Assembly: GCF_900113005.1 (NCBI RefSeq)
Contig: NZ_FONW01000002.1
Location: 496,001 to 560,000, forward strand
Direction of reading: 5' to 3'
Length of the DNA stretch: 64,000 nucleotides
Origin: Sunxiuqinia elliptica
Lineage (GTDB): Bacteria; Bacteroidota; Bacteroidia; Bacteroidales; Prolixibacteraceae
The first letter of the stretch is position 1. Every line of letters begins with the position of its first letter. The notes under the pieces were generated by a model. It was not told where the DNA came from. It searched no databases and was given only the letters and a program-made list of their open reading frames with translations. Positions 1 through 64,000 of this stretch are shown here, piece after piece. Made by a program: the position numbers and the translations under genes.

Positions 1-430
1 TGGCAGTAGTCTGGCGTGATTTGATCGTTCCGGTATAGTTTGCCGTTAGCCGAGGTTCTGTCAAGGTAATGTTGACTGAGCGAAGCGTTTTTTGATCATT
101 CAAATCGCAGGCTTCAACTTTTATTGAATAACTTCCGGGAGTGGCTTCTGTTGTGTTCCATTCGTATTGGTATGGAGTGGTTTCGGTATAAGCAACTTCT
201 TTGTTTTGGATGTAAAATCGAACATAGCGAATTCCGGTATCATCAGTTGCAGATGCAGTAATTGAAACAGTTTCACCTTGAGCAATTGCAAGACCACTTT
301 GGGGAGAAGTGATTGTTAGTGATGGAGGTGTTAATATGGTTTCTTCTTCTTCAGAACTTTTACTGCAAGAGAGTATCAGGATAATTAGCAGGAGTGAAAG
401 AAGGTAGGTGTAATTCGTACTTTTTTTCAT
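1..430 (-). CDS. Ig-like domain lipoprotein, 3' end outside the window
   Basis: Reading from the ATG at 430 toward position 1, the frame stays open to the window edge, about 143 codons. The N-terminus is a lipoprotein signal (MKKSTNYTYLLSLLLIILIL, then S-C) with the lipidated Cys near residue 22. The residues after the Cys are S-K-S-S followed by four Glu, an acidic stretch close to the lipid anchor like the surface-export signal of Bacteroidota lipoproteins. Residues 35-125 look like a bacterial Ig-like domain of the type 'ITSPQSG...V.ITASATDDTGIRYVRFYI', common in secreted carbohydrate-active or adhesive proteins. What follows the Ig domain is outside the window, so the catalytic or binding part is unknown. 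Confidence 0.7.
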   Translation of the reverse strand, partial: MKKSTNYTYLLSLLLIILILSCSKSSEEEETILTPPSLTITSPQSGLAIAQGETVSITASATDDTGIRYVRFYIQNKEVAYTETTPYQYEWNTTEATPGSYSIKVEACDLNDQKTLRSVNITLTEPRLTANYTGTIKSRQTTA

Positions 431-745
431 TGTTATTGGTCTTAAGGGTTGTTGATTGTGCTATATGATGGTTTTGAACAGAAAGTTAGCTTACAGAAAT
501 AGTAGGATAAGTTGAGTTTTCATTAATGTGTCAATAATGAATTGATCATGTTTCTTACGTCCTGTAATCGATCTTCTATGATCGTTCAGCTTTCATCTGA
601 AATACCCTGACAATGAATTAACAAAAGAGCTTCTTATGTAGAAGCAAGTTAAAAAATCTTTCTGAATTTTTGTTCAAATAGACATTAATTTGGAACAGGT
701 CAAAATAAAAAATTTCGCAGGGGAGAGGGGGAAGGTCGCGTTTGT
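431..745. other. Intergenic region, no gene seen
   Basis: AT-rich spacer of 315 bases between the 3' end of the acyltransferase gene and the start of the Ig-like lipoprotein gene, both on the minus strand. It must hold the promoter of the lipoprotein gene if that gene is transcribed separately, but I see no clean TAnnTTTG element and no hairpin with a T-run. Confidence 0.5.
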
Positions 746-1618
746 TTATCGCTGGCGTTTATGTTTCCACCTTTTATGCGACCAAAGGTAGTATTCAGGA
801 CGTTGGCTGATCAAATGCTCAATTTTTGAAACGTAACGGTTTAGCACTTCGTCTTTGGGAAGTTCAGATGGATTATTGGCTAATTCTTCAAATGTTATTC
901 GATAGTAGCCTCGTTTAACCTTTTCTACATGTTGATAAAGTACTGGAAAGCCAGTGTGGCGTGCTAGTGCTTCTGGTCCGGGAAAAAAGCCGGCCTCTTG
1001 GTTTAAAAAAGTGGTCCAGTAGCGAGTGTTTGCTTTTGGACGCTGGTCGGCTGACAACCAGGTAAATGTTGGGATTTGACTTTTCTTGTAAGCCAGAACT
1101 TGCTTTAAAATTTTCTTTGTTGAAACCAGTTCTCCTCCAAAGCGTGCTCTCATTCGGTTAATGAAAGCATCCCAAGTAAGGTTGCGAGCCGGATTGTACA
1201 CCAGTAAGCATTTGTGTTTTAGGTAGGTCGGTAAAATGGCATTCCATTCCCAGTTGTTATAGTGCATGGTTAAGGCAAGTACACTTTCGCCTTTTTCGAA
1301 ATAAGCATTGACCAACTCGGGATTGGTAACCTGCATCCGTTTGCTTAGATGTTCCTTGGAAATGGTTTTGAGTTTGAATGATTCAAAAAGCAGGTCACAA
1401 AAGTGATGGTAAAACTTTCGGGCAATGTGATTAATTTCCCCTTCTGACTTTTGCGGAAATGATTTTATCAGGTTCTGATAAACTACTTTTTTGCGGTATT
1501 TGAATACGTGAAATACCAGAAAAAATAAGGTGTCCGATAGTAAATAGATAAACCAAAACGGAAATAGAGAGAGCATAGAGAGTAGAAGAAAACCAATATG
1601 GTTCAACAATTTTCTCAT
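746..1618 (-). CDS. LpxL/HtrB-family lysophospholipid acyltransferase (copy 1)
   Basis: A 290-residue inner-membrane acyltransferase of the lipid A late acyltransferase family, expected to move a secondary acyl chain onto Kdo-lipid A or an aminolipid on the cytoplasmic face. Residues 10-38 form the N-terminal membrane anchor. The family's HX4(D/E) catalytic motif is His119-Glu124 in 'MHYNNWEW', followed by the conserved 'YNPARN' and 'FGG' blocks, and the C-terminus has the typical 'YYLWSHKRWKHKR' block. It starts only 2 bases after the stop of a collinear paralogue, so the two are surely co-transcribed. The acyl chain and substrate cannot be told from sequence; an ornithine- or glycine-lipid acyltransferase is an alternative. 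Confidence 0.85.
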   Translation of the reverse strand: MRKLLNHIGFLLLSMLSLFPFWFIYLLSDTLFFLVFHVFKYRKKVVYQNLIKSFPQKSEGEINHIARKFYHHFCDLLFESFKLKTISKEHLSKRMQVTNPELVNAYFEKGESVLALTMHYNNWEWNAILPTYLKHKCLLVYNPARNLTWDAFINRMRARFGGELVSTKKILKQVLAYKKSQIPTFTWLSADQRPKANTRYWTTFLNQEAGFFPGPEALARHTGFPVLYQHVEKVKRGYYRITFEELANNPSELPKDEVLNRYVSKIEHLISQRPEYYLWSHKRWKHKRQR

Positions 1619-1620
1619 GC

Positions 1621-2529
1621 TTATTTCTTTGGTGTGCGTTCGGTGAGCGGAACATTCGGAGAACGTTTATGTTTCCAACGACGGTGTGACCAAAGCCAGT
1701 ATTCGGGGGTTTCCTGAATGACTTTTTCCATTTGATCGATATAAGCCATTAGGATATCTTCCGGTTTTTCTTTCGCAGGTTCAGCAAAAAGCTCGATGAG
1801 GTTGACCTGATATTTTCCTCGTGCTAGTTTCTGAGTGTGATGAAAGAATACAGGTTGGTTGGTTTTGTAGGCAATTTTTTCAGGACCACTGAAAAAAGGA
1901 GTCTCTTGGTTTAAAAACATAGTCCAGAATTTCGTTCTCTGGAATGGGGTTTGGTCAGCAGCTAGCCATAGGCATCCCGGCCTATCTGTTTGGTCAAACT
2001 GAATCGCAGATCTCGCTGATTTATGGACAGGAACCGATAGGCCTCCAAAGCGTTCGCGCATATCAAGAATAAAGCGCTCCATCTCCAGGTTGTTGCGAAC
2101 GGGGTTATAGATCATTAATAACTGGTGGCTAGCCATGCGTTGAAGGCTGGCACTCCATTCCCAGTTATTATAATGCATACCCAACAAAATCATGCTCTTT
2201 CGCTGTTTGAAATATTTTTCCGTTTGATCCAGCCCTTTAACAATTAGTCGTTTATCAAGTTCTTCATCACTCATGCTATGAAGTTTGATTGATTCAAGGC
2301 CCATGTCGCAGAGATGATGATAAAATTTACGGGCTATTTGGTCAATTTCCTGTTCACTCTTTTCAGGGAATGAATTTCGTAGATTGGTATAGACAACTTT
2401 CTTTCGATATCCAACGACATGAAAAACGATCGCATATAAAATATCTGAAATAACATAAAGCACACCGAAAGGAAGGTGCGAAAAAGCTTTAAGTAAAGAA
2501 ACGATTGAATTTCTGAATAGTTTTCCCAT
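1621..2529 (-). CDS. LpxL/HtrB-family lysophospholipid acyltransferase (copy 2)
   Basis: Paralogue of the downstream gene, 302 residues, with the same layout: membrane anchor at residues 10-38, 'YRKKVVY.NLRNSFPEKSE' block, catalytic HX4E as His119-Glu124, 'YNPVRN', and the C-terminal 'YWLWSHRRWKHKR' block. It lies first in the two-gene unit. I chose the ATG at 2529; a TTG eight codons upstream is in frame, but that TTG sits inside a perfect -7 promoter element (2551-2558), so it would not be translated. The two copies align without gaps over the first 130 residues, which points to a tandem duplication. Different acyl-chain or position specificity of the two enzymes is likely but unproven. Confidence 0.85.
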   Translation of the reverse strand: MGKLFRNSIVSLLKAFSHLPFGVLYVISDILYAIVFHVVGYRKKVVYTNLRNSFPEKSEQEIDQIARKFYHHLCDMGLESIKLHSMSDEELDKRLIVKGLDQTEKYFKQRKSMILLGMHYNNWEWSASLQRMASHQLLMIYNPVRNNLEMERFILDMRERFGGLSVPVHKSARSAIQFDQTDRPGCLWLAADQTPFQRTKFWTMFLNQETPFFSGPEKIAYKTNQPVFFHHTQKLARGKYQVNLIELFAEPAKEKPEDILMAYIDQMEKVIQETPEYWLWSHRRWKHKRSPNVPLTERTPKK

Positions 2530-2550
2530 GTCTAACAATTGTAGTTCCGG

Positions 2551-2558
2551 CAAAATTA
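2551..2558 (-). promoter_or_regulatory. Probable -7 promoter element of the acyltransferase pair
   Basis: The plus strand reads CAAAATTA, so the minus strand reads TAATTTTG, a perfect match to the Bacteroidota TAnnTTTG -7 element, 21 bases ahead of the ATG at 2529. A CAA that could be the -33 TTG lies at 2583-2585, a spacing of 24, a little long. Confidence 0.4.
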
Positions 2559-2709
2559 AGATTTTTTTAAGAAGATTTTTAACAATATCTCACCCAAAAT
2601 GGACACCTTTGTTAAGCTCAGGGCTTTAGGAAATAGGCCGAAGAGAAGATACCCAACGAATTATTGCTATCGCCGAATAATTGAAATCTAAATCTCTAAA
2701 CAAAATAAC

Positions 2710-3474
2710 ATGAAACAAATGATGTGCTTTTGCATTTTTTTTATGGCTGTTTCGTCAGCTATTGCTCAACCAACCATTATTGCTCATCGGGGAGCATCGT
2801 ATTTGGCTCCTGAAAATACGGTTGCCGCAGCTCAGCTCGCCTGGGAGTTAGGGGCTGATGCTGTTGAAATTGATATTCATCTGTCGGCTGATGGAAAGGT
2901 GATGGTAAACCATGATCATACAACCAAACGTACTGGCGGCGAAGAACTCAAAATTGCAGAGAGTCAGTCGGCAAGTTTGCGGAAACTGGATGTTGGTACC
3001 TGGAAGTCAGAAAAATATAAAGGAGAGAAGATTCCTTTTGTTGCAGAAGTTCTGGAAACGCTTCCGGCAGGAAAACATTTGGTGGTAGAAATTAAATGTG
3101 GATCAGAGGTGTTACCAGCGTTAAAAGAAGCAGTAGACGCCAGTGGTAAGCAAGATCAAATTATTTTTATCAGTTTTGGATGGCAAACTATTGTAGATAC
3201 CAAAGCCAAGTTTCCGGACAATGAATGTTACTGGTTGAGCTCTTCAAAAGATAAGGTGAATGAGAAAATTGAGGAAGTTGCTCAACTTGGCTTAGATGGA
3301 ATTAATCTGCACTCATCCATTGTAGATCAGGCCATGATGGATCGAGCAGCTGCATTGGATCTGAAAGTGCTCTGCTGGACTGTTGATTCTCCAGAGGAGG
3401 CCAAACGAGTAAAGGAACTTGGTATTGGAGGTATTACAACCAACCGCCCCGCATGGTTGAAAGAGCGAATCTAG
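2710..3474 (+). CDS. Secreted glycerophosphodiester phosphodiesterase
   Basis: 254-residue GDPD-family enzyme that hydrolyses glycerophosphodiesters to glycerol-3-phosphate and an alcohol. Residues 1-20 are a Sec signal ending at 'SSAIAQ', so it acts in the periplasm. Catalytic and metal residues are visible: His26-Arg27-Gly ('IIAHRGAS'), Glu35-Asn36, Glu53 and Asp55 ('EIDIHLS'), and His68 ('VNHDH'). The C-terminal 'WTVDSPEEAKRVKELGIGGITTNRP' is the usual end of the TIM barrel. It is divergent from the lipid acyltransferases; a shared role in envelope lipid turnover is possible. It is closer to the GlpQ/UgpQ group than to glycosylating or toxin-type members. Confidence 0.9.
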   Translation: MKQMMCFCIFFMAVSSAIAQPTIIAHRGASYLAPENTVAAAQLAWELGADAVEIDIHLSADGKVMVNHDHTTKRTGGEELKIAESQSASLRKLDVGTWKSEKYKGEKIPFVAEVLETLPAGKHLVVEIKCGSEVLPALKEAVDASGKQDQIIFISFGWQTIVDTKAKFPDNECYWLSSSKDKVNEKIEEVAQLGLDGINLHSSIVDQAMMDRAAALDLKVLCWTVDSPEEAKRVKELGIGGITTNRPAWLKERI

Positions 3475-3500
3475 GCTTACGTAGTTGCATTTAAATTCAT

Positions 3501-3550
3501 AAAAAAGTCCAGTTCATGCCTGTTTTTGCAGACAGCAACTGGACTTTTTT
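3501..3550. terminator. Bidirectional terminator
   Basis: Perfect 14-bp inverted repeat (left arm 3501-3514, right arm 3537-3550; core AGTCCAGTT / AACTGGACT) with A-run on the left and T-run on the right, between convergent genes, so it can stop both. Confidence 0.9.
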
Positions 3551-3578
3551 ATGGCGTATTTTTTATTCGAGTTTAATC

Positions 3579-4463
3579 TTAGTTCAATGGTCGGGCAATC
3601 ACAATACCTGTATAACTCGCTTTATTTTGAAGCATTTCGTCCAATGGCTCTTCTGAAATAACCACTTCGTTGGCTAGCGAAGAAGCATGCATCAGGTGAA
3701 TCCGTCCTTCAATGCGAACCAAAATTCCTGTATGGGTGACGTCTAATCCTTTGATGTTGGTCACGAGCCCAATAATATCGCCTTCGTTCAGTTGATCTTC
3801 ATTTACTGCAAACTCAGCTTTAGGAAGGTAGAAGTAGTCTCGTCCTGAAACCTTGGTTTCTTGTTCGGCCATGGTTTTTACCAATTCTGGGTTGGCTTTT
3901 AAAACGGCATAACTATCAGGGTGGGTCGACATAAAATCAACTTTTACAGGGAGAGGCTTCCCGAAATCTTTGGCCGGTTGAGTAATCAAGCCTTTTTGTT
4001 CGTTGTCAAATAACCAATCCGTAAAATAATGAAGGCGTGAAAGGTAGCCATCTCGTTTTCCGTCGCGATAGCGTATTTTTTCCAGCTCTTGGGCAAATTG
4101 GTTAAAATTGGAGGTTTGTGCTTTGGCTGTTTTGGCAAGTGCCAGGGCTGTTTCAACAAAAGTAGTGCAGTCCAGACCTTCTACTTCTATGGTCAATGGT
4201 TCTTCCAAACCATGCTCAAGGGTGTGGGCAACATAAGGAATTCCAAGAAATTCTTTTCCTGCTGCAGCAACCAAATTGGCAGTCGATTGATCCGCTTTTT
4301 TGTTTAAATGATCCAGTACTGCTTGCACTTTTGTGCTATCGGCAGCCTGGCAAATGGCTAGTACTTTGGGGTGCTCAACAACAACTTGTTTGGTGTCTTT
4401 TTTCCTCTGTTGACAGGCTAAAAACAACAGAGCACTTAGGGCAAATAGGATTGGTTTAGTCAT
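3579..4463 (-). CDS. DUF1460-type NlpC/P60-like lipoprotein
   Basis: 294 residues from the ATG at 4463; another ATG three codons upstream (4472) is possible. The signal 'PILFALSALLFLAC' gives a lipidated Cys17. The signature 'LEVEGLDCTTFVETALALAKTA' with a nucleophilic Cys, and the later 'HTGILVRIEGRIHLMHASS' with a His, match the DUF1460 family, whose known structures have an NlpC/P60-like cysteine-peptidase fold related to cell-wall amidases. The likely job is hydrolysis or binding of peptidoglycan fragments in the periplasm. It is a single gene, separated by a strong terminator from the phosphodiesterase. The exact substrate is unknown. Confidence 0.75.
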   Translation of the reverse strand: MTKPILFALSALLFLACQQRKKDTKQVVVEHPKVLAICQAADSTKVQAVLDHLNKKADQSTANLVAAAGKEFLGIPYVAHTLEHGLEEPLTIEVEGLDCTTFVETALALAKTAKAQTSNFNQFAQELEKIRYRDGKRDGYLSRLHYFTDWLFDNEQKGLITQPAKDFGKPLPVKVDFMSTHPDSYAVLKANPELVKTMAEQETKVSGRDYFYLPKAEFAVNEDQLNEGDIIGLVTNIKGLDVTHTGILVRIEGRIHLMHASSLANEVVISEEPLDEMLQNKASYTGIVIARPLN

Positions 4464-4508
4464 GTTTATCATATTTACTGTTCGAAATTACAAAAATAAA
4501 TTTCGAAT

Positions 4509-4550
4509 TCAAGGTAGGGTAATTTGATTTTTAAACGGATATGAGGTGAA
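4509..4550 (+). promoter_or_regulatory. Probable ECF-sigma promoter upstream of the sigma gene
   Basis: TCAAGGTAGGGTA (4509-4521), then ACGG (4535-4538) and GAGGTGAA (4543-4550). The same three blocks with exactly the same spacing recur at 8602-8643, ahead of the Q-rich exported protein of the same locus. Two-block spacing of this kind fits -35 and -10 elements of an ECF sigma factor, so this is probably the autoregulated promoter. The assignment of -35 and -10 is inference. Confidence 0.6.
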
Positions 4551-4636
4551 AAGCAAGGAATAATACTTAACTTTTGAGAACAGACAACCAAGTACTGGTA
4601 AACTTTGAAAGTGAAGAAATAACGTTCTTTTGAAAA

Positions 4637-5149
4637 GTGACGAAACAGGAATTTAAGCAGTTATTTGACCTACATTTTGAGGCAGTACGCAACTATGTGT
4701 ACTATCGATGCGGCGATGTGGAACTTGCAACAGATGTTGCTCAGGAGACCTTTTTGCGCCTGTGGGAAAAGCAACTGTCAGTTCAGGAGCAAAGCGTGGT
4801 TGGTTTGCTGTATAAGATGGCTCGCGATGAGTTTGTGAACCAACACCGACGGAAACAGCTGGAATTGGGCTATCGGAAAACCTTGGAATTCAAAGTGACT
4901 CAAAATTCGTTGGATGAGGAATTGGCTTATGCCGAGCTGCAAAAGAACTATGAGAAAGCACTGAGTGAACTGTCGGAAAAACAACGAGTTGTTTTTCTAA
5001 TGAGTCGGATGGATGGTTTGAAATACTACGAGATTGCGGATCGCCTGGCGATTAGTGTAAAAGCTGTTGAAAAGCGAATGAAACATGCATTGGAGCACTT
5101 AAAATTTAAATTGAAACAAAGTGAAAGACCATATCAAAAAAGGGAATAA
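4637..5149 (+). CDS. ECF RNA polymerase sigma factor (FecI-like)
   Basis: 170-residue sigma-70 factor of the extracytoplasmic-function group. Region 2 is at residues 5-70 ('DVAQETFLRLW' at 33-43, which contacts the -10 element and core polymerase) and region 4 at about 110-165 ('LSEKQRVVFLMSRMDGLKYYEIADRLAISVKAVEKRM', the -35 reader). The start is GTG: the codon at 4631 is an in-frame stop only two codons upstream, and no ATG is near. The fecR gene overlaps its 3' end by 29 bases, so translation is coupled. It is expected to be held inactive by the FecR protein and released when the receptor binds its ligand, then to switch on its own operon. Confidence 0.9.
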   Translation: MTKQEFKQLFDLHFEAVRNYVYYRCGDVELATDVAQETFLRLWEKQLSVQEQSVVGLLYKMARDEFVNQHRRKQLELGYRKTLEFKVTQNSLDEELAYAELQKNYEKALSELSEKQRVVFLMSRMDGLKYYEIADRLAISVKAVEKRMKHALEHLKFKLKQSERPYQKRE

Positions 5150-6008
5150 CGAAAAGCTGGGCTGGGATAACTTCGAGGATAAGCTCCAAATCCCTTATCC
5201 CAGATCCAAAGAACAGGTCTGGGCTAAGTTAGAAGAGCAGCTTGAAGAGCAGGAAAAGTCTCAGCAAAAAAGTCGTGTGTTGAAGCTGGCTTGGTATTGG
5301 GCGGCAGCAGCAATGGTTTTAATTGTGCTGGGAGTTGGAAGTTTTATGCGTTACTATACCATTCGGGTGGACGTACCGGCAGGCGAAGTGCAGGTAGTTA
5401 GTTTGCCTGATGGCTCAACGGTAAAGCTAAATGCGGTGTCCGAATTGGCTTACCATCCCTATTGGTGGCGAATAAATCGTCAGTTAAGTTTGACTGGTGA
5501 AGCTTATTTTGAAGTGAAAAAAGGTTCGCGATTCTCGGTGGTGTCGGCTAAAGGCATCACGTCTGTTTTAGGGACACAGTTTAATGTGTTTGCTCGAAAA
5601 GAGGTTTACCGGGTGACCTGTTTGAGTGGAAAAGTACGCGTAACTGATGCGCATAAAGAACAGGAAGTTTTGCTTGAAGCCAATCAGCAAGCAGTCTTGG
5701 ATGGCCAAGGAAAAATGAACTACGAAGAACTCGTTCAATTTTCTGATGAAGCCGCTTGGGTGAACAATGAGTTTGCCTTTAGAAAGCAGTCATTGGTTGA
5801 GCTATTGGAAGAGGTGGAACGTGCTTATGATGTTGAAATCGAGGGAAAAGAATTGATTGCTGCAAACAACATTGTTTTGCTTTCGGGCCGTTTAAATCGG
5901 AATGAGCTGACTGCTGATCAGGTTTTAGAATTACTTAGCCAGATTAGTGTTTTTAAAATAGAAAAGATAGACTCCCGAAAATACCGTATCTTTCCCAAAA
6001 AGAATTGA
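5121..6008 (+). CDS. FecR-family anti-sigma factor
   Basis: 295 residues with one membrane span at about 57-76 ('LAWYWAAAAMVLIVLGVGSFM'). The cytoplasmic N-terminus (1-56) should bind the sigma factor. The periplasmic FecR domain runs from about 83 to 180 ('VDVPAGEVQVVSLPDGSTVKLNA', 'RFSVVSAKGITSVLGTQFNV') and a DUF4974-like C-terminal domain from about 215 ('FAFRKQSLVELLEEVERAYDVEIE'). The start is GTG at 5121, inside the sigma gene. It relays the state of the downstream TonB receptor to the sigma factor. The two-domain periplasmic part is the usual Bacteroidota form. Confidence 0.9.
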   Translation: MKDHIKKGNNEKLGWDNFEDKLQIPYPRSKEQVWAKLEEQLEEQEKSQQKSRVLKLAWYWAAAAMVLIVLGVGSFMRYYTIRVDVPAGEVQVVSLPDGSTVKLNAVSELAYHPYWWRINRQLSLTGEAYFEVKKGSRFSVVSAKGITSVLGTQFNVFARKEVYRVTCLSGKVRVTDAHKEQEVLLEANQQAVLDGQGKMNYEELVQFSDEAAWVNNEFAFRKQSLVELLEEVERAYDVEIEGKELIAANNIVLLSGRLNRNELTADQVLELLSQISVFKIEKIDSRKYRIFPKKN

Positions 6009-6014
6009 TTACCC

Positions 6015-8525
6015 TTGAAAAAGCAAATTATTCTTTTCGGACTATTGCTGCTCAGTTTGCTTGGATTTTCTCAAAAGGTTGAACTGAATGAACAGGAGCA
6101 CCCCCTGAGTGAAATCATTATTACTATTTGTGAAAAATACCAGCTACAGTACTCGCTTAATGAAAATACCTTGGCTGATATCAAGGTGACGGCATCAGGA
6201 AGTTTTGACTCGCCTGAAAAAGCGTTTGACTATTTGTTGAAAAAAGTTCCGGTGGCCTATTCTCGGGTGGGTGATGTCTACCTTTTTTACGAGCAGCGGG
6301 CTCAGCAAGAGCAGGTATCCTATCGGTTGAGCGGACGTTTTTCTGATCAACTTAACACAGAGTCACTGCCTTATACGCACCTTTCAATTAATGACCGGGG
6401 ACTGGTAACAGACCAAACGGGAAGTTTTTCAATTACAGCCAACGACAGCCTTTTCCATCTCCAGGCCTCCTATTTGGGCTATCATTTGCTCGACACCGTG
6501 GTAGTTGCAGGGATGAATCAGCAGTTCTTTTTAGTGCCAACCAGTTTTAAACTTCAGGAGATAAAGGTTGTGTCAAGTCCAGTGATTCGTTCTTTGCAAA
6601 TCGGACAGCAGCCAGGAGTCATGCGTCTGAATCATCAGGTCGCCCGATATTTGCCCGGAAATGGTGATCATTCTGTTTTTAATCTTTTGCGATTACAGCC
6701 TAGCGTTTTAGCTGCTGGTGAGCAATCCAACGATTTGGTCATTTGGGGGAGCTACGAAGGGCAAAGCCAGATTTTGTTCGATGGAATGACCTTGTTTGCT
6801 ATGAAAAACTTCAATGATAACATCAGTACGGTTAACCCATTTATGGCCAAAGATATTCAGGTGCTGAAAGGAGCTTATGGAGCTGAGTTCGGAGGTCGGG
6901 TTGGCGGGATGGTCAATATTACAGGAATTGACGGTGACCGAAAGGCAACGCGTTTGAAGTTGAGTATAAATAACATGACTGTCAACGGAATGATAAGTGT
7001 TCCGGTTGGGAAAAAGGCTGCTTTTACTGCCGCATTTCGACAAACTTATTACGAACTATATGATTCCAAACAGCTAACATTCAGTAGTGGACGAGGTGAA
7101 AATTCGGGGGGGAGTATGGAGCGAATGATTTATCCGGACTACACCTTTCGGGATTTAAACCTGAAGTTTGCCGGAACAAATAAGGCCGGAGATCATTATG
7201 GGATCAGCGCTGTGATGGGGGAAGATCGTTTTTCGTATTTGTTGGATCTCGAAAGTGAGCATTCTCGGTATGATTATGAGGACCATGAACACAACCGGCA
7301 ACTTGGCGTTTCAGCTTATTATCAGAAAAAATGGGCCGGAGGAAGTCGAACAAAGTGGCAGGTGGCCTATTCCGGTTTGTCGAAAGAAATTCGAAATTTA
7401 AGGCAGATTGGGCGGTGGCAGGAAGGTCATCAGGGCAAAGGGCCTGGGGGCGGTTTTAGCGATGTGTCGAATGAGGACAGTCGAATTGAAAATGAAGTGG
7501 CAGAATTGATTGCAAAAATGGAACACCGATTTGCTGTTGGGGCTGCCAATCAGTTTTTGGCTGGAGTAAGTTGGGTGTTGAATCCGGTTTCTTTTCAGCA
7601 GGATTCATTTGACATTACAACTGCAAAGCAAGAGCTTGATGGAGAACGAATCAATGGCTATTTGCAAGATGCAGTGTCTCTTTCTTCGTGGCTAAATTTG
7701 AAATTGGGCTTGCGGGCAAATTATTCACCATCTCTGGAACAGTTTTTTTGGCAACCGCGCCTGTCAGCCACTGCTGATTTTACACGGAATTTAAGAATGA
7801 ACATAGCGGCAGGCATGCATAACCAGTTCATTACTCGCAGCTCAATGGTTGATGCTGATGGGAATTATCATTATTGGTGGTCGGTTAGCAATGCGCAGGA
7901 TGTTCCGGTGTTGGAATCGCTTCATAGTTTGGTTGGTCTCACTTTTCAGGATCATGGGTTCACGTTTAGTTTAGAGGCCTATCAAAAACACACAACTGGC
8001 TTAACCCGTTTTGTGGATGGCGAGTTGACCTCTGGTCTATACGAAGGAGAAAGCAAAAGTAAAGGGGTGGACTGTTTCGTGAGGCAAGATTTCATGGGGC
8101 ATTCAGCATGGATCAGTTATAGTCTTAGTCAAACGCTTGAGCGGTTTGACTATTTTGAAACGGCAGACTATCAGCGGGCCTTGCACGATCAGCGTCACGA
8201 ACTGAAGGGGGCTTTGTTACTCAATTTCAAGGCATGGCATGCATCGGCAAGTTACGTTTATGGCTCAGGTTTCCCAGATCCTCGATTGCAGCGAGAAGAC
8301 GGCTCTTTGTATGCCTATCAGCGACTTGACTTAGGGCTGGTCTATTCCTGGTCTACGCAGCGGCTGGGGTTGGAGGCTGGTGTGTCTTTGTTAAATGTAC
8401 TGGACTATACAAATTTGAAGTACAGCAATTTTATTATTCTTCCGGAAGATCAGGATGTTTCGGTTGGTTTACAAGCTGAAGCGATTCCTTTTACGCCAAC
8501 CATTTTTCTGAATGTTTCTTTTTAA
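6015..8525 (+). CDS. TonB-dependent outer-membrane receptor with N-terminal STN signalling domain
   Basis: 836 residues. Signal peptide 1-19 ('LLLLSLLGFSQ'); STN signalling domain about 25-92; a carboxypeptidase-regulatory-like beta-sandwich about 102-180; plug about 205-305 ('DIQVLKGAYGAEFGGRVGGMVNI'); then the 22-strand barrel ending in Phe ('PTIFLNVSF'). The start is TTG at 6015, six bases after the fecR stop, needed for the complete signal peptide. The STN domain marks a transducer that contacts FecR when ligand is bound. No SusD partner gene follows, so a polysaccharide is less likely than a siderophore, metal chelate, or other small ligand; the ligand itself is unknown. This locus has three consecutive genes with non-ATG starts. 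Confidence 0.88.
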   Translation: MKKQIILFGLLLLSLLGFSQKVELNEQEHPLSEIIITICEKYQLQYSLNENTLADIKVTASGSFDSPEKAFDYLLKKVPVAYSRVGDVYLFYEQRAQQEQVSYRLSGRFSDQLNTESLPYTHLSINDRGLVTDQTGSFSITANDSLFHLQASYLGYHLLDTVVVAGMNQQFFLVPTSFKLQEIKVVSSPVIRSLQIGQQPGVMRLNHQVARYLPGNGDHSVFNLLRLQPSVLAAGEQSNDLVIWGSYEGQSQILFDGMTLFAMKNFNDNISTVNPFMAKDIQVLKGAYGAEFGGRVGGMVNITGIDGDRKATRLKLSINNMTVNGMISVPVGKKAAFTAAFRQTYYELYDSKQLTFSSGRGENSGGSMERMIYPDYTFRDLNLKFAGTNKAGDHYGISAVMGEDRFSYLLDLESEHSRYDYEDHEHNRQLGVSAYYQKKWAGGSRTKWQVAYSGLSKEIRNLRQIGRWQEGHQGKGPGGGFSDVSNEDSRIENEVAELIAKMEHRFAVGAANQFLAGVSWVLNPVSFQQDSFDITTAKQELDGERINGYLQDAVSLSSWLNLKLGLRANYSPSLEQFFWQPRLSATADFTRNLRMNIAAGMHNQFITRSSMVDADGNYHYWWSVSNAQDVPVLESLHSLVGLTFQDHGFTFSLEAYQKHTTGLTRFVDGELTSGLYEGESKSKGVDCFVRQDFMGHSAWISYSLSQTLERFDYFETADYQRALHDQRHELKGALLLNFKAWHASASYVYGSGFPDPRLQREDGSLYAYQRLDLGLVYSWSTQRLGLEAGVSLLNVLDYTNLKYSNFIILPEDQDVSVGLQAEAIPFTPTIFLNVSF

Positions 8526-8601
8526 GTGAGGAAAAAATTGAGAAAGCTTTTGAATCCCTTTTGTCATCTGAAAAGGAACTTATTCTCAAAAAAAATCAAA
8601 A

Positions 8602-8643
8602 TCAAGGTAGGGTAGATGGTGTTTCATACGGTTTAGAGGTGAA
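8602..8643 (+). promoter_or_regulatory. Second copy of the ECF-sigma promoter element
   Basis: Blocks TCAAGGTAGGGTA (8602-8614), ACGG (8628-8631) and GAGGTGAA (8636-8643) match those at 4509-4550 with identical spacing (constant offset of 4093 bases), while the bases between the blocks differ. The ATG of the Q-rich gene follows 22 bases later. It suggests that the Q-rich gene has its own strong promoter read by the sigma factor of this locus. Confidence 0.6.
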
Positions 8644-8665
8644 TCAATCTTTAAACACACAGGTT

Positions 8666-9364
8666 ATGAAAACTTATTTTAAAACAATTGGACTATTGGT
8701 TGTCTTGCTGTTGACCGCGGTGCTGGCAGGAAATGCACAGGAAGTTGGAGATCAAGTGAGGGATCGCTTACATCAGGAGGATCAGACTGCAGATCAGGAT
8801 CAGCTTCAAAAACAAGATCGGATGCATAAGCAGGATCAAATACATTTAAACCTGACAGCCGATCAGCAGGCTGCACTCAATGAGGCGAGAGCAGCAAACC
8901 AGGAATTTCGGAATACGTTTCGGGCAACGTTTACCGAAGAGCAATTAGCCATCTTGGAGAATATGGAAATGACCCGGGAAGAAAAGAGGGCTGCTTTACA
9001 AGCCTCATTTTCTGCAGAGCAGTTAACAATGCTTCAAGAACATCAAGAGTTGCGTGATCAGCAACGTGAGCAACTACATGCGAATCTTAGCGGACAACAG
9101 CAGCAACAACTCCGGAAGCAAATGGGGCAGCAGAATGGTGAAGCTAAAGGAAATGGGATGCAAGCACGAATGCAGCAACAGAGTTCGCAACAAGCACAAC
9201 AGTGTGCTAACGAGCAGGTTCAGGCTCAAGCACAGCAGCAAGCACAGGCTCAAGCACAACAACAGGCTCAGCAGTGTTTGAACGAGCAGCTTCAAGAGCA
9301 AGTCCGTCAGCAAGCCACAGAGCAGGCTAAAAATCAAATTCATAAAGGACATGGCGGCCGGTAA
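8666..9364 (+). CDS. Exported Q-rich protein with four 26-residue LTxxQ-type repeats
   Basis: 232 residues from the ATG at 8666, chosen because a clean signal peptide (1-24, ending 'LAGNAQ') starts there. The mature protein is helical and extremely rich in Gln. Motifs LTADQ (63), FTEEQ (89), FSAEQ (115) and LSGQQ (141) are spaced by exactly 26 residues; they resemble the LTxxQ motif of the Spy/CpxP periplasmic chaperone family, but the order and number differ. The tail (165-222) is Q/A low-complexity with two 'QQC-NEQ' blocks, the Cys at 180 and 204. It is probably periplasmic. It lies directly downstream of the receptor operon and has the sigma-type promoter, so it is the likely output of the signalling system. 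No specific function is known to me. Confidence 0.8.
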   Translation: MKTYFKTIGLLVVLLLTAVLAGNAQEVGDQVRDRLHQEDQTADQDQLQKQDRMHKQDQIHLNLTADQQAALNEARAANQEFRNTFRATFTEEQLAILENMEMTREEKRAALQASFSAEQLTMLQEHQELRDQQREQLHANLSGQQQQQLRKQMGQQNGEAKGNGMQARMQQQSSQQAQQCANEQVQAQAQQQAQAQAQQQAQQCLNEQLQEQVRQQATEQAKNQIHKGHGGR

Positions 9365-9385
9365 TTAAGAAAAGGGTTAACCTAA

Positions 9386-9414
9386 GGCCCGTAGGTATTT
9401 TCTACGGGCTTTCT
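9386..9414 (+). terminator. Rho-independent terminator
   Basis: GCCCGTAG (9387-9394) and CTACGGGC (9402-9409) with a 7-base loop, followed by a short T-rich stretch, just after the Q-rich gene. It would partly insulate the next gene. Confidence 0.75.
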
Positions 9415-9433
9415 ACATTAAAAAACTTAGAAT

Positions 9434-10342
9434 ATGAAGCTAAAGCAGTGGTTGATCATAGTTGGAGTGCTTGGAACAGCGCAAGCTCTTTGGGCGCAGC
9501 AACCCACAGATATTTTTGATGAGGTTTATACCGATCGGGTGGATTCTCTGTTGAACGATGTGTTTTTTGGAGATGAAGAATGGTCATACTTGGTGGAATC
9601 CCGCAAGCATTATCAGTTTTTGTACTGGCGAAGTAACTTTGATTCAGGAACCTATTTTGCTGGTCGGGAAATTGGTGAACAGCAGAGTAACCTGTCTGGT
9701 CAGTTGTATTATCTGCACTCTTTGGGGTTTTATGCTGGAGTGTCTGGTGCGTGGTATAGCCAGTTAGATCCGGGCTACCGAACAACGGTGTTGACTGCCG
9801 GCTATGCAAATGGACCCCAGAAAATGAGCTTCTTCAGGTACCGATTGGCATTCGATTACTTCTTGTATCATGATGATGATCCGGATTTTGATCCGGCCTA
9901 TTCCGGAGGAATCAATACTGGAATCACCTTGAAAAGTAAACATGCCGGTGTTCGTGTTGATGCCTATCACTTATTGGGAGATGGTTTTAAAACGTCATTG
10001 ACTGTTGATGGCTACAGTTCATGGCGGATTTTACGCTTGGGAACTTATGACCGGATAAGCTTGGAGCCGGAAGTGTCTTTGTTCTGGGGAGCAGAGTTGG
10101 TGGAATATCAGTTAAATGAAGTCCTGATTGATCCGGAGACCAATATCATTTACGATCGGTATTTTGAAGATACGTTTGGACTCATGAACATTCAGCTTGA
10201 GATCCCTTTAAATATTCGGTATAAGCAGTTTGATATTGAAGCATCCTGGATTCATAATTTTCCACATTCGATGCAAGATGGCTTAACTTATCCCGAAAGT
10301 TCCTTTTTCCGTTTTTCAGTGGGCTACTTGTTTAATCTTTAA
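9434..10342 (+). CDS. Exported beta-strand-rich protein, probably outer membrane; function unknown
   Basis: 302 residues with a signal peptide (1-21, ending 'AQALWAQ'). The rest alternates short aromatic beta-strands ('FLYWRSNFDSGTYFAG', 'FRYRLAFDYFLYH', 'FRFSVGYLFNL') and ends in a hydrophobic strand, as outer-membrane barrels of 10-14 strands do. I recognise no family. It follows the Q-rich gene after a moderate terminator and may be a read-through member of the same regulon. Its stop codon overlaps the stop of the convergent oxidoreductase gene in a shared TTAA. Confidence 0.65.
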   Translation: MKLKQWLIIVGVLGTAQALWAQQPTDIFDEVYTDRVDSLLNDVFFGDEEWSYLVESRKHYQFLYWRSNFDSGTYFAGREIGEQQSNLSGQLYYLHSLGFYAGVSGAWYSQLDPGYRTTVLTAGYANGPQKMSFFRYRLAFDYFLYHDDDPDFDPAYSGGINTGITLKSKHAGVRVDAYHLLGDGFKTSLTVDGYSSWRILRLGTYDRISLEPEVSLFWGAELVEYQLNEVLIDPETNIIYDRYFEDTFGLMNIQLEIPLNIRYKQFDIEASWIHNFPHSMQDGLTYPESSFFRFSVGYLFNL

Positions 10343-11007
10343 GTGTTATCGTTGGCCAGTTTAAAAAGTTCGTTCAATTCAAAAATGCGATAGTCACTGT
10401 ACTTTTTGGGATTTACAGCAACATTGATCATGGCCTGAGCAACAACTTTTGCTGGCGTTGGGCGATATTTTTTGAATACATAGCGGGTAAGCCAACGATT
10501 GATTTTCAGACCTAGTTGCTCAAACGGTCGCTTTTCTTGTCGATTGCCATCCAAAAAAGACGGGCGCAAAATAATTGTTTGGTTAAAGCTCAACGCTTTT
10601 ACATCGCGATCCAGCTCCCCTTTCATTCGGCTGTAAAAGATCTGAGACTTTGGATTTGCCCCTGCCGACGATACTAAAACATATGCCGACACGCCATTGG
10701 TTGAAGCAGCTTTGGCAAACTGGTATTGGTAGGTGTAATCAACCAGAAATTGATTTTTCTTACTTCCTGCTTTTTTCATGGTTGTCCCTAAAGTTGAGAA
10801 AAGCACATCTCCTTGGACCAGTGCCTGCCATTCTCCCGGAGCATTGAAGTTTATCTGGTGTTGTTCCAGTTTGGGATGACTGAGTTCGAGAGGACGACGG
10901 GTAAAGACACGGATTCGGTCAAATCGGTCGTCTTTTAATAATTGTTGGAGTAGCTCTCCACCAACTAAGCCTGTTGCTCCCAAAAGGAGTGCTGTAAACT
11001 TTTGCAT
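10339..11007 (-). CDS. NAD(P)-binding oxidoreductase, HTATIP2/atypical SDR type
   Basis: 222 residues from the ATG at 11007; a TTG three codons upstream is less likely. The Rossmann motif is 'LLLGATGLVGGELLQQLL' near the N-terminus and a Tyr-x3-Lys pair is at 'YSRMKGELD', as in atypical short-chain reductases of the HTATIP2/YwnB group. No transmembrane segment. The substrate cannot be told. It is 23 bases after the larger reductase gene on the same strand and probably shares its TetR-controlled promoter. Its stop codon overlaps that of the convergent gene by 4 bases. Confidence 0.78.
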   Translation of the reverse strand: MQKFTALLLGATGLVGGELLQQLLKDDRFDRIRVFTRRPLELSHPKLEQHQINFNAPGEWQALVQGDVLFSTLGTTMKKAGSKKNQFLVDYTYQYQFAKAASTNGVSAYVLVSSAGANPKSQIFYSRMKGELDRDVKALSFNQTIILRPSFLDGNRQEKRPFEQLGLKINRWLTRYVFKKYRPTPAKVVAQAMINVAVNPKKYSDYRIFELNELFKLANDNT

Positions 11008-11030
11008 GCTTTTCAAAATTAAAGTGAAAA

Positions 11031-12095
11031 CTAGGAACGTTTGTCAGGAATGAGTCCGTCATTAACCAATTGCTTGAAATGATCTTCAATGGTGGTTTCA
11101 AATGGACGGAACTTTAGTCCGAGATCCTGCTGAATATAGCTATTGTCAAAAACAAAGTCATAGCCAATATTGCGCTCCACATATTTACGAGAAAAACCCA
11201 TGAGCGGACCAACAAACTTAAATAACCACTTGGGTAAAACTTTCTCAGGAAGTGGATATCGTGGATGTTTTTTTCGAATGACTTCAGCGATTGCCAGAAA
11301 ATCCTTTTGATGAGCAGCTGCGAGATGACGACCATTGGCTGAAGCGGTTAGCCCTGCTAAAATGTGTGCTTTGGCAACATCTCGAACATCAACAACCGCT
11401 TGGTCGCCATCGGGAACTCCCATTTTGAATTTTCCGGAAAGCAGCTGACGCATGAGACTGATACTTGTAGAGTCGGTTCGTTTACTAAGTGAGGGTCCAA
11501 GAATAAAACCTGGATTAATAACCACCAGGTCCCAGCGATTTTGTTCCGATGCAATTCGCCAAGCTTCCTTCTCTGCCAAGGTTTTGGAGTAAGGGTAGGG
11601 TTGATGATTGACAGAACTGGTCGTATTCCAGCTTTTTTCAGTCATCACTCCATGGTTGAGGTTTTGAATGTCAATCGTGTCGCCCACCATGGCAACAATA
11701 CTCGATGTGAGTACAATCCGCTTTACTGAATCAGAATCGTTTGCTGAGAACAAGACATTTCGTGTGCCTTGTAGAGCGGGCTGCACCAACTCTTTATCGG
11801 CATTTTTAATTCCAGTTATTTTGAATGGCGATGCCGTATGGGTGACCAGTTCACAGCCCGTCATGGCTTCCTGAAAAGAATGATCAATGAGCAAATCAGC
11901 TTCAAAAATCTTAAGTTTGCCTGGAGATTGTTTGGCTGCGTCAAGTAAGTGTTGATATTTAGTTTTGTGCTTTTTCTGTCGAACAGTGGTGTGGACAGAA
12001 AGTCCTTCATCCAGTAATTGTTTGATAATCCAGGAGGCCAGGTAGCCTGTTCCGCCTGTTACCAAAATGGGTTTGTGTTTATCTATTGTTGTCAT
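11031..12095 (-). CDS. NAD(P)-dependent epimerase/dehydratase (dihydroflavonol reductase-like SDR)
   Basis: 354-residue extended short-chain dehydrogenase. The nucleotide-binding motif is 'LVTGGTGYLASWIIKQLL' at 11-28; the catalytic Tyr-x3-Lys is in 'YPYSKTLAEKEAW'; 'NPGFILGPSL' is the usual post-catalytic block. It resembles dihydroflavonol-4-reductase/cinnamoyl-CoA-reductase-like enzymes, which in bacteria mostly reduce aldehydes and ketones. It lies downstream of the TetR gene with an operator-like site at 12146-12157, so it is probably the main target of that repressor and may detoxify its inducer. Confidence 0.85.
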   Translation of the reverse strand: MTTIDKHKPILVTGGTGYLASWIIKQLLDEGLSVHTTVRQKKHKTKYQHLLDAAKQSPGKLKIFEADLLIDHSFQEAMTGCELVTHTASPFKITGIKNADKELVQPALQGTRNVLFSANDSDSVKRIVLTSSIVAMVGDTIDIQNLNHGVMTEKSWNTTSSVNHQPYPYSKTLAEKEAWRIASEQNRWDLVVINPGFILGPSLSKRTDSTSISLMRQLLSGKFKMGVPDGDQAVVDVRDVAKAHILAGLTASANGRHLAAAHQKDFLAIAEVIRKKHPRYPLPEKVLPKWLFKFVGPLMGFSRKYVERNIGYDFVFDNSYIQQDLGLKFRPFETTIEDHFKQLVNDGLIPDKRS

Positions 12096-12145
12096 GCTTT
12101 CTTTAAGTTGTTTCGCTTCGTTTCCTGTGTGTAATTTCTGCTATA

Positions 12146-12157
12146 GACCAAACAGTC
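12146..12157. promoter_or_regulatory. Operator-like site ahead of the reductase gene
   Basis: GACCAAACAGTC, 51 bases upstream of the reductase ATG. It matches the site at 12751-12762 (GACTAATCAGTC) in 10 of 12 positions, both fitting GAC-N6-GTC. Two copies, one ahead of the repressor gene and one ahead of its neighbour, suggest TetR binding. Confidence 0.45.
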
Positions 12158-12176
12158 AGCTGTTGAAATGAAAAGC

Positions 12177-12740
12177 TTAACCTTTTAAGACATCCCAAAA
12201 CATGCTGAAAGCTTGTTCTGTAAACTCTCTATCATCGATTTTTTCCGGGTGTTCCATCAGGTAATTGGTGATGCCATCCAAGGTCCCCTGAGCAGTATCA
12301 ATCATTAAACCAATGGGAATGGCTTTCAAAATGTCGTTTTCCTGTCCCTCTTTTAAAAGTTCCTGAATGACATGAAAGCGTTGTAATCCCAATTCACGAG
12401 TTAAGGTTGAAATAAAAGGAGAGTAGCTGTATTGGCTGTAGAAGAACTGATGATCGGGGTGACTTATTGCCCAATTAATGGCATTGTAAAAAACTTGACG
12501 AAACTTACTTTTAAGCGTGTCTTGTTCATTTACTTGCTTGGTTAAGGCCTGGATCAGAATTTCTTTGGTCTCCAGATACAGGGTGTTAATGAGCTCTTCT
12601 TTTGTTTTGAAATGATGAAACAGGGTGCCTGTTGCTACGCCGGCTTCTTTTGCGATCATCGATGTAGGGGTGGCGTGAAAACCGTTTTCTACAAAAAGTT
12701 TAAGAGCTGTCTCGAGTATTTGTTGTCTTTTATCTTTCAT
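12177..12740 (-). CDS. TetR/AcrR-family transcriptional repressor
   Basis: 187 residues. The helix-turn-helix covers about residues 22-45 ('TSMIAKEAGVATGTLFHHFKTKEELI'), the classic TetR pattern; the remaining helices form the ligand-binding and dimer domain. It is the first gene of a minus-strand group with two reductases, and it has a palindromic operator-like site 11 bases ahead of its start, so autorepression is likely. The inducer is unknown; a reactive carbonyl would fit the reductases, but that is inference. Confidence 0.9.
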   Translation of the reverse strand: MKDKRQQILETALKLFVENGFHATPTSMIAKEAGVATGTLFHHFKTKEELINTLYLETKEILIQALTKQVNEQDTLKSKFRQVFYNAINWAISHPDHQFFYSQYSYSPFISTLTRELGLQRFHVIQELLKEGQENDILKAIPIGLMIDTAQGTLDGITNYLMEHPEKIDDREFTEQAFSMFWDVLKG

Positions 12741-12750
12741 GATTCGAATT

Positions 12751-12762
12751 GACTAATCAGTC
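12751..12762. promoter_or_regulatory. Palindromic operator-like site ahead of the TetR gene
   Basis: GACTAATCAGTC, arms GACT and AGTC around a 4-base centre, at -11 to -22 relative to the repressor's ATG. Its sister site lies at 12146-12157. Confidence 0.5.
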
Positions 12763-12839
12763 GGTAAAGCTAACTTTTTCCGAGGAAACAGCCAAACTAC
12801 AGTTCATCGAATTGACAGATAGGCTGTTTGTTTTTTTTA

Positions 12840-12880
12840 CTCAAGATGTTAAAACGTATTTTATGCTTTAACATCTTGAG
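12840..12880 (+). other. Perfect 14-bp hairpin in a divergent spacer
   Basis: CTCAAGATGTTAAA (12840-12853) and TTTAACATCTTGAG (12867-12880) around a 13-base loop, followed on the plus strand by ACTTTTTATG. It looks like a plus-strand terminator, yet no plus-strand gene ends here: the region separates the divergent TetR and acetyl-CoA synthetase genes. It may end a short antisense or leader RNA, or be a binding site. The remaining bases of the 12741-13095 spacer show no other gene. Confidence 0.6.
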
Positions 12881-13095
12881 ACTTTTTATGTTCTTTTTGC
12901 TCAACAATTCTTTCTGCATAATGGTTATTGATAAAGTAAAATCGAAACACATCGCTGATTTCTAATGCAATCGCAAGACAGAGAAGACAGACTTACCGGG
13001 AGGAAATCGCAAAATGTTGTTTCTTGTTTTTATTCAGTTTAAATTAGTATTATCCTATTTTACCAAGATAACAAACAACCTAAAAAACAAATGAA

Positions 13096-15009
13096 ATGAT
13101 AAACAAAATCCATAGCCTGGGGGGCTATATTCACGAGTATCAGAAGAGCATCGCTAATCCCGAAGCTTTTTGGACCCAGCAAGCAGAATGCTTTTTTTGG
13201 CGAAAGCGTTGGGACAAAGTTTTCGATTGGAATTTTGATGAGCCTAACATTCAGTGGTTTGTAAATGGTAAGCTGAACATTACAGAAAACATTTTTGAGC
13301 GTAACCTTTATACGCATGGCAATCAGGAGGCCATCATCTGGGAGCCCAATGATCCGAATGATGAAACCCGCACGCTGACGTATTCAGAACTTTATCAGGA
13401 AGTGAATAAGTTTGCTAACACCCTGAAACGTTTAGGTGTTGGTAAAGGAGACCGGGTCGCTATTTACATGCCCATGGTTCCTGAACTGGCGATTGCTGTT
13501 TTGGCTTGCGCCCGCATCGGAGCCATTCACTCGGTGGTCTTTGCCGGATTCTCAGCCAATGCTCTCCAGGAACGAATTAACGATGCCACGGCAAAAGTGC
13601 TGTTAACAGCCGATGGCGGTTTTCGGGGAGATAAAATTACACCGCTGAAGAAGATTGCGGATGAAGCTTTGGAAAGTTGTCCAACCATTGAAACAGTGGT
13701 GGTGTTGAAACGAACCAATTCGGAAGTGGATATGGTTGTAGGACGCGATATCTGGTGGCATAAAGCGATCGATGGACAATCTGATACTTGTCCGGCTGAA
13801 GAGATGGATTCAGAAGATCCTTTATTTATCCTTTATACTTCTGGTTCAACAGGCAAGCCTAAAGGAATTGTGCATACCACAGGAGGCTACATGGTTTACA
13901 CGGCTTATTCCTTCTCCAATGTATTTCAGTATCATGTAGATGATGTTTATTTCTGTACGGCTGATATCGGCTGGATTACCGGACACTCCTACATCGTTTA
14001 CGGGCCTTTGTTGGCTGGCGCCAAAACCTTGATGTTTGAAGGAGTTCCAACCTGGCCAAATGCCGGGCGCTTCTGGGATATTGTAGCCAAACACAAAGTC
14101 AATCAGTTTTACACGGCGCCGACAGCCATTCGGGCATTGTTGGCAAAGGGGAATGATTTTCTGGAAGAAAAGAAACTTCAATCGCTTAAAGTATTAGGAA
14201 CGGTTGGTGAGCCAATCAATGAGGAAGCTTGGCATTGGTATCACGACCATGTGGGATTAAACCGATGTCCAATTGTTGATACTTGGTGGCAAACAGAAAC
14301 CGGTGGAATTATGATTTCGCCTTTGGCGGGAATTACACCAACGAAACCATCTTTTGCAACCTTGCCTTTGCCGGGCATTCAACCCATTATCATGAATGGT
14401 GATGGAAAAGAACTGACTGGCAATTCGGTTGAAGGGAATTTGTGTATCAAGTTTCCGTGGCCAGGCATCGCTCGCACCATTTGGAACGATCACCAACGGT
14501 TTAAGGATACCTATTTTTCAACCTACAATAAAATGTACTTTACCGGAGACGGTGTAAAGCGAGATGAAGATGGGTACTACCGGATTCTTGGGCGCGTTGA
14601 TGATGTGATTAACGTATCCGGACACCGATTGGGGACTGCCGAAATTGAGAATGCCATTAATGAGCATCCATTGGTGAATGAATCAGCTGTGGTTGGTTAT
14701 CCGCATGCGATTAAAGGACAGGGAATTTATGCCTTTGTGGTTTGTGGTGAATTGTCAACTGGAGGAGAAGAAGGTATTCGTAAAAGTATCATGCAAGGGG
14801 TAACTAAAATTATTGGTCCTATTGCACGGCCTGACCTCGTGCAGCTTGTTCCTGGCCTTCCAAAAACAAGAAGTGGGAAGATTATGCGCCGTATTCTTCG
14901 GAAAGTGGCGGAAGGAGATGCAACTAATTTGGGAGATATAACGACTTTGCTGGATGAAGACGTGGTTGATAAGATTATTGATGGAGCATTAGTTGATGTG
15001 AAAAGATAA
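13096..15009 (+). CDS. acs: Acetyl-CoA synthetase (AMP-forming)
   Basis: 637 residues, usual length. It activates acetate to acetyl-CoA through acetyl-AMP. Seen: the AMP-binding P-loop 'YTSGSTGKPKG' near 250, 'WWQTETGG' near 396, 'TGDGVKRDEDGYYRILGRVDDVINVSGHRLGTAEIE' around 478-518, and the C-terminal catalytic-Lys motif 'PKTRSGKIMRRILRK' near 595, the site that protein acetylation controls in homologues. I use the ATG at 13096; another ATG at 13091 reads only ATG-AAA-TGA, overlapping the true start. A terminator follows. The neighbouring PEP carboxykinase suggests a block for two- and three-carbon metabolism. Confidence 0.97.
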   Translation: MINKIHSLGGYIHEYQKSIANPEAFWTQQAECFFWRKRWDKVFDWNFDEPNIQWFVNGKLNITENIFERNLYTHGNQEAIIWEPNDPNDETRTLTYSELYQEVNKFANTLKRLGVGKGDRVAIYMPMVPELAIAVLACARIGAIHSVVFAGFSANALQERINDATAKVLLTADGGFRGDKITPLKKIADEALESCPTIETVVVLKRTNSEVDMVVGRDIWWHKAIDGQSDTCPAEEMDSEDPLFILYTSGSTGKPKGIVHTTGGYMVYTAYSFSNVFQYHVDDVYFCTADIGWITGHSYIVYGPLLAGAKTLMFEGVPTWPNAGRFWDIVAKHKVNQFYTAPTAIRALLAKGNDFLEEKKLQSLKVLGTVGEPINEEAWHWYHDHVGLNRCPIVDTWWQTETGGIMISPLAGITPTKPSFATLPLPGIQPIIMNGDGKELTGNSVEGNLCIKFPWPGIARTIWNDHQRFKDTYFSTYNKMYFTGDGVKRDEDGYYRILGRVDDVINVSGHRLGTAEIENAINEHPLVNESAVVGYPHAIKGQGIYAFVVCGELSTGGEEGIRKSIMQGVTKIIGPIARPDLVQLVPGLPKTRSGKIMRRILRKVAEGDATNLGDITTLLDEDVVDKIIDGALVDVKR

Positions 15010-15026
15010 GGTTAAATCGTACCTCT

Positions 15027-15055
15027 AAAAAGGAGCTATCAGTGCTCCTTTTTTT
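15027..15055 (+). terminator. Terminator of acs
   Basis: AAAAAGGAGC (15027-15036) and GCTCCTTTTT (15044-15053) with a 7-base loop and T-run. The sequence from the right arm on is nearly repeated after the next gene (see 18768-18797). Confidence 0.9.
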
Positions 15056-15280
15056 ATGATGTAATCTTTGTGTTAAAAGTGATTTACCGGAAATTAGAAA
15101 AAGAACATGGATGCTTTTTCTAATTAATTTTGGATAAAATGAGGGACAGAAAAGAAAGATTGTTACAGAGAACATAAAGAGTGTAGTAACGTATTGAGAA
15201 AGTAGTCGGATTAGTTGAAGGAGTATTCGCGAAGTTCGCACAATCTCGTTTTTTAAAACCTTTTAAAAACAACAAATATC

Positions 15281-18200
15281 ATGACAGTAGACAGAACTTT
15301 TGGAATAGGCATTAACAGCAATGAGCCTGAGGTGTCAGCTAAAAAGAAAATTCAATATATCAACTTGAAATTAGCTGCTGATGGTTATCCAACATGTATG
15401 CCGGGGCTTAAAACCGATTTCTTGGAGATGGCCAGACCATTGTTGAATAATTATAATATTAAATCACAGCTGCTTTCCAAAAAGAATTCGCCAATGGGAG
15501 AGCGGATTCAGGATTTTCTGAATGATTTTTTGAGTGATGTCCCTGGCAATAATCAGTTTACTTTTCCAGGACACCCATTCATTCTTGATCGTCATGGATT
15601 GGCCCGGATTGTTTCAATGCCCGGCGATGCCGATTATTATGAAACAGATATTATTAAAAGTTTCCGTACCGCTCAAGGAGTGTTGAATAATCCGAAAGAA
15701 GATCGCCGGACAACAAAAGGCGTTTTCCATGTTAGTGAAGGTGGGTTACCTATTCCCGACGATAAAAAATCGGTTCCCAAGGTGACCTTTTGCAAATTGT
15801 TGCAAGCTGCTCTTAATCCGCCACGAGAGCTGATGCGTTTGCCATTTACGGCTAACCAGGAAAAGCAGGCTGAATTATTTGTCAAGCTGATGCTTCGTCC
15901 AATTGTTGTTCCTGAAGTTCCGGGTGTGATGAAAGAAAAATCGATGGAAATCTGTTTTCTCGCACCAGGTAGTTTGGTGTCAAACCTCGATTTTGTGGAG
16001 TCGATTTTTGGAAATGCTGGCGATCCTTTCTTGCCAGAGAATGATGCAGCGCTTTCGCCAGACAACTGGACCGGACATAGCGGATGTGTTATTTTAGCGC
16101 CTCATTTGACCAAATTAACGAAGAAAGAATTAGGCCTTCCTCATTTTGATAATGCGACCGATCGCCAAAAACGCGATGGCATGTGTTGGACAGAAGAGGG
16201 CGAAAAATATAACGATGGAACGGCATTCAAAATTACTGCTCGTACCGAGCAGGGAATTGCGGTTACATTAATTGCAGATAACTATTACGGGTATTGCAAG
16301 AAAGAAGTAAAAACCATGATTGGCTATTCGGCCAACCTTTATGGGTTAGCTGAAGAGGAACACGCCGGAGGTGCTATCGCTTTCAGAAGCTATAATCTGG
16401 GGGAAAAGTGCTACATGGATGAAAGGCTTCCAACCAACGGGTTGACTTTTGCCTCATTCCTGTATTTATTTGCTGATATGCTTGAGCTGCGGGAAGAAGG
16501 TTATGCTGTTGATAAGCAATATCGCGATGTTATTTACATTCCGGAAGATTCGCGTTTCGATCTGTTGAAGCAAACCATCACATGGAATAAGGGGAATAAA
16601 GAGCAGCTGATTAAGCTGCTTCCATACAAGCATTACATTTACCCCAATGGTTACCGGGTTGAAATGAGAAAGCGGATTGAAGGTCCGAAATGGCATTTGG
16701 TGGGAACCGTTGCTGAGGGAACGCTTTGTCATAAGCCATGTACCGTGTCGGGTGGTGGAAAATCGGAGATCTCAAAATCGATTGAGGATGCCATGATTCA
16801 AGGATCCGTAATCGTAGCTGACTTGAACGCTGATCTGGATATCGTTGAGGAAATCATGTCAAAAGATTTCTCAAAACGTTTTAAAGTTCCGGCAGACTAT
16901 TCAGTTAATAAATCGCGCCATATTTTGAGTCGCCGCAGATCGCTGGGATCGGTAATCAAATTGCTGACACCAGCCGAAGAATATACCGAAGAATACAACG
17001 ATTGGGTAAACTCATTGCCACAACGAATTAAAGTGTTGGTGTATGTAATCAAAGGAAATTACAGCGAAGATTGGGATAAAGATTGGCGGAAATATTTTTC
17101 TGTTGATAAAATCAATGGGGTGCCTGGAAATGAGTTGAAATTCCAAAATAATAAATTGTTGTCAAACTACTTGCGTGTAGGACATGACACCGATAATAGC
17201 TGGCGTATTTTCTTGCTTCGTCAGGATTACAACCCATCGAGCAAAGTGCAATTTGAGGATGATATCACCGCCTCGGTGGTGTTGGATGCGAAGAAACTGG
17301 AAAACCTGAATCCAGAATACAGAAACAGCAGTGTCAAGATTGTGAAGAACTGTGAGTCTCGCTTGTTCCAGCGTCCGGATGACTGTGTAATTAAAGGGTA
17401 TGACAAGCAGGGCGAAAAGGATCTTTCCAGTCCAAATACCTTCTTGTCGAACTTCGAACCCTTAACGCGTAAGCAGGTGCAGGAAATTAAGGACGATGCT
17501 ATCGGTTTTGAATTGTACACCCAACCAGTGAAGGACTTGATCAACAACTTCCTGTCAAGTGATAAACCAGAATATTTGGTTGTACCTTCTGAGCCTCGTT
17601 TGGTTAACGGAAAGCCTTCTAAAAACCCACGGTACTTACAAATTCGCCCTGATCTGGTTGATCCGGTGAATAAGTATGTTGCGGAGGTGACAACGCGTAT
17701 TTTCCGGAAAGTTCCTTTGGATAAGGCTGTTTACCTGCCTGTGAATGCGGTCTTGCCAGGAAGACGTAATAACCCGGCTGAACCGGCAAATAACGTACCT
17801 CCATTGGCTGTTTATAACCCGATTCATTACCAAGAGTTGCCAGAGCTTTTTATTGATTTTATCTGTAGCATTACTGGAAAATCACCTTCAACAACTGGCT
17901 TCGGTTCTGAGGGAGCATTAACCAAAGGGCCTTTCAACTCGTTGTTGCCGGCTTCTGACTTGAACAACGCATTCCTTTCATACATCTTGACAGGTTACGA
18001 TGGATTTTCATCGGCTGCAGGCTATGTTGGACCAAAATACAAAGTCGATCATGATATCAGCTTGTTGGTTCCTGAAATTTGGTGCCGCATGTCAGTCGAG
18101 GAGCGGGATCCTGAATTCTTGATTAAGAATGGATACCTGGAGAAAATTGAAAACTTTGTTTACAAAGGAAAGCCGGTTGACGCCAGTTTGTTGGGATACC

Positions 18201-18748
18201 GGATTACCTTGAAGTTTGTAACACACTTCATGGCACGTATTTTCAGTAAGCCTGATGCTGTTTTCAATGAGGAAATGCTGCGTCCAGAAACTCAGGACAT
18301 GGAAACTTTTGTTGCTTCAATCGACAACTTGTCAATCACTCAAAAACGGGTGGCAGAAGGATTCCTGCGGGACAATACGGTTGATCAACTTTGCCCTCCA
18401 TTGAAAGCCTTGATTTATGTAATGACTGAAGGAAATTACAAGGGAATGGATCGGAATGATCCGGAGTTCCGGGCGATGTTCACGCGTGATGCAGTTCTGA
18501 ATAGCGATTGGTACAAGGAGCGTTTGATTGAGAAACAAAAACGCGACATCGCTCAATGGACCAAAAATGTAGCGTACATGGAAGAGGTGATTGGCCGTCA
18601 AAATTTTGCTGAAACTTCGGTGCGTTTAGGTTTGCCTGAGCGTTTGGCGGAAGCTCGAGGAACCTTGAAAAAGGTTTCCTCTTCAGCTTATCTTGATAGT
18701 CTACAAGGAACAATTGGTGTTGATACCTTATCACCAATTGCCGATTAA
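15281..18748 (+). CDS. Probable PPi-type phosphoenolpyruvate carboxykinase
   Basis: A 1155-residue soluble protein, about twice as long as ATP- or GTP-dependent PEP carboxykinases but the right length for the pyrophosphate-linked class first described in Propionibacterium and Entamoeba, which makes PEP and PPi from oxaloacetate and phosphate, or the reverse. From memory of that family, these blocks match: 'DRRTTKGVFH..EGGLPIP', 'NLDFVESIFGNAGDPFLPENDA', 'WTGHSGCVILAPHLT', 'DNYYGYCKKEVKT', the P-loop-like 'SGGGKSEISKS' near 490, 'FQRPDDC...GYDKQ', and 'TGKSPSTTGFGSEGALTKGP' near 865. No signal peptide. It stands alone with its own terminator next to acs. The exact reaction direction in this organism is inference. 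Confidence 0.82.
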   Translation: MTVDRTFGIGINSNEPEVSAKKKIQYINLKLAADGYPTCMPGLKTDFLEMARPLLNNYNIKSQLLSKKNSPMGERIQDFLNDFLSDVPGNNQFTFPGHPFILDRHGLARIVSMPGDADYYETDIIKSFRTAQGVLNNPKEDRRTTKGVFHVSEGGLPIPDDKKSVPKVTFCKLLQAALNPPRELMRLPFTANQEKQAELFVKLMLRPIVVPEVPGVMKEKSMEICFLAPGSLVSNLDFVESIFGNAGDPFLPENDAALSPDNWTGHSGCVILAPHLTKLTKKELGLPHFDNATDRQKRDGMCWTEEGEKYNDGTAFKITARTEQGIAVTLIADNYYGYCKKEVKTMIGYSANLYGLAEEEHAGGAIAFRSYNLGEKCYMDERLPTNGLTFASFLYLFADMLELREEGYAVDKQYRDVIYIPEDSRFDLLKQTITWNKGNKEQLIKLLPYKHYIYPNGYRVEMRKRIEGPKWHLVGTVAEGTLCHKPCTVSGGGKSEISKSIEDAMIQGSVIVADLNADLDIVEEIMSKDFSKRFKVPADYSVNKSRHILSRRRSLGSVIKLLTPAEEYTEEYNDWVNSLPQRIKVLVYVIKGNYSEDWDKDWRKYFSVDKINGVPGNELKFQNNKLLSNYLRVGHDTDNSWRIFLLRQDYNPSSKVQFEDDITASVVLDAKKLENLNPEYRNSSVKIVKNCESRLFQRPDDCVIKGYDKQGEKDLSSPNTFLSNFEPLTRKQVQEIKDDAIGFELYTQPVKDLINNFLSSDKPEYLVVPSEPRLVNGKPSKNPRYLQIRPDLVDPVNKYVAEVTTRIFRKVPLDKAVYLPVNAVLPGRRNNPAEPANNVPPLAVYNPIHYQELPELFIDFICSITGKSPSTTGFGSEGALTKGPFNSLLPASDLNNAFLSYILTGYDGFSSAAGYVGPKYKVDHDISLLVPEIWCRMSVEERDPEFLIKNGYLEKIENFVYKGKPVDASLLGYRITLKFVTHFMARIFSKPDAVFNEEMLRPETQDMETFVASIDNLSITQKRVAEGFLRDNTVDQLCPPLKALIYVMTEGNYKGMDRNDPEFRAMFTRDAVLNSDWYKERLIEKQKRDIAQWTKNVAYMEEVIGRQNFAETSVRLGLPERLAEARGTLKKVSSSAYLDSLQGTIGVDTLSPIAD

Positions 18749-18767
18749 AATATTACGAATTGATTAG

Positions 18768-18797
18768 AAAGGAGTTCTGCGGAACTCCTTTTTTTAT
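18768..18797 (+). terminator. Terminator of the PEP carboxykinase gene
   Basis: AAAGGAGTTC and GAACTCC plus T-run, loop of four bases. From CTCC on, about 33 bases match the region after the acs terminator at about 28 positions. Confidence 0.9.
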
Positions 18798-18866
18798 GGT
18801 GTAATCTTTTAGTTAAGCTTTGGTTTAGCAGTTTGTTTAAAGTCATGAATAAGTTTGATACGATGT

Positions 18867-18874
18867 TACTTTTG
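18867..18874 (+). promoter_or_regulatory. Probable -7 promoter element
   Basis: TACTTTTG matches TAnnTTTG 26 bases ahead of the ketopantoate-reductase-like gene's ATG. No well-spaced -33 TTTG is seen. Confidence 0.35.
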
Positions 18875-18900
18875 ATTTTTAAAGAACCAATTTTCAGATT

Positions 18901-19845
18901 ATGAAACTAAAATATGGTGTTGTAGGAACAGGAGCCTTGGGTGGATTTTATGGAGGAAAGCTAGCCAAAGCCGGGCATGATGTTCATTTTTTACTTCGTA
19001 GTGATTTTGAACACGTCAAGGAGCAGGGATTGAAAGTTGACTCCGTTGATGGTGATTTTTTACTTCAACCAATTGCTTGTTACAACTCCGCTCAGGACAT
19101 GCCGGTGTGCGATGTTGTTTTGGTTTGTATGAAAACTACGGGTAATCATCTGTTGCCAGAATTGTTAGACCCGATTATTGATGAGCAAAGCCTGGTGATT
19201 CTGGTTCAAAATGGTTTGGGCATTGAGGAGCGCTTGGCTCAGGAAGTTCCTCATGCAAGTGTTGCCGGAGGAATTGCCTTCATTTGCGCACATAAAGTTG
19301 GGCCAGGCCATGTCAGTCACTTGGATTTGGGCCGGTTGATTTTAGGCTTGCACACTTCTACGGGAAATGAATTGCTGCAGCAATGTCAGCAGGATTTTGA
19401 GCAAGCAGGTGTTCCTGCTCAGCTTGCTGAAAACTTAGGGTACATCCGTTGGCAGAAGTTGGTTTGGAATGTGCCGTTTAATGGTTTAGCAGTCGTGCTG
19501 AATACAACGACGGATCAACTGATGAAGCAAAAAGAAACCCGCGAGTTGGCTCATGAAATGATGCACGAGGTGATCTTTGGAGCTAAGAACTGTGGTTACG
19601 ATCTGGATCCCGATTTTGCGGATAAAATGATCCGGACAACAGAGAAGATGACACCCTATGCGCCAAGCATGAAGCTGGATTTTGACAACCGCAGGGCAAT
19701 GGAGATTGAGAGTATTTATACGTCACCTGTTCAAGCAGCCCGTCAGGCCGGATTTGAGATGAAGAAAGTAGCGATGCTTGAAAGTCAGCTGCGGTTCATC
19801 GCCAGCCAGATGGAAAATTGGAAGATTAGAGTATCAGAAGGTTAG
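18901..19845 (+). CDS. 2-dehydropantoate 2-reductase family protein
   Basis: 314 residues, ApbA/PanE family, NADPH-dependent reduction of ketopantoate to pantoate in CoA synthesis. The GxGxxG motif is at residues 7-12 in 'GVVGTGALGGFYGGKLAKAG'; residues 95-105 'VILVQNGLGIEE' and the C-terminal helical domain 'KLVWNVPFNGLAVVLNTTT' with 'PSMKLDFDNRRAMEIESIY' hold the usual Lys, Asn, Ser, and Glu substrate residues. A monocistron with a strong terminator. Members of this family also include other 2-oxo acid reductases, so I give no symbol. Confidence 0.85.
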   Translation: MKLKYGVVGTGALGGFYGGKLAKAGHDVHFLLRSDFEHVKEQGLKVDSVDGDFLLQPIACYNSAQDMPVCDVVLVCMKTTGNHLLPELLDPIIDEQSLVILVQNGLGIEERLAQEVPHASVAGGIAFICAHKVGPGHVSHLDLGRLILGLHTSTGNELLQQCQQDFEQAGVPAQLAENLGYIRWQKLVWNVPFNGLAVVLNTTTDQLMKQKETRELAHEMMHEVIFGAKNCGYDLDPDFADKMIRTTEKMTPYAPSMKLDFDNRRAMEIESIYTSPVQAARQAGFEMKKVAMLESQLRFIASQMENWKIRVSEG

Positions 19846-20002
19846 AATGTTGACAGATTAAAATAGAAGAAGTTGCAAAAAAACACAGTGTTCTCTGGGG
19901 GTGAAAACTAGAAAAATAACAGAGCGCCACGGAGATTGAGAAGTGATTATCTCGATACTACTGCAAAGAATTTCAATGAAAGTTTTAGAGGCGGCAAAAA
20001 AT

Positions 20003-20031
20003 AAAAGAGGACTCGTTTTGAGTCCTCTTTC
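20003..20031. terminator. Bidirectional terminator
   Basis: AAAGAGGACT (20004-20013) and AGTCCTCTTT (20021-20030) around a 7-base loop, between convergent genes, with A-run and T-rich flanks. Confidence 0.9.
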
Positions 20032-20040
20032 TTTTATCTG

Positions 20041-21750
20041 TTAATGATGCACATGCTCATTGTAAACTCGTTTTAACCACGGTAGCAGGAGTAGAATAAT
20101 CAGGAAGGCACCGGCCGTTAGCAGGGCGTTGGTCAGGAAAAAATTGGATTTCTTTTCAAACAAATCCCACATACCCGAAAGTACGCCGGAAAGCTTGTTT
20201 CCAATAGCGGTTGATAGGAACCAACCTCCCATCATCAAAGCGGCGATTCGGCGAGGAGCAAGTTTTGATACCAGTGATAAGCCCATTGGACTTAAACAAA
20301 GCTCTCCAACTGTAATTACACCGTAAACGCCAAATAACCAAGCAACAGAAGCTTTGTCTGCTCCATTGCCTGACATGACTGCTGCGGCAACCATGACTAG
20401 CCAGGATACGGCTGAAATGAGCATCCCCCAGGCAATTTTGCCAGGAGTTGATGGCTCTTTTCTTCGGCGTCCAAGGAAGGCAAAGAAAGCAACAACCAAT
20501 GGTGTTAGCACAACGACAAAGAACGGGTTAATGGAAGCCTGAAGCTCGGTTGGCCACAACACCAGTTTTCCGAAACTGCTCTTTGAGCCATCTTTAATTT
20601 GTGCCCATTCTTGCTCTGTGATATCGTCTGGCTTACCATCAAGATTACCTTGAGGAAGCTCGCCGGTATAGTTGTCAAAGTAATAGCTTGGTCCTTGCTC
20701 TGTTCCAAGACTTTCGCCATGCAGGCCAGTAATTTGACGCTCGCGAGGAACTGTTGACACTTCTTCGCTGCTGGCAATCGTATTAATTACGACTTCCATT
20801 TTAGGGCCTAGTTCTCGATCGGTGTTATTTTTAGCCCAATAGGTAAGTGCTGAACCATTTTGGTGGAATACCGCCCAGAAAATGATAACAACGCCAAAAA
20901 TCGAAAGTAAGGCGGCGATAGGAGCTTTCTCTGTTTTGTCAGCAGTCCGCCAAGTATTGAAGAAGAAATAAAGGACCGGAAGACAGAAGAAAATGAATGC
21001 ATCGTTCGAGTCTGATCCAAAAATATTGTTAGGAATAATCCAGCCAATGGCTGCGGCAGCAAAGGCTGGTAAAAACAAAACGGTGAATATACGGGCCAGC
21101 GAAAGATCATTTTCCCGTTTAGGTGAGATTTTGTCAGCTTCCTTAATCTCAGGAACACGCCAGTTCCCCCAGGCAAACCAAAGAACACCGATGAGCATGC
21201 CTACTCCGGCAGCAGCAAAAGCCCAGCCCCAGCCATAAGAAAGACGCAGCCAGGCAGCGACGAAATTACAAACAAAGGCACCAATGTTAATTCCCATGTA
21301 AAAGATGTTGTACCCTGAATCTTTCAAATGTTCATACTCAGGTTTTTCATATAGTTTTCCCAATAAAACGGAAACGTTGGGCTTGAACAGTCCATTTCCG
21401 AGAATGATAAGTAGCAAGGAAATGTAGAAAGCCATCATGCTATTGGGGATAGACAAGCCAATGTAGCCGGCTGCCATAAATAGGCCTCCGATATAGATGG
21501 ATCTTCTGTAACCCAGAAAACGGTCAGCCAGCAAGCCTCCAAAGAAGGGCGTGAGGTAAACTAAGGCCAGGTAGGTTCCGTAAATATCGGCTGCTTCCAT
21601 GTTGCTCATGCCTAGTCCAGCAAATTTTGCAGTCTCGGGAGCAATCATGTAAAGGGTGAAGATTCCGAGCATGAGGTAGTAGCCAAAGCGCTCCCACATC
21701 TCGGTAAAAAAGAGAATCATTAATCCTTTAGGATGTTTGTTTTTCGCCAT
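20041..21750 (-). CDS. POT-family proton-coupled peptide transporter (1)
   Basis: 569 residues from the ATG at 21750; a GTG ten codons upstream is in frame but less likely. The N-terminal 'FFTEMWERFGYYLMLGIFTLYM' is the ExxER-containing helix 1 of the POT/PTR (DtpA-like) family, which imports di- and tripeptides with protons. About 12-14 membrane helices are visible; a long periplasmic or cytoplasmic insert near 300-400 is polar ('KMEVVINTIASSEEVSTVPRERQITG'), which is a frequent feature of Bacteroidota members. A second family member lies directly upstream on the same strand. Confidence 0.9.
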   Translation of the reverse strand: MAKNKHPKGLMILFFTEMWERFGYYLMLGIFTLYMIAPETAKFAGLGMSNMEAADIYGTYLALVYLTPFFGGLLADRFLGYRRSIYIGGLFMAAGYIGLSIPNSMMAFYISLLLIILGNGLFKPNVSVLLGKLYEKPEYEHLKDSGYNIFYMGINIGAFVCNFVAAWLRLSYGWGWAFAAAGVGMLIGVLWFAWGNWRVPEIKEADKISPKRENDLSLARIFTVLFLPAFAAAAIGWIIPNNIFGSDSNDAFIFFCLPVLYFFFNTWRTADKTEKAPIAALLSIFGVVIIFWAVFHQNGSALTYWAKNNTDRELGPKMEVVINTIASSEEVSTVPRERQITGLHGESLGTEQGPSYYFDNYTGELPQGNLDGKPDDITEQEWAQIKDGSKSSFGKLVLWPTELQASINPFFVVVLTPLVVAFFAFLGRRRKEPSTPGKIAWGMLISAVSWLVMVAAAVMSGNGADKASVAWLFGVYGVITVGELCLSPMGLSLVSKLAPRRIAALMMGGWFLSTAIGNKLSGVLSGMWDLFEKKSNFFLTNALLTAGAFLIILLLLPWLKRVYNEHVHH

Positions 21751-21873
21751 AATTTGATTTTTTCTATTTAGTATATACACTTCGATTACAATGATAAAGA
21801 GCTTGTAAGTTAATCAAAATGATAAAACCCCAGTATTTCTTTTGAGCTTTTATTGGATGCCCGTTGAGGTAAA

Positions 21874-21901
21874 AAAAAACCGGACAAGATGCCGGTTTTT
21901 T
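21874..21901 (-). terminator. Terminator
   Basis: AAAAACCGG (21875-21883) and CCGGTTTTT (21892-21900). On the minus strand it follows the second transporter gene and the gene remnant at 21925-21972. Confidence 0.85.
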
Positions 21902-21924
21902 AAGTTTCTTATAATGAGATTTTT

Positions 21925-21972
21925 CTATTTGATTCCTTTCATCATCTTTTTCAGCTTTAGAGAAAGAGCCAG
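21925..21972 (-). pseudogene. Tail of a lost POT transporter gene
   Basis: On the minus strand the codons read LALSLKLKKMMKGIK-stop, directly after an in-frame TAG. The intact neighbour at 22033-23562 ends APKLNKMMKGIH-stop, and 18 bases (GATTCCTTTCATCATCTT on the plus strand) are identical. Upstream of the TAG no homology is seen. I read it as the last 15 codons of a third tandem transporter, or a duplicated gene end, left after a deletion. Confidence 0.5.
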
Positions 21973-22032
21973 CTAGATCGTTGTAGCTCCATTCGTTTTC
22001 TGTCTGAAAACATGAATCTCTTAGCTATAAGA

Positions 22033-23562
22033 TTAGTGGATTCCTTTCATCATCTTATTCAATTTTGGAGCAATTAAGAATGCGACTCCTGCAAGAATAA
22101 TCGAATAGATGGCAATAAAGTAAAATGTAGGAAGACCTAACCAAAGGCAGATGGCTGTCATTGCAGCTGCAAGATAGTTTCCTAAAGCAATTGATGCAAA
22201 CCATGTTCCCATCATCACAGAAGTAATCTTGGGAGGTGATAGTTTGGTGATCATTGATAGGCCAACAGGAGACATGCAAAGCTCTCCCATCGTATGTAAA
22301 AGGTAAACAAATACAAGCCATAGCGGACTTACTAGTCCAGTGGCAGCTTTATCGTTAGCAATACCAATAATCAAGAATCCGATTGACAAAAAGACAAGTG
22401 AGAAACCAAATTTATTTGGTGTTCTCGGGTTTAGTTTCTTTGCTGAAAGCTTATCCCAGACGATCGTGAATATAGGAGCTAAGATTACGATAAATAGTGC
22501 GTTTACAGATTGGAACCAAGATGCTGGAATTTCCCAACCAAACACAACGCGATCAGTCATATCTTTTGCGAAGGTGTTAAAAGATGTTCCAGCTTGTTCA
22601 AATCCAGACCAGAATGCAATATTGAAGAAGGCCAAGACCACAATCACACCGACACGGCTCCATTCCGTTTTTCCGTTTGTATTGGTGAAAATAGTATATC
22701 CCAAGTACCCGAATCCACCGATTGCGGCTCCAATAGCAATAATATCAGTTACAATTTTAGGAACTGACAAAATACCAAAGACAATTGCTAAGATTCCGCC
22801 GCTAATGGCCAAAGCATTAATAACAACTTTTCCCCAGTCTGCTTTACTCAGCCGTTTTTTGATATTGCCGTCATCTTTTGGGCGTAATCCAATACTGTAT
22901 CCTGTAACTCGTTGTTCTATTGTTGTTTCTTTAAGGAACAACCAAATGATAGAGGCAATCATTCCAGTACCAGCAGCAACAAATCCCCAGTGCCAGCCAA
23001 TCTTTTCAGCCAACGTACCTCCAATGAAGTTAGTGACTAAGGCTCCAAGGTTAATTCCCATATAGAAAATCGTGAAGCCGTTGTCTCGCTCATTATCTCC
23101 TTTTTGGTAGAGCCCTCCAACCATTGTTGAAATCACCGGTTTGAAGAATCCGTTCCCTAAAATTAATAGGCCTAAGCCGGAAAATAGGAAAAACTGCTGT
23201 ATGTGGTGTAGTTCTCCGGTGTGTGTAACTTTACCGTAGTAAGAACCAAATGCCATGGCAAATTGTCCAAATGCCATCATAAGTGCACCAACATATATCG
23301 AAAAGCGTTGTCCCCAGATCTTGTCAGCAATAATCCCTCCGGCAATCGGAGTTAAATACACAAGCGAAGTGAATAGCCCGTAAATCGAATAGGCTGCCGT
23401 TCTGTCTAGCCCAAAACCGCCGCTGGCTAATTCCGCCGTCAAAAAGAGGACGAAGAATCCTCTCATTCCATAATAACTAAAGCGCTCCCAGAACTCTGTT
23501 GCAAATAGCGTTGATAACCCTGCGGGATGTCCAAAGAACGCTGTATCTCTATTGCTTGACAT
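22033..23562 (-). CDS. POT-family proton-coupled peptide transporter (2)
   Basis: 509 residues from the ATG at 23562. An ATG at 23634 is in frame, but the 24 extra residues are polar and lie across a perfect -7 promoter element (23589-23596), and the sequence just before the 23562 ATG (CAAATTATG) matches that before the start of the sister gene. 'LFATEFWERFSYYGMRGFFVLFL' is helix 1 with ExWERFxYYG; 'GNGFFKPVISTMVGGLY' and 'FYMGINLGALVTNFIGG' are family signatures. Proton-coupled uptake of small peptides is expected. With the nearby PepD-type and S9 peptidases it fits peptide use as a carbon and nitrogen source. Confidence 0.92.
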   Translation of the reverse strand: MSSNRDTAFFGHPAGLSTLFATEFWERFSYYGMRGFFVLFLTAELASGGFGLDRTAAYSIYGLFTSLVYLTPIAGGIIADKIWGQRFSIYVGALMMAFGQFAMAFGSYYGKVTHTGELHHIQQFFLFSGLGLLILGNGFFKPVISTMVGGLYQKGDNERDNGFTIFYMGINLGALVTNFIGGTLAEKIGWHWGFVAAGTGMIASIIWLFLKETTIEQRVTGYSIGLRPKDDGNIKKRLSKADWGKVVINALAISGGILAIVFGILSVPKIVTDIIAIGAAIGGFGYLGYTIFTNTNGKTEWSRVGVIVVLAFFNIAFWSGFEQAGTSFNTFAKDMTDRVVFGWEIPASWFQSVNALFIVILAPIFTIVWDKLSAKKLNPRTPNKFGFSLVFLSIGFLIIGIANDKAATGLVSPLWLVFVYLLHTMGELCMSPVGLSMITKLSPPKITSVMMGTWFASIALGNYLAAAMTAICLWLGLPTFYFIAIYSIILAGVAFLIAPKLNKMMKGIH

Positions 23563-23588
23563 AATTTGATTTGAATTTTGGTGAAGAG

Positions 23589-23596
23589 CAAAGATA
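23589..23596 (-). promoter_or_regulatory. Probable -7 promoter element of transporter 2
   Basis: Plus strand CAAAGATA, so TATCTTTG on the minus strand, a perfect TAnnTTTG 26 bases ahead of the chosen ATG. No clear -33 box. Confidence 0.4.
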
Positions 23597-23721
23597 GCAT
23601 CTTTTTGTTTTTTTACTTGGTGAAAAGTCAGCATTTATTGCTATTTTGACTCGGTCCAATTACAAGAAGTCAGTCCTGATTTTTAGAATGTTTTTGTATT
23701 TTAGAGAGAAATTAAAAGCCC

Positions 23722-25233
23722 ATGAAAATCTTCTCAACTCAACAAATAGCTGTTATAGATCAATTTACTATTGAACAAGAGCCCATATCAGATCTGGATT
23801 TGATGGAGCGAGCTTCGCTTCAAATGACGAATTGGGTCGTTCAGAATATTTCCAACGAAAAGAAACTAATGTTTTTTGCAGGCCCTGGCAATAATGGAGG
23901 AGATGCACTAGCAGTCGCTCGCCTATTGGCGGACCTTGATTATCAGTGTGAAATGTTTGTTCTTGACTTCGGAAAAGGACTGAAAGGAGCTCCTGCTCAA
24001 AATTTGATTCGATTAAAAGAACAAAGGAAAGTGCTCGTTCAAATGATCGCATCAGAAGACGATCTTCCGGTGATTGAAAAAGAACATGTTGTTTTGGATG
24101 GTTTGTTTGGCTCTGGTTTGAACCGAATGTTGGACGGCTTGCCTGCAACCATTGTAGAACGGGTTAATGCTTCGGGGGCAAAGGTTGTGGCTATTGATAT
24201 TCCTTCAGGTTTGATGGGGGAAGATAATTCGACAAATGATAGGAGCCGGATTGTGAAAGCGGAGCATACCTTGACCTTGCAGTTTCCAAAGTTGAGTTTC
24301 TTCTTCCCCGAACATGAAGCATTGTTGGGGAAAGTGGAGGTTCTTCCCATCGGATTGCATCCGCAAGTGATAGAAGAAACCGAAACGCCTTATTGCTTGC
24401 TAGAACCGGATTTATTAGAGCAAAAGCTGATTTGTCGTTCAAAATTTTCGCACAAAGGAACTTTTGGGCATGCTTTGTTAATCGCTGGCTCGTATGGCAA
24501 GATGGGAGCGTCGGTCTTGGCGGCCAATGCTTGCTTGCGGTCTGGAGTTGGGCTGTTGACTGCTCATTTACCTCATTCAGGTTATCCTATTATGCAAACG
24601 GCTTTGCCTGAAGCCATGTGTTCCATCGATCCTTCGGATTTGATGTTTACTGAATTTCCTCCGCTCGATCACTTTTCGGCTATTGGCATTGGCCCTGCTC
24701 TGGGGGTTAAACCGAATTCGCGTCGGGCATTAAAACAGTTGCTGGAGGCTAAGCCCGGAAAAATTGTTCTGGATGCTGATGCTTTGAATATTTTATCGAT
24801 GCATCCGGAGTGGTTGAAGCTTTTACCTGTAGAAGCTATTTTAACACCTCATCCGAAAGAATTTGAGCGCTTAGTGGGGGAGTCGTCCAATTCTTATACC
24901 CGTTTGCAACGGCAGCGTGATTTTGCTCGGGAATATCAAGTGTATGTGGTATTGAAAGGGGCACACACCAGCATTGCTACTCCTGACGGGATGGTGTATT
25001 TCAACAACACCGGTAATCCGGGAATGGCCACTGCCGGAAGCGGAGATGTATTGACGGGGATCATTTTAGGTTTGTTGGCGCAGGCATACGAACCACTTGA
25101 TGCCGCCTTGTTGGGCGTTTGGATTCATGGTGTTGCTGGCGATTTAGCAGCTGAGAGGAGTGGTTATCATGCCTTGATTGCAAGCGATGTGATCCAGTCG
25201 TTGGGGAAGGCTTTTTTGTCTTTGAGGAAATAA
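23722..25233 (+). CDS. nnr: Bifunctional NAD(P)HX epimerase/dehydratase
   Basis: 503 residues, the fused YjeF form. The N-terminal epimerase (1-215, 'FAGPGNNGGDALAVARLL', 'VLDGLFGSGLNR', 'AIDIPSGLMGED') interconverts the epimers of hydrated NAD(P)H; the C-terminal ribokinase-like dehydratase (225-500, 'FSHKGTFGHALLIAGSYGKMGASVLAA', 'LTPHPKEFERL', 'GNPGMATAGSGDVLTGII') restores NAD(P)H with ADP or ATP. A cytoplasmic metabolite-repair enzyme. It is divergent from the transporter genes and stands alone. The fused order is usual in bacteria. Confidence 0.95.
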   Translation: MKIFSTQQIAVIDQFTIEQEPISDLDLMERASLQMTNWVVQNISNEKKLMFFAGPGNNGGDALAVARLLADLDYQCEMFVLDFGKGLKGAPAQNLIRLKEQRKVLVQMIASEDDLPVIEKEHVVLDGLFGSGLNRMLDGLPATIVERVNASGAKVVAIDIPSGLMGEDNSTNDRSRIVKAEHTLTLQFPKLSFFFPEHEALLGKVEVLPIGLHPQVIEETETPYCLLEPDLLEQKLICRSKFSHKGTFGHALLIAGSYGKMGASVLAANACLRSGVGLLTAHLPHSGYPIMQTALPEAMCSIDPSDLMFTEFPPLDHFSAIGIGPALGVKPNSRRALKQLLEAKPGKIVLDADALNILSMHPEWLKLLPVEAILTPHPKEFERLVGESSNSYTRLQRQRDFAREYQVYVVLKGAHTSIATPDGMVYFNNTGNPGMATAGSGDVLTGIILGLLAQAYEPLDAALLGVWIHGVAGDLAAERSGYHALIASDVIQSLGKAFLSLRK

Positions 25234-25325
25234 AACAGCACCTTTGACTGTTATATAATTTAAGTAGAAAAGCAGTAAAATATGGAAATTTTGAAACTTG
25301 CTTTTACAATTGAAGTGAGTTTGAT

Positions 25326-25333
25326 TATTTTTG
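25326..25333 (+). promoter_or_regulatory. Probable -7 promoter element
   Basis: TATTTTTG, a TAnnTTTG match 25 bases before the ATG of the DUF4831 gene. Confidence 0.35.
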
Positions 25334-25358
25334 ACTTCAATTTAAATCGATTAAACAA

Positions 25359-26462
25359 ATGAGAACATATTTGATATTGGCCTTGTTATTGGTCACCTCC
25401 TCTGTTTTTGCTCAGAGAAATGATAAGCGAAAGGATGATGAGGCTGGGGTCGTTCCATCGGAAGGAGTAATATACAGTTTACCACGTACCGGAATTCGGG
25501 TTCATGTGAAGGCGAAACAAGAGAAGTTCTTTCACGGTCCGTATTTTCAATATGCAGAGGCTTTGCTGGGAATCAAAAATGCACCAGCACTGGATTATGA
25601 GCGTTGGACAATTACTGACATTCAGATTGAGACTTTTAGCGAACCAGACCCTGATCAGGTGTATAAAGCCATGGGAGGGCCAGCTGCTTTGCTTAGCTTG
25701 ACGGAGTCGGGCGTATTGGCTGGAATTAACCAGGAAGTTACATTTGAAGATGAAGCCTATTCGGTATCTACCTTCCTTGGCGATACTAAAACTCCGGATT
25801 TTCCATTTTTGGATTTATCGCTAAATCCTTTCTATGAGCGCGGCGATTCAACAACGAATAATGCCATTGTTACAAAGTCGCTCGAAGCAAAAGCACAGGA
25901 AGCAGCTCATACCATTACCAAGTTGCGGAAGCGTCGTTTTAAATCGTTGGCAAATGCTTACGAAGAGCAGTTGCCAGATGGACGTGCTTACAAATTAATG
26001 GTTGAAGAGTTGGATAAACTGGAAGAAGAATATGTTGGTTTGTTTGTTGGAAAAACTTACAAGAAGACATTTGATTATAGTTTTGACTTTATTCCGGGAG
26101 AAAAATCAGTCTCCGGTGAAGTTGCCTTCCGTTTTTCTGAAAACAAAGGGGTATTGCCCAAAACGGACTTGAGTGGAAAACCAATTGTGATCGATTTGAA
26201 GAAGTTGGAGAATTTGACAGCTGCTCAAGATCGAATGAAAGCTATAGCAAGTGCCGGATCAGGAGCAAGTGGGGTTTTCTATCGCATGCCAGGAAAAGCC
26301 GAAGTAAAGGTGATGAATGGGATGAATATCATGGCAGTTAGTCGAGCTACAATTGCTCAGTTTGGTACGGTTGCCTCTATGCCTGAAAGTTTACTTGATG
26401 GTAGCTTCCGGATTAGCTTCCATCCTAAAACTGGCGCAATAAAAAGCGTTGTAGAACAATGA
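25359..26462 (+). CDS. DUF4831-type exported protein
   Basis: 367 residues with a Sec signal (1-18, 'LALLLVTSSVFAQ'). 'GVIYSLPRTGIRVHVKAKQEKFFHGPYFQYAEALLGI' right after the signal and the C-terminal 'GVFYRMPGKAEVKVM' followed by 'AQFGTVASMP' are the hallmarks of a Bacteroidota-restricted periplasmic family (DUF4831, recalled, not searched) without an assigned role. No transmembrane helix or catalytic motif is evident. It is transcribed alone between the NAD(P)HX repair gene and the peptidase gene. Confidence 0.7.
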   Translation: MRTYLILALLLVTSSVFAQRNDKRKDDEAGVVPSEGVIYSLPRTGIRVHVKAKQEKFFHGPYFQYAEALLGIKNAPALDYERWTITDIQIETFSEPDPDQVYKAMGGPAALLSLTESGVLAGINQEVTFEDEAYSVSTFLGDTKTPDFPFLDLSLNPFYERGDSTTNNAIVTKSLEAKAQEAAHTITKLRKRRFKSLANAYEEQLPDGRAYKLMVEELDKLEEEYVGLFVGKTYKKTFDYSFDFIPGEKSVSGEVAFRFSENKGVLPKTDLSGKPIVIDLKKLENLTAAQDRMKAIASAGSGASGVFYRMPGKAEVKVMNGMNIMAVSRATIAQFGTVASMPESLLDGSFRISFHPKTGAIKSVVEQ

Positions 26463-26861
26463 AAATAAAGGGGCTACTTGGTAGCCAGATCAAAGAATAG
26501 AATGGAAAGCTCTGTGCCTCGATGGTACAGGGCTTTTTTGTTATCGAGACAATTGGTCGGAAATGTTTTATTCAAAAGCTTTGATGAGTCTGGTGGATTG
26601 GCGGCCATGCCGAGTAGTATCGATCCTTTGAGTGAAAGTTTGCCTATCGCCTGATTGGTGCAGCCATCATGTTTAAGTTTAGTAACTGATAAATTTCAGA
26701 ACAAGTTTGCCCATTTAATTGTAATTTTAAGCAATTCGTGTATACTGTTTAAAAATAAGTTTATTCACAGTTATTGTATCGATACCTTAAAGCTCTTTCT
26801 TTGAATCATCGCGATAAAAGGGGGGCAACCAGGGATCGCGACAATCAAAAAATAGAGAATT
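26463..26861 (+). other. Intergenic region with terminator, otherwise empty
   Basis: 399 bases. A terminator sits at 26506-26536; a small GGCTAC/GTAGCC hairpin without a T-run precedes it at 26472-26486. The remainder has no gene I would defend and no clear -7 element ahead of the peptidase. Confidence 0.5.
26506..26537 (+). terminator. Terminator
   Basis: AAAGCTCTGTGCC and GGTACAGGGCTTT pair with two G-U pairs over a 5-base loop, followed by a T-run; it ends the DUF4831 gene. Confidence 0.8.
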
Positions 26862-28328
26862 ATGAGTAAGGTAATTGTTGACCTGGAGCCCAAACTACTT
26901 TGGAAGTATTTCTATCAACTAACGCAAATACCACGTCCATCGAACCATGAAGAAAAGGTTCAGGAGTTTGTATATAATTTCGGAAAAGAGCTGGGGTTGG
27001 AAACCCTGAAAGATGAAGTGGGAAACATCATTATTAAGAAACCTGCAACGCCGGGCATGGAGAATCGTAAAGGTGTTATTTTGCAAGGGCACTTGGATAT
27101 GGTTCCTCAAAAAAATAGCGATAAAGAACATGACTTTACCAAGGATCCAATTGAAGCTTATATTGATGGCGATTGGGTAACAGCCAACGGCACAACTTTG
27201 GGAGCAGACAATGGTATTGGCGCTTCTGCAGCAATGGCCGTGTTGGCTTCAGATAATCTGAAGCACGGCCCCATTGAAGCGCTGTTTACAGCAACTGAAG
27301 AAACCGGAATGGATGGAGCAGAAGGCTTAAAACCTGGCGTGCTTCAAGGGGATATTTTGTTGAACACCGACTCTGAAGATGAAGGTGAGTTGTACGTCGG
27401 TTGTGCCGGAGGCGAGGATGCTAATTTACGCTTTACTTATGCCGAAGAAAACGTACCGGACGGTATGGTGGCGTTGGAATTGGCAATTACCGGGCTAAAA
27501 GGGGGGCACTCCGGAATGGATATTATTTTGCAACGAGGGAATGCCAACAAGTTATTCTTCCGTTTATTACAGGTTGCTTATCCTGAGACGGGCGTGCGGT
27601 TGGCTTCAGTTAATGGCGGTAGCTTACGCAATGCTATTCCGCGTGAGGCCTTTGGTATTTTAGTGGTCGAAGAAGCAAAAGTTGAACAACTGAAGGCGTT
27701 GATGGATGCTGAATTTGCTCTTGCAAAAAATGAGTTGGCAAAAACGGAGCCTGACATGCAATTAAGCCTGACTTCAACAGACTTGCCGGCTGAGTTAATT
27801 GATGAATTGACTCAGGTGCGGTTGACGCAAGCGATCCTTGCTTGTCCAAACGGCGTTATTCGAATGAGTGACAGCATGCCGGGATTGGTTGAAACTTCGG
27901 TGAATCTGGCTAGTGTGAAGTCCGAAAATGAAGGGAAAACCATTTCGATCGCTTGTTTGATGAGAAGTTCTGTTGATTCGGCAAAAGCTGACTTGGGACG
28001 AAGCATTGATGCCGTATTTCGTTTAGCAGGTGCCGAGGTGAAGTTTTCAGGAGCCTATCCTGGCTGGCAACCCAATATGGACTCTCCAATTTTAAAAACA
28101 ATGCAGGGCATTTATGAAGGGAAGTATGGTAAAATCCCTCAGGTAAAAGCGATTCACGCTGGTTTGGAGTGTGGCATTTTAGGAGGAACTTATCCGAACT
28201 GGGATATGATTTCTTTTGGTCCAACGATTCGTTTCCCTCACTCTCCAGACGAGAAAGTAAATATTGAAACGGTTAAGAAATTTTGGGATTTCTTGGTTGA
28301 AACCTTGGAAAACATTCCAACGAAATAA
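26862..28328 (+). CDS. pepD: Aminoacyl-histidine dipeptidase (PepD, M20 family)
   Basis: 488 residues, a dinuclear-zinc peptidase that splits Xaa-His and other dipeptides in the cytoplasm. Metal and catalytic motifs in order: 'VILQGHLDMVPQ' (His, Asp), 'LGADNGIGASAA' (bridging Asp), 'FTATEETGMDGA' (catalytic Glu-Glu), 'LLNTDSEDEGELYVGCAGG' (Asp), and near the C-terminus 'IHAGLECGIL' with 'FGPTIRFPHSPDEKVNI' (His). No signal peptide. Together with the POT transporters it would feed on imported dipeptides. Its full 480-490-residue length is normal. Confidence 0.93.
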   Translation: MSKVIVDLEPKLLWKYFYQLTQIPRPSNHEEKVQEFVYNFGKELGLETLKDEVGNIIIKKPATPGMENRKGVILQGHLDMVPQKNSDKEHDFTKDPIEAYIDGDWVTANGTTLGADNGIGASAAMAVLASDNLKHGPIEALFTATEETGMDGAEGLKPGVLQGDILLNTDSEDEGELYVGCAGGEDANLRFTYAEENVPDGMVALELAITGLKGGHSGMDIILQRGNANKLFFRLLQVAYPETGVRLASVNGGSLRNAIPREAFGILVVEEAKVEQLKALMDAEFALAKNELAKTEPDMQLSLTSTDLPAELIDELTQVRLTQAILACPNGVIRMSDSMPGLVETSVNLASVKSENEGKTISIACLMRSSVDSAKADLGRSIDAVFRLAGAEVKFSGAYPGWQPNMDSPILKTMQGIYEGKYGKIPQVKAIHAGLECGILGGTYPNWDMISFGPTIRFPHSPDEKVNIETVKKFWDFLVETLENIPTK

Positions 28329-28350
28329 GATTTTCAAAAGAATAGTTGAA

Positions 28351-28382
28351 GAGGCTGGCGGTTTGTCAGCCTCTTTTCTTTT
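28351..28382 (+). terminator. Terminator
   Basis: GAGGCTG (28351-28357) and CAGCCTC (28367-28373), then a T-rich tail, after pepD and 30 bases before the convergent cytochrome gene's stop. Confidence 0.85.
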
Positions 28383-28410
28383 TGTTAAGATGTGCTTTTC
28401 CCTTTCGGTT

Positions 28411-29388
28411 TTATTGCGCCGGAGTGAATAAAGTAACCGTTTGATCAACGGGTTCTAAAGTTTTCAAATAGGCATAAATCGCTTTTAAATCCTCGGTTTT
28501 CATTTCAGCGTAGAAGGTCCAGGGCATCAGCGTTTGAAATTCTCCAGGCGGAACACGATGAGGAGTGTAATCGGATTTGGAGAACGCTTTGAAACGTTGA
28601 ATGAATTGTTCTTCGTTCCAACTGCCTATGCCGGTTTCATGAGGTGTGATATTTGCCGAGCGCAAAATTGCTCCGTCCGGAAATTTGAACTCCATACCTC
28701 CGGCAAAGGGTTGCCCTACAAATTGACCTTTTTCCTGTCGGGTATGGCAATCATTACAAGAGGCCGCTGTTACCAGGTATTTCCCGTAGTTGATCAGGTC
28801 CGTTTCTGCAGGGCGAGTGCTGAGTTGTGCTTCTTTGGGGATCGTATTGATAATGAGATTCATTGGGAAATCAGATGCCGAGGCTTCAGTTTCATGTTTA
28901 ATAGGTTTGAGTGATCGGATATAAGCAATGACTGCATAAATGTCCTCCTTGTCTAGCTTTCCGTAGTTGGGGTGAGGCATAATGGGAAATAAGGCCCGAC
29001 CATCTTTAGCTACACCGGATGTTACCGCTCGGAAGATTTCGCCATCTGTCCAGTTCCCTAGTTTCGCAGGAGTGATGTTGGGAGAAATGTAGCGTCCGGG
29101 AAATCCCAGGTTTTGGTCAAAAAGCTCGCCTCCTTGTCCTTCGGTGCCAGCAACCATTGGAGCCGTAAAAATGCTGTAGTCTCGCTCAGAGTGACAATCC
29201 ATGCAAACCATAACATGATTGGCCAGGTATTCTCCTCGTTGTAGGCGTTCATCTGTAATTTCCACAGTTATCGTTGGAGCTTCGCCTACATTGGGGAGCA
29301 TTACTTTGATATACGAGAGAACAAGAGCAATAACTAATACGAAGAAGCCTACACCATAAGCCAAAATCCGAATCACTTTTCTTTTCAT
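28411..29388 (-). CDS. Membrane-anchored dihaem c-type cytochrome
   Basis: 325 residues. One N-terminal membrane anchor (about 9-30), then two cytochrome c domains with haem sites Cys62-Cys65-His66 ('VCMDCHS') and Cys211-Cys214-His215 ('CNDCHT'), and Met ligands plausible in 'FPIMPHPNYG' and 'TLMPWTFYAEM'. It resembles the cytochrome subunits that take electrons from membrane or periplasmic dehydrogenases of alcohols and sugars. No dehydrogenase gene is adjacent here, so the partner is unknown. It implies an aerobic or otherwise cytochrome-based respiratory chain. Confidence 0.88.
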   Translation of the reverse strand: MKRKVIRILAYGVGFFVLVIALVLSYIKVMLPNVGEAPTITVEITDERLQRGEYLANHVMVCMDCHSERDYSIFTAPMVAGTEGQGGELFDQNLGFPGRYISPNITPAKLGNWTDGEIFRAVTSGVAKDGRALFPIMPHPNYGKLDKEDIYAVIAYIRSLKPIKHETEASASDFPMNLIINTIPKEAQLSTRPAETDLINYGKYLVTAASCNDCHTRQEKGQFVGQPFAGGMEFKFPDGAILRSANITPHETGIGSWNEEQFIQRFKAFSKSDYTPHRVPPGEFQTLMPWTFYAEMKTEDLKAIYAYLKTLEPVDQTVTLFTPAQ

Positions 29389-29567
29389 ACAGGGAACTTT
29401 TAATCAATTATCATTTAGAACGATAGCGAATGATCCGCGTGATTAAAAATAGTTAATAAATAAATACCTGCATGTCTTATTCTTAGTGTTTGTCAACAGC
29501 TTAACAACTTCGTTTTCTTGTTTTTAGAAAATTGTGTTTCGAAAGGAGCACAATTTGCCAAAACGTC

Positions 29568-30644
29568 CTAGTTCGATTTTATACGTTTCTCAATGTATTT
29601 GGAGTTCATAATGCGCAGAACGCCCATGTAATCCATTTCAAATTCCAATAGCGAACCAACCTGGTAGTTTTCCTTGTTCTCACCAAGGTCAACCACAAGC
29701 ATGTCTGATGAAGCACCAACAATTTTCAAGTTCTTGTTTTTTAGTTTGATGTGCTTTTCATCAATGTCTAAAAGTCCGAGATCAATCAAAGCCCGGTTAG
29801 AGGTTTCAGATAAGTCGGAATCTTCAAAAATGATGGTTTCCCCAAGGAGATTTTTGCCGAGTTCGCCAATTGGACGCATCCGCTTTTCTGTTAATTCAAT
29901 AATTTCAGCATGAAGTTGAAAGGCGTTGTTTTCCATTTGGTCAAAGGTGACATTGTTGTAAACATCGGTCCCCAAAAAGAAGGTTTCGCCAATACGGAAA
30001 TGGTTAATTCCCTTGGGGAGAAGACCTTGAAAAATGAGCGGAACTGTTACTGAAGCGCCACCAGAAACGTATTCAATCTCTTTGTTAAACTTGGCTTCGA
30101 TAAGCTGCTCATAAAGACAGAGTTGAACCAGTTTATCGTGACTGGGCAAAATCCCGTACATGCAGGTTAAATTTGTTCCTATGCCAACTACTTCAATGTT
30201 TGGTAGCTTAAAAACAGCATCATAAAAGTCCAAAAATTCTTCTTGAAGAACACCTTCCCGGAGTTCTCCAGTTTCAATCATGATGATAATTTTGTGTGTT
30301 TTTCCTTGTTTTTTAGCCTCTTTTGAAAGGAGTTCGATGGTGTGTCTTTCGGTGTTGAAACTAATGTCGGCATATTTCACGATTTCATCAATGGAGTGTT
30401 TTGGTGGTGGTTTGATATAAACCGTCTCTACTTGGTCTGAAATGGATTTGATAACCTTAAGGTTGGAAACACGAGAGTCACAGAGTTGTTTGATTCCAAG
30501 TTTTATCACCTCTTCAAGATAGGTTTTATTGCCGCACAAGAGTTTGGAGACAACAGCCCAGGTTATTCCGTTTTTTGAAAGTAGCTTTTCTAAGTAGTCG
30601 TAGTTCTTTTTTAGTTTTTGAGTATCTAATGTGATGTAAGCCAT
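29568..30644 (-). CDS. Alanine/ornithine racemase-family PLP enzyme
   Basis: 358 residues. The N-terminal TIM-barrel domain starts 'MAYITLDTQKLKKNYDYLEKLL', with the PLP Lys in 'AVVSKLLCGN', 'LCDSRVSNLKVIKSI', and 'GTNLTCMYGILPS'; the C-terminal beta domain follows from about 230. The pattern is that of the ornithine/alanine racemase-type group rather than the usual Alr. It would make a D-amino acid or another racemic product from ornithine, lysine, or alanine. It stands alone between the cytochrome and the S9 peptidase, and no ornithine-metabolism gene is near, so the substrate is open. Confidence 0.78.
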   Translation of the reverse strand: MAYITLDTQKLKKNYDYLEKLLSKNGITWAVVSKLLCGNKTYLEEVIKLGIKQLCDSRVSNLKVIKSISDQVETVYIKPPPKHSIDEIVKYADISFNTERHTIELLSKEAKKQGKTHKIIIMIETGELREGVLQEEFLDFYDAVFKLPNIEVVGIGTNLTCMYGILPSHDKLVQLCLYEQLIEAKFNKEIEYVSGGASVTVPLIFQGLLPKGINHFRIGETFFLGTDVYNNVTFDQMENNAFQLHAEIIELTEKRMRPIGELGKNLLGETIIFEDSDLSETSNRALIDLGLLDIDEKHIKLKNKNLKIVGASSDMLVVDLGENKENYQVGSLLEFEMDYMGVLRIMNSKYIEKRIKSN

Positions 30645-31042
30645 AACTAAACTAATTGTGTGTTTTTGTTTGATTTTTGGGTTTGAACGTTTTGTGGGCG
30701 TTTGTTGCTTTTTTGAATATAGTTTGTGTAGAAAGTAATTTTACATATTAGAACTTTGTGATTTGGGATTCTTTTGTGTTCGGAAAAATATTTTCTAATT
30801 GTACTTATAAAGTGGATGAAGTAGGAGGGTTTTCTAAACTTTCAATAGCAATGTTGTGTGTAAATGGAACGAGCATAGATTCTTGTTTTAATCTTTGTTT
30901 TTGTTCTGACATATGTGAAAACAACCATTATGGAGCATTGTTCGTATTTTTTTCAAAAAATAGTTGGTGTAGGAAGTATCTGAAAAATGAAAGAGCAATG
31001 GAAGAACCATCACTCTTTCTAAAAATCGGCTTAACTCGTGCT
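30645..31042. other. AT-rich intergenic region, nothing recognised
   Basis: 398 bases between the S9 peptidase's stop and the racemase's start, both on the minus strand. T-rich on the plus strand, with no hairpin plus T-run and no perfect -7 element. A plus-strand reading frame (30758-31063) has no start worth trusting and unlikely composition. Confidence 0.5.
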
Positions 31043-32926
31043 TTATTCAGTTGTTCCTTTTAGGTATTTGTTCAGGAAGTTCAAAATGTCACTATAACCT
31101 TTTATCTCATTCTCCTTCTTAATAAAGCCATGTCCTTCGTCAGGGAAGATCACGTATTCTACGGGCACATTATTGGCTTTTATGGCTTCAACCATCTCGT
31201 CTGATTCGATTTGCAAAACCCGAGGATCATTGGCTCCTTGCAGAACCATGACAGGATTTTTTACATTTTCGGCATGGAAGAGCGGAGAGATATTATATAA
31301 ACGCACCGAGTCTTCGGTGAATGGATCTCCCAATTCAGTGTATAAAGCCTGACGGAATGATTCCCAATAAGGAGGAATGGATTTCAACGTACGCAGCCAA
31401 TTGGTTACTCCGAAGATGTTAACGCCCACTTTAAATTCGTCGGGGGTGAATGCCATAGCCGCCATGGTCATATAGCCGCCATAACTACCACCGATGATTC
31501 CTATTTTTTCAGCATCGATATATTTCTGCTCTTGAAGCCATTTTTTACCCCAAATGCAATCTTTCAGGTCTTTATCGCCATGATTTCGATCGTCCATCTT
31601 ATAGAAGGTTTTTCCGTAGCCACTACTTCCGCGGTTATTGACCGCCAAAATTGCATAGCCGTGATTCACCAAGTATTGGATTAATGCGAAGTAGCCCGTG
31701 CGCGATTGGCCGCCTGGACCACCATGAACCCACACCAATGCCGGAACCTGATTGTTCTCTGTAGCCATTAAAGGTTTGTAATAAATTGCTGGAATTTCAG
31801 TTCCATCAAAAGATGAAAAGCGAACGACTTCGGCTGAAACCAAGTCTTGAGGATCAATTTCAGGATTGCGTGTTTCTGTTAGCTTCTTTAATTCTTTCGT
31901 TTCGAAATTATAGACATAAATGTTGTTGGGAGCTTTGGAGGTTCCGATGGTTAAGCGCAACAATTCTTCACTGTCTGAAAAACCTACAGCAACAATGTTG
32001 CCGTCTGGAATTTCAGGAAAATCAACTTGTTCGTTGGTGGCGTTGTTTTTTACAAGTAAGGTGTTCTTACCATCTTCATTTATGGCTATTACCCTGAATT
32101 TCTCATTTTCGCTGAGGTAACTGTACATTACATCCCAATTGGTTTCAAAGAGTGCTGTCTTTTTCCCGGTTGCAATTTCGTATTGCATCAAATAGGCAAA
32201 CTCTTTTCCAGCGTTGGTGATGTAGAAAAAGAAGTTGTCATCTTTACTGAAACCGGAACTACTGTATTGTCCTGGTTCGTCAGATATCTCGATTGTTTTT
32301 TCTGTGTCGCGGTTGTAAAGGAACAGTTTGCTTTCACTGGTGGTGATTGTTTGGTTTAGTCCAAATAATCTTTCATTGTGAGAAATTCCCGAAATGTTGA
32401 GGCCTTCATCGTTTTGGTAGATCATTTCAGCTTCCCAGTTTTCAGTGTCCATTTTGTAGAAATCGAAAAACTTCGGATCTCTCTTGTTTGACACATAGTA
32501 CAGATACTGGTCGTCATCGCTCCATCCGGCAAACTGTGCTTTTTCGTTCTCGCCTGGTGTTAGATCAACCGTGCTCCCATCGCTTTTTAACAGGTAAAGA
32601 TGGTCAATTTCATTGCCTCCTTTATCGGCCGAGTAGATAATTTCCCCGGTTGTTGGAACATAGTCGCTGGCAAAAAACGATTCTTCTTCAGAGTGAGTGA
32701 TTTGTTGTTTGCTGCCATCAGCAATGGTGATTTCGTAAACATTGAAGATACCTGATTCATCACTGCTTACCAGCAACTTTGTTTCATCATTAGAAAAAGC
32801 ACCTCCTCCGATACGCGTATTTTTATAGAATTGCTCAATGGAGTACTGTTTGGGAACATGCTTTTCCGGTGTTTGTGTGCAGGCCAACAGAAACAAGGCC
32901 GGTAACAGAAAGACTAGTTTTCTCAT
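31043..32926 (-). CDS. S9-family prolyl oligopeptidase-type lipoprotein
   Basis: 627 residues. Lipoprotein signal 'KLVFLLPALFLLAC', so anchored in the periplasm or outer membrane. Residues 25-370 form a beta-propeller of TolB/DPP type ('AQFAGWSDDDQYLYYVSNK'), residues 375-627 the alpha/beta-hydrolase domain. The triad is Ser near 479 ('IGGSYGGYM'), Asp near 566 ('ANDPRV') and His near 598 ('DEGHGF'). It should release dipeptides or cut short peptides, feeding the POT transporters. A short dyad (TTAACTA/TAGTTAA, 33074-33091) lies upstream. Confidence 0.92.
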   Translation of the reverse strand: MRKLVFLLPALFLLACTQTPEKHVPKQYSIEQFYKNTRIGGGAFSNDETKLLVSSDESGIFNVYEITIADGSKQQITHSEEESFFASDYVPTTGEIIYSADKGGNEIDHLYLLKSDGSTVDLTPGENEKAQFAGWSDDDQYLYYVSNKRDPKFFDFYKMDTENWEAEMIYQNDEGLNISGISHNERLFGLNQTITTSESKLFLYNRDTEKTIEISDEPGQYSSSGFSKDDNFFFYITNAGKEFAYLMQYEIATGKKTALFETNWDVMYSYLSENEKFRVIAINEDGKNTLLVKNNATNEQVDFPEIPDGNIVAVGFSDSEELLRLTIGTSKAPNNIYVYNFETKELKKLTETRNPEIDPQDLVSAEVVRFSSFDGTEIPAIYYKPLMATENNQVPALVWVHGGPGGQSRTGYFALIQYLVNHGYAILAVNNRGSSGYGKTFYKMDDRNHGDKDLKDCIWGKKWLQEQKYIDAEKIGIIGGSYGGYMTMAAMAFTPDEFKVGVNIFGVTNWLRTLKSIPPYWESFRQALYTELGDPFTEDSVRLYNISPLFHAENVKNPVMVLQGANDPRVLQIESDEMVEAIKANNVPVEYVIFPDEGHGFIKKENEIKGYSDILNFLNKYLKGTTE

Positions 32927-33235
32927 AGTGTTTTACTTTTTATTAGTTAAAGGGAGTTTTGGATTTGAATTTTAGGAACAGCATTTTGGTTAAGTTTATG
33001 AGGCAATCCTTTCTGCTCGTTCCTTCCCGTTGATTTTGAAAATTGCTTGCCGCTGGAGTCTTTTAGGATTACAGTTAACTAAAATAGTTAATTATCAGGA
33101 CTAAAGGAATGGGGGGTTGTGTTTTATAGGACATGTTTTTTGACGAGATCGTAGACTCTGATACTAGAAATCTAAAGAGGATCAGAAAAGAAATAGCACC
33201 AATTTTGGTGCTATTTCGATGACTTATAAAAGAAG
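32927..33235. other. Intergenic region with a terminator and a dyad
   Basis: 309 bases: the terminator of the transhydrogenase operon at 33189-33218, and a 7-bp dyad at 33074-33091 with a 4-base centre. No gene seen. The S9 peptidase promoter should be here but shows no clear -7 match. Confidence 0.5.
33189..33218 (-). terminator. Terminator of the transhydrogenase operon
   Basis: Perfect 11-bp stem (GAAATAGCACC / GGTGCTATTTC) with a 6-base loop; the minus strand continues into a T-rich stretch. Confidence 0.85.
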
Positions 33236-34675
33236 TTATAAACTCTTTATTTCGTTGACTAGTGTTTGTAAGGTGTCTTTTGCATTTCCAAACAACAAAC
33301 GTGTTTTATCATCAAAGAACAGGCTGTTTTCGATCCCTGCATATCCCTTGCCTCGTCCGCGTTTCATCACAATGATGTTTTTCGATTCGTGTGCTTTTAT
33401 AATGGGCATTCCGGCAATCGGACTGGACGGATCATTGAGGGCAGCAGGGTTGACGACATCGTTTGCACCAATGACGACCGAAACATCGGTATTGGGCATG
33501 TCGGGATTGATGTCTGCCATTTCAATCAGCTTGTCGTAAGGCACATCGGCCTCGGCCAACAACACATTCATGTGTCCGGGCATACGACCGGCAACCGGAT
33601 GAATCGCATAACGCACATTGACTCCTTTTGAGCTTAGCAGTTCATCCAATTCATGACAGACATGCTGGGCTTGGGCAACGGCTAGGCCATAGCCTGGGAT
33701 GATAACGACATTTTGTGAATAAGCCAGCAAAACAGAGGCATCGCTCATGGTCATTTCTTTCATGGTGCCTTCTTCTCCGGTCCCCGAAGAACTGCTTCCT
33801 CCAAAAGCTCCAATGATGACATTGAGCAAGGACCGATTCATTGCTTTACACATAAGCAAGGTTAAGATACTTCCGGCTGCACCCACCAGAATCCCTCCCA
33901 GAATCATGGCTTGGTTGTTATAAATAAAGCCGGCCATGGCAGCTGCTATTCCTGTGAAACTATTAAGAAGGGAAATAACAACAGGCATATCGGCACCGCC
34001 AATCGGCATAACGAAAAGAACTCCGTATAACAATGAAATGGCCAATAACAGGTAAATGGCCCAGTTGAGTTGTGCCGGAGTTTGCCCTGAAAGTAGGATG
34101 AATAAGGCGAGAGCTAGTGTGCCTCCCAAAAGAATGAGGTTGACAAAGCTCATGTAGCTTGCGCGTATGTCTTTGACTTTACCATCCAATTTTCCATAGG
34201 CAATCATACTTCCGCTGAAAGCAATGCTTCCGATAATTAGCCCCAGAAGGGTGACTAAGACCGAGCCCCAGTTACTCATATCGGCATTCGGGAATTCAAG
34301 CAGGGCAACCAAGGCAGAGGCAGCACCTCCGGTTGCATTGTAAAACGACACCAGTTGGGGCATGGCCGTCATTTTTATTTTGCGGGCAATAACCCATCCA
34401 ATGGCCGAGCCCACACCAATGGCAGCCATGATGATCCAAACATTGGCTAAAGGGATGCCTGCTCCTGAATCGTTTTTATGTAGCAAGAGGGTGGTTGCCA
34501 TGGCCAGCAGCATCCCACTGGCCGCATAAAAATTCCCTCGACGTGCGCTTTCGGGGTGGCTTAGGAGTTTTAGCCCTATAACAAAAAGCAGGGCGGCAAG
34601 GAGGTAGCTGAGTTCCAATAGGGTTTCCCCAATCGTAAAGTCTATTCCGTTGAGTGTTCCAAGTACGCTATCCAT
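33236..34675 (-). CDS. pntB: Proton-translocating NAD(P) transhydrogenase, beta subunit
   Basis: 479 residues: eight or nine membrane helices over about 1-290 and the cytosolic NADP(H)-binding domain III from about 310 ('NVVIIPGYGLAVAQAQHVCHELDELL', 'RYAIHPVAGRMPGHMNVLLAEADVPYD', 'VVIGANDVVNPAA', 'KRGRGKGYAGIENSLFF'). It uses the proton motive force to drive hydride transfer from NADH to NADP+. It is the last gene of a three-gene operon, 8 bases after the small membrane subunit. The length is normal for the split-alpha form. Confidence 0.97.
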   Translation of the reverse strand: MDSVLGTLNGIDFTIGETLLELSYLLAALLFVIGLKLLSHPESARRGNFYAASGMLLAMATTLLLHKNDSGAGIPLANVWIIMAAIGVGSAIGWVIARKIKMTAMPQLVSFYNATGGAASALVALLEFPNADMSNWGSVLVTLLGLIIGSIAFSGSMIAYGKLDGKVKDIRASYMSFVNLILLGGTLALALFILLSGQTPAQLNWAIYLLLAISLLYGVLFVMPIGGADMPVVISLLNSFTGIAAAMAGFIYNNQAMILGGILVGAAGSILTLLMCKAMNRSLLNVIIGAFGGSSSSGTGEEGTMKEMTMSDASVLLAYSQNVVIIPGYGLAVAQAQHVCHELDELLSSKGVNVRYAIHPVAGRMPGHMNVLLAEADVPYDKLIEMADINPDMPNTDVSVVIGANDVVNPAALNDPSSPIAGMPIIKAHESKNIIVMKRGRGKGYAGIENSLFFDDKTRLLFGNAKDTLQTLVNEIKSL

Positions 34676-34683
34676 AGTTCCTC

Positions 34684-34998
34684 CTATTTTTTCTTCTTTT
34701 TAAACATTTCAAGCATACGGTCCGTCACCACAAATCCGCCAACAACATTGAGCGTTCCGAAGATAACGGCAAAAATACCGAGGATAAGTTCGGTGTTGAG
34801 CGTGGTGGCATCTGCATGCCCAACAAGAATAATTCCTCCGATGATAATGACTCCACTGATGGCATTGGCTCCCGACATAAGCGGGGTGTGAAGGACTGCT
34901 GGAACGTTTGAAATCACTTCAATTCCCAAAAAGATGGATAGAGCAATGATGAATATGGCTTCCTTGTAGGTGTAGAAAAATATCAGTATTTGATCCAT
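34684..34998 (-). CDS. pntAB: NAD(P) transhydrogenase, alpha part 2 (membrane)
   Basis: 104 residues with three or four membrane helices ('YKEAIFIIALSIFLGIEVISNVPAVLHTPLMSGANAISGVIIIGGIILVG', 'FAVIFGTLNVVGGFVVTDRML'). This is the membrane domain that in enterobacteria is the C-terminal end of PntA, here a separate gene as in Rhodospirillum-type enzymes. It sits 11 bases after the soluble subunit's gene. Confidence 0.95.
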   Translation of the reverse strand: MDQILIFFYTYKEAIFIIALSIFLGIEVISNVPAVLHTPLMSGANAISGVIIIGGIILVGHADATTLNTELILGIFAVIFGTLNVVGGFVVTDRMLEMFKKKKK

Positions 34999-35009
34999 GA
35001 TAGTTCGTT

Positions 35010-36137
35010 TTAAGGTTGAATGATTGACCGGACACGTTCGTTGACAATTTCTCCCTGGTGAGTAATGCAGGTGCCTTTCACGATAGCATCATCGAAATTC
35101 AAGGAGAATTCGCCTTCCTCGTTAAACAGGAGTTCCAAGAAATTGAGGATGTTTTTCCCAAACATTTTGCTGGCATCAATTGGCATTTGAGAAGGATAGT
35201 TGGATTGTCCAATAATGGAAACCCCATATTCAACAACGGTTTCATTGTCTTTTGAAAGTTCGCAGTTGCCTCCTGTTGAGGCGGCCAGGTCGATAATGAC
35301 TGAACCGGGTTTCATTTTAGCAACGGCTTCTTTGGGAAGTAGCAGAGGAGCCTTACGTCCGGGAATTTGAGCGGTACAAATAACCACATTGGCTTTTGCT
35401 GCATGTTCGTTGATTGCCTGTTGCTGCTTTTGCTTAAAGTCTTCGGATTGTTCCACGGCATAGCCTCCGGCTGCCGAATCTTCTTGAGCCCCTTCCACTT
35501 CAATAAATTTGGCCCCAAGGCTCATCACTTCTTCTTTAACAGCCGACCGTACATCAAAAGCTTGGACTTGTGCACCCAGCTTGCGGGCAATGGCAATGGC
35601 TTGCAGGCCTGCAACTCCTGCTCCCAACACCAAAACGGTGGCTGGTCGGATCGTTCCCGCCGCTGTCATAAACATGGGGAAGAAGCTCGGCAGTTTAAGG
35701 GCTGCTTCCAGTACGGCTTTGTACCCGGCAACAGTGGCCTGAGACGATAAAACATCCATGGCTTGTCCGCGGGTTGAACGCGGAATGGCATCCATGCTGA
35801 AGGTCGTTAGTCCTTTGGATTGAAAACTTTTAACCAACTCAATATTCCAGAGCGGGTTGTACTGACTGAGCCAAATTTTTTCCTGGCTTAGAGAAGCAAC
35901 CAATTTATCATCGGGAGCTTGAATGCCAATCAGAAAGTCTGCTTGTTTGATTACTTCACTACGTTGGGCAATGCTTGCTCCTGCTTCTTCGTAGGCTGCA
36001 TCACTGGCCAAGGCAGACTCGCCGGCCCCCGTTTCGACAAGAACACTGACTTTTCGTTTGATCAGGCTCGCAACAACTTCGGGAAGGAAGGCTACCCGGC
36101 TTTCTGAATCGCTTTCTTTTAAGAGTCCAATACGCAT
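35010..36137 (-). CDS. pntAA: NAD(P) transhydrogenase, alpha part 1 (NAD-binding)
   Basis: 375 residues, the soluble NAD(H)-binding domain I with an alanine-dehydrogenase-like fold: 'RIGLLKESDSESRVAFLPEVV' at the start, 'VLVLGAGVAGLQAIAIARKLGAQVQAFDVR' as the dinucleotide fold near 170-200, and 'VICTAQIPGRKAPLL' then 'VIIDLAASTGGNCE'. First gene of the pnt operon. The three-gene split is common outside the gamma-proteobacteria. The divergent 297-base spacer to the DUF4494 gene should hold its promoter. Confidence 0.96.
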   Translation of the reverse strand: MRIGLLKESDSESRVAFLPEVVASLIKRKVSVLVETGAGESALASDAAYEEAGASIAQRSEVIKQADFLIGIQAPDDKLVASLSQEKIWLSQYNPLWNIELVKSFQSKGLTTFSMDAIPRSTRGQAMDVLSSQATVAGYKAVLEAALKLPSFFPMFMTAAGTIRPATVLVLGAGVAGLQAIAIARKLGAQVQAFDVRSAVKEEVMSLGAKFIEVEGAQEDSAAGGYAVEQSEDFKQKQQQAINEHAAKANVVICTAQIPGRKAPLLLPKEAVAKMKPGSVIIDLAASTGGNCELSKDNETVVEYGVSIIGQSNYPSQMPIDASKMFGKNILNFLELLFNEEGEFSLNFDDAIVKGTCITHQGEIVNERVRSIIQP

Positions 36138-36401
36138 AACTAGTCAATTTTAGTTATTGATTAAAATAGGCTGGTTGGGTATGTTGATTTTTGATGGTTT
36201 ATCGATGACTCTCCACTAAGATAGCATTTTCCTGTTCTTTCTGAAAGAGTGGCAAGTATCACTTTGTAGCTTTTGGATGAGAAACAAGCGCTAAGGGCTG
36301 TTTTATTTACTCGCATTCACCAGCAGGTCGCTGCTTTGATCAATTTCTCAATTTTGTGAAAAACTATTTGCTAAAAAATGGGCATAAATCCTTGAAGAAA
36401 A

Positions 36402-36409
36402 TATCTTTG
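36402..36409 (+). promoter_or_regulatory. Probable -7 promoter element of the DUF4494 gene
   Basis: TATCTTTG, a perfect TAnnTTTG, 25 bases before the ATG. Confidence 0.45.
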
Positions 36410-36434
36410 CATACTCATTTTTAAAGTTAGAATT

Positions 36435-37037
36435 ATGCAGACTTGGTTTGAATGCAAGGTAAAATATGTCAAAGTTGATCAGGATGGACGTGAACGTAAG
36501 GTTTCAGAATCTTATTTGGTCGATGCCGTTTCATTTACAGACGCTGAAACACGAATTGTTGAGCAAATGCAGCAAATTGTTCGCGGTGGCGAGTTTCATG
36601 TTGATAACATCAAGAAGTCAAATATTATCGAGATTTTTCCTCATGATAATGGAGAATACTGGTTTAAAGCAAAAATCAGCATTGTAACCATCGATGAAAA
36701 AGCCGGAAAAGAGAAAAAAGTGAATAACTATTTCTTGGTGGCTGCCGATGATTTTAAGCAAGCTTTACAACGTATGGAAGAAGGATTGTCTTATATTTTG
36801 GTTCCTTACCACATCACAGCGATGAATTTGAGTACGATTGTGGATGTTTTCCCTTACTTTAAAGATGAAGTTAATGAGCCACTTCCTCCACATTTGAAAC
36901 GGATTGAACCAGAGCAAATGCCTGTTGAAAGCAGTTTTGAAGCGGAGCAGGAGGATGAAGCACCTCAAGGTGATTTTGAGGCTGAAGCTGCCGACGAAGC
37001 ACCAACAGATGATGAAGAAATTGTAGACGAAGAATAA
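36435..37037 (+). CDS. DUF4494 domain protein with acidic tail
   Basis: 200 residues. The first 155 are two similar halves of about 70 residues each ('WFECKVKYVKVDQDGRERKVSESYLVDAVSFTDAETRI' and 'WFKAKISIVTIDEKAGKEKKVNNYFLVAADDFKQALQRM'), the DUF4494 family found across Bacteroidota with unknown role. The last 40 residues are almost wholly Glu, Asp and Ala, an acidic low-complexity tail. Cytoplasmic, single gene, with its own terminator. The internal duplication suggests a pseudo-dimer. Confidence 0.8.
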   Translation: MQTWFECKVKYVKVDQDGRERKVSESYLVDAVSFTDAETRIVEQMQQIVRGGEFHVDNIKKSNIIEIFPHDNGEYWFKAKISIVTIDEKAGKEKKVNNYFLVAADDFKQALQRMEEGLSYILVPYHITAMNLSTIVDVFPYFKDEVNEPLPPHLKRIEPEQMPVESSFEAEQEDEAPQGDFEAEAADEAPTDDEEIVDEE

Positions 37038-37039
37038 TT

Positions 37040-37072
37040 AAAAAGCCGGAAGCAGACGCTTCCGGCTTTTTT
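37040..37072. terminator. Bidirectional terminator
   Basis: AAAAAGCCGGAAGC and GCTTCCGGCTTTTT around a 4-base loop, between convergent genes. Confidence 0.92.
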
Positions 37073-37080
37073 GTCCCCAC

Positions 37081-37785
37081 TTAGTTTGCTTGAGGAATTG
37101 TTTTCTTTAAACCAATCATAACTCTGAAAAAACAAAACTGGTCACGTTTTACCGGGTCAAAAAGGTAATAGGCAGTAGCCACGCGACAAATATCCTTGAT
37201 CTCAGAAAAAATGGCGTTAATAACACGCTTGCCCTCTTCGGTTAAATGATCTGATGTGTTAATCAAATCGAAGCATGCTTTAAATTCATGCAGTTGATTG
37301 TCAAAATCCGTTAGATTTTGAATGAGTGTCAGCGGAATCGATTTATTTGTAAGCAGGTCGGAAAGCTCTGAGCTCATGTTTTTGTGTAACGTTTCGAGCA
37401 GAAAATACAAACTGTGGTAATCCCCATTCTTGGCATCGCTGAAATAGTCGTTATAGCCTAACTCTTCAAAAAGGTATTTCTGAAATTTTTTATCTTCTTT
37501 AAAATCAACTTTTATGAGGGCCCGCAAAATACTTACTCTTTTGAGGGCTGAGATCATGAGTTCGTGAACGTAGTGTTGTCGCTCGGCGTGGCGACAGAAT
37601 GATTCGGAAGGGAGATAATCTGCCAGGGCGGTGTTAATCCGTCCTTTTAGTTCAGCGGCATAGGCCGGAGTCCAGTCGGTCCGTACCAGCGCTAGTTCGT
37701 AGATGTTTTCGTTGAAAGATTGAACGATTTTTTTGCAAGCCAGAATGGTTGCATTGGCTGTTGAACACGTAATTTTACCATCCAT
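37081..37785 (-). CDS. Hypothetical all-helical protein
   Basis: 234 residues, no signal peptide, no membrane helix, no recognised motif. It is predicted helical, with Cys, His and acidic residues scattered ('SESFCRHAERQHYVHELMISALKRVSILRALIKVDF') and several Phe/Tyr-rich amphipathic stretches near the C-terminus ('RVATAYYLFDPVKRDQFCFFRVMIGLKK'). It lies downstream of typA but after a very strong terminator, so it probably has its own promoter. I do not recognise the family. Confidence 0.6.
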   Translation of the reverse strand: MDGKITCSTANATILACKKIVQSFNENIYELALVRTDWTPAYAAELKGRINTALADYLPSESFCRHAERQHYVHELMISALKRVSILRALIKVDFKEDKKFQKYLFEELGYNDYFSDAKNGDYHSLYFLLETLHKNMSSELSDLLTNKSIPLTLIQNLTDFDNQLHEFKACFDLINTSDHLTEEGKRVINAIFSEIKDICRVATAYYLFDPVKRDQFCFFRVMIGLKKTIPQAN

Positions 37786-37849
37786 TTGAGCTGATTTTTG
37801 GGTTGTATGTTAATGAACTTCTAAAAAAAGTTACGATAAAACCAGCTCA

Positions 37850-37919
37850 TAAAAAATGCTTAATCTTCTTAAAATGAGAATTATGTTGTAGAATATCTCA
37901 TTCTGTAAAGATTAAGCAT
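37850..37919 (-). terminator. Long two-part terminator of typA
   Basis: Outer stem ATGCTTAATCTT (37856-37867) with AAGATTAAGCAT (37908-37919), inner stem AATGAGA (37873-37879) with TCTCATT (37896-37902), internal 5-base bulges on both sides. On the minus strand the outer stem is followed by a T-run. Confidence 0.8.
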
Positions 37920-37946
37920 CTTGCTATTCTAAAAAGAACCTATGTT

Positions 37947-39752
37947 TTAATAGTTGATCTTCATTCCTCGTTTTCTTTCTGCTTCGCGAAGTAAAATTTT
38001 ACGCATCCGGAATGATTTTGGAGTTACCTCCAAGTATTCATCTTTCCCAATATATTCCAACGCTTCTTCTAAGCTGAAACGAATTGGTGGTGCCAGCTTT
38101 GTTTTTTCATCCGAGCCAGAGGCACGCATGTTAGTCAGCTTTTTCGATTGAGTGACGTTGATGGTCAGGTCGTCAGCACGTGTATTTTCGCCAATAACCA
38201 TTCCTTCATAAACATCTTCGCCTGGAGCAACGAAGAAGCGTCCACGATCCTGCAGCTTGTTCAGAGCATAAGCAAATGAGGTTCCCGGTTCTTTGGCAAT
38301 CAACGAACCATTTTTCCGTCCTTCAATTTCACCTTTTAATGGTTGGTACTCTATAAATCTGTGAGTCATGACTGCTTCTCCAGCCGTAGCTGTAAGCATG
38401 TTGGTTCGTAAGCCGATAATTCCGCGTGAAGGAATCAGAAATTCCAGGTGGATTCGGTCGCCTTTACGTTCCATATTTTGCATTTCTCCTTTTCGAACAG
38501 AAACCATCTCAACCACTTTCCCTGAAAATTCATCAGGAACATCAACGTGCATTTCCTCCACTGGCTCACATTTGATTCCGCCAATTTCTTTGTACAAGAC
38601 TTGTGGTTGGCCTACTTGCAGCTCATAGCCTTCGCGACGCATGGTCTCAATCAGCACTGAAAGGTGTAGAACACCTCGTCCGTAGACTGTGAAAGTATCA
38701 GCTGACTCACCTTGAACAACACGCAATGCCAGGTTTTTCTCCAGCTCTTTATGTAGTCTATCGTGTAGGTGGCGTGAGGTTACAAATTTTCCTTCTTTTC
38801 CAAAAAACGGAGAATCGTTGATGGTGAAAATCATACTCATGGTTGGCTCATCAACAGCAATTGGATCAAGAGGTTCCGGGCTTTCTAAATCGCAAATGGA
38901 ATCACCGATGTCAAAACCTTCGATGCCTACTAAGGCACAAATATCTCCGTTTTGCATGCGATCCACTTTTTGGCGTCCTAAACCGGTAAATGTATGCAGC
39001 TCTTTTATTTTGCTTCGTTTGATCGAACCATCGCGTTTTGCAAGGGCCACCTGCATGCCTTCAGTTAGTTCTCCACGATGAATCCGCCCAATGGCAATTC
39101 GTCCAACATAAGAAGAATAATCCAGAGAGGTAATCAACAATTGAGGTGTTCCTGGATTTGGTTTTGGAGCAGGAATGTATTCAATGATTGCATCGAGAAG
39201 CGAACCAATATTATCGGTTTTCTGACTCAGATCAGGTGTCATCCATCCTTCTTTAGCTGAGCCATAGATGGTTGGGAAGTCCAATTGTTCTTCGGTTGCA
39301 TCCAGGCTAAACATCAGGTCGAACACTTGTTCGTGCACCTCTTCGGGGCGACAGTTGGGTTTATCGACTTTGTTAATAACAACAATGGGTTTTAACCCTA
39401 ATGCTAAGGCTTTTGAAAGCACAAAGCGTGTTTGAGGCATGGTGCCTTCAAAGGCATCAGCCAAAAGTAAAACCCCGTCAGCCATGTTCAATACCCGTTC
39501 TACTTCTCCACCAAAGTCGGCGTGTCCAGGGGTATCAATGATGTTGATCTTGACATCTTTGTAGTTTACTGAAACGTTTTTAGCCAGAATGGTGATGCCT
39601 CGTTCGCGTTCCAGATCATTGTTATCGAGAATCAGCTCTTGCTTTTTTTCGTGTTCTTTCAGGATGTTACAATAGTAAATCATTTTGTCAACCAAAGTGG
39701 TTTTTCCGTGGTCGACGTGTGCGATAATCGCAATGTTTCGAATCTTCTGCAT
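37947..39752 (-). CDS. typA: Ribosome-associated GTPase TypA/BipA
   Basis: 601 residues from the ATG at 39752; a TTG eight codons upstream is in frame but lies over the -7 element. GTPase motifs: '[15 protein letters not shown]' (G1), '[12 protein letters not shown]' (G2), '[18 protein letters not shown]' (G3), '[10 protein letters not shown]' (G4). It then has EF-G-like domains II, III and V and the TypA-specific C-terminal domain ('[10 protein letters not shown]' end). It binds the 70S ribosome near the EF-G site and helps ribosome assembly or translation in cold and stress. Full length, single gene. Confidence 0.97.
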
Positions 39753-39773
39753 ACTTTCTTCAAAATTGAGGCG

Positions 39774-39781
39774 CAAATATA
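39774..39781 (-). promoter_or_regulatory. Probable -7 promoter element of typA
   Basis: Plus strand CAAATATA, so TATATTTG on the minus strand, 21 bases before the ATG at 39752. Confidence 0.4.
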
Positions 39782-40174
39782 ATTTTATTTCGCGTAGAGT
39801 GCGCTCTATCTTTTTATTTGTTGATGGTAACTTAACAAGCTGTCGCGGAATTGGTTTGCTTGAAAGGTCCCATTTCTTTTTTCGAGGGGGATCGGGCTGA
39901 TAAAAGTTTTTTTTAGGAGCTGATCCTCAGAAAATGACAACTAAAGAATTTTACGGTCAAAACCAAGCATTTGAAAGATAAAATATGCTTGGTGCATGAA
40001 GTTGGATTTGCAACGCGTCGGTGAAGATGGTTTTGTCCAAACATAGTTTCTGGAAAGTTTCCCATTTTTGTTGTGGGGGAAAAAGTTTTTGCATGTGCAG
40101 TAGAAGAATAAGCTTGTTTTTTTCTCTTAAATAATTGCCTATATTTTGTCCAAGTTTAATTTAAAACAAAATTT
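39782..40174. other. Intergenic region, nothing recognised
   Basis: About 390 bases between the divergent typA and the small PspC-like gene. No ORF with coding character. A near -7 element (TATATTTTG, one base longer than consensus) lies at about 40139-40147, 28 bases before the PspC-like ATG. Confidence 0.45.
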
Positions 40175-40324
40175 ATGATTTTAGGAGTTTCGGGTTGGCT
40201 TAGTGAGAAGTTAGGATGGAAAGAATCGTACATCCGGATTGCGTTTGTTGTTTCGTTTTTATTTTTTGGAGTTGGATTGGGTTTATACCTGATTCTGTGG
40301 ATTGTGAAAATGTTTTCGAAATAA
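40175..40324 (+). CDS. Minimal PspC-domain membrane protein
   Basis: 49 residues, too short for usual ORF cut-offs. 'GVSGWLSEKLGWKESYIRIAF' followed by the hydrophobic 'VVSFLFFGVGLGLYLILWIV' matches the PspC domain layout: Gly-rich start, 'L...G.....IR..F', then a membrane helix with 'GxGxxLYLILW'. PspC proteins sense and guard against inner-membrane stress, in bigger forms with PspA; this one is only the single domain. It is read on the plus strand alone and converges on the lipid kinase. Whether it acts with a distant PspA is unknown. Confidence 0.75.
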   Translation: MILGVSGWLSEKLGWKESYIRIAFVVSFLFFGVGLGLYLILWIVKMFSK

Positions 40325-40349
40325 CAACGAATAGCAAAAGCCGGGTGCG

Positions 40350-41234
40350 CTAAAATTTGGAGAGCTTGGTGTCGACAACTTTTAATGTGCCCCGGTGGAC
40401 TTCAATTTTTATTGGACTTTTTAGGAAAACCGGATCGCCATCAATATGAACTTGTTTGTTTGAAGTCTGGATCGTTATCGGGCCAGCTGTTGAAATGTAG
40501 CGAACGTAGTGGTTTGGCTTGAGTGTGCCTAAAAAGAGTCGGGCGGAAAAGCCCAAAAAATGGATTAATGGCATCGGTTTTACCAGAACCATGGTTAAGA
40601 GACCATCGGTGGGATTTGCCATGGGAGCAATTTTTGCACCATAGCCAAACTGGGCAATTGTCGCCAGATTAATCATGAAAAAACGATCTTTTATAGTCTG
40701 ATCTTCCCACTGGATGTTTGCTTCAATCGTATGTTTTGCAAAGTAGATGCGGATGGTGCTAAGCAGGTAGTTCCAAAAGCCACGCCCTTTGCTGTGGGCA
40801 AAGTCATGGGCAACAGCAGCATCATAGCCTAAACCGCTCATATGTACACTGGAATGTCCATTCAGGTAACACACATCTGCCGAGTGTAGTTTTCCTCGTT
40901 CTATGGCAGCAAGCAGTTGCTCCAGATTATTGGAAAAGCCAAACTCACGGGCGAAACCATTGCCAGATCCGGTTGGAAACACCGCCAGCGCTTTCTCCTT
41001 TCCAGCTAACACCGACGCCACTTCGTTGACAGTACCATCGCCTCCTACAGCCACAAAAACATCGTAATGTTCCATTTCTTCCAGAATGATTTGCTTGCTA
41101 TGACCGGGAAAAGCTGTCAAACGGAAATCAATATTGGAGCCAGCATCAATTAGTTGCTTTTTGAGTTGAATAGCCTTTCGGCTACCAGCTTTTGGGTTGA
41201 GGATAAAAAGTACTTTCTTCAAACTGGTTGTCAT
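40350..41234 (-). CDS. YegS/DgkB-type lipid kinase
   Basis: 294 residues, diacylglycerol-kinase-like fold. 'ILNPKAGSRKA' starts the nucleotide domain; 'VFVAVGGDGTVNEVASVLAG' holds the GGDGT nucleotide signature and 'LAVFPTGSGNGFARE' follows it. It phosphorylates diacylglycerol or another lipid with ATP at the inner face of the membrane. Residues from about 130 form the beta-rich second domain ('MLVKPMPLIHF', 'VHIDGDPVFLK'). A separate promoter is likely because a terminator precedes it at 41286-41314. Confidence 0.9.
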   Translation of the reverse strand: MTTSLKKVLFILNPKAGSRKAIQLKKQLIDAGSNIDFRLTAFPGHSKQIILEEMEHYDVFVAVGGDGTVNEVASVLAGKEKALAVFPTGSGNGFAREFGFSNNLEQLLAAIERGKLHSADVCYLNGHSSVHMSGLGYDAAVAHDFAHSKGRGFWNYLLSTIRIYFAKHTIEANIQWEDQTIKDRFFMINLATIAQFGYGAKIAPMANPTDGLLTMVLVKPMPLIHFLGFSARLFLGTLKPNHYVRYISTAGPITIQTSNKQVHIDGDPVFLKSPIKIEVHRGTLKVVDTKLSKF

Positions 41235-41285
41235 TCCAAAGTCTGTTAAACAAGGATGTTGAAGATAAAGTTATTTTTCTTGTAG

Positions 41286-41314
41286 GCAAAAAAGAAGTCA
41301 GCGTAATTGCTGGC
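41286..41314 (-). terminator. Terminator of the collar/adhesin cluster
   Basis: On the minus strand GCCAGC (41314-41309) pairs with GCTGAC (41302-41297, one G-U), followed by TTCTTTTTTT. Confidence 0.7.
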
Positions 41315-41327
41315 CTCTAGCTAGAAT

Positions 41328-44300
41328 TTATTTCTGTAAGATGACTTTGTAACTTCTGAAGTTGTATTGTTCGTCCAATTGTAATAGGTAAATCCCGTCG
41401 GGCTGATCTGAAAGATCAAACTGTATGGATTCAGATGGAGCAACAGTCTGTTGCTTGATCAACTTCCCTGTAAGGTTCAGTAGCTGAATCGTGCATCTTT
41501 CTCTCCGATCGGCGATGAAAACAGTTAGCTTTCCCGAGGTCGGGTTGGGATACACTTTTATTGTTTGCTGATCTTGATCAAGATCGACATTCGTTGGAAA
41601 GTTGACTGTTACGATTATCTTTCCCAAGGCTTGTGCGCCAAGTAAATCTGTACCGACAAGATTGAATGAATGAGCTCTGACGTGGTCTGAGTTCGTTGGG
41701 GAAAATTGAATGGTTCGGGTTTCTGGATCAAAATGAACCCAGTCGGGGAGTGGTTGACCGTCAGTTCCCTTTAGCTCAATACTAATTTGATCTCCCTCGT
41801 CGGGATCAGAAAATAAGTCGGCAGAGAGCACCAACTCCTTGGTTTGTCCTTTTTCAATTTCCAATTCTTCAACGATTTCCTGGCTGATTTCCGGAGGGCG
41901 ATTCTCCAATACTGTTAGCAGAAATTCTTTGGTTATTGAAGCTTGTTCATTACTTATTGTGACTGCGATTGTTGCATCTCCAAATGTACCAGCTTGTCGA
42001 TTTAAGAAGAGCGTTCCTGTATTGGCTCCTGCTTCATAATAAACGCTTGTGTTTTGTACAATCTCATGATTGGAGGAGGTAACGGAGAATTGAACAGGAA
42101 GCTGTTGTTGACAAGTGGCTCCAGAGCTAATTTCATTGAGCGCAATCGTAAGCTGTTTTTGATGAGCCGGAATTGTAAGATCCGAAAGCTCTGCCAACTG
42201 AGGTGGCATAATGGATGAATTTACAATAACCTGGAAGCTCATTGTCGTATTGTTTCCAGAAGGATCTGTCGCCTTAAATGTTACCGTTGTTGCACCTGCA
42301 GGGAACTCACTACCACTGGGCAGACCTTCGGTTTGAGTTAGATGAACATCGCAGTTGTCGGTTGCTGTGGGCAGGCCAAAAGAGGCTTGCGCAGTACAAT
42401 TGGCATTCGCATCCAGAATGATATCTGGTAACTGTTCTAGCTGCGGAGAAATATTTTCAACAACAGTAACCGTTGAAGTACAAAATGACGAGTTTCCGTC
42501 AAAATCAGTCAGTGTTAATGTCACTTTATTATTTCCAATATCGGTGCATGTGAATTGAGTTCGATCTATATGGGTTTGCTGAATTCCAACATTGTCATAA
42601 GATCCAGCATCAATAAAACTACTTGTAATGTTTACTTTTCCATCGTCATCAAGATAGACCGTAATGTCTTGACAGAGAGCTACCGGTGGAACTTCGTCAA
42701 CGACAGTGATTGTTGCATCGCAACTACTGGTATTCCCCGATTCATCTTGAACCAGGAGTGTTACATTATTGGCCCCAATGTTGCTTACTCCGAATGCGAT
42801 TGGTCCATCTTTAAACTGGAGGGTGACAGCACTACAGTCATCGTAGGAACCGTCATCAATTTCAGAAGGATTGATTTGACGAGCTTCGTCGCTTGTAAGG
42901 CTTATGGTAATGTCTTTACAGAGGGCTACCGGAGGATTGTTTTCAGCAATGGTAACGGTCAAAGAATATGTTGAGAAATTCCCTGATTGATCGGTAACTT
43001 TTAGTAGAACTGCTTGTTCGCCAATATCAGCACAAGTAAATGCTGTTGGAGTCAATTCTATTGATTGAATTGCACAATTGTCGATTGCAGTGTATGTCAG
43101 GTCCGAAAGGGCTAGTGTTGCTTTGCTGTTTTCATCGAGGTAGATAGTAATGTCGTCGCAAGTCACAGTAGGCGAAATGGTGTCCAATACGGTGACAGTG
43201 GCTGTGCAAAAGGCTGTGTTGCCTGCCGCATCTGATACGGTCAACGGAATTGAGTGATTCCCCAGCTGGCTGCAATCAAAAGAAAGAGGACTTGTTCCTG
43301 TATCAAAAACTGTTACTTCGCAGTTGTCAGTTGATTCTTCACCTAATTCTTTGGCAGTTATGCTGGCTACACCATTCTCATCCATGTAGATTGTTGTATC
43401 CTTGCATATAGCGGTTGGGGAAGTGTTATCAACAATAGTTATGGAAGCTTTAGATGATGCTTCGTTACCATAAAGATCGATGGCTGTTAATATAATTTCA
43501 TGCTGTCCAATATCAGAACAACTAAAACGATTTATTTGATCTGCAAGCTTGAGAGAAGGAGCACTGCAGTTGTCAGTCATGTTTTCGACCAAATCAGCAT
43601 TGAGAATGTTGGCTGCTCCATTTTCATCCAAAGGAAGCGTGATTGTTTTGCCTACGATTACTGGAGCAATCGTATCTTTTATTGATATTAATGCATTACA
43701 TGTTCTTGAGTTCCCTGATCCGTCAGAAACGGTCAATTTAATTGTTTGTTCTCCAATAGAGTTACAATTAAAATCATGAATCAAATCGGGAGAAAGCAAT
43801 TCCGATCCACTACAATTATCGTCTAGATTAGAAAGAAGTTCAGAATTTATAATACTGGCTTCTCCGATGGCATCAAGGTAAAGTGTGGTGTCTTTACAAG
43901 CTACAGTAGGCGAAATAGTGTCCAATACGGTGACAGTGGCTGTGCAAGAAGTGGTGTTTCCCGCCGCATCTGATACGGTCAACGGAATTGTGTGATTCCC
44001 TAGCTGACTGCAATCAAAAGAAAGCGGAGTCGTACCAGTGTCAAAAGTTGTCACCTCGCAGTTGTCCGTTGATTCTTTCCCCAATTCCTCAGCAGTAATG
44101 CTAGCTGCACCATTCTCATCCAGGTAGATGGTTGTGTCTTTGCAAAGGGCGGTAGGAGCCAGGTTGTCAATGATTGTTACTTTGGCTTGGCAACTTTCTG
44201 TCTCTCCTGCTGCATTGGAAACATACAAGGTAATTGTTACCTCGGGTCCATCAGTACAGCTTAAGTCGGTTTTAGATAATGACAGTTTGGGGGTTTCGCA

Positions 44301-45584
44301 AGGAACGCTTGAGCCATTGTCGATTTCAGAAGGACTTAAGGTATAAGTTCCATCACCATCAAGCGTAACGGAGATGTCTTTACAAACTGCATGAATCGTA
44401 TTTATTTCTGTTGTTATTCGTTGAGTGAATACCTCATCTTTGGCTTCGGATGACCGCCCAAACCAGCTTACCCAAAAATATCCATTAAGTGGATCATAAG
44501 AGATTTGAGGAGCATGAGAGATCGAGCTTAGATCGCTGAGCTTAAATGGCGTTCCAAAATTAGAGCAAGGGGTTGTTGAAAACTCTTGTGCCCAGACTTC
44601 GTCTTCCGTTTGATTATTCCAACTGACCACAAAACTATTGTTGGTGGGGTGAGTAGCGACAGCAGGCTGCCCTTCTGTAGAGGAAGCATCTCCAAATTCA
44701 ATAATTCCAGGCTGTTCAATACCTGTGTTATCGGTTAATATCGCATGAATCTGTCCTTGGAGATCATCGTATGCGATTAAAAACTGGTTAACGGAGCTGT
44801 TGTATACAATGGCTGGGGTTGCCACATTGCTTATGGTTGTATAGTTATTTAAGGTTCCGGTTGTTGCGTCGATCTTTACAGTCTTTGAAAAAAGATTGCT
44901 ATTATGATCAGCCCAGGTAACTAAAAAGGCATCATCTTGTGTATTATAGGCTAAATCAATGGCGTAAGGAAGCAGGTAGTTGGTTGTTGCTTGGCCTAAG
45001 GTAATTGTCGTTCCTTGTAATGTTCCAGAAGCATCCACCAGTTGTCCGAATATGGTTTGACTGCTACTTTCAAAATAAACAACCAGGTAAGTTCCCTGTC
45101 CATCTGAAGCGACGTTAGCTGCCATGTTCCAAACATTGTTACTTGCCACAACCAGTTCGGTTATTTTCGTTTCGGTATCTGTATTGATAAGCGCTAGCAT
45201 GACCGAATCTTTAGCTTCTGTTCGACTTTCAAGCCACACAACTGCTGCTGTTTGTGATTGCAGATCGTAAGCGACTTTAGGCCTTTCAGCGTAACGAATA
45301 GCCGTAGCTGTTGACAGCAGCGTTCCAGTTGTTCCTGGAGTGCCATCCAAGTCACCGTTGGTATGGAAGGAGTAATAAATCCGGTCTGTTCCATCATTGT
45401 TGCCTGTCCATGTGAACAGAAACTTCTCTGAAGAGCTGCAATAGACGGTTTGTGGAAAGCTCGCGCTTACAGTATTTGTTGCTGTTTTGCTGTCTTGCCC
45501 AATTTCAGAGGCTAGAACTGTTTGGAAAGGAAACGTGGAAAATAAAAGGAATAGAAAAATACAAGCCAAGTAGTAGTTTCTCAT
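41328..45584 (-). CDS. Giant Ig/HYR-repeat secreted protein with T9SS sorting domain
   Basis: 1418 residues. Signal peptide 1-25; residues about 30-390 are a beta-propeller-like region with recurring 'Y-...FLVTWxD/...VSW' strands; residues about 391-1050 hold eight Ig-like repeats of 80-82 residues, each with '-CKDxTIYLDENGxA...DNC...DxxGNxxxC'; then a HYR repeat ('DPSGNNTTMSFQV'), a cadherin-like 'FSDPDEGDQISIEL' domain near 1250, and a type A T9SS sorting domain at about 1340-1418 ('KVYPNPTSGKLTVFI', 'PDGIYLLQL'). It should be carried over the outer membrane and anchored or released. It is the last gene of a five-gene cluster, 53 bases after the binding-protein gene. An adhesin or surface-layer role is inference. 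Confidence 0.88.
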   Translation of the reverse strand: MRNYYLACIFLFLLFSTFPFQTVLASEIGQDSKTATNTVSASFPQTVYCSSSEKFLFTWTGNNDGTDRIYYSFHTNGDLDGTPGTTGTLLSTATAIRYAERPKVAYDLQSQTAAVVWLESRTEAKDSVMLALINTDTETKITELVVASNNVWNMAANVASDGQGTYLVVYFESSSQTIFGQLVDASGTLQGTTITLGQATTNYLLPYAIDLAYNTQDDAFLVTWADHNSNLFSKTVKIDATTGTLNNYTTISNVATPAIVYNSSVNQFLIAYDDLQGQIHAILTDNTGIEQPGIIEFGDASSTEGQPAVATHPTNNSFVVSWNNQTEDEVWAQEFSTTPCSNFGTPFKLSDLSSISHAPQISYDPLNGYFWVSWFGRSSEAKDEVFTQRITTEINTIHAVCKDISVTLDGDGTYTLSPSEIDNGSSVPCETPKLSLSKTDLSCTDGPEVTITLYVSNAAGETESCQAKVTIIDNLAPTALCKDTTIYLDENGAASITAEELGKESTDNCEVTTFDTGTTPLSFDCSQLGNHTIPLTVSDAAGNTTSCTATVTVLDTISPTVACKDTTLYLDAIGEASIINSELLSNLDDNCSGSELLSPDLIHDFNCNSIGEQTIKLTVSDGSGNSRTCNALISIKDTIAPVIVGKTITLPLDENGAANILNADLVENMTDNCSAPSLKLADQINRFSCSDIGQHEIILTAIDLYGNEASSKASITIVDNTSPTAICKDTTIYMDENGVASITAKELGEESTDNCEVTVFDTGTSPLSFDCSQLGNHSIPLTVSDAAGNTAFCTATVTVLDTISPTVTCDDITIYLDENSKATLALSDLTYTAIDNCAIQSIELTPTAFTCADIGEQAVLLKVTDQSGNFSTYSLTVTIAENNPPVALCKDITISLTSDEARQINPSEIDDGSYDDCSAVTLQFKDGPIAFGVSNIGANNVTLLVQDESGNTSSCDATITVVDEVPPVALCQDITVYLDDDGKVNITSSFIDAGSYDNVGIQQTHIDRTQFTCTDIGNNKVTLTLTDFDGNSSFCTSTVTVVENISPQLEQLPDIILDANANCTAQASFGLPTATDNCDVHLTQTEGLPSGSEFPAGATTVTFKATDPSGNNTTMSFQVIVNSSIMPPQLAELSDLTIPAHQKQLTIALNEISSGATCQQQLPVQFSVTSSNHEIVQNTSVYYEAGANTGTLFLNRQAGTFGDATIAVTISNEQASITKEFLLTVLENRPPEISQEIVEELEIEKGQTKELVLSADLFSDPDEGDQISIELKGTDGQPLPDWVHFDPETRTIQFSPTNSDHVRAHSFNLVGTDLLGAQALGKIIVTVNFPTNVDLDQDQQTIKVYPNPTSGKLTVFIADRRERCTIQLLNLTGKLIKQQTVAPSESIQFDLSDQPDGIYLLQLDEQYNFRSYKVILQK
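43165..43420 (-). repeat. Repeat unit 5 of the adhesin, near-identical to unit 2
   Basis: Aligns without any gap to 43903-44158 at an offset of 738 bases (246 codons, three units), with roughly 85% identity by eye. The other units are much more diverged at the DNA level. Confidence 0.85.
43903..44158 (-). repeat. Repeat unit 2 of the adhesin, near-identical to unit 5
   Basis: See 43165-43420. Both encode 'CKDTTIY-DENG-ASITA-EL' and 'FDCSQLGNH-IPLTVSDAAG'. Confidence 0.85.
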
Positions 45585-45637
45585 AAGTTTATTTTCAGTT
45601 GGGGGTTGAGTATATTATATGAAGCATTTCTCTTGAG

Positions 45638-46891
45638 CTAAACGAATAAATATGGATTGAGCCATCCCGATCGGTAGTCATTATCTAAAACGGCAAATTG
45701 TTCGCTAAATTCATTCACCGGTTGAAAGCCTTCTGATGGCTGGCTCGTTGGCAAGCTTGAATGGCTGGCTTTTACCTTGTTGATGTATAGTTTGTTTTGA
45801 ATCATGCCCGATTGTTTATCGATGTGCACAGGTCCCCTCGGAGAACTAAGGGAGCAGGATTTGAGAGCTTCAATCATTGAGGCTGCTGAAAAATCGCTAC
45901 TACAACGCGATAGAGTATCATAGATAATTTGCCCGGTTTCGTAGCCTAAGGTGCTAAATGAATCGGGTTGCTTTTTGTATTCTTTCTGATAGCTGCTGAT
46001 GAAATTGTGATTTTCTTTTAATTCCAGGTTTTTATTCCAGCTACTGATGTAAGTCAGTTGGTTGGCAGCTTCACCGAGGTTGATTAATTGATGTTCATCA
46101 GCAACAAAGGCAGTTGTAATAACTGGCGTTTTGATTTTATTAAAATGAAGCGCTCGAAGCATTTCTTCAGCAGCTTGTCCGTGTCTAAACAAGTAAATAC
46201 AATCAGGTGATGCTTGCTTTATTTGAGCAATTGTTTTCTCAATGAAACCCTCGTCATTCTGGTCAGCAACATAGTTCTCTATGAGCTCTCCACCTGCATC
46301 CTCCACTCCTTGGCGGAAAGTAAAAAGGGAGTCGTAACCACTATCATAAAACGAGCTTACGATGGCAATCTTTTTCCCATATTGCTCAACGGCATAGTGC
46401 CCGGAATGGTACGCTGCCTGGTAAAGTCCCAAACTCGTGAAGAACAGGAAGGGATTGTGCTTTAATTCGTTTAGTAAATAATTTTCTCCGGAGCTGGCTA
46501 AAAGAGCAGGTACCTTTGCATTTTTGAATAAGGTGTTGGTGTGGGCTGCTACTTCCGGATTTAAAAGACCAGAGATGAAATCAACATTATTTTCGGTTAA
46601 CAACTTCTGAACCTTTTCTTTGACAATCATTGGTGTGCCATAATTGACAGACTCGACCACCAATTCGATCTGGTCCTTTTGAATGGCTTTATGTTGATTG
46701 ATTCCACAGCGCAGGCCATTAAGAAATGAACCAGGGTATTGAGGGTGTTCGGTCGATTGAGGCAACAAAATACCAATTTTAAGTTTTTGACCTTTGGTAT
46801 TCAACCGTCTTGCCTGGGCTTGAAAAGGACGCATGACAGAGCCAGTTAATCCAATTCCTGCCAGTTTTAGAAAATTTCTTCGATTACTCAT
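45638..46891 (-). CDS. Orphan type I periplasmic binding protein with Tat-like signal
   Basis: 417 residues of the branched-chain amino acid/amide receptor fold (Peripla_BP_6). The N-terminus 'MSNRRNFLKLAGIGLTGSVM' is a twin-arginine signal (RRNFLK). 'KIGILLPQSTEHPQYPGSFLNGLRCGINQ' begins lobe 1; 'YGKKIAIVSSFYDSGYDSLFTFRQGVEDAGG' and 'TLGYETGQIIYDTL' are lobe-2 blocks. No permease or ATPase gene is near, so it is not a standard ABC importer part. It is 6 bases after a tail-collar gene and upstream of the giant T9SS protein. Binding of an extracellular ligand or of one of the neighbouring proteins is a guess. Confidence 0.85.
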   Translation of the reverse strand: MSNRRNFLKLAGIGLTGSVMRPFQAQARRLNTKGQKLKIGILLPQSTEHPQYPGSFLNGLRCGINQHKAIQKDQIELVVESVNYGTPMIVKEKVQKLLTENNVDFISGLLNPEVAAHTNTLFKNAKVPALLASSGENYLLNELKHNPFLFFTSLGLYQAAYHSGHYAVEQYGKKIAIVSSFYDSGYDSLFTFRQGVEDAGGELIENYVADQNDEGFIEKTIAQIKQASPDCIYLFRHGQAAEEMLRALHFNKIKTPVITTAFVADEHQLINLGEAANQLTYISSWNKNLELKENHNFISSYQKEYKKQPDSFSTLGYETGQIIYDTLSRCSSDFSAASMIEALKSCSLSSPRGPVHIDKQSGMIQNKLYINKVKASHSSLPTSQPSEGFQPVNEFSEQFAVLDNDYRSGWLNPYLFV

Positions 46892-46897
46892 AGTGCA

Positions 46898-47404
46898 TTA
46901 GCTTCGTGATGGGAATAAGCCTTGTAAGGCAATGCAGTAGTATACTGCAAGTGAGGGTTGCATATTATCGTGAGCTTGTCCTTCTCCTGTTTGTGCAACT
47001 CCATTGGGATTCATTATCGTTTGAGGCTGGGCAGTTGTGTATCTTTTCTCATTTTTAGATTGGCTTAATGAGGGAGAACTTCCAGCTTCTTTAGTTCCCT
47101 CTGTTTCTGCAATCATGAGCTTATGGGTGTGGGCTGGCAGTTCATTTGCTGTTAATGTATGGGTTTCTGCTCCTGATTTTGCTCCTGGTTGTATCGTTGA
47201 ATTGTTTGGGTGAACAGGAGAGCGTCCTCGAAGATCGGGAAGCGCAAATGATGTTTGCCCATCACCGCCATAAGTTGTTCCCAACAAGGAATATAACGAT
47301 TGATTTTGATTGATGGGTAGAATTTGTCCATCGCAAAAGGCCCAGCCCCGAGGGGCAAAGTTGAACCCGACGATTCGTATTTCGGCTAAAAATGGTTCTG
47401 ACAT
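46898..47404 (-). CDS. Phage-tail-collar (Mdp-type) protein 1
   Basis: 168 residues from the ATG at 47404; an in-frame TTG upstream would overlap the previous gene. Begins 'MSEPFLAEIRIVGFNFAPRGWAFCDGQ', then 'NQSLYSLLGTTYGGDGQTSFALPDLRGR' as the collar fold, a variable 'PAHTHKLMIAETE' middle and the end 'CIALQGLFPSRS'. The family shares the tail-collar domain of phage fibre proteins and was named after a microcystin-dependent protein. No signal peptide. It is the third of three tandem copies, shorter in the middle than the others. The role in free-living bacteria is unclear. Confidence 0.85.
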   Translation of the reverse strand: MSEPFLAEIRIVGFNFAPRGWAFCDGQILPINQNQSLYSLLGTTYGGDGQTSFALPDLRGRSPVHPNNSTIQPGAKSGAETHTLTANELPAHTHKLMIAETEGTKEAGSSPSLSQSKNEKRYTTAQPQTIMNPNGVAQTGEGQAHDNMQPSLAVYYCIALQGLFPSRS

Positions 47405-47414
47405 AGTTTTGGGT

Positions 47415-47936
47415 TTAGTGTCTTGAAGGATAAATGCCAAAGAGTGCAATGATATAATTGATACAGGTATAAGGCATCAGGTTGTTATGCGACCGTGAGC
47501 CTCCTGTATTTTGAACCGTGCTTGACGAAAATGTTGCCAGATTGGTTGCATCAGACGTATATGCCCGATCGGTGGATCCTGCAGCAATAGCTGTGTTGAC
47601 ATTACCTGTGGAATTGCCTACGGCGACATCTGCTGGAACAGAGTGGGTGTGCCCCGGAACTTGGTTAGTCGTAAGTGTTACTTTCTCAACTCCTAATTTG
47701 GCTCCAAGACGCCTGTCACTTAAACCTGGTCCAGCTCCTGCATGGATTGGAATTCGCCCTCGTAAGTCGGGCAGTCCAAACGTGGTTCTTCCATCTCCTC
47801 CATAGATGGTTCCCAGTAAAGAAAAAAGCGCATCATTTTGTGAAACGGCAAGGAGTTGTCCATCGCAAAAGGCCCAGCCTCTTGGAGCAAAATTTCCGGC
47901 AAACATTCTTATTTCGCCAACAAATGGTTCAGACAT
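47415..47936 (-). CDS. Phage-tail-collar (Mdp-type) protein 2
   Basis: 173 residues. 'MSEPFVGEIRMFAGNFAPRGWAFCDGQLLAVSQNDALFSLLGTIYGGDGRTTFGLPDLRGR' is the collar module, then 'GAGPGLSDRRLGAKLGVEKVTLTTNQVPGHTHSV' and the end 'INYIIALFGIYPSRH'. It shares the same module and end with copies 1 and 3, with a different variable stretch at about 110-140. Ten bases separate it from each neighbour, a spacing that indicates one transcript. Confidence 0.9.
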   Translation of the reverse strand: MSEPFVGEIRMFAGNFAPRGWAFCDGQLLAVSQNDALFSLLGTIYGGDGRTTFGLPDLRGRIPIHAGAGPGLSDRRLGAKLGVEKVTLTTNQVPGHTHSVPADVAVGNSTGNVNTAIAAGSTDRAYTSDATNLATFSSSTVQNTGGSRSHNNLMPYTCINYIIALFGIYPSRH

Positions 47937-47946
47937 AATCGTTTTT

Positions 47947-48468
47947 TTATGATCGTGATGGATAAAGACCTACAAGAGCAATGATAAAGTTAATACCGAG
48001 GTACGGTTGCATGTTGTTGTGAGCTTGTCCTCCTCCTTGAGGGGAAAGTTCATCAATGTTTTGTGTTGGCGAAGAACTCGTATAAATACTGGCTTCAGGA
48101 ACGGCTGATTGAGCGAATAGCTTATTTGCAGGATTATTAGAGTCTCCGGCTGTGCTTCCATTCAAGTACATGGAATGGGAGTGGTTTGGTATTTGGCTCT
48201 CTGTTAAAGTAACTGAGCTTACACCTCCCTTTTGTCCTAGGCGTCTATCCGTTAAGCCAGGCCCGCGTCCCGGATGCATAGCTGCCTGCCCCTGTAGATC
48301 TGGGAGCGCTGTAGTGGTTATTCCATCTCCTCCATAAGTGGTGCCAATTAAAGAAAAGAGAGCTGTATTTTGAGCGATCGGAAGCAGCTGCCCATTGCAG
48401 AAGGCCCAGCCTCTTGGGGCAAAGTTTCCTGCAAAAATGCGGATTTCGGCAATGAAAGGTTCAGACAT
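47947..48468 (-). CDS. Phage-tail-collar (Mdp-type) protein 3
   Basis: 173 residues, first gene of the cluster. 'MSEPFIAEIRIFAGNFAPRGWAFCNGQLLPIAQNTALFSLIGTTYGGDGITTTALPDLQGQ', then 'GPGLTDRRLGQKGGVSSVTLTESQIPNHSHSM' and 'GINFIIALVGLYPSRS'. Its variable stretch contains Ser/Asn-rich residues ('TAGDSNNPANKLFAQ'). Like the other two it has no export signal that I can see, which leaves the question of how it would leave the cell. Confidence 0.9.
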   Translation of the reverse strand: MSEPFIAEIRIFAGNFAPRGWAFCNGQLLPIAQNTALFSLIGTTYGGDGITTTALPDLQGQAAMHPGRGPGLTDRRLGQKGGVSSVTLTESQIPNHSHSMYLNGSTAGDSNNPANKLFAQSAVPEASIYTSSSPTQNIDELSPQGGGQAHNNMQPYLGINFIIALVGLYPSRS

Positions 48469-48505
48469 AAGAGTTGATTTTTCTTTAGTTTAGTTGTTGT
48501 TGTAT

Positions 48506-48535
48506 TTTGAACTCATAAAAGAGTTTGTAGTTTTG
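48506..48535 (+). promoter_or_regulatory. Probable promoter of the GNAT gene
   Basis: TTTG (48506-48509) and TAGTTTTG (48528-48535), separated by 18 bases, near the Bacteroidota TTTG-N19-21-TAnnTTTG consensus; ATG 54 bases later. Confidence 0.5.
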
Positions 48536-48589
48536 AATAATTAAAAATAGTTGTCTTTTAGTTAGAATTCAATAGAAATAACACACTTT

Positions 48590-49069
48590 ATGGAAATTGG
48601 TTTGCGCAAGGTTGAAAAGAATGACTTACTTTTTTTAAAACAGGTTTATCGGAGTACCCGAGAAGAGGAGTTAGCTTTAACCGAAATGAAGCTGGAAGAG
48701 AAAAATCAGTTTGTTGATTTTCAATTCAATGCTCAACATACACATTATTTAAAAGCCTATCAGGGGGCTGATTTCCAGATTATTTTACTGGATGGCGAGC
48801 AAGCAGGGAGACTGTACCTTTGGGAGACCGAATCTCAAATTCGAATTATGGATATCGCTTTGTTAAGCCAATTTCGGGGAAAAGGAGTCGGCACGAAAAT
48901 TTTAAATGACCTCATTCTGGATTCAGAGAGCAAAGGAAAAAAGTTAACCATTCATGTTGAGTATTTTAATCCTGCATTGAGGCTCTACGAGCGACTGAAT
49001 TTTAAACGAACCGATGATACCGGAATTTATTACTTTATGGAACGCCAGCCTGAAATGGGCAATCCTTGA
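48590..49069 (+). CDS. GNAT-family N-acetyltransferase
   Basis: 159 residues, a full GNAT fold: 'MEIGLRKVEKNDLLFLKQVYRSTREEELA' for beta1-alpha1, and 'IMDIALLSQFRGKGVGTKILNDLILDSESKG' with the acetyl-CoA pyrophosphate loop (Q/R-x-x-G-x-G/A, here 'FRGKGVGT'), then 'ALRLYERLNFKRTDDTGIYYFM'. The acceptor is unknown. It is divergent from the tail-collar cluster; such a neighbour could modify one of the cluster's products, but that is inference. Its stop is 1 base from the stop of the convergent esterase gene. Confidence 0.88.
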   Translation: MEIGLRKVEKNDLLFLKQVYRSTREEELALTEMKLEEKNQFVDFQFNAQHTHYLKAYQGADFQIILLDGEQAGRLYLWETESQIRIMDIALLSQFRGKGVGTKILNDLILDSESKGKKLTIHVEYFNPALRLYERLNFKRTDDTGIYYFMERQPEMGNP

Positions 49070-49070
49070 T

Positions 49071-49892
49071 CTATTGAATAAACCGTTCCAGTTTTATTGG
49101 CTCTATGGGTAGACTTTTCGGAATCTCGTTTAGTTGAGGGAATACTTCAGCTAAGGTTCGACTGTTAATCGTTGGAATGCTATCCGTTTCGAAAGGGAAT
49201 GGGCGACGGGTATAACGTAAAAACCATTCGTACAATTGGTCATTGTTGTACGTTCGATGAATATCGTGTCCTGTGTTTTTCAATCTCGAATAGGTAACAG
49301 CGGCTCCTTGGGCCTTTAAGGCCTCTACCATTTGATCTGATCTTCTTACCGGAACCTGTCTGTCTGCAGTTCCGTGAAAGACCCAAACAGGTAGGTGAGC
49401 CAGGTTTTCTGCCCATTGAGTTTTCCCTCCACCACATAAGGGGGCAATGGCTGCAAACCGATGTGGATAACGGTTGGCAAGTTCCCAAGTGCCAAACCCA
49501 CCCAGGCTCATGCCGGTCAGGTAGACCCGGTCCGGATCAATCCGATACTGGCTGCTGACCTCGGAGTAGATGGTGTCCAGCCAATTTTCGCTGGCCCAGT
49601 TTTTTCCCCACGGACATTGAGGAGCCACAACAATGAAATCCATTTTTTTTCCGCGATCTAAAAAGAACGGAAGTCCGTAGCGTTTGATCCGGTTGATGTT
49701 GGTGCCCGACACCGAACGCCCATGCAAATAAAAAATTACGGGGTAGAGTTGATGTTGCAGGCTGTCGTAATTTTCAGGTAAAAAGGTGAGGTAATTATAC
49801 CTCACTTTCTTCGTATTATTTTGTGCTTGCGAAGGACTCGTGATCAGAAAAAACAGGCCCATCAGCAACAGAAAGAAATATCGTTGGTACAT
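49071..49892 (-). CDS. Secreted alpha/beta-hydrolase (esterase/S9-like)
   Basis: 273 residues from the ATG at 49892, where a clear signal peptide begins ('YFFLLLMGLFFLITSPSQAQ'); the in-frame extension upstream has no such feature. 'YPVIFYLHGRS', nucleophile Ser near 129 ('LTGMSLGGFGTWELANRYP'), Asp near 176 ('HGTADRQVPV') and His near 209 ('NTGHDIHRTY') form the catalytic set of the feruloyl/PHB-depolymerase-like or prolyl-oligopeptidase-like esterase group. It would remove ester groups from polymers in the periplasm or outside. It is likely a single gene. Confidence 0.85.
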   Translation of the reverse strand: MYQRYFFLLLMGLFFLITSPSQAQNNTKKVRYNYLTFLPENYDSLQHQLYPVIFYLHGRSVSGTNINRIKRYGLPFFLDRGKKMDFIVVAPQCPWGKNWASENWLDTIYSEVSSQYRIDPDRVYLTGMSLGGFGTWELANRYPHRFAAIAPLCGGGKTQWAENLAHLPVWVFHGTADRQVPVRRSDQMVEALKAQGAAVTYSRLKNTGHDIHRTYNNDQLYEWFLRYTRRPFPFETDSIPTINSRTLAEVFPQLNEIPKSLPIEPIKLERFIQ

Positions 49893-50031
49893 ATTGGTCA
49901 GATTTGAACAGGCGAATATATAAAAAGCATGCTGCGGTGCTTCGTTTAACAAGCCTACTTTTGCAAGTATTAACAAATCTGGAATGAATGTACCAACGAA
50001 AGCGATGGTTGCTTGGGCGATATCCGTTTCT

Positions 50032-50634
50032 CTATTTGTGTCGCTTTTTTAATTCACGAGCGAGGTCTTCAATGCGATAGCCTTTGTGTGTCAGCAGTAC
50101 GATGAGGTGATAAAGCAAATCAGCTCCTTCGTACAAAAAGTTTTCATCGTCGTTAGCCATGGCGCCAATGATGGTTTCCACTGCTTCTTCACCCACTTTC
50201 TGCGTAATTTTACGGGTTCCGGACTGAAACAGGGAAGTTGTATATGAACCTTCGGGCATTTCTTGTTTTCGCTTATCGATGAAATCCTGCAAGTGTTTAA
50301 TAAATGCCAGATCGTCCAATTCATTATTTTCATTCCAGCAGGTATCACTTCCTGTATGGCAAACGGGGCCTACCGGATTCACTTTTATGAGCAGGCTGTC
50401 GTTATCACAATCAGTTGCTATTGAAACAACATTCAAAAAGTTCCCACTCTCTTCACCTTTGGTCCATAGCCTGTTTTTTGTACGGCTAAAAAAGGTAACT
50501 TGTCCTGTGGCTTCGGTTTTTGCCAAAGCTTCTTCGTTCATAAATCCCAACATCAATACTTTGTTGGTGTCGTTATCTTGAATAATTGCCGGAACGAGTC
50601 CGTTTCCTAATTTCGAAAAATCTGTTTTTATCAT
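50032..50634 (-). CDS. hisIE: Bifunctional phosphoribosyl-AMP cyclohydrolase/phosphoribosyl-ATP pyrophosphohydrolase
   Basis: 200 residues. The N-terminal HisI part (1-110) has 'MLGFMNEEALAKTEATGQVTFFSRTKNRLWTKGEESGNFL' and the Zn/Mg Cys/Asp residues in 'DCDNDSLLIKVNPVGPVCHTGSDTCW'; the C-terminal HisE part (115-200) has 'KVGEEAVETIIGAMANDDENFLYEGADLLYHLIVLL'. Steps 2 and 3 of histidine synthesis. It is the last gene of the his operon, 6 bases after the guest outer-membrane gene. Confidence 0.97.
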   Translation of the reverse strand: MIKTDFSKLGNGLVPAIIQDNDTNKVLMLGFMNEEALAKTEATGQVTFFSRTKNRLWTKGEESGNFLNVVSIATDCDNDSLLIKVNPVGPVCHTGSDTCWNENNELDDLAFIKHLQDFIDKRKQEMPEGSYTTSLFQSGTRKITQKVGEEAVETIIGAMANDDENFLYEGADLLYHLIVLLTHKGYRIEDLARELKKRHK

Positions 50635-50640
50635 TTTGTT

Positions 50641-51807
50641 TTATTTCAAGTTCATTCTATCTAATGCGCGATGTTTTCTAATGTTGCCAAACAAATTGTA
50701 GGTGACCATTACCGAGAAATAGTTACCTGCCAGATTGGTGCCTCCCGTATTTTTGTAGTTGACGATGTTGTATTTTGCCTGAACACCGAGGTAATTCATA
50801 CTTTTTGAGTAGAATCGGTAGCCAAGGCCAATGTTGAGGTTCAGAGCATTGATGGACTTTCCTTTGATGTCGTTGTCCACATCGCCTTCAATGGCATCAA
50901 AACCATCAAATGCAATTCCTCCAACCAAGTCAAGCTCCCTTTTTAGGTTGTTATGAAGTTCGTAAGACAAGTCGAGCCCAACGAGACCTCCAAGGTAGTG
51001 GTCGGTTGATTTGAGCTGGTCATCATGAATAACCTCATACATTTCCTTTGCTTTTCCGGGACGAATGGCGATTGTCAGGTCGTACTGCATTTTCTTCATT
51101 TTAAAGCCGAACTGCATTCCGATAAGTGCTTTGGGGCCAATAACCGATGCAAGGTCTCCGGTTGGCAGATAAATTCCAGAAAGTACGCCAAAGTTTCCGT
51201 CAATCATGTTTTTGATTTTGGCTGTCTCCTCTGAGTAAACTTGCTCCAGCGGAGTTGTTGCTTCTTGTTTTTGCTGAAGGTGTTGCCAGAATCCTTCAGT
51301 ATTGTTGGCATACAGCAAGCAAAAGGCGCGTGCATCGCCGGTCACCTCCTTGTTTTGAAGCAGACTTTCAGCCCATGCAGTTGTTAGCAGGTCAAAGTCT
51401 GACTTTAGCGGAATAAATCCGAGGGCAACTTTATAATATTCGTAGTATTGGTGATAGTTTTTAGCTTTTGCAAACTCTTGCCGATCAATGTAAGTGAAAA
51501 CATGGCTCATGAGTTCTTCTTGGTCAAGTTCCTGGCTTGAAAATATGCCGAGCTGGATTTGACTGAGCACCTTAATACGAAAGATGGGCTCGGACTCACC
51601 ACAGAATTCTTCCCAGCGATTGACCACATGGCTGATTGAATCGTAGGCCTGTTTGGTGTAGAGGTCATTGATAATTTGGGCCGAATTGTAGGCCACATTT
51701 TCGCAGTTGGGAATATCCTGAAGCAACTTGTGATCAATGTCGGTTTGTGCATTGGCTTGTCCCAATAAGGCTAGCGAGATAAGAAGTGTCAGAAGGTATT
51801 TTCTCAT
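50641..51807 (-). CDS. Exported beta-barrel-like protein inside the his operon
   Basis: 388 residues from the ATG at 51807, where the signal peptide starts ('MRKYLLTLLISLALLGQANA'). The first half is helical, possibly repeat-like ('AKNYHQYYEYYKVALGFIPLKSDFDLLTTAWAESLLQ'), the second half (about 190-388) is beta-rich with a barrel-like end ('LGYRFYSKSMNYLGVQAKYNIVN', 'YFSVMVTYNLFGNIR'). I recognise no family. It lies between hisF and hisIE with no own terminator, so it is transcribed with histidine genes without an evident metabolic link. It may sense or transport something during amino-acid stress, or just have been inserted. Confidence 0.65.
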   Translation of the reverse strand: MRKYLLTLLISLALLGQANAQTDIDHKLLQDIPNCENVAYNSAQIINDLYTKQAYDSISHVVNRWEEFCGESEPIFRIKVLSQIQLGIFSSQELDQEELMSHVFTYIDRQEFAKAKNYHQYYEYYKVALGFIPLKSDFDLLTTAWAESLLQNKEVTGDARAFCLLYANNTEGFWQHLQQKQEATTPLEQVYSEETAKIKNMIDGNFGVLSGIYLPTGDLASVIGPKALIGMQFGFKMKKMQYDLTIAIRPGKAKEMYEVIHDDQLKSTDHYLGGLVGLDLSYELHNNLKRELDLVGGIAFDGFDAIEGDVDNDIKGKSINALNLNIGLGYRFYSKSMNYLGVQAKYNIVNYKNTGGTNLAGNYFSVMVTYNLFGNIRKHRALDRMNLK

Positions 51808-51861
51808 CGGTTTTTTAGTTAGTGATTTTTCAAACTGAAAATACAACAATCCTTTTATTTT

Positions 51862-52614
51862 TTATCGCACTGTAATGCCTTTTTGTTTGAGGTATGCTTT
51901 TAAGTCGGGAATCGCAATTTCTTTGTAGTGAAAGATACTGGCAGCTAGCCCGGCATCAGCTTTCCCTTTGGTAAAAACATCGACAAAATGATCCATGTTG
52001 CCAGCGCCACCTGAAGCAATGATGGGGATTTTTAATGAGTCGGCCATTCTGGCCAGTTCATCATTGGCAAATCCAGCTTTGGTGCCATCATGATCCATAG
52101 AGGTGAACAAAATTTCTCCGGCACCGCGATCTTCAGCTTCCTTGGCCCACGAAAATAATTCTTTGTCTGTCGGAATTCGTCCTCCATTAACGGTGACCGT
52201 CCAGTGCCCATCGTAGTTTTTGGCATCGATGGCCACGACAACAAATTGGGTTCCGAAGTTTTTGGCCAGGTCATCAATCAATTGAGGGTTGCGCACTGCT
52301 GAAGAATTGATGCTGACTTTGTCGGCTCCGGCGCTCAGCAAAGCTTCGGCATCTTTGATTTCGCTGATGCCACCGCCCACAGTAAATGGAATATTGATTT
52401 CGCGAGCGATACGCTTTACCAACTGAACAAAGGTTTTTCGTCCTTCATGTGTTGCTGTAATATCGAGAAAGACCAATTCATCAGCTCCCTGTTCGGCGTA
52501 TAAAGCACCCAATTCAACAGGATCGCCTACGGATTGTATATTGACAAAGTTCACGCCTTTTACGGTCTGACCGTCTTTAATATCCAGGCATGGTATGATT
52601 CGTTTTGCTAACAT
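51862..52614 (-). CDS. hisF: Imidazole glycerol phosphate synthase, cyclase subunit
   Basis: 250 residues, (beta/alpha)8 barrel. Catalytic Asp11 in '[18 protein letters not shown]' and Asp130 in '[13 protein letters not shown]'; phosphate-binding 'GGIS' and '[11 protein letters not shown]'. Together with HisH it makes IGP and AICAR from PRFAR and ammonia. It follows the four-helix-bundle gene in the operon. Confidence 0.98.
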
Positions 52615-52637
52615 TTTTTTTAGTTTGTAAGTAGACT

Positions 52638-52660
52638 AGGCAGAAGCTAGAAGGCAGAAG
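52638..52660 (+). repeat. Inverted-repeat arm A around the four-helix-bundle gene 1
   Basis: AGGCAGAAG, then a short gap, then GAAGGCAGAAG. The reverse complement of this pattern lies at 53127-53157, on the other side of the gene. Confidence 0.6.
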
Positions 52661-52706
52661 ATGGTTTTCTCTTTCCTCTCTTTTTTCATTATTCCTGAGT
52701 CTATTT

Positions 52707-53069
52707 TTAGTTTTTTTTAAGCTTGAGCTTAGAAATTAAGCTAGATAGCATCTTTTCAATTTCGATACTTAATGAGTTTATCTCTGTGTATTTTTCTTCA
52801 TCAATATAATTTAGTTTGTATGAGAGTTCTAATTGAGTTTGGAATTCATACAGCGAGCCAGATGCAATCTGAAGGAAGCGAATATAATCCCCTAAATGAT
52901 TTCTTCCATATCCTTCTGCAATATTGCTGGGAATTGAAACTGCACTTCTTTGTATTTGGGAAATAATTCCGAATACTTCTTCTTTGGGAAATGTTTTGGT
53001 CTCTCTATAAATACTTAAAACGAGGGACATCGATTTTTGCCAAACAATTAGATCTCTGTAGGTTTTCAT
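52707..53069 (-). CDS. Four-helix-bundle protein (23S rRNA-IVP family), copy 1
   Basis: 120 residues, helical. The signature 'SQIQRSAVSIPSNIAEGYGR' and start 'MKTYRDLIVWQKSMSLVLSIYRETKTFPKEE' match the family first seen inside 23S rRNA intervening sequences and related to the Avd protein of diversity-generating retroelements. Its function is unknown. It interrupts the his operon between hisA and hisF, with an inverted repeat of different arms on both flanks. A second copy about 45% identical by eye lies 1.5 kb away. Confidence 0.85.
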   Translation of the reverse strand: MKTYRDLIVWQKSMSLVLSIYRETKTFPKEEVFGIISQIQRSAVSIPSNIAEGYGRNHLGDYIRFLQIASGSLYEFQTQLELSYKLNYIDEEKYTEINSLSIEIEKMLSSLISKLKLKKN

Positions 53070-53126
53070 ATTTTTGTTTTTAGATCCTTTAGGAGTTTCC
53101 TTTTTGATGTCAGCAACTTATTTAGA

Positions 53127-53157
53127 CTTCTGCCTTCTCCCTTCAACCTTCTGCCTT
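53127..53157 (+). repeat. Inverted-repeat arm B around the four-helix-bundle gene 1
   Basis: CTTCTGCCTTC ... CCTTCTGCCTT, the reverse complement pattern of 52638-52660. It runs into the stop codon of hisA. Confidence 0.6.
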
Positions 53158-53920
53158 AAATATAAAACTGTTCAATCTGAGCTAAAGTAATTTTACCTTC
53201 ATAAATGGCTTTGCCCGTGATTACACCGGGAACACCCATCTCGTTCAGTTCGTGGATATCTTTCATGCTGGCAATTCCGCCACTGGCAATGAGCTCAAGT
53301 CCTTCGAACTTTTGCATGATTTCCTGGTAAAGCTCAATACTGGGGCCGGTGAGCATGCCATCCCGGGCAATATCTGTGGAAATAACTTTCTGAATGCCTT
53401 TACTTGTATAGCTCTCAATGAAATCAAGAATCGATAATTCGGAAACCTCCTGCCAGCCGCTTACCGCAATTTTTTTGTCTTTGGCATCGGCTCCCAAAAT
53501 AATTTTCTCGGGGCCATAGGTTTCAATCCAGCTTAAAAACGTTTCCCGGTCTTTTACCGCAATGCTGCCTCCCGTGACCATTTGTGCTCCACTCTCAAAG
53601 GCTATGCGTAAATCGTCATTTGTTTTTAAACCACCTCCAAAATCAATAACCAGGTCGGTTTTTCCGGCAAGCTGCTCAAGCACTTTGTAGTTCACAATGT
53701 GTTGAGCTTTTGCTCCATCCAAATCAACCAAATGTAAGCGGGTGATTCCGGCATCTTCAAACATTTTTGCTACTTCCAGCGGATTTTCATTATAAACCGT
53801 TTTTTGGTTATAGTCGCCTTGAGAAAGCCTGACGCATTTTGCATCAATTAAATCAATGGCGGGGATGATGGTTATTTGGGAGGTTCTTGAGTCTTTGAGT
53901 TCCTGATTCTTTGAGTTCAT
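53156..53920 (-). CDS. hisA: ProFAR isomerase with unusual N-terminal extension
   Basis: 254 residues from the ATG at 53920 (a TTG at 53953 is also in frame). '[28 protein letters not shown]' is the usual start of HisA, but no start codon lies directly before it: the residues ahead ([14 protein letters not shown]) come from a spacer repeat. Catalytic Asp in 'PAIDLID', the second Asp in '[13 protein letters not shown]', phosphate loop '[14 protein letters not shown]'. It converts ProFAR to PRFAR for HisH-HisF. Confidence 0.95.
53883..53917 (+). repeat. Direct repeat in the hisH-hisA spacer, part of hisA N-terminus
   Basis: Two copies of a TCTTTGAGTTC-type unit (TTGAGTCTTTGAGTTC, then GATTCTTTGAGTTC). 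The minus strand encodes the first residues of HisA. Confidence 0.65.
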
Positions 53921-53985
53921 AGTTTGTTTTCTTCGTGGGTTCTTTGGGTACAAAAATATTGATGGACTTATGCAATCTTATCAAT

Positions 53986-54585
53986 TTAAATTTTCAAAAA
54001 ATTCTCTAACAGTTTCGAGCCTACTGAGCCACTTTTCTCGGGGTGAAACTGCGTGGCGTAAAAATTGTCCTTTTGCAAGGCCGCGCTGAACGAATTGATG
54101 TAATCACAAACAGCTGCAGTATGTTCACCCACCGTAGCATAATAAGAATGCACAAAATAGAAGTATTGATTGTCAAGTGACGGATCAAATAGCTTGCTTT
54201 TCAGGTTGGAGATGGTGTTCCAACCCATGTGCGGAACTTTGGTTGAAAATTCCATGCCAGGTTGTGGAACAAACCGTTTTACCTGTTCTTCAAAAATTCC
54301 CAGGCATTGGGTATTTCCTTCTTCTGAATGGCTGCACATGAGTTGTAAGCCAAGGCAGATGCCAAGTACCGGTTGTGTTAAAGAGGGAATGAGTTGATCC
54401 AAGCCTTCTTTCTTTAGGTAAGCCATGGTGGTGCTGGCTTCACCTACTCCTGGGAAAATAACTTTATTGGCAGCTTTGATCTTTTCGTGATCTCCGGTGA
54501 TTTCAGCTTGAATTCCTAACCGCAACAAGGCGTTGCTTAGTGATTCGATGTTCCCTGCGTTGTATTTGATAATGACGATGTTCAT
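53986..54585 (-). CDS. hisH: Imidazole glycerol phosphate synthase, glutaminase subunit
   Basis: 199 residues from the ATG at 54585; an ATG five codons upstream exists, but family members begin 'MNIVIIKYNAGN' as here. Class I glutamine amidotransferase: nucleophile Cys in 'PVLGICLGLQLM', His and Glu in 'ATQFHPEKSG'. It gives ammonia to HisF. Confidence 0.97.
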   Translation of the reverse strand: MNIVIIKYNAGNIESLSNALLRLGIQAEITGDHEKIKAANKVIFPGVGEASTTMAYLKKEGLDQLIPSLTQPVLGICLGLQLMCSHSEEGNTQCLGIFEEQVKRFVPQPGMEFSTKVPHMGWNTISNLKSKLFDPSLDNQYFYFVHSYYATVGEHTAAVCDYINSFSAALQKDNFYATQFHPEKSGSVGSKLLENFLKI

Positions 54586-54589
54586 GCTT

Positions 54590-54606
54590 TTTGTGTGCAT
54601 GAGTAC
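54590..54606 (+). repeat. Flank of the four-helix-bundle gene 2 with hairpin
   Basis: GAGTAC-CTAA-GTACTC (the plus strand around 54601-54616) is a 6-bp hairpin; the other side of the gene (about 55005-55020) carries GGTAC-TTTT-GTACT. As inverted copies they share AGTAC-NN-AAGTAC. Confidence 0.5.
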
Positions 54607-54972
54607 CTAAGTACTCAATTTATTTAATAAGTTTTTTTCTAATCCTCGAAGTAGTGCTTCAATCTCTTTTGTTTGCTCGTACAAGAGTTTAAAATCAGAA
54701 GAGTTTAAATAGCCTATGTTATTGGAAATTTCAAGCTGTGTTTGGCACTCATAAAGTGAGCTGATTGAAATCCGAATATAACGGATAAACTCATTATTAC
54801 CTTTTCTTCCAAAACCTTCAGCAAAGTTACTAGGAATAGACACTGCTGCTCTTCGGATTTGCGATGTCAAACCAAATAACTCTTCTTTAGGAAAGTTAAG
54901 TGTTGTTTTGTATACATCAGTAACAAAGGCCATTGCCTTTTGCCAGGCAATAAATTCTTTATAAGTCTTCAT
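54607..54972 (-). CDS. Four-helix-bundle protein (23S rRNA-IVP family), copy 2
   Basis: 121 residues. 'SQIRRAAVSIPSNFAEGFGR' and 'MKTYKEFIAWQKAMAFVTDVYKTTLNFPKEELFGL' place it in the same family as copy 1. It stands between tlpA and hisH in the his operon and is bordered by GTAC-type hairpins. Both copies read the same way as the operon and sit in gene spacers, never inside a gene, which suggests insertion by a mechanism that prefers spacers, or gene duplication with later rearrangement. Confidence 0.85.
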   Translation of the reverse strand: MKTYKEFIAWQKAMAFVTDVYKTTLNFPKEELFGLTSQIRRAAVSIPSNFAEGFGRKGNNEFIRYIRISISSLYECQTQLEISNNIGYLNSSDFKLLYEQTKEIEALLRGLEKNLLNKLST

Positions 54973-55018
54973 GTTTGGTAATTAAAATGGTTGAACTGAT
55001 GCACTTGGTACTTTTGTA

Positions 55019-55549
55019 CTACTTTAAGAGTTTTTCAATGACACTTTTCATTTCGTCAAACTCTTCTTGCTTGAACAGACGGGTCATGTAGACAATTTTC
55101 CCTGTTTTGTCGATAATGACATTGCGGGTTACTCCAGCTCCTTTCTGCGCATAGCTGTAAAAAATTCCTCCTTTAGGATCAAGTAAAAGCGGATAGGAGA
55201 CTGGAATTTGCTTGCCAAATTTTTCTACTTTCTCGCGTGGTTCATCCAAATCGATGCCAAACAAGGCAAAATCACTGTTGTCTTTGTGTTTTTGCCAAAT
55301 GTCTTTTTCGATATGGGGCATCTCTTTGCGGCATACGCCACACCAGCTGGCTGTAAACTGTAGCATCACAACTTTTCCTTTGTAATCAGAAAGCTTTACG
55401 GTTTTTCCATCGGTTGTTTCAGTGGTAAAATCGGGAGCCTGCTGTCCAACTTTGACTAGGTAGCCATAATCGTCGGGTACTTGCTGGATAGTGGTTTGTG
55501 CGTTAGCAAATGTAAATGCGAAAATGAAAATAAACGTTAGAAATTTCAT
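55019..55549 (-). CDS. TlpA-type thioredoxin-fold exported reductase
   Basis: 176 residues with a signal peptide (1-17, 'IFAFTFANAQ'). Thioredoxin/AhpC-TSA fold with the redox Cys70-x2-Cys73 in 'FTASWCGVCRKEMPHIEKD'; 'KLSDYKGKVVMLQF' and 'VSYPLLLDPKGGIFYSYAQKGAGVTRNVIIDKTGKIVY' are typical. It acts in the periplasm in disulfide reduction, e.g. for cytochrome c maturation or a protein repair path. It has no metabolic link to histidine, but lies in the operon. Confidence 0.88.
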   Translation of the reverse strand: MKFLTFIFIFAFTFANAQTTIQQVPDDYGYLVKVGQQAPDFTTETTDGKTVKLSDYKGKVVMLQFTASWCGVCRKEMPHIEKDIWQKHKDNSDFALFGIDLDEPREKVEKFGKQIPVSYPLLLDPKGGIFYSYAQKGAGVTRNVIIDKTGKIVYMTRLFKQEEFDEMKSVIEKLLK

Positions 55550-55598
55550 GGGATCTATTGTCTGTTAATTTGTTAAATCTCAATAATGACTTGACTGA

Positions 55599-56483
55599 TT
55601 AATGAAAAACAACGGTTCGGTTATTGTATACGAGAACTTTCCGTTGCAGGTGCTTGAAAACGGCATTGGAAAGAACAATTTTTTCCAAATCGCGCCCTTT
55701 TCGTATCAGGCTTTTTACGGTATCAACATGGCTACAACGGGTAACGCCTTGGTCAATAATTGGGCCGGCATCCAAATCACTGGTTACATAGTGACTTGTG
55801 GCTCCAATAATTTTCACGCCGCGTGCATGCGCTGCATGATATGGTTTGGCTCCGGCAAAAGCAGGAAGGAAAGAGTGATGGATGTTGATGATTCGATTGG
55901 GATAATGGTCAACAAAATCTGCAGAAAGAATTTGCATGTACCGGGCTAAAACGATAAAATCAATTTGATGTTCTTTTAGCAATTCCAGTTCAGCAGCTTC
56001 CTGCTCCTCTTTGTTGGCATTGTTGACTGGAAAGTAATGGAAGTCGATTCCAAAACGTTCTGCCACCGGACGCATCGTTTCATGGTTGCTGATGATTAGT
56101 GGAATTTCAACATCCCATTCTCCTGCCGTGTAGCGAGCAAGAATATCGAACAGGCAGTGCGACATTTTCGAGACAAAAATTGCCATCCGGGGAACGTCTT
56201 CGGAAAAATAAATTTTCCAGTTCATGTTTAATTTGGATGCGATGAGGGTGTCAAAATATTCACCAATTTTATCGGCAGGAATTGAGAAATCTTTCAGTTC
56301 CCATTCTACACGCATGTAAAATATTTTTTCAACCCGGTCAACATGCTGATCCAGGTTCATGATGTTCCCATTGTTTTTATTCAAAAATTCCGTTACTGTT
56401 GCCAGTATTCCTTGCTGGTCGGGACAATGAATTAGCAGGATCGCTGTATCTTTCTTTTCGCGGAGTGGTTTTATGCTTTTCAT
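55599..56483 (-). CDS. purU: Formyltetrahydrofolate deformylase
   Basis: 294 residues from the ATG at 56483; upstream in-frame TTG codons give a non-family extension. N-terminal ACT domain about 10-85 ('DTAILLIHCPDQQGILATVTEFLNKNNGNIMNLDQHVD'), C-terminal formyl transferase domain about 90-294 with 'NIHHSFLPAFAGAKPYHAAHARGVKIIGATSHYVTSDLDAGPIIDQG', which holds the Asn, His and Asp catalytic set. It releases formate from 10-formyl-THF, balancing one-carbon units for purine synthesis. Histidine synthesis makes AICAR, which then needs formyl-THF for purine synthesis, so co-expression is reasonable. Confidence 0.93.
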   Translation of the reverse strand: MKSIKPLREKKDTAILLIHCPDQQGILATVTEFLNKNNGNIMNLDQHVDRVEKIFYMRVEWELKDFSIPADKIGEYFDTLIASKLNMNWKIYFSEDVPRMAIFVSKMSHCLFDILARYTAGEWDVEIPLIISNHETMRPVAERFGIDFHYFPVNNANKEEQEAAELELLKEHQIDFIVLARYMQILSADFVDHYPNRIINIHHSFLPAFAGAKPYHAAHARGVKIIGATSHYVTSDLDAGPIIDQGVTRCSHVDTVKSLIRKGRDLEKIVLSNAVFKHLQRKVLVYNNRTVVFH

Positions 56484-56578
56484 AGTTTTTTCATTTTTTA
56501 TCTTTCTCACCACAGAGTTTGCAGAGGTTTCTATTTCTGCATTGATTCTCCTTTCAGGGGTCTGCGGCAAAATTTAAT

Positions 56579-57703
56579 TTAGAGTGTTCCCTTGGTCGAT
56601 GGGAGCTCAAAGTTAAAAACATCTTTCCGGATTGCCATTTTGATAGCCCGGGCAAGTGCTTTGAAAATACCTTCAATTTTATGGTGTTCGTTTTCGCCTT
56701 CTGCTTTTATGTTGAGGTTGGCAAGCGCGGTGTCAGAGAATGATTTGAAAAAATGAAAGAACATTTCGGTTGGCATATCTCCAACTTTTTCGCGCTTGAA
56801 ATCGGCTTGCCAGATCAGCCAGGGTCTTCCACCAAAGTCAAGAGCAACCTGGGCCAAACAGTCGTCCATGGGTAGGCAATAGCCGTAACGTTCAACGCCT
56901 CGTTTATCTCCCAAGGCAAGTTTAAAAGCTTCGCCTAAAGCCAAGCCAGTATCTTCAATGGTATGATGCTCGTCAACCTGTAAATCGCCGTCCACCAGAA
57001 TATTCAGGTCAATCCCTGAGTGACGCGCTATTTGATCGAGCATGTGGTCGAAGAACCCCAGTCCAGTGCTAATGTTGGCTTTGCCGCTTCCATCCAGGTT
57101 CAGCTCAATTTTAATCTTGGTTTCTTTGGTATTTCGCTCCACTTGTGCTGTGCGTTCAGGAGCGGCAACTTGAGCATAAACTTCATCCCAGCTTGAGCTT
57201 GTTAACACGCAGGTTTGCTCCAGCCCTTGTTTTTTTAGTTCTTCGGTAAGTGAGCCGTCATTTAGCAAAATGCCCTTGGCTCCAAGATTTTTAGCCAGTT
57301 CAATATCTGTTAACCGGTCGCCAATGACAAAGCTGTTGGCTAAATCGTAGCTTCCGTCCATATAATTGCCCATCAATCCGGTGCGAGGTTTGCGTGTCGG
57401 AGCATTATCTTCGGGGAAGCTGCGGTCAATTAGAATGTCATTGAACGTGATTCCTTCGTTTTCAAAAGCCTTTAGCATCTTATTGTGAGCAGGCCAAAAA
57501 GTATCTTCCGGAAACGAGTCTGTCCCCAGTCCATCTTGGTTGGTCACCATCACCAACTCGTAGTCAAGGTTCTTCGCAATGAAATAAAGGTTGCGAAATA
57601 CGCCAGGAATAAATTCCAGTTTTTCCAATGAGTCTAACTGAAAATCGATTGGTGGTTCAACAACCAGTGTCCCGTCACGATCAATGAATAAGGCCTTTTT
57701 CAT
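56579..57703 (-). CDS. hisB: Bifunctional histidinol-phosphatase/IGP dehydratase
   Basis: 374 residues. HAD phosphatase at 1-165 (nucleophile Asp8 and Asp10 in '[14 protein letters not shown]') and IGP dehydratase at about 185-374 ('[19 protein letters not shown]' type block '[26 protein letters not shown]', with Mn ligands His and Glu). Steps 6 and 8 of the pathway. This fused form is found in enterobacteria and Bacteroidota. Confidence 0.97.
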
Positions 57704-57723
57704 CTGTTTAAAATTTTTAATAT

Positions 57724-57741
57724 CGAATAATCAATTATTCG
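57724..57741. repeat. 18-bp palindrome in the hisC-hisB spacer
   Basis: CGAATAAT-CA-ATTATTCG, a perfect 8-bp dyad with a 2-base centre, with no T-run after it. One of the odd elements in this operon's spacers. Confidence 0.6.
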
Positions 57742-57744
57742 GAT

Positions 57745-58776
57745 TTATAGCAATTCGTTTAATTTATCCAGCAAGATTTGGTTTTCTTCGGGCGAACCAA
57801 CAGTGATTCGCAGGCTATCATCACACAAAACAACTTTTGAGCGATCTCGCACAATAATTCCATTCTCCACCAGGAAGTCGTAAATTCCTCTGGCATCGTA
57901 CATTTTAACTAATAAAAAGTTGGCGTCCGAAGGGAATACTTTTACAACAAACGGGAGTTTGGAGAGTTTTTCTTCGAGCGCTTTTCGCTCCTGAATTAGC
58001 AGCTCCACCCATTGGTTTTTATCGGCTTCCTGCTCGATGAGCTCCAACGCTTTTTGCTGAGTCAGCATGTTGATGTTGTATGGATACTTGATTTTGTTGA
58101 AAACGCGAATGATTTCGGGATTGGCAAAGGCCATTCCCAACCGGATACCTGCCATGCCCCAAGCCTTGGAGAAGGTTTGCAAAATAACGAGGTTTTCGTA
58201 GTGACTCAACTTTGGAAGGAGACTGGCTCCCGGAGCAAAATCGATGTATGCTTCATCCAAAATAACCAAGCCCTCAAATGTTTGGATGAGCTTGATTAGT
58301 TCCTTGTTGTCGAGCAAATTGCCCGTTGGATTGTTGGGGGAGCATACAAAAATCAGCTTGGTGTGTTTATCTGTTTTTTCCAGAAGGGCTTCTGCTGAAA
58401 AGCCATAGTTGTCATTCAGTTTCACCTTGCGAACTTCAATATTGTTGATATCTGCCGCAACTTGGTACATGCCGTAAGTTGGATCAATCGTAACAATATT
58501 ATCTTTCCCAGGTTCGCAAAAAGCACGAAAAAGCAGATCGATTGGTTCATCACTTCCATTGCCCAGAAAGATTTGGTCAGCCTCACAGCTTTTTTGTTTT
58601 GAAATGGCCACTTTTAATTCCCGTTGAAGGGGATCTGGGTAGCGGTTGTAGGGAGCGTTGAATGGGTTTTCATTGGCATCGAGAAAAACCATTGCCTCCC
58701 CGGTGTACTCGTCACGTGCTGATGAGTAGGGCTTTAGTGCCTGAATGTTTTTACGTATCAGTTGTTGAAGGTCCAT
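57745..58776 (-). CDS. hisC: Histidinol-phosphate aminotransferase
   Basis: 343 residues, class I/II PLP aminotransferase. '[23 protein letters not shown]' and '[17 protein letters not shown]' at the N-terminus, '[11 protein letters not shown]', '[13 protein letters not shown]' and PLP Lys in '[14 protein letters not shown]', Arg in '[14 protein letters not shown]'. Step 7. It lies between hisD and hisB. Confidence 0.97.
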
Positions 58777-58790
58777 TTTTTTATGTTTTT

Positions 58791-58850
58791 GAAGGCGGTT
58801 GAAAATGATTGAAAACAGTTGAAAACGATGGAAGAAGTGGAAGGCAATTG
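58791..58850 (+). repeat. 10-bp tandem repeat in the hisD-hisC spacer
   Basis: Six adjacent decamers vary on GAAAACRRTT: GAAGGCGGTT, GAAAATGATT, GAAAACAGTT, GAAAACGATG, GAAGAAGTGG, AAGGCAATTG. It begins right after the hisC start. Confidence 0.75.
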
Positions 58851-58857
58851 TCTCCTA

Positions 58858-60150
58858 TTACTTTTCTTTTCCTAATGCTTTCAGTCTTAATGTTACCGCA
58901 TTTTTGTGTGCATCCAATTGCTCAGCTTCAGCCATTTTTTCAATTACGGGGCCTAAATTTTTAATCCCGGATTCAGATATTTCCTGAAATGTAATCTTAC
59001 GAATGAAACTATCCAGGTTGACACCGCTGAATGAGCGGGCCCAGCCGTTAGTCGGCAGAGTGTGATTGGTCCCTGATGCATAATCACCAGCGCTTTCAGG
59101 GGTGTAGTTCCCGAGGAAAACAGAACCAGCATTCGTAATTTTATCTGCGGTTTGCAGGTAGTTTTCCATGGAGATGATTAAATGTTCCGGTGCATATTCG
59201 TTAATAAGCTCGATCATCTCAAACTCATCATTCAAAACAATGGCGACACTGTTTTTTAATGCTTTTTGGGCAATTTCTTTTCGGCTGAGTTGCTTGAGTT
59301 GTTTTTCAAGTTCAAGTTCAACCTGATCCACTAATTCTGTCGAGTTGGCCACTAAAACAACTTGAGAGTCTGGTCCGTGTTCGGCCTGCGAAAGTAAATC
59401 GGATGCGATGAAGGCTGGATTGGCTGATGAGTCAGCCATGATAGCTACTTCAGAAGGTCCGGCAGGCATGTCAATAGCCACATCGCTGATGCTGACCAGT
59501 TGTTTTGCTGCCATAACGTATTGGTTTCCCGGACCAAATATTTTGGCAATCTTTGGGACTGGACCGGCTCCATAGGCCATGGCTCCAATGGCTTGTACGC
59601 CTCCCAGCTTGAAAACTTTGGTAACGCCCACCAGCTGAGCCGCAAATAGAATGGCAGGGTTGATTTGTCCTTTTTTGTTTGGTGGGGTGCAGAGCACAAT
59701 TTCTTTACAACCGGCAATCTGGGCAGGTATGGCTAACATTAAAACACTTGAGAACAAAGGAGCTGAACCTCCCGGAATGTACAAGCCAACTTTCTCAATG
59801 GCTACAGCTTTTTGCCAGCAAACAACGCCCTTGGTTGTTTCCACTTTGTTTATTTCCGTCTGTTGGCTGGCGTGGAATTGCTTAATGTTTTCAGCAGCAA
59901 TGGTAATGGCTTCTTTTAATTTCGGATCAAGTTGATTGGTCGCTTCGCTTAATTCTTGAGCTGAAATGGCAAAATCATCGATCTCGGCACCATCAAATTG
60001 TTGGGTGAATTTTTTTATAGCAGAAAGGCCATCTGTTTTGATTTCGGTGAGAATTGCTTTAACGTTTGCAGTCAACTCACTGGCGTCAAAAAGTGGGCGT
60101 TCCAGGATTTGAGGCCATTCAGATTTTTTGGGATTCAGGTAACTTTTCAT
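58858..60150 (-). CDS. hisD: Histidinol dehydrogenase
   Basis: 430 residues. It oxidises histidinol twice to histidine with NAD+ and Zn. 'YIPGGSAPLFSSVLMLAIPAQIAGCKEIVLCTPP', 'VQAIGAMAYGAGPVPKIAKIFGPGNQYVMAAKQ' and 'DMPAGPSEVAIMAD' are family blocks; the catalytic Glu-His stretch 'NEYAPEHLIISME' and 'YTPESAGDYASGTNHTLPTNGWAR' follow. Second gene of the operon. Confidence 0.98.
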   Translation of the reverse strand: MKSYLNPKKSEWPQILERPLFDASELTANVKAILTEIKTDGLSAIKKFTQQFDGAEIDDFAISAQELSEATNQLDPKLKEAITIAAENIKQFHASQQTEINKVETTKGVVCWQKAVAIEKVGLYIPGGSAPLFSSVLMLAIPAQIAGCKEIVLCTPPNKKGQINPAILFAAQLVGVTKVFKLGGVQAIGAMAYGAGPVPKIAKIFGPGNQYVMAAKQLVSISDVAIDMPAGPSEVAIMADSSANPAFIASDLLSQAEHGPDSQVVLVANSTELVDQVELELEKQLKQLSRKEIAQKALKNSVAIVLNDEFEMIELINEYAPEHLIISMENYLQTADKITNAGSVFLGNYTPESAGDYASGTNHTLPTNGWARSFSGVNLDSFIRKITFQEISESGIKNLGPVIEKMAEAEQLDAHKNAVTLRLKALGKEK

Positions 60151-60161
60151 GTATTTAAAAT

Positions 60162-60189
60162 TAGAACCAAGACACTAGAACCAAGACAC
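60162..60189 (+). repeat. 14-bp direct repeat in the hisG-hisD spacer
   Basis: TAGAACCAAGACAC twice in tandem (60162-60175, 60176-60189), then TAGA. Confidence 0.8.
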
Positions 60190-60274
60190 TAGATAAGATA
60201 TTTCAATCATTCTCGTGTGTATTAAACGTCCTTGCCATGGGTGTGTTATATGTTTTAATTGCCGTGCATTGTGT

Positions 60275-61132
60275 TTAGAAAATCATCTTTTCGATTGGCA
60301 TGACTAAAATACCTTGCGCACCCGCTTCTTTTAATTTCCCAATGATTTCCCAGAACTCTTTTTCGGCAATTACCGACGACATAGATACCCATCCTTCTTC
60401 AGCCAGTGTGGTAACCGTTGGGCTTTTCATTCCGGGAAGGATTGCCTTTATTTCCTCAATTTTTTCTTTAGGAGCATTGAGGACAATGTATTTTTTGTCT
60501 TTTGCACGTTCCACTGATTCCATGCGGAAAATCATTTCGTCCATAATGGCTCGTTTGTCCGCTGAAAGTTCTTTGGGAGCGACAAGTACAGCTTCTGAGT
60601 ACAGAGCAACTTCTACTTCTTTAAGACGATTGGAGACCAGTGTTGATCCGGAGCTGACGATGTCAAAAATTGCATCAGCCAAGCCAATCCCTGGGGCAAT
60701 TTCAACTGATCCGGAAATCACGTGGATATCCGCTTTAACGTTGTTTTTGTCTAGGAAGTCTTTTAAAATAACCGGATAGGAGGTGGCAATTTTTTTGCCA
60801 TTGAACCACTCAATGCCGGGGTAATCTTCCGATTTTGGAATGGCCAGACTTAAACGGCATTTGCTGAAACCCAGTCGTTTGATGATTTGTACTTGCTCTT
60901 TCTTTTCCAGCATTTCGTTTTCACCAACGATGCCGATATCAGCTACTTGGTCGGCTACGGCTTGGGGAATATCGTCATCCCTAAGAAATAGCACTTCGAG
61001 TGGAAAATTCTTGGCTGCAGCCAGCAGTTTCCGTTTTCCTAAACTAATGCTAATGCCAGCTTCTGCAAGTAATTGCATGGAGTCTTCGTTGAGTCTTCCT
61101 TTCGTTTGAATCGCGATTCTCAGTTGTGTCAT
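60275..61132 (-). CDS. hisG: ATP phosphoribosyltransferase, long form
   Basis: 285 residues, the long HisG with the C-terminal regulatory ACT-like domain (about 210-285, 'LPGMKSPTVTTLAEEGWVSMSSVIAE'). 'RIAIQTKGRLNEDSMQLLAEAGI' and 'DIGIVGENEMLEKKE' start the catalytic domain, 'GLADAIFDIVSSGSTLVSNRL' is the PRPP loop. It makes the first committed step and is feedback-inhibited by histidine in this form, which works with the transcription attenuator just upstream. Confidence 0.97.
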   Translation of the reverse strand: MTQLRIAIQTKGRLNEDSMQLLAEAGISISLGKRKLLAAAKNFPLEVLFLRDDDIPQAVADQVADIGIVGENEMLEKKEQVQIIKRLGFSKCRLSLAIPKSEDYPGIEWFNGKKIATSYPVILKDFLDKNNVKADIHVISGSVEIAPGIGLADAIFDIVSSGSTLVSNRLKEVEVALYSEAVLVAPKELSADKRAIMDEMIFRMESVERAKDKKYIVLNAPKEKIEEIKAILPGMKSPTVTTLAEEGWVSMSSVIAEKEFWEIIGKLKEAGAQGILVMPIEKMIF

Positions 61133-61147
61133 GATAATTCAGATCAA

Positions 61148-61177
61148 ATAAAAAAGGCTTACCGTATGGTAAGCCTT
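61148..61177 (-). terminator. Attenuator terminator ahead of hisG
   Basis: On the minus strand AAGGCTTACC (61177-61168), loop ATAC, GGTAAGCCTT (61163-61154), then a run of six T. A perfect 10-bp Rho-independent terminator placed between the leader ORF and hisG; it makes no sense as the end of an operon. Confidence 0.92.
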
Positions 61178-61211
61178 CTTTGGATTAATATTTTGGAACA
61201 AAACAAAAGAA

Positions 61212-61274
61212 TTACAGCCTACCAATTAATAGGGTATCATGATGATGGCCGTAATGTCCTTGAATGTTGTTCAT
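61212..61274 (-). CDS. hisL: Histidine operon leader peptide
   Basis: 20-codon ORF from the ATG at 61274 to TAA at 61214-61212: MNNIQGHYGHHHDTLLIGRL. His at 7, 10, 11, and 12, three of them adjacent (CAT CAT CAT, 61247-61239). A ribosome stalled there leaves 61223-61216 (GGTAGGCT) free, which pairs with the first terminator arm; a ribosome at the stop codon covers it. It is too short for ORF calling and would be dismissed as intergenic. Confidence 0.88.
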   Translation of the reverse strand: MNNIQGHYGHHHDTLLIGRL

Positions 61275-61297
61275 GTCTTAATTTTCTCTTTGAGCTG

Positions 61298-61329
61298 CAA
61301 GTATAGTGATAAAATAAAAGTACTGCAAG
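61298..61329 (-). promoter_or_regulatory. Probable promoter of the his operon
   Basis: On the minus strand CTTG at 61329-61326, then 20 bases, then TATACTTG at 61305-61298, one mismatch from TAnnTTTG. RNA would start near 61290, 16 bases before the leader ATG. Confidence 0.6.
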
Positions 61330-61557
61330 GCTAAAAGTGATAAATTATCATTTAGAGGTGATTTATTATTCATTTTTTAATTTTTCAAGAAAATTACAAT
61401 CGATTGCGCAAAAAAGATTATTTTTAGGGAAACCTAATATCCAATGGATGGGCTTGCTTGTAAAACAAGTATTGCAATACCCCAAACAACAAATTTTTAG
61501 AGGCTGGTTAATGTTTTGTTTTGGAGTGGGCTCGAATGATATTAAAAATAGAAACTT
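61330..61557 (+). other. Divergent spacer ahead of the glycoside hydrolase gene
   Basis: 228 AT-rich bases between the his promoter and the GH88/105 ATG. The reading frame on the plus strand at 61337-61561 has no recognisable protein. No perfect -7 match for the hydrolase gene was seen. Confidence 0.45.
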
Positions 61558-62649
61558 ATGAAGAAATTATTAGCAGTTAGCTTAATTCTGTTGTTGGTAT
61601 GTCAACTATATGCGTCGGACAATGCTGATTTATTCAAGCCTAAGAAGATTGAGAAAGCCATGAAAAAGGCGACCTTCTGGCAGTTAAAACATCCTAAGCA
61701 TAAACTCTATGACTGGACCAATGGAGCTTTTTACGCCGGTGTTTTTGCAGCCTATGAAACAACCGGTTCAAAAAAAATATGGAAAGCTTTAATGGAGATG
61801 GGAGAGACCAATGAGTGGAAGCCCGGTCCTCGTTTACATCATGCTGATGATCACGCAATCTGTCAAACTTACCTGGATGTATATAGGGTTGAAAAGCAGG
61901 AGCAAATGCTGATTCCTTTTCGCGATACCATTGATAAGATGATGGCAACACCATATTCTACTGGAAAGATTCGGCCGATTACCTGGTGGTGGTGCGATGC
62001 CTTGTTTATGGCACCTCCGGCTTTGGTTAAGCTTGGAGAGATTTTGGATGAACCCAAGTATTTAAAGCTTAATGATAAGCTCTTCAAGGAAACCTATGAT
62101 TTGCTTTTTGATGAAGAGGAAAACTTGTTTGCGCGAGATATGAAATATAAAACCGACTGGGAAGAACCTCGTTATGAAGCTAACGGGAAAAAGATTTTCT
62201 GGTCGCGAGGAAATGGTTGGGTAATGGGCGGTATTGTTCGCGTGTTGGAGGAGCTTCCTGCTGACTACCCGAATCGCTCTTTTTATGAGAAACTTTTTGT
62301 ACGGATGGCGCAACGCATAGCTGAAATTCAGCAGGAGGATGGACTTTGGCGGGCTAGCTTGCTTGATCCTGCTTCTTACCCAGGAGGAGAGGCCAGTGGT
62401 TCTGGTTTCTTCACCTATGCTTTGGCTTGGGGAATCAATAATGGCTTGTTGGATGAGGCTACTTATAAACCGGTTGTTCAGAAAGCTTGGGTGGGCTTAA
62501 ATAGCCTGATTCAAGCTGATGGACGCGTGGGCTGGACTCAACCGATTGGCGCTGATCCGAGAGCCAATTTTTCAAATGCAAGTTGGGAGGTTTATGGCAC
62601 TGGTGCTTTTCTTTTGGCCGGTAGCGAAGTGATTAAAATGAACTGGTAG
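61558..62649 (+). CDS. GH88/GH105 unsaturated glycuronyl/rhamnogalacturonyl hydrolase
   Basis: 363 residues with a Sec signal (1-19, 'LAVSLILLLVCQLYAS'). An (alpha/alpha)6 barrel: 'MKKATFWQLKHP..LYDWTNGAFYAGVFAAYE' at the start, 'RLHHADDHAICQTYLDVY' with the first catalytic Asp, 'TWWWCDALFMAPPALVKLGEI' with the second, then 'FWSRGNGWVMGGIVRVLEELP' and 'GLWRASLLDPASYPGGEASGSGFFTYALAWGIN'. It removes unsaturated uronate from oligosaccharides made by polysaccharide lyases. No lyase or SusCD pair is next to it, so it may serve a distant polysaccharide locus. Confidence 0.92.
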   Translation: MKKLLAVSLILLLVCQLYASDNADLFKPKKIEKAMKKATFWQLKHPKHKLYDWTNGAFYAGVFAAYETTGSKKIWKALMEMGETNEWKPGPRLHHADDHAICQTYLDVYRVEKQEQMLIPFRDTIDKMMATPYSTGKIRPITWWWCDALFMAPPALVKLGEILDEPKYLKLNDKLFKETYDLLFDEEENLFARDMKYKTDWEEPRYEANGKKIFWSRGNGWVMGGIVRVLEELPADYPNRSFYEKLFVRMAQRIAEIQQEDGLWRASLLDPASYPGGEASGSGFFTYALAWGINNGLLDEATYKPVVQKAWVGLNSLIQADGRVGWTQPIGADPRANFSNASWEVYGTGAFLLAGSEVIKMNW

Positions 62650-62706
62650 GCTATCTGCTAATTATAAGCTGAAATCTGAAAGGAAATTAGCTGTTAGGAT
62701 AAAAAG

Positions 62707-62743
62707 AAAGGGGCGGTTTTCTCAAGTGGAAAACCGCCCCTTT
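62707..62743. terminator. Bidirectional terminator
   Basis: 15-bp stem: AAAGGGGCGGTTTTC (62707-62721) and GAAAACCGCCCCTTT (62729-62743), between the convergent hydrolase and dnaJ genes. Confidence 0.95.
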
Positions 62744-62760
62744 TATCTTGATCAAAAAAG

Positions 62761-63924
62761 TTATTCAAAAATATTCTTCATCTTCTCGAAGAAGTTTTTG
62801 TCTCCGCTTCCGGGAGTGTGCTTGAAGTTGGGAGATTCCTGGAGTTTTTCCAGAAGTTTCCGCTCTTCAGCAGATATTTTCTTTGGTGCCCAGGCATGAA
62901 TGCGTACCAGCAAGTCTCCCTTGCCATAGCCATTCACATCGGGTAATCCTTTGCCGCGTAGGCGTAAGATTTTTTCAGGCTGAGTTCCTGCTTCAATTTT
63001 GACTTTTACCTTGCTTTCAACCGTCGGAATTTCAGCAGTTGTTCCTAAGGCAAAGTCTGGTAAACTCAAAAATAGATTATAAATCAAATTGTTGCCATCT
63101 CGAATTAAGTCCGGATGGTTTTCCTCAGCGATGATAACAAGCAAGTCTCCATTCATGCCACCTCTACGTCCGGCATTTCCTTTTCCGGATACGTTGAGTT
63201 GCATGCCTTCAGCAACTCCAGCAGGAATTTTAATGGTAACCACTTCTTCGTCGCGAACGACTCCTTCGCCATGGCATGCGGTACATTTGTTTTTAATGAT
63301 CTGGCCTTCACCATTACAACTCGGGCAAGTTGCTGTTGTTTGCATTTGTCCAAGCAGGGTGTTGGTTACCCGAGTAACATGGCCACTTCCGCGGCAGGTA
63401 GAACAGGTTGTATAATCATTACCACCTTGTGCTCCGGTTCCATTACAAGTATCACAAGCTTTGTATTTTTTCAGCTTGATCTTCTTTTCAACGCCATTGG
63501 CAATGTCTTTCAACGAAAGTGTGACTTTTACGCGCAAATCTGATCCTCGGTGAACTCTTCGGCCTCCACCTCTGGACGAGCCTCCAAAACCACCAAATCC
63601 GCCACCAAAACCACTGCCACCGAAAATATCGCCAAACATGGAGAAGATATCGTCCATAGACATGTCGTGCTGGCTAAATCCACCACCGCCACCGGCGCCA
63701 CCAACTCCGGCATGACCAAATTGGTCATAACGTTGTTTTTTCTGAGGATTACTCAATACCTCATAGGCTTCGGCTGCTTCCTTGAATTTTTCTTCAGCTT
63801 CTTTGTTATCCGGGTTTTTATCCGGGTGATATTGAATGGCTTTTTTTCGGTAAGCCTTTTTAATTTCTTCAGGTGAAGCGCTTTTACTTACTCCTAATAC
63901 TTCGTAAAAATCTCTTTTTGTCAT
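62761..63924 (-). CDS. dnaJ: Chaperone DnaJ (type I Hsp40)
   Basis: 387 residues. J domain 1-70 with His-Pro-Asp in '[11 protein letters not shown]'; Gly/Phe-rich linker about 75-128 ('[37 protein letters not shown]'); four CxxCxGxG zinc motifs at about 150-215 ('CDTCNGTG', 'CSTCRGSG', 'CPSCNGEG', 'CTACHGEG'); then the two C-terminal client domains. It stimulates DnaK ATPase and hands over unfolded clients. It follows grpE by 15 bases, and the two are likely one operon. Confidence 0.98.
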
Positions 63925-63939
63925 ACTTGCATGTTTTGT

Positions 63940-64000
63940 CTACTCACCCACCACAACTTTGGAAAAGCGAATGACTTTTTCGTTCATCTGGTAACCTTTC
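63940..64000 (-). CDS. grpE: Nucleotide exchange factor GrpE, C-terminal end only
   Basis: The minus strand at the window edge ends with KGYQMNEKVIRFSKVVVGE-stop (stop TAG at 63942-63940), the conserved GrpE C-terminus, 15 bases before dnaJ's ATG. The body lies outside the window. Confidence 0.9.
   Translation of the reverse strand, partial: KGYQMNEKVIRFSKVVVGE

Follow-up and report, generated by a model that had tools for sequence, protein, structure and literature searches.

Does the DNA in front of hisG in Sunxiuqinia elliptica hold a complete histidine attenuator, and is such an element peculiar to this genome? The question arises in a window of 64,000 nucleotides, the whole stretch of DNA that was analysed, in which a presumed 11-kb his operon runs from 61132 (hisG) to 50032 (hisIE). 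The original prediction placed upstream of it a promoter-like motif, a 20-codon leader with histidine codons at positions 7, 10, 11 and 12, a perfect 10-bp terminator with a run of Ts, and a segment able to compete for the first terminator arm. Each of these parts is found on the minus strand where it had been placed (Table 1). The element is probably a transcription attenuator of the classical, ribosome-mediated type that controls the his operon, a reading to which we give a probability of about 0.9. It rests on the parts themselves, on their conservation, on leader tails and terminators that change jointly from family to family, and on the switching seen when the nascent RNA is folded under a ribosome mask. 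From these we infer promoter use, translation of the leader, ribosome stalling, termination and a response to histidine.

Table 1. Features of the hisG leader, the presumed operon and related leaders of the same genome; positions are those of the window unless a contig is named.
Feature	Position	Strand	Remarks
Promoter-like TTG-N20-TATACTTG	61298..61328	-	TTG 61328-61326, 20 bases, TATACTTG 61305-61298
Leader ORF, 20 codons	61212..61274	-	MNNIQGHYGHHHDTLLIGRL, then stop; His at 7, 10, 11, 12
Segment 1, protector arm	61247..61254	-	UUACGGCC; within the His region
Segment 2	61212..61223	-	GGUAGGCUGUAA; last leader codons and stop
Antiterminator arm of segment 2	61223-61216	-	GGTAGGCT
Protector arm of segment 2	61219-61212	-	GGCUGUAA
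Spacer between segments 2 and 3	61178..61211	-	TGT and AATATT conserved
Segment 3, terminator 5' arm	61168..61177	-	AAGGCUUACC; also used by the antiterminator
Segment 4, terminator 3' arm and subsequent Ts	61150..61163	-	GGUAAGCCUU
Terminator hairpin	61177-61154	-	AAGGCTTACC-ATAC-GGTAAGCCTT, then Ts to 61150; arms 61177-61168 / 61163-61154
hisG, first gene of presumed operon	60275..61132	-	Pfam HisG and HisG_C
Remainder of presumed operon, hisD to hisIE	50032..60150	-	
First four-helix-bundle gene	54607-54972		
Second four-helix-bundle gene	52707-53069		
402-codon ORF	50641-51849		Between hisF and hisIE
Nearest upstream gene	61558-62649		Other strand, divergent
Phe/Tyr/Trp-rich leader (L083)	G000 C10:365955-366101		MTTIFSNTFYYWFYYFGSQNGVER, then stop
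Serial ilv leaders, Ile/Leu/Val-rich (L270)	G000 C15 near 617000, positions ~1100-1370		MKIQAIILNVIILLVVISQAK and MERFSSIHLVILVVILRFH, each then stop

The leader is predicted to encode histidine at four of its 20 codons. The motif TATACTTG upstream of it is what we take to be the Bacteroidota -7 type, TAnnTTTG, with one mismatch. Of 76 leaders, 37 have a TAnn[TC]TTG motif no more than 60 nt before their ATG, compared with 5.8% of base-shuffled controls.

Four segments of the leader RNA can pair in alternative ways. Segment 1 is made of the last base of His7, the codons Tyr8 and Gly9, and the first base of His10. It pairs as UUACGGCC with GGCUGUAA to form a protector helix (1:2), which was absent from the original prediction. 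Segment 2 can also pair through GGTAGGCT with GGCTTACC (61175-61168) in segment 3, over eight positions of which two are G-U, exactly as had been proposed. This is the antiterminator (2:3). Segments 3 and 4 form the terminator (3:4), with 10 perfect pairs between its arms and 14 pairs in folds. The fold of 61132-61290 as a whole has a z score of -5.58 relative to 200 dinucleotide shuffles.

In the proposed mechanism, transcription would start approximately 15-20 nt upstream of the leader ATG, and a ribosome would follow the RNA polymerase, translating the histidine-rich leader. When charged tRNA-His is ample, the ribosome would either cover segment 2 while at the stop codon, or depart and let 1:2 form. 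Segment 3 would then be free, the 3:4 terminator would form, and transcription would end short of hisG. With little charged tRNA-His available, the ribosome would stall at His 7, 10, 11 or 12, covering segment 1 and leaving segment 2 free. The 2:3 pairing would then form before segment 4 exists, perhaps as the base of a longer antiterminator hairpin, and the polymerase would continue into hisG and the 11-kb operon.

Such a switch can be modelled by folding the leader from approximately its presumed start, keeping the ribosome footprint unpaired. Without a ribosome, 1:2 and 3:4 form, and 1:2 has a probability of 1.0. If the A site is placed on His 7, 10, 11 or 12 and the RNA reaches to just past arm 3, the mean probability of 2:3 is 1.0. 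The pairing then runs on through the spacer, and the whole RNA has an energy between -16.4 and -17.8 kcal/mol. The same result is obtained when codon 14 is masked. A ribosome whose A site is on the stop codon, or no ribosome at all, gives 2:3 a probability of 0.0. In these nascent folds the antiterminator segment is hidden at the stop codon and free at a histidine stall, which agrees with the behaviour first suggested for it. As soon as arm 4 has been made, the full-length RNA folds best into the terminator under all masks, so the choice must fall during transcription, as it does in the classical scheme. In these models, attenuation hinges on kinetics. A conserved T-G at 61205-61204 (T in 46 and G in 49 of 52 sequences) could be a pause that couples the polymerase to the leader ribosome. 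It follows the 1:2 stem at a distance of 7-10 nt, according to which base is counted as the last of the stem; the spacer also folds into the antiterminator.

An intrinsic terminator would work with or without a regulating ribosome, and its dominance in the full-length folds under every mask is also what would be seen if the His-rich ORF were incidental to a hairpin that acts as an ordinary terminator or as a constitutive attenuator. Conservation upstream of hisG bears on this alternative. In the near set, HisG was detected in 81 of 100 genomes, the own genome among them, and in the phylum in 252 of 296. Upstream DNA was examined at all 81 near-set loci, in 96 other genomes of the phylum, hand-picked for family spread among the listed places (60 belonging to the same order or class and 36 to other classes), and at 80 named Bacteroidales loci, the best 80 of 567 found. 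These sets overlap, at least six named loci matching numbered genomes (L186/G004, L188/G010, L191/G052, L192/G055, L212/G059, L262/G053). The same test was used throughout: an ATG ORF of 8-40 codons no more than 350 nt from hisG, with at least three His in eight codons; a terminator, counted in addition, had to lie within 150 nt.

The original prediction had been staked on the fate of the leader in relatives, and the outcome favours it. In the near set, own genome included, 76 of 81 loci have the His-rich ORF, and 74 have a terminator as well. The corresponding counts are 58 and 50 of 60 in the same order or class, 18 and 13 of 36 in other classes, and 47 and 45 of the 80 named loci. When at least four His in eight codons are demanded, 66 of 81, 49 of 60, 17 of 36 and 38 of 80 loci remain, compared with 5, 3, 3 and 6 for the best amino acid other than His; in the near set this is Ile (5 of 81). 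On the reverse strand of the 81 regions, His is not among the seven commonest amino acids listed, and it can therefore occur in at most two of the 81 there. The leader criterion is failed by 33 of the 80 named Bacteroidales loci (L186-L265) and by 18 of the 36 other-class loci. Fourteen of the 33 failing named loci are titled Prevotella or Prevotellaceae. Within the own genome, a search with the leader model R1 finds hisG at E 1.2e-20, as expected because the hisG leader is a training sequence, and no second strong copy of the his leader; the next match has an E value of 0.011. Judged by these comparisons, the putative his attenuator is not peculiar to the Sunxiuqinia elliptica genome.

An incidental ORF does not sit well with a histidine run and terminator that recur together in 74 of 81 loci, when no other amino acid exceeds 5 of 81 at the stricter count. 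Nor does the hairpin terminate a neighbouring gene, since the nearest one upstream is divergent.

Selection at the level of the RNA can be followed in an alignment (A1) of 52 family leaders, that is, the 53 family regions minus L017, with L060 trimmed by hand. The 2:3 pairing is intact in 98.1% of the cells of A1, and in at most 52.2% when it is slid. Its covariation in A1 is not above that of shuffles (2 vs 1.7 cells), because the pairing hardly varies within the family. For 1:2 and 3:4 together, 91.1% of cells are paired and 37 cells carry a double change, compared with 10.8 ± 2.6 in shuffles. The protector, as expected for an attenuator of this class, keeps its inner five pairs in 90.0% of family cells and its outer three in 69.2%. 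The position of the stop codon relative to GGTAGG varies: it may be within the motif (GG-TAG), downstream (GGT AGG CCn TAA) or upstream. Both stop codon and frame shift relative to GGTAGGCC while the RNA element persists, which argues that the RNA is kept rather than the end of the peptide.

Of 177 regions, 140 could be parsed into leader and terminator, and in these the pairing between leader tail and terminator arm was compared across families, using 100 shuffles for each. The mean duplex energy is -11.2 kcal/mol, vs -6.7 with shuffled bases and -7.7 with tails swapped between families. At 93 of the 140 loci, no more than five of 100 shuffles pair as well. Family f1 passes this test at 45 of 53 loci and f44 at 7 of 8, whereas other families of the same order pass at only 7 of 21. 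The sequences of f46, which is probably Flavobacteriaceae, differ (arm CCCGTTTGAG and tail CTCAAGCG), yet they pair at 16 of 24 loci. Terminator arm and leader tail change together between families. Complementarity that survives in families of differing sequence is not what an ordinary terminator calls for, and we consider that explanation very unlikely.

The leader might instead act on hisG translation, or by way of Rho, and not through an intrinsic terminator. Families f43 (L144-L149) and f64 (L164, L168, L172-L176) have His-rich hisG leaders for which the scan found no clear terminator, one doubtful hairpin in f43 aside. Folding of these terminator-less leaders gave no convincing alternative structure. 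Another read-out may therefore exist in some Bacteroidota. For the Sunxiuqinia leader it is just as improbable as an ordinary terminator, since the perfect 10-bp hairpin with its Ts ends 17 nt before the start of hisG, and the terminator pairs, taken alone, are kept in 98.3% of family cells.

The spacer between segments 2 and 3 is a further part of the leader. Columns 85-87 and 103-110 of A1 (window approximately 61178-61211) are almost as conserved as the helices: T85, G86 and T87 are found in 46, 49 and 45 of the 52 sequences, and A106, A108 and T109 in 50, 52 and 49. In many single-sequence folds, the spacer builds an upper antiterminator hairpin. The stability gained in this way is modest (mean z -1.07, with 20 of 52 sequences within the best 10% of shuffles). 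Covariation in the upper helix equals that of shuffles, 137 of 500 of which reach it, and RNAalifold, applied to A1 from segment 2 to arm 3, returns the eight 2:3 pairs only. The idea that the spacer is an unpaired polymerase pause signal was set aside as unproven, given that single-sequence folds put it in the upper antiterminator. By eye, similar TGT ... GATAT pairs can be seen elsewhere in the own genome, in some of its leaders for ilv, trp and prephenate dehydrogenase.

A ligand-binding riboswitch or a protein-binding leader, with a short ORF there by chance, could account for conservation of the spacer (TGT ... AATATT) beyond proven pairing, but this is the least probable explanation of all. 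Neither the window nor any of 11 related loci has an Rfam match at gathering score, and the codons track the pathway: His codons precede hisG, Trp codons trpE, Ile/Leu/Val codons ilvD, and Phe/Tyr/Trp codons prephenate dehydrogenase (the amino-acid control being for hisG only).

Leaders for other amino acids are found in the same genome. The second match of R1 is a leader, MTTIFSNTFYYWFYYFGSQNGVER, with a terminator before the prephenate dehydrogenase gene. A trpE-like gene, whose best NCBIfam match (TIGR00564) is below the curated cut-off, is preceded by the leader MKQIMFNFWWWRNNFSQYRGER; this is the one Trp leader found in the own genome (L304, L266). In front of ilvD there are two leader-terminator units in series.

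Loci for ilvD and for trpE were each drawn from 41 genomes, the own genome among them. Of 30 ilvD loci, 29 are preceded by an Ile/Leu/Val-rich leader with a terminator, and 10 by two such units; of 30 trpE loci, 26 are preceded by a Trp leader with a terminator, and 9 by two units. A few ilv and trp hits (L296, L330) look spurious, and the amino-acid control covers the his criterion only. By the same shuffle test, the tail pairs with the terminator at P <= 0.05 in 29 of 39 cases for ilv and 3 of 34 for trp. Of the ten ilv series, all pass in their second unit and three in their first. The own genome fits this pattern, with P = 0.24 for the first ilv unit and a second unit that passes. Serial Trp leaders with terminators stand before trpE in relatives (L310-L314, L316, L318, L320, L323); the first leader is often NTIWLPWWGLL and the second WWWR.NFSQ.

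Serial his units, each with its own terminator, occur at five loci (L065, L066, L072, L261 and L265), with the second ATG 15-88 nt past the first T-run. At L261 and L265, which are named Carboxylicivirga, both units pass the pairing test (P 0.05 and 0.00; 0.007 and 0.00), and both his units are predicted to be complete. At L065, L066 and L072, neither unit passes the test for antiterminator pairing (P 0.15-0.86). Two other candidates were not counted as his series: L060 has a 172-nt gap with a promoter-like motif, and the first ORF of L078 is likely spurious.

Over 24 series, the gap from the first T-run to the second ATG is 15-60 nt in 20, and 88 and 91 nt in two; for two further series, where a longer ORF was taken, the gap was printed as 0. 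The TAnnYTTG motif lies within the gap in one of the 24 (L320). With gaps that are mostly short and only one holding this motif, most units are probably serial on one transcript.

A broader proposal follows the same lines. Ribosome-mediated attenuation would be the ancestral and standard control of Bacteroidota his, trp, ilv and aromatic operons, absent from Rfam, and in Bacteroidales such operons would in repeated cases place two attenuators that respond to one amino acid one after the other on a single transcript. We put this at even odds. Weighing on it is the failure of the pairing test for seven of ten first ilv units, 31 of 34 trp cases and three of five his series.

The operon that the attenuator would control also holds genes of other kinds. 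After hisG come hisD, hisC, hisB, purU, a redoxin gene, a four-helix-bundle gene, hisH and hisA, followed by another four-helix-bundle gene, hisF, a 402-codon ORF and hisIE; hisH, hisA and hisF are named from their Pfam family and order. The view that five of these genes are foreign passengers fails for purU and the redoxin gene, both of which lie inside the his operon of all four relatives compared (L271-L274). The first four-helix-bundle gene is in the operon of two of the four. The second one and the 402-codon ORF are in none of them; matches to the second bundle gene in L271 and L273 coincide with the position of the first. The two four-helix-bundle genes are different and are of the 23S rRNA intervening-sequence type. 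The 402-codon ORF has no Pfam or NCBIfam match at E <= 0.001.

Among the closest known systems is the enterobacterial his attenuator hisL (Rfam His_leader, RF00514). It likewise has a short ORF with His codons, a 1:2 protector, a 2:3 antiterminator and a 3:4 terminator before hisG. Unlike hisL, the Sunxiuqinia leader has fewer His codons, in an interrupted run (H..HHH), its segment 2 overlaps the leader end and stop codon, and its putative promoter is of the Bacteroidota type. It also lacks a sequence-level match to His_leader, which does not appear among the 13 Rfam matches listed at E values of 10 or less. Of the amino-acid leader families, Phe_leader alone is in that list, with 28.1 bits vs 55 required. 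A comparative study of attenuation in bacteria, reportedly by Lopatovskaya in 2010, may already cover the Bacteroidetes.

Within the phylum, the text of the 2021 Flavobacterium psychrophilum transcriptome describes strong clues that leader peptides attenuate transcription in front of amino-acid operons, and places hisG and pheA among structured 5' elements common to Flavobacteriaceae (PMC9723704). Phylum, gene, transcribed 5' regions, leader-peptide clues and the lack of an Rfam hit are shared with the present case; the other genera discussed there are Flavobacteriaceae, and the word “histidine” is absent from the main text (PMC9723704). The Flavobacteriaceae hisG element is probably the same ancestral element as that of Sunxiuqinia. 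A map of Bacteroides thetaiotaomicron reports sORFs reminiscent of leader peptides, with neither “histidine” nor “hisG” in its main text (PMC7366714).

The his attenuators described for Firmicutes (hisS/hisZ, PMC2965389; his genes, PMC9413887) share a leader with His codons, a terminator and an antiterminator. They belong to another phylum, and the main texts contain no mention of Bacteroidetes or Bacteroides (PMC2965389) or of “bacteroid” (PMC9413887). Naville and Gautheret wrote in 2010 that, to their knowledge, leader-peptide systems had previously been shown in Proteobacteria and Actinobacteria only, ermC aside (PMC2965389). An example for attenuators in tandem is the Salmonella mgtCBR leader, where two leader ORFs with attenuators are serial on one leader RNA (PMC3641672). 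Those units sense different signals (ATP and proline), whereas the Bacteroidota series repeat one amino-acid signal, and the mgtCBR authors call their arrangement a singular example (PMC3641672).

As far as these texts go, the kind of attenuator is already known and hisG itself has been hinted at within the phylum. Our literature search did not find the breadth in Bacteroidota or the serial same-signal arrangement in print.

The element would be a conserved regulator of histidine synthesis in a phylum whose scanned sequences have no Rfam match for it. Bacteroidota make little use of Shine-Dalgarno sequences, and the element can therefore serve to probe transcription-translation coupling there. 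Serial units for the same signal pose a quantitative question, namely what a second like gate adds to the first. If the serial arrangement is real, a double gate would multiply two read-through fractions, and could in this way sharpen or widen the response.
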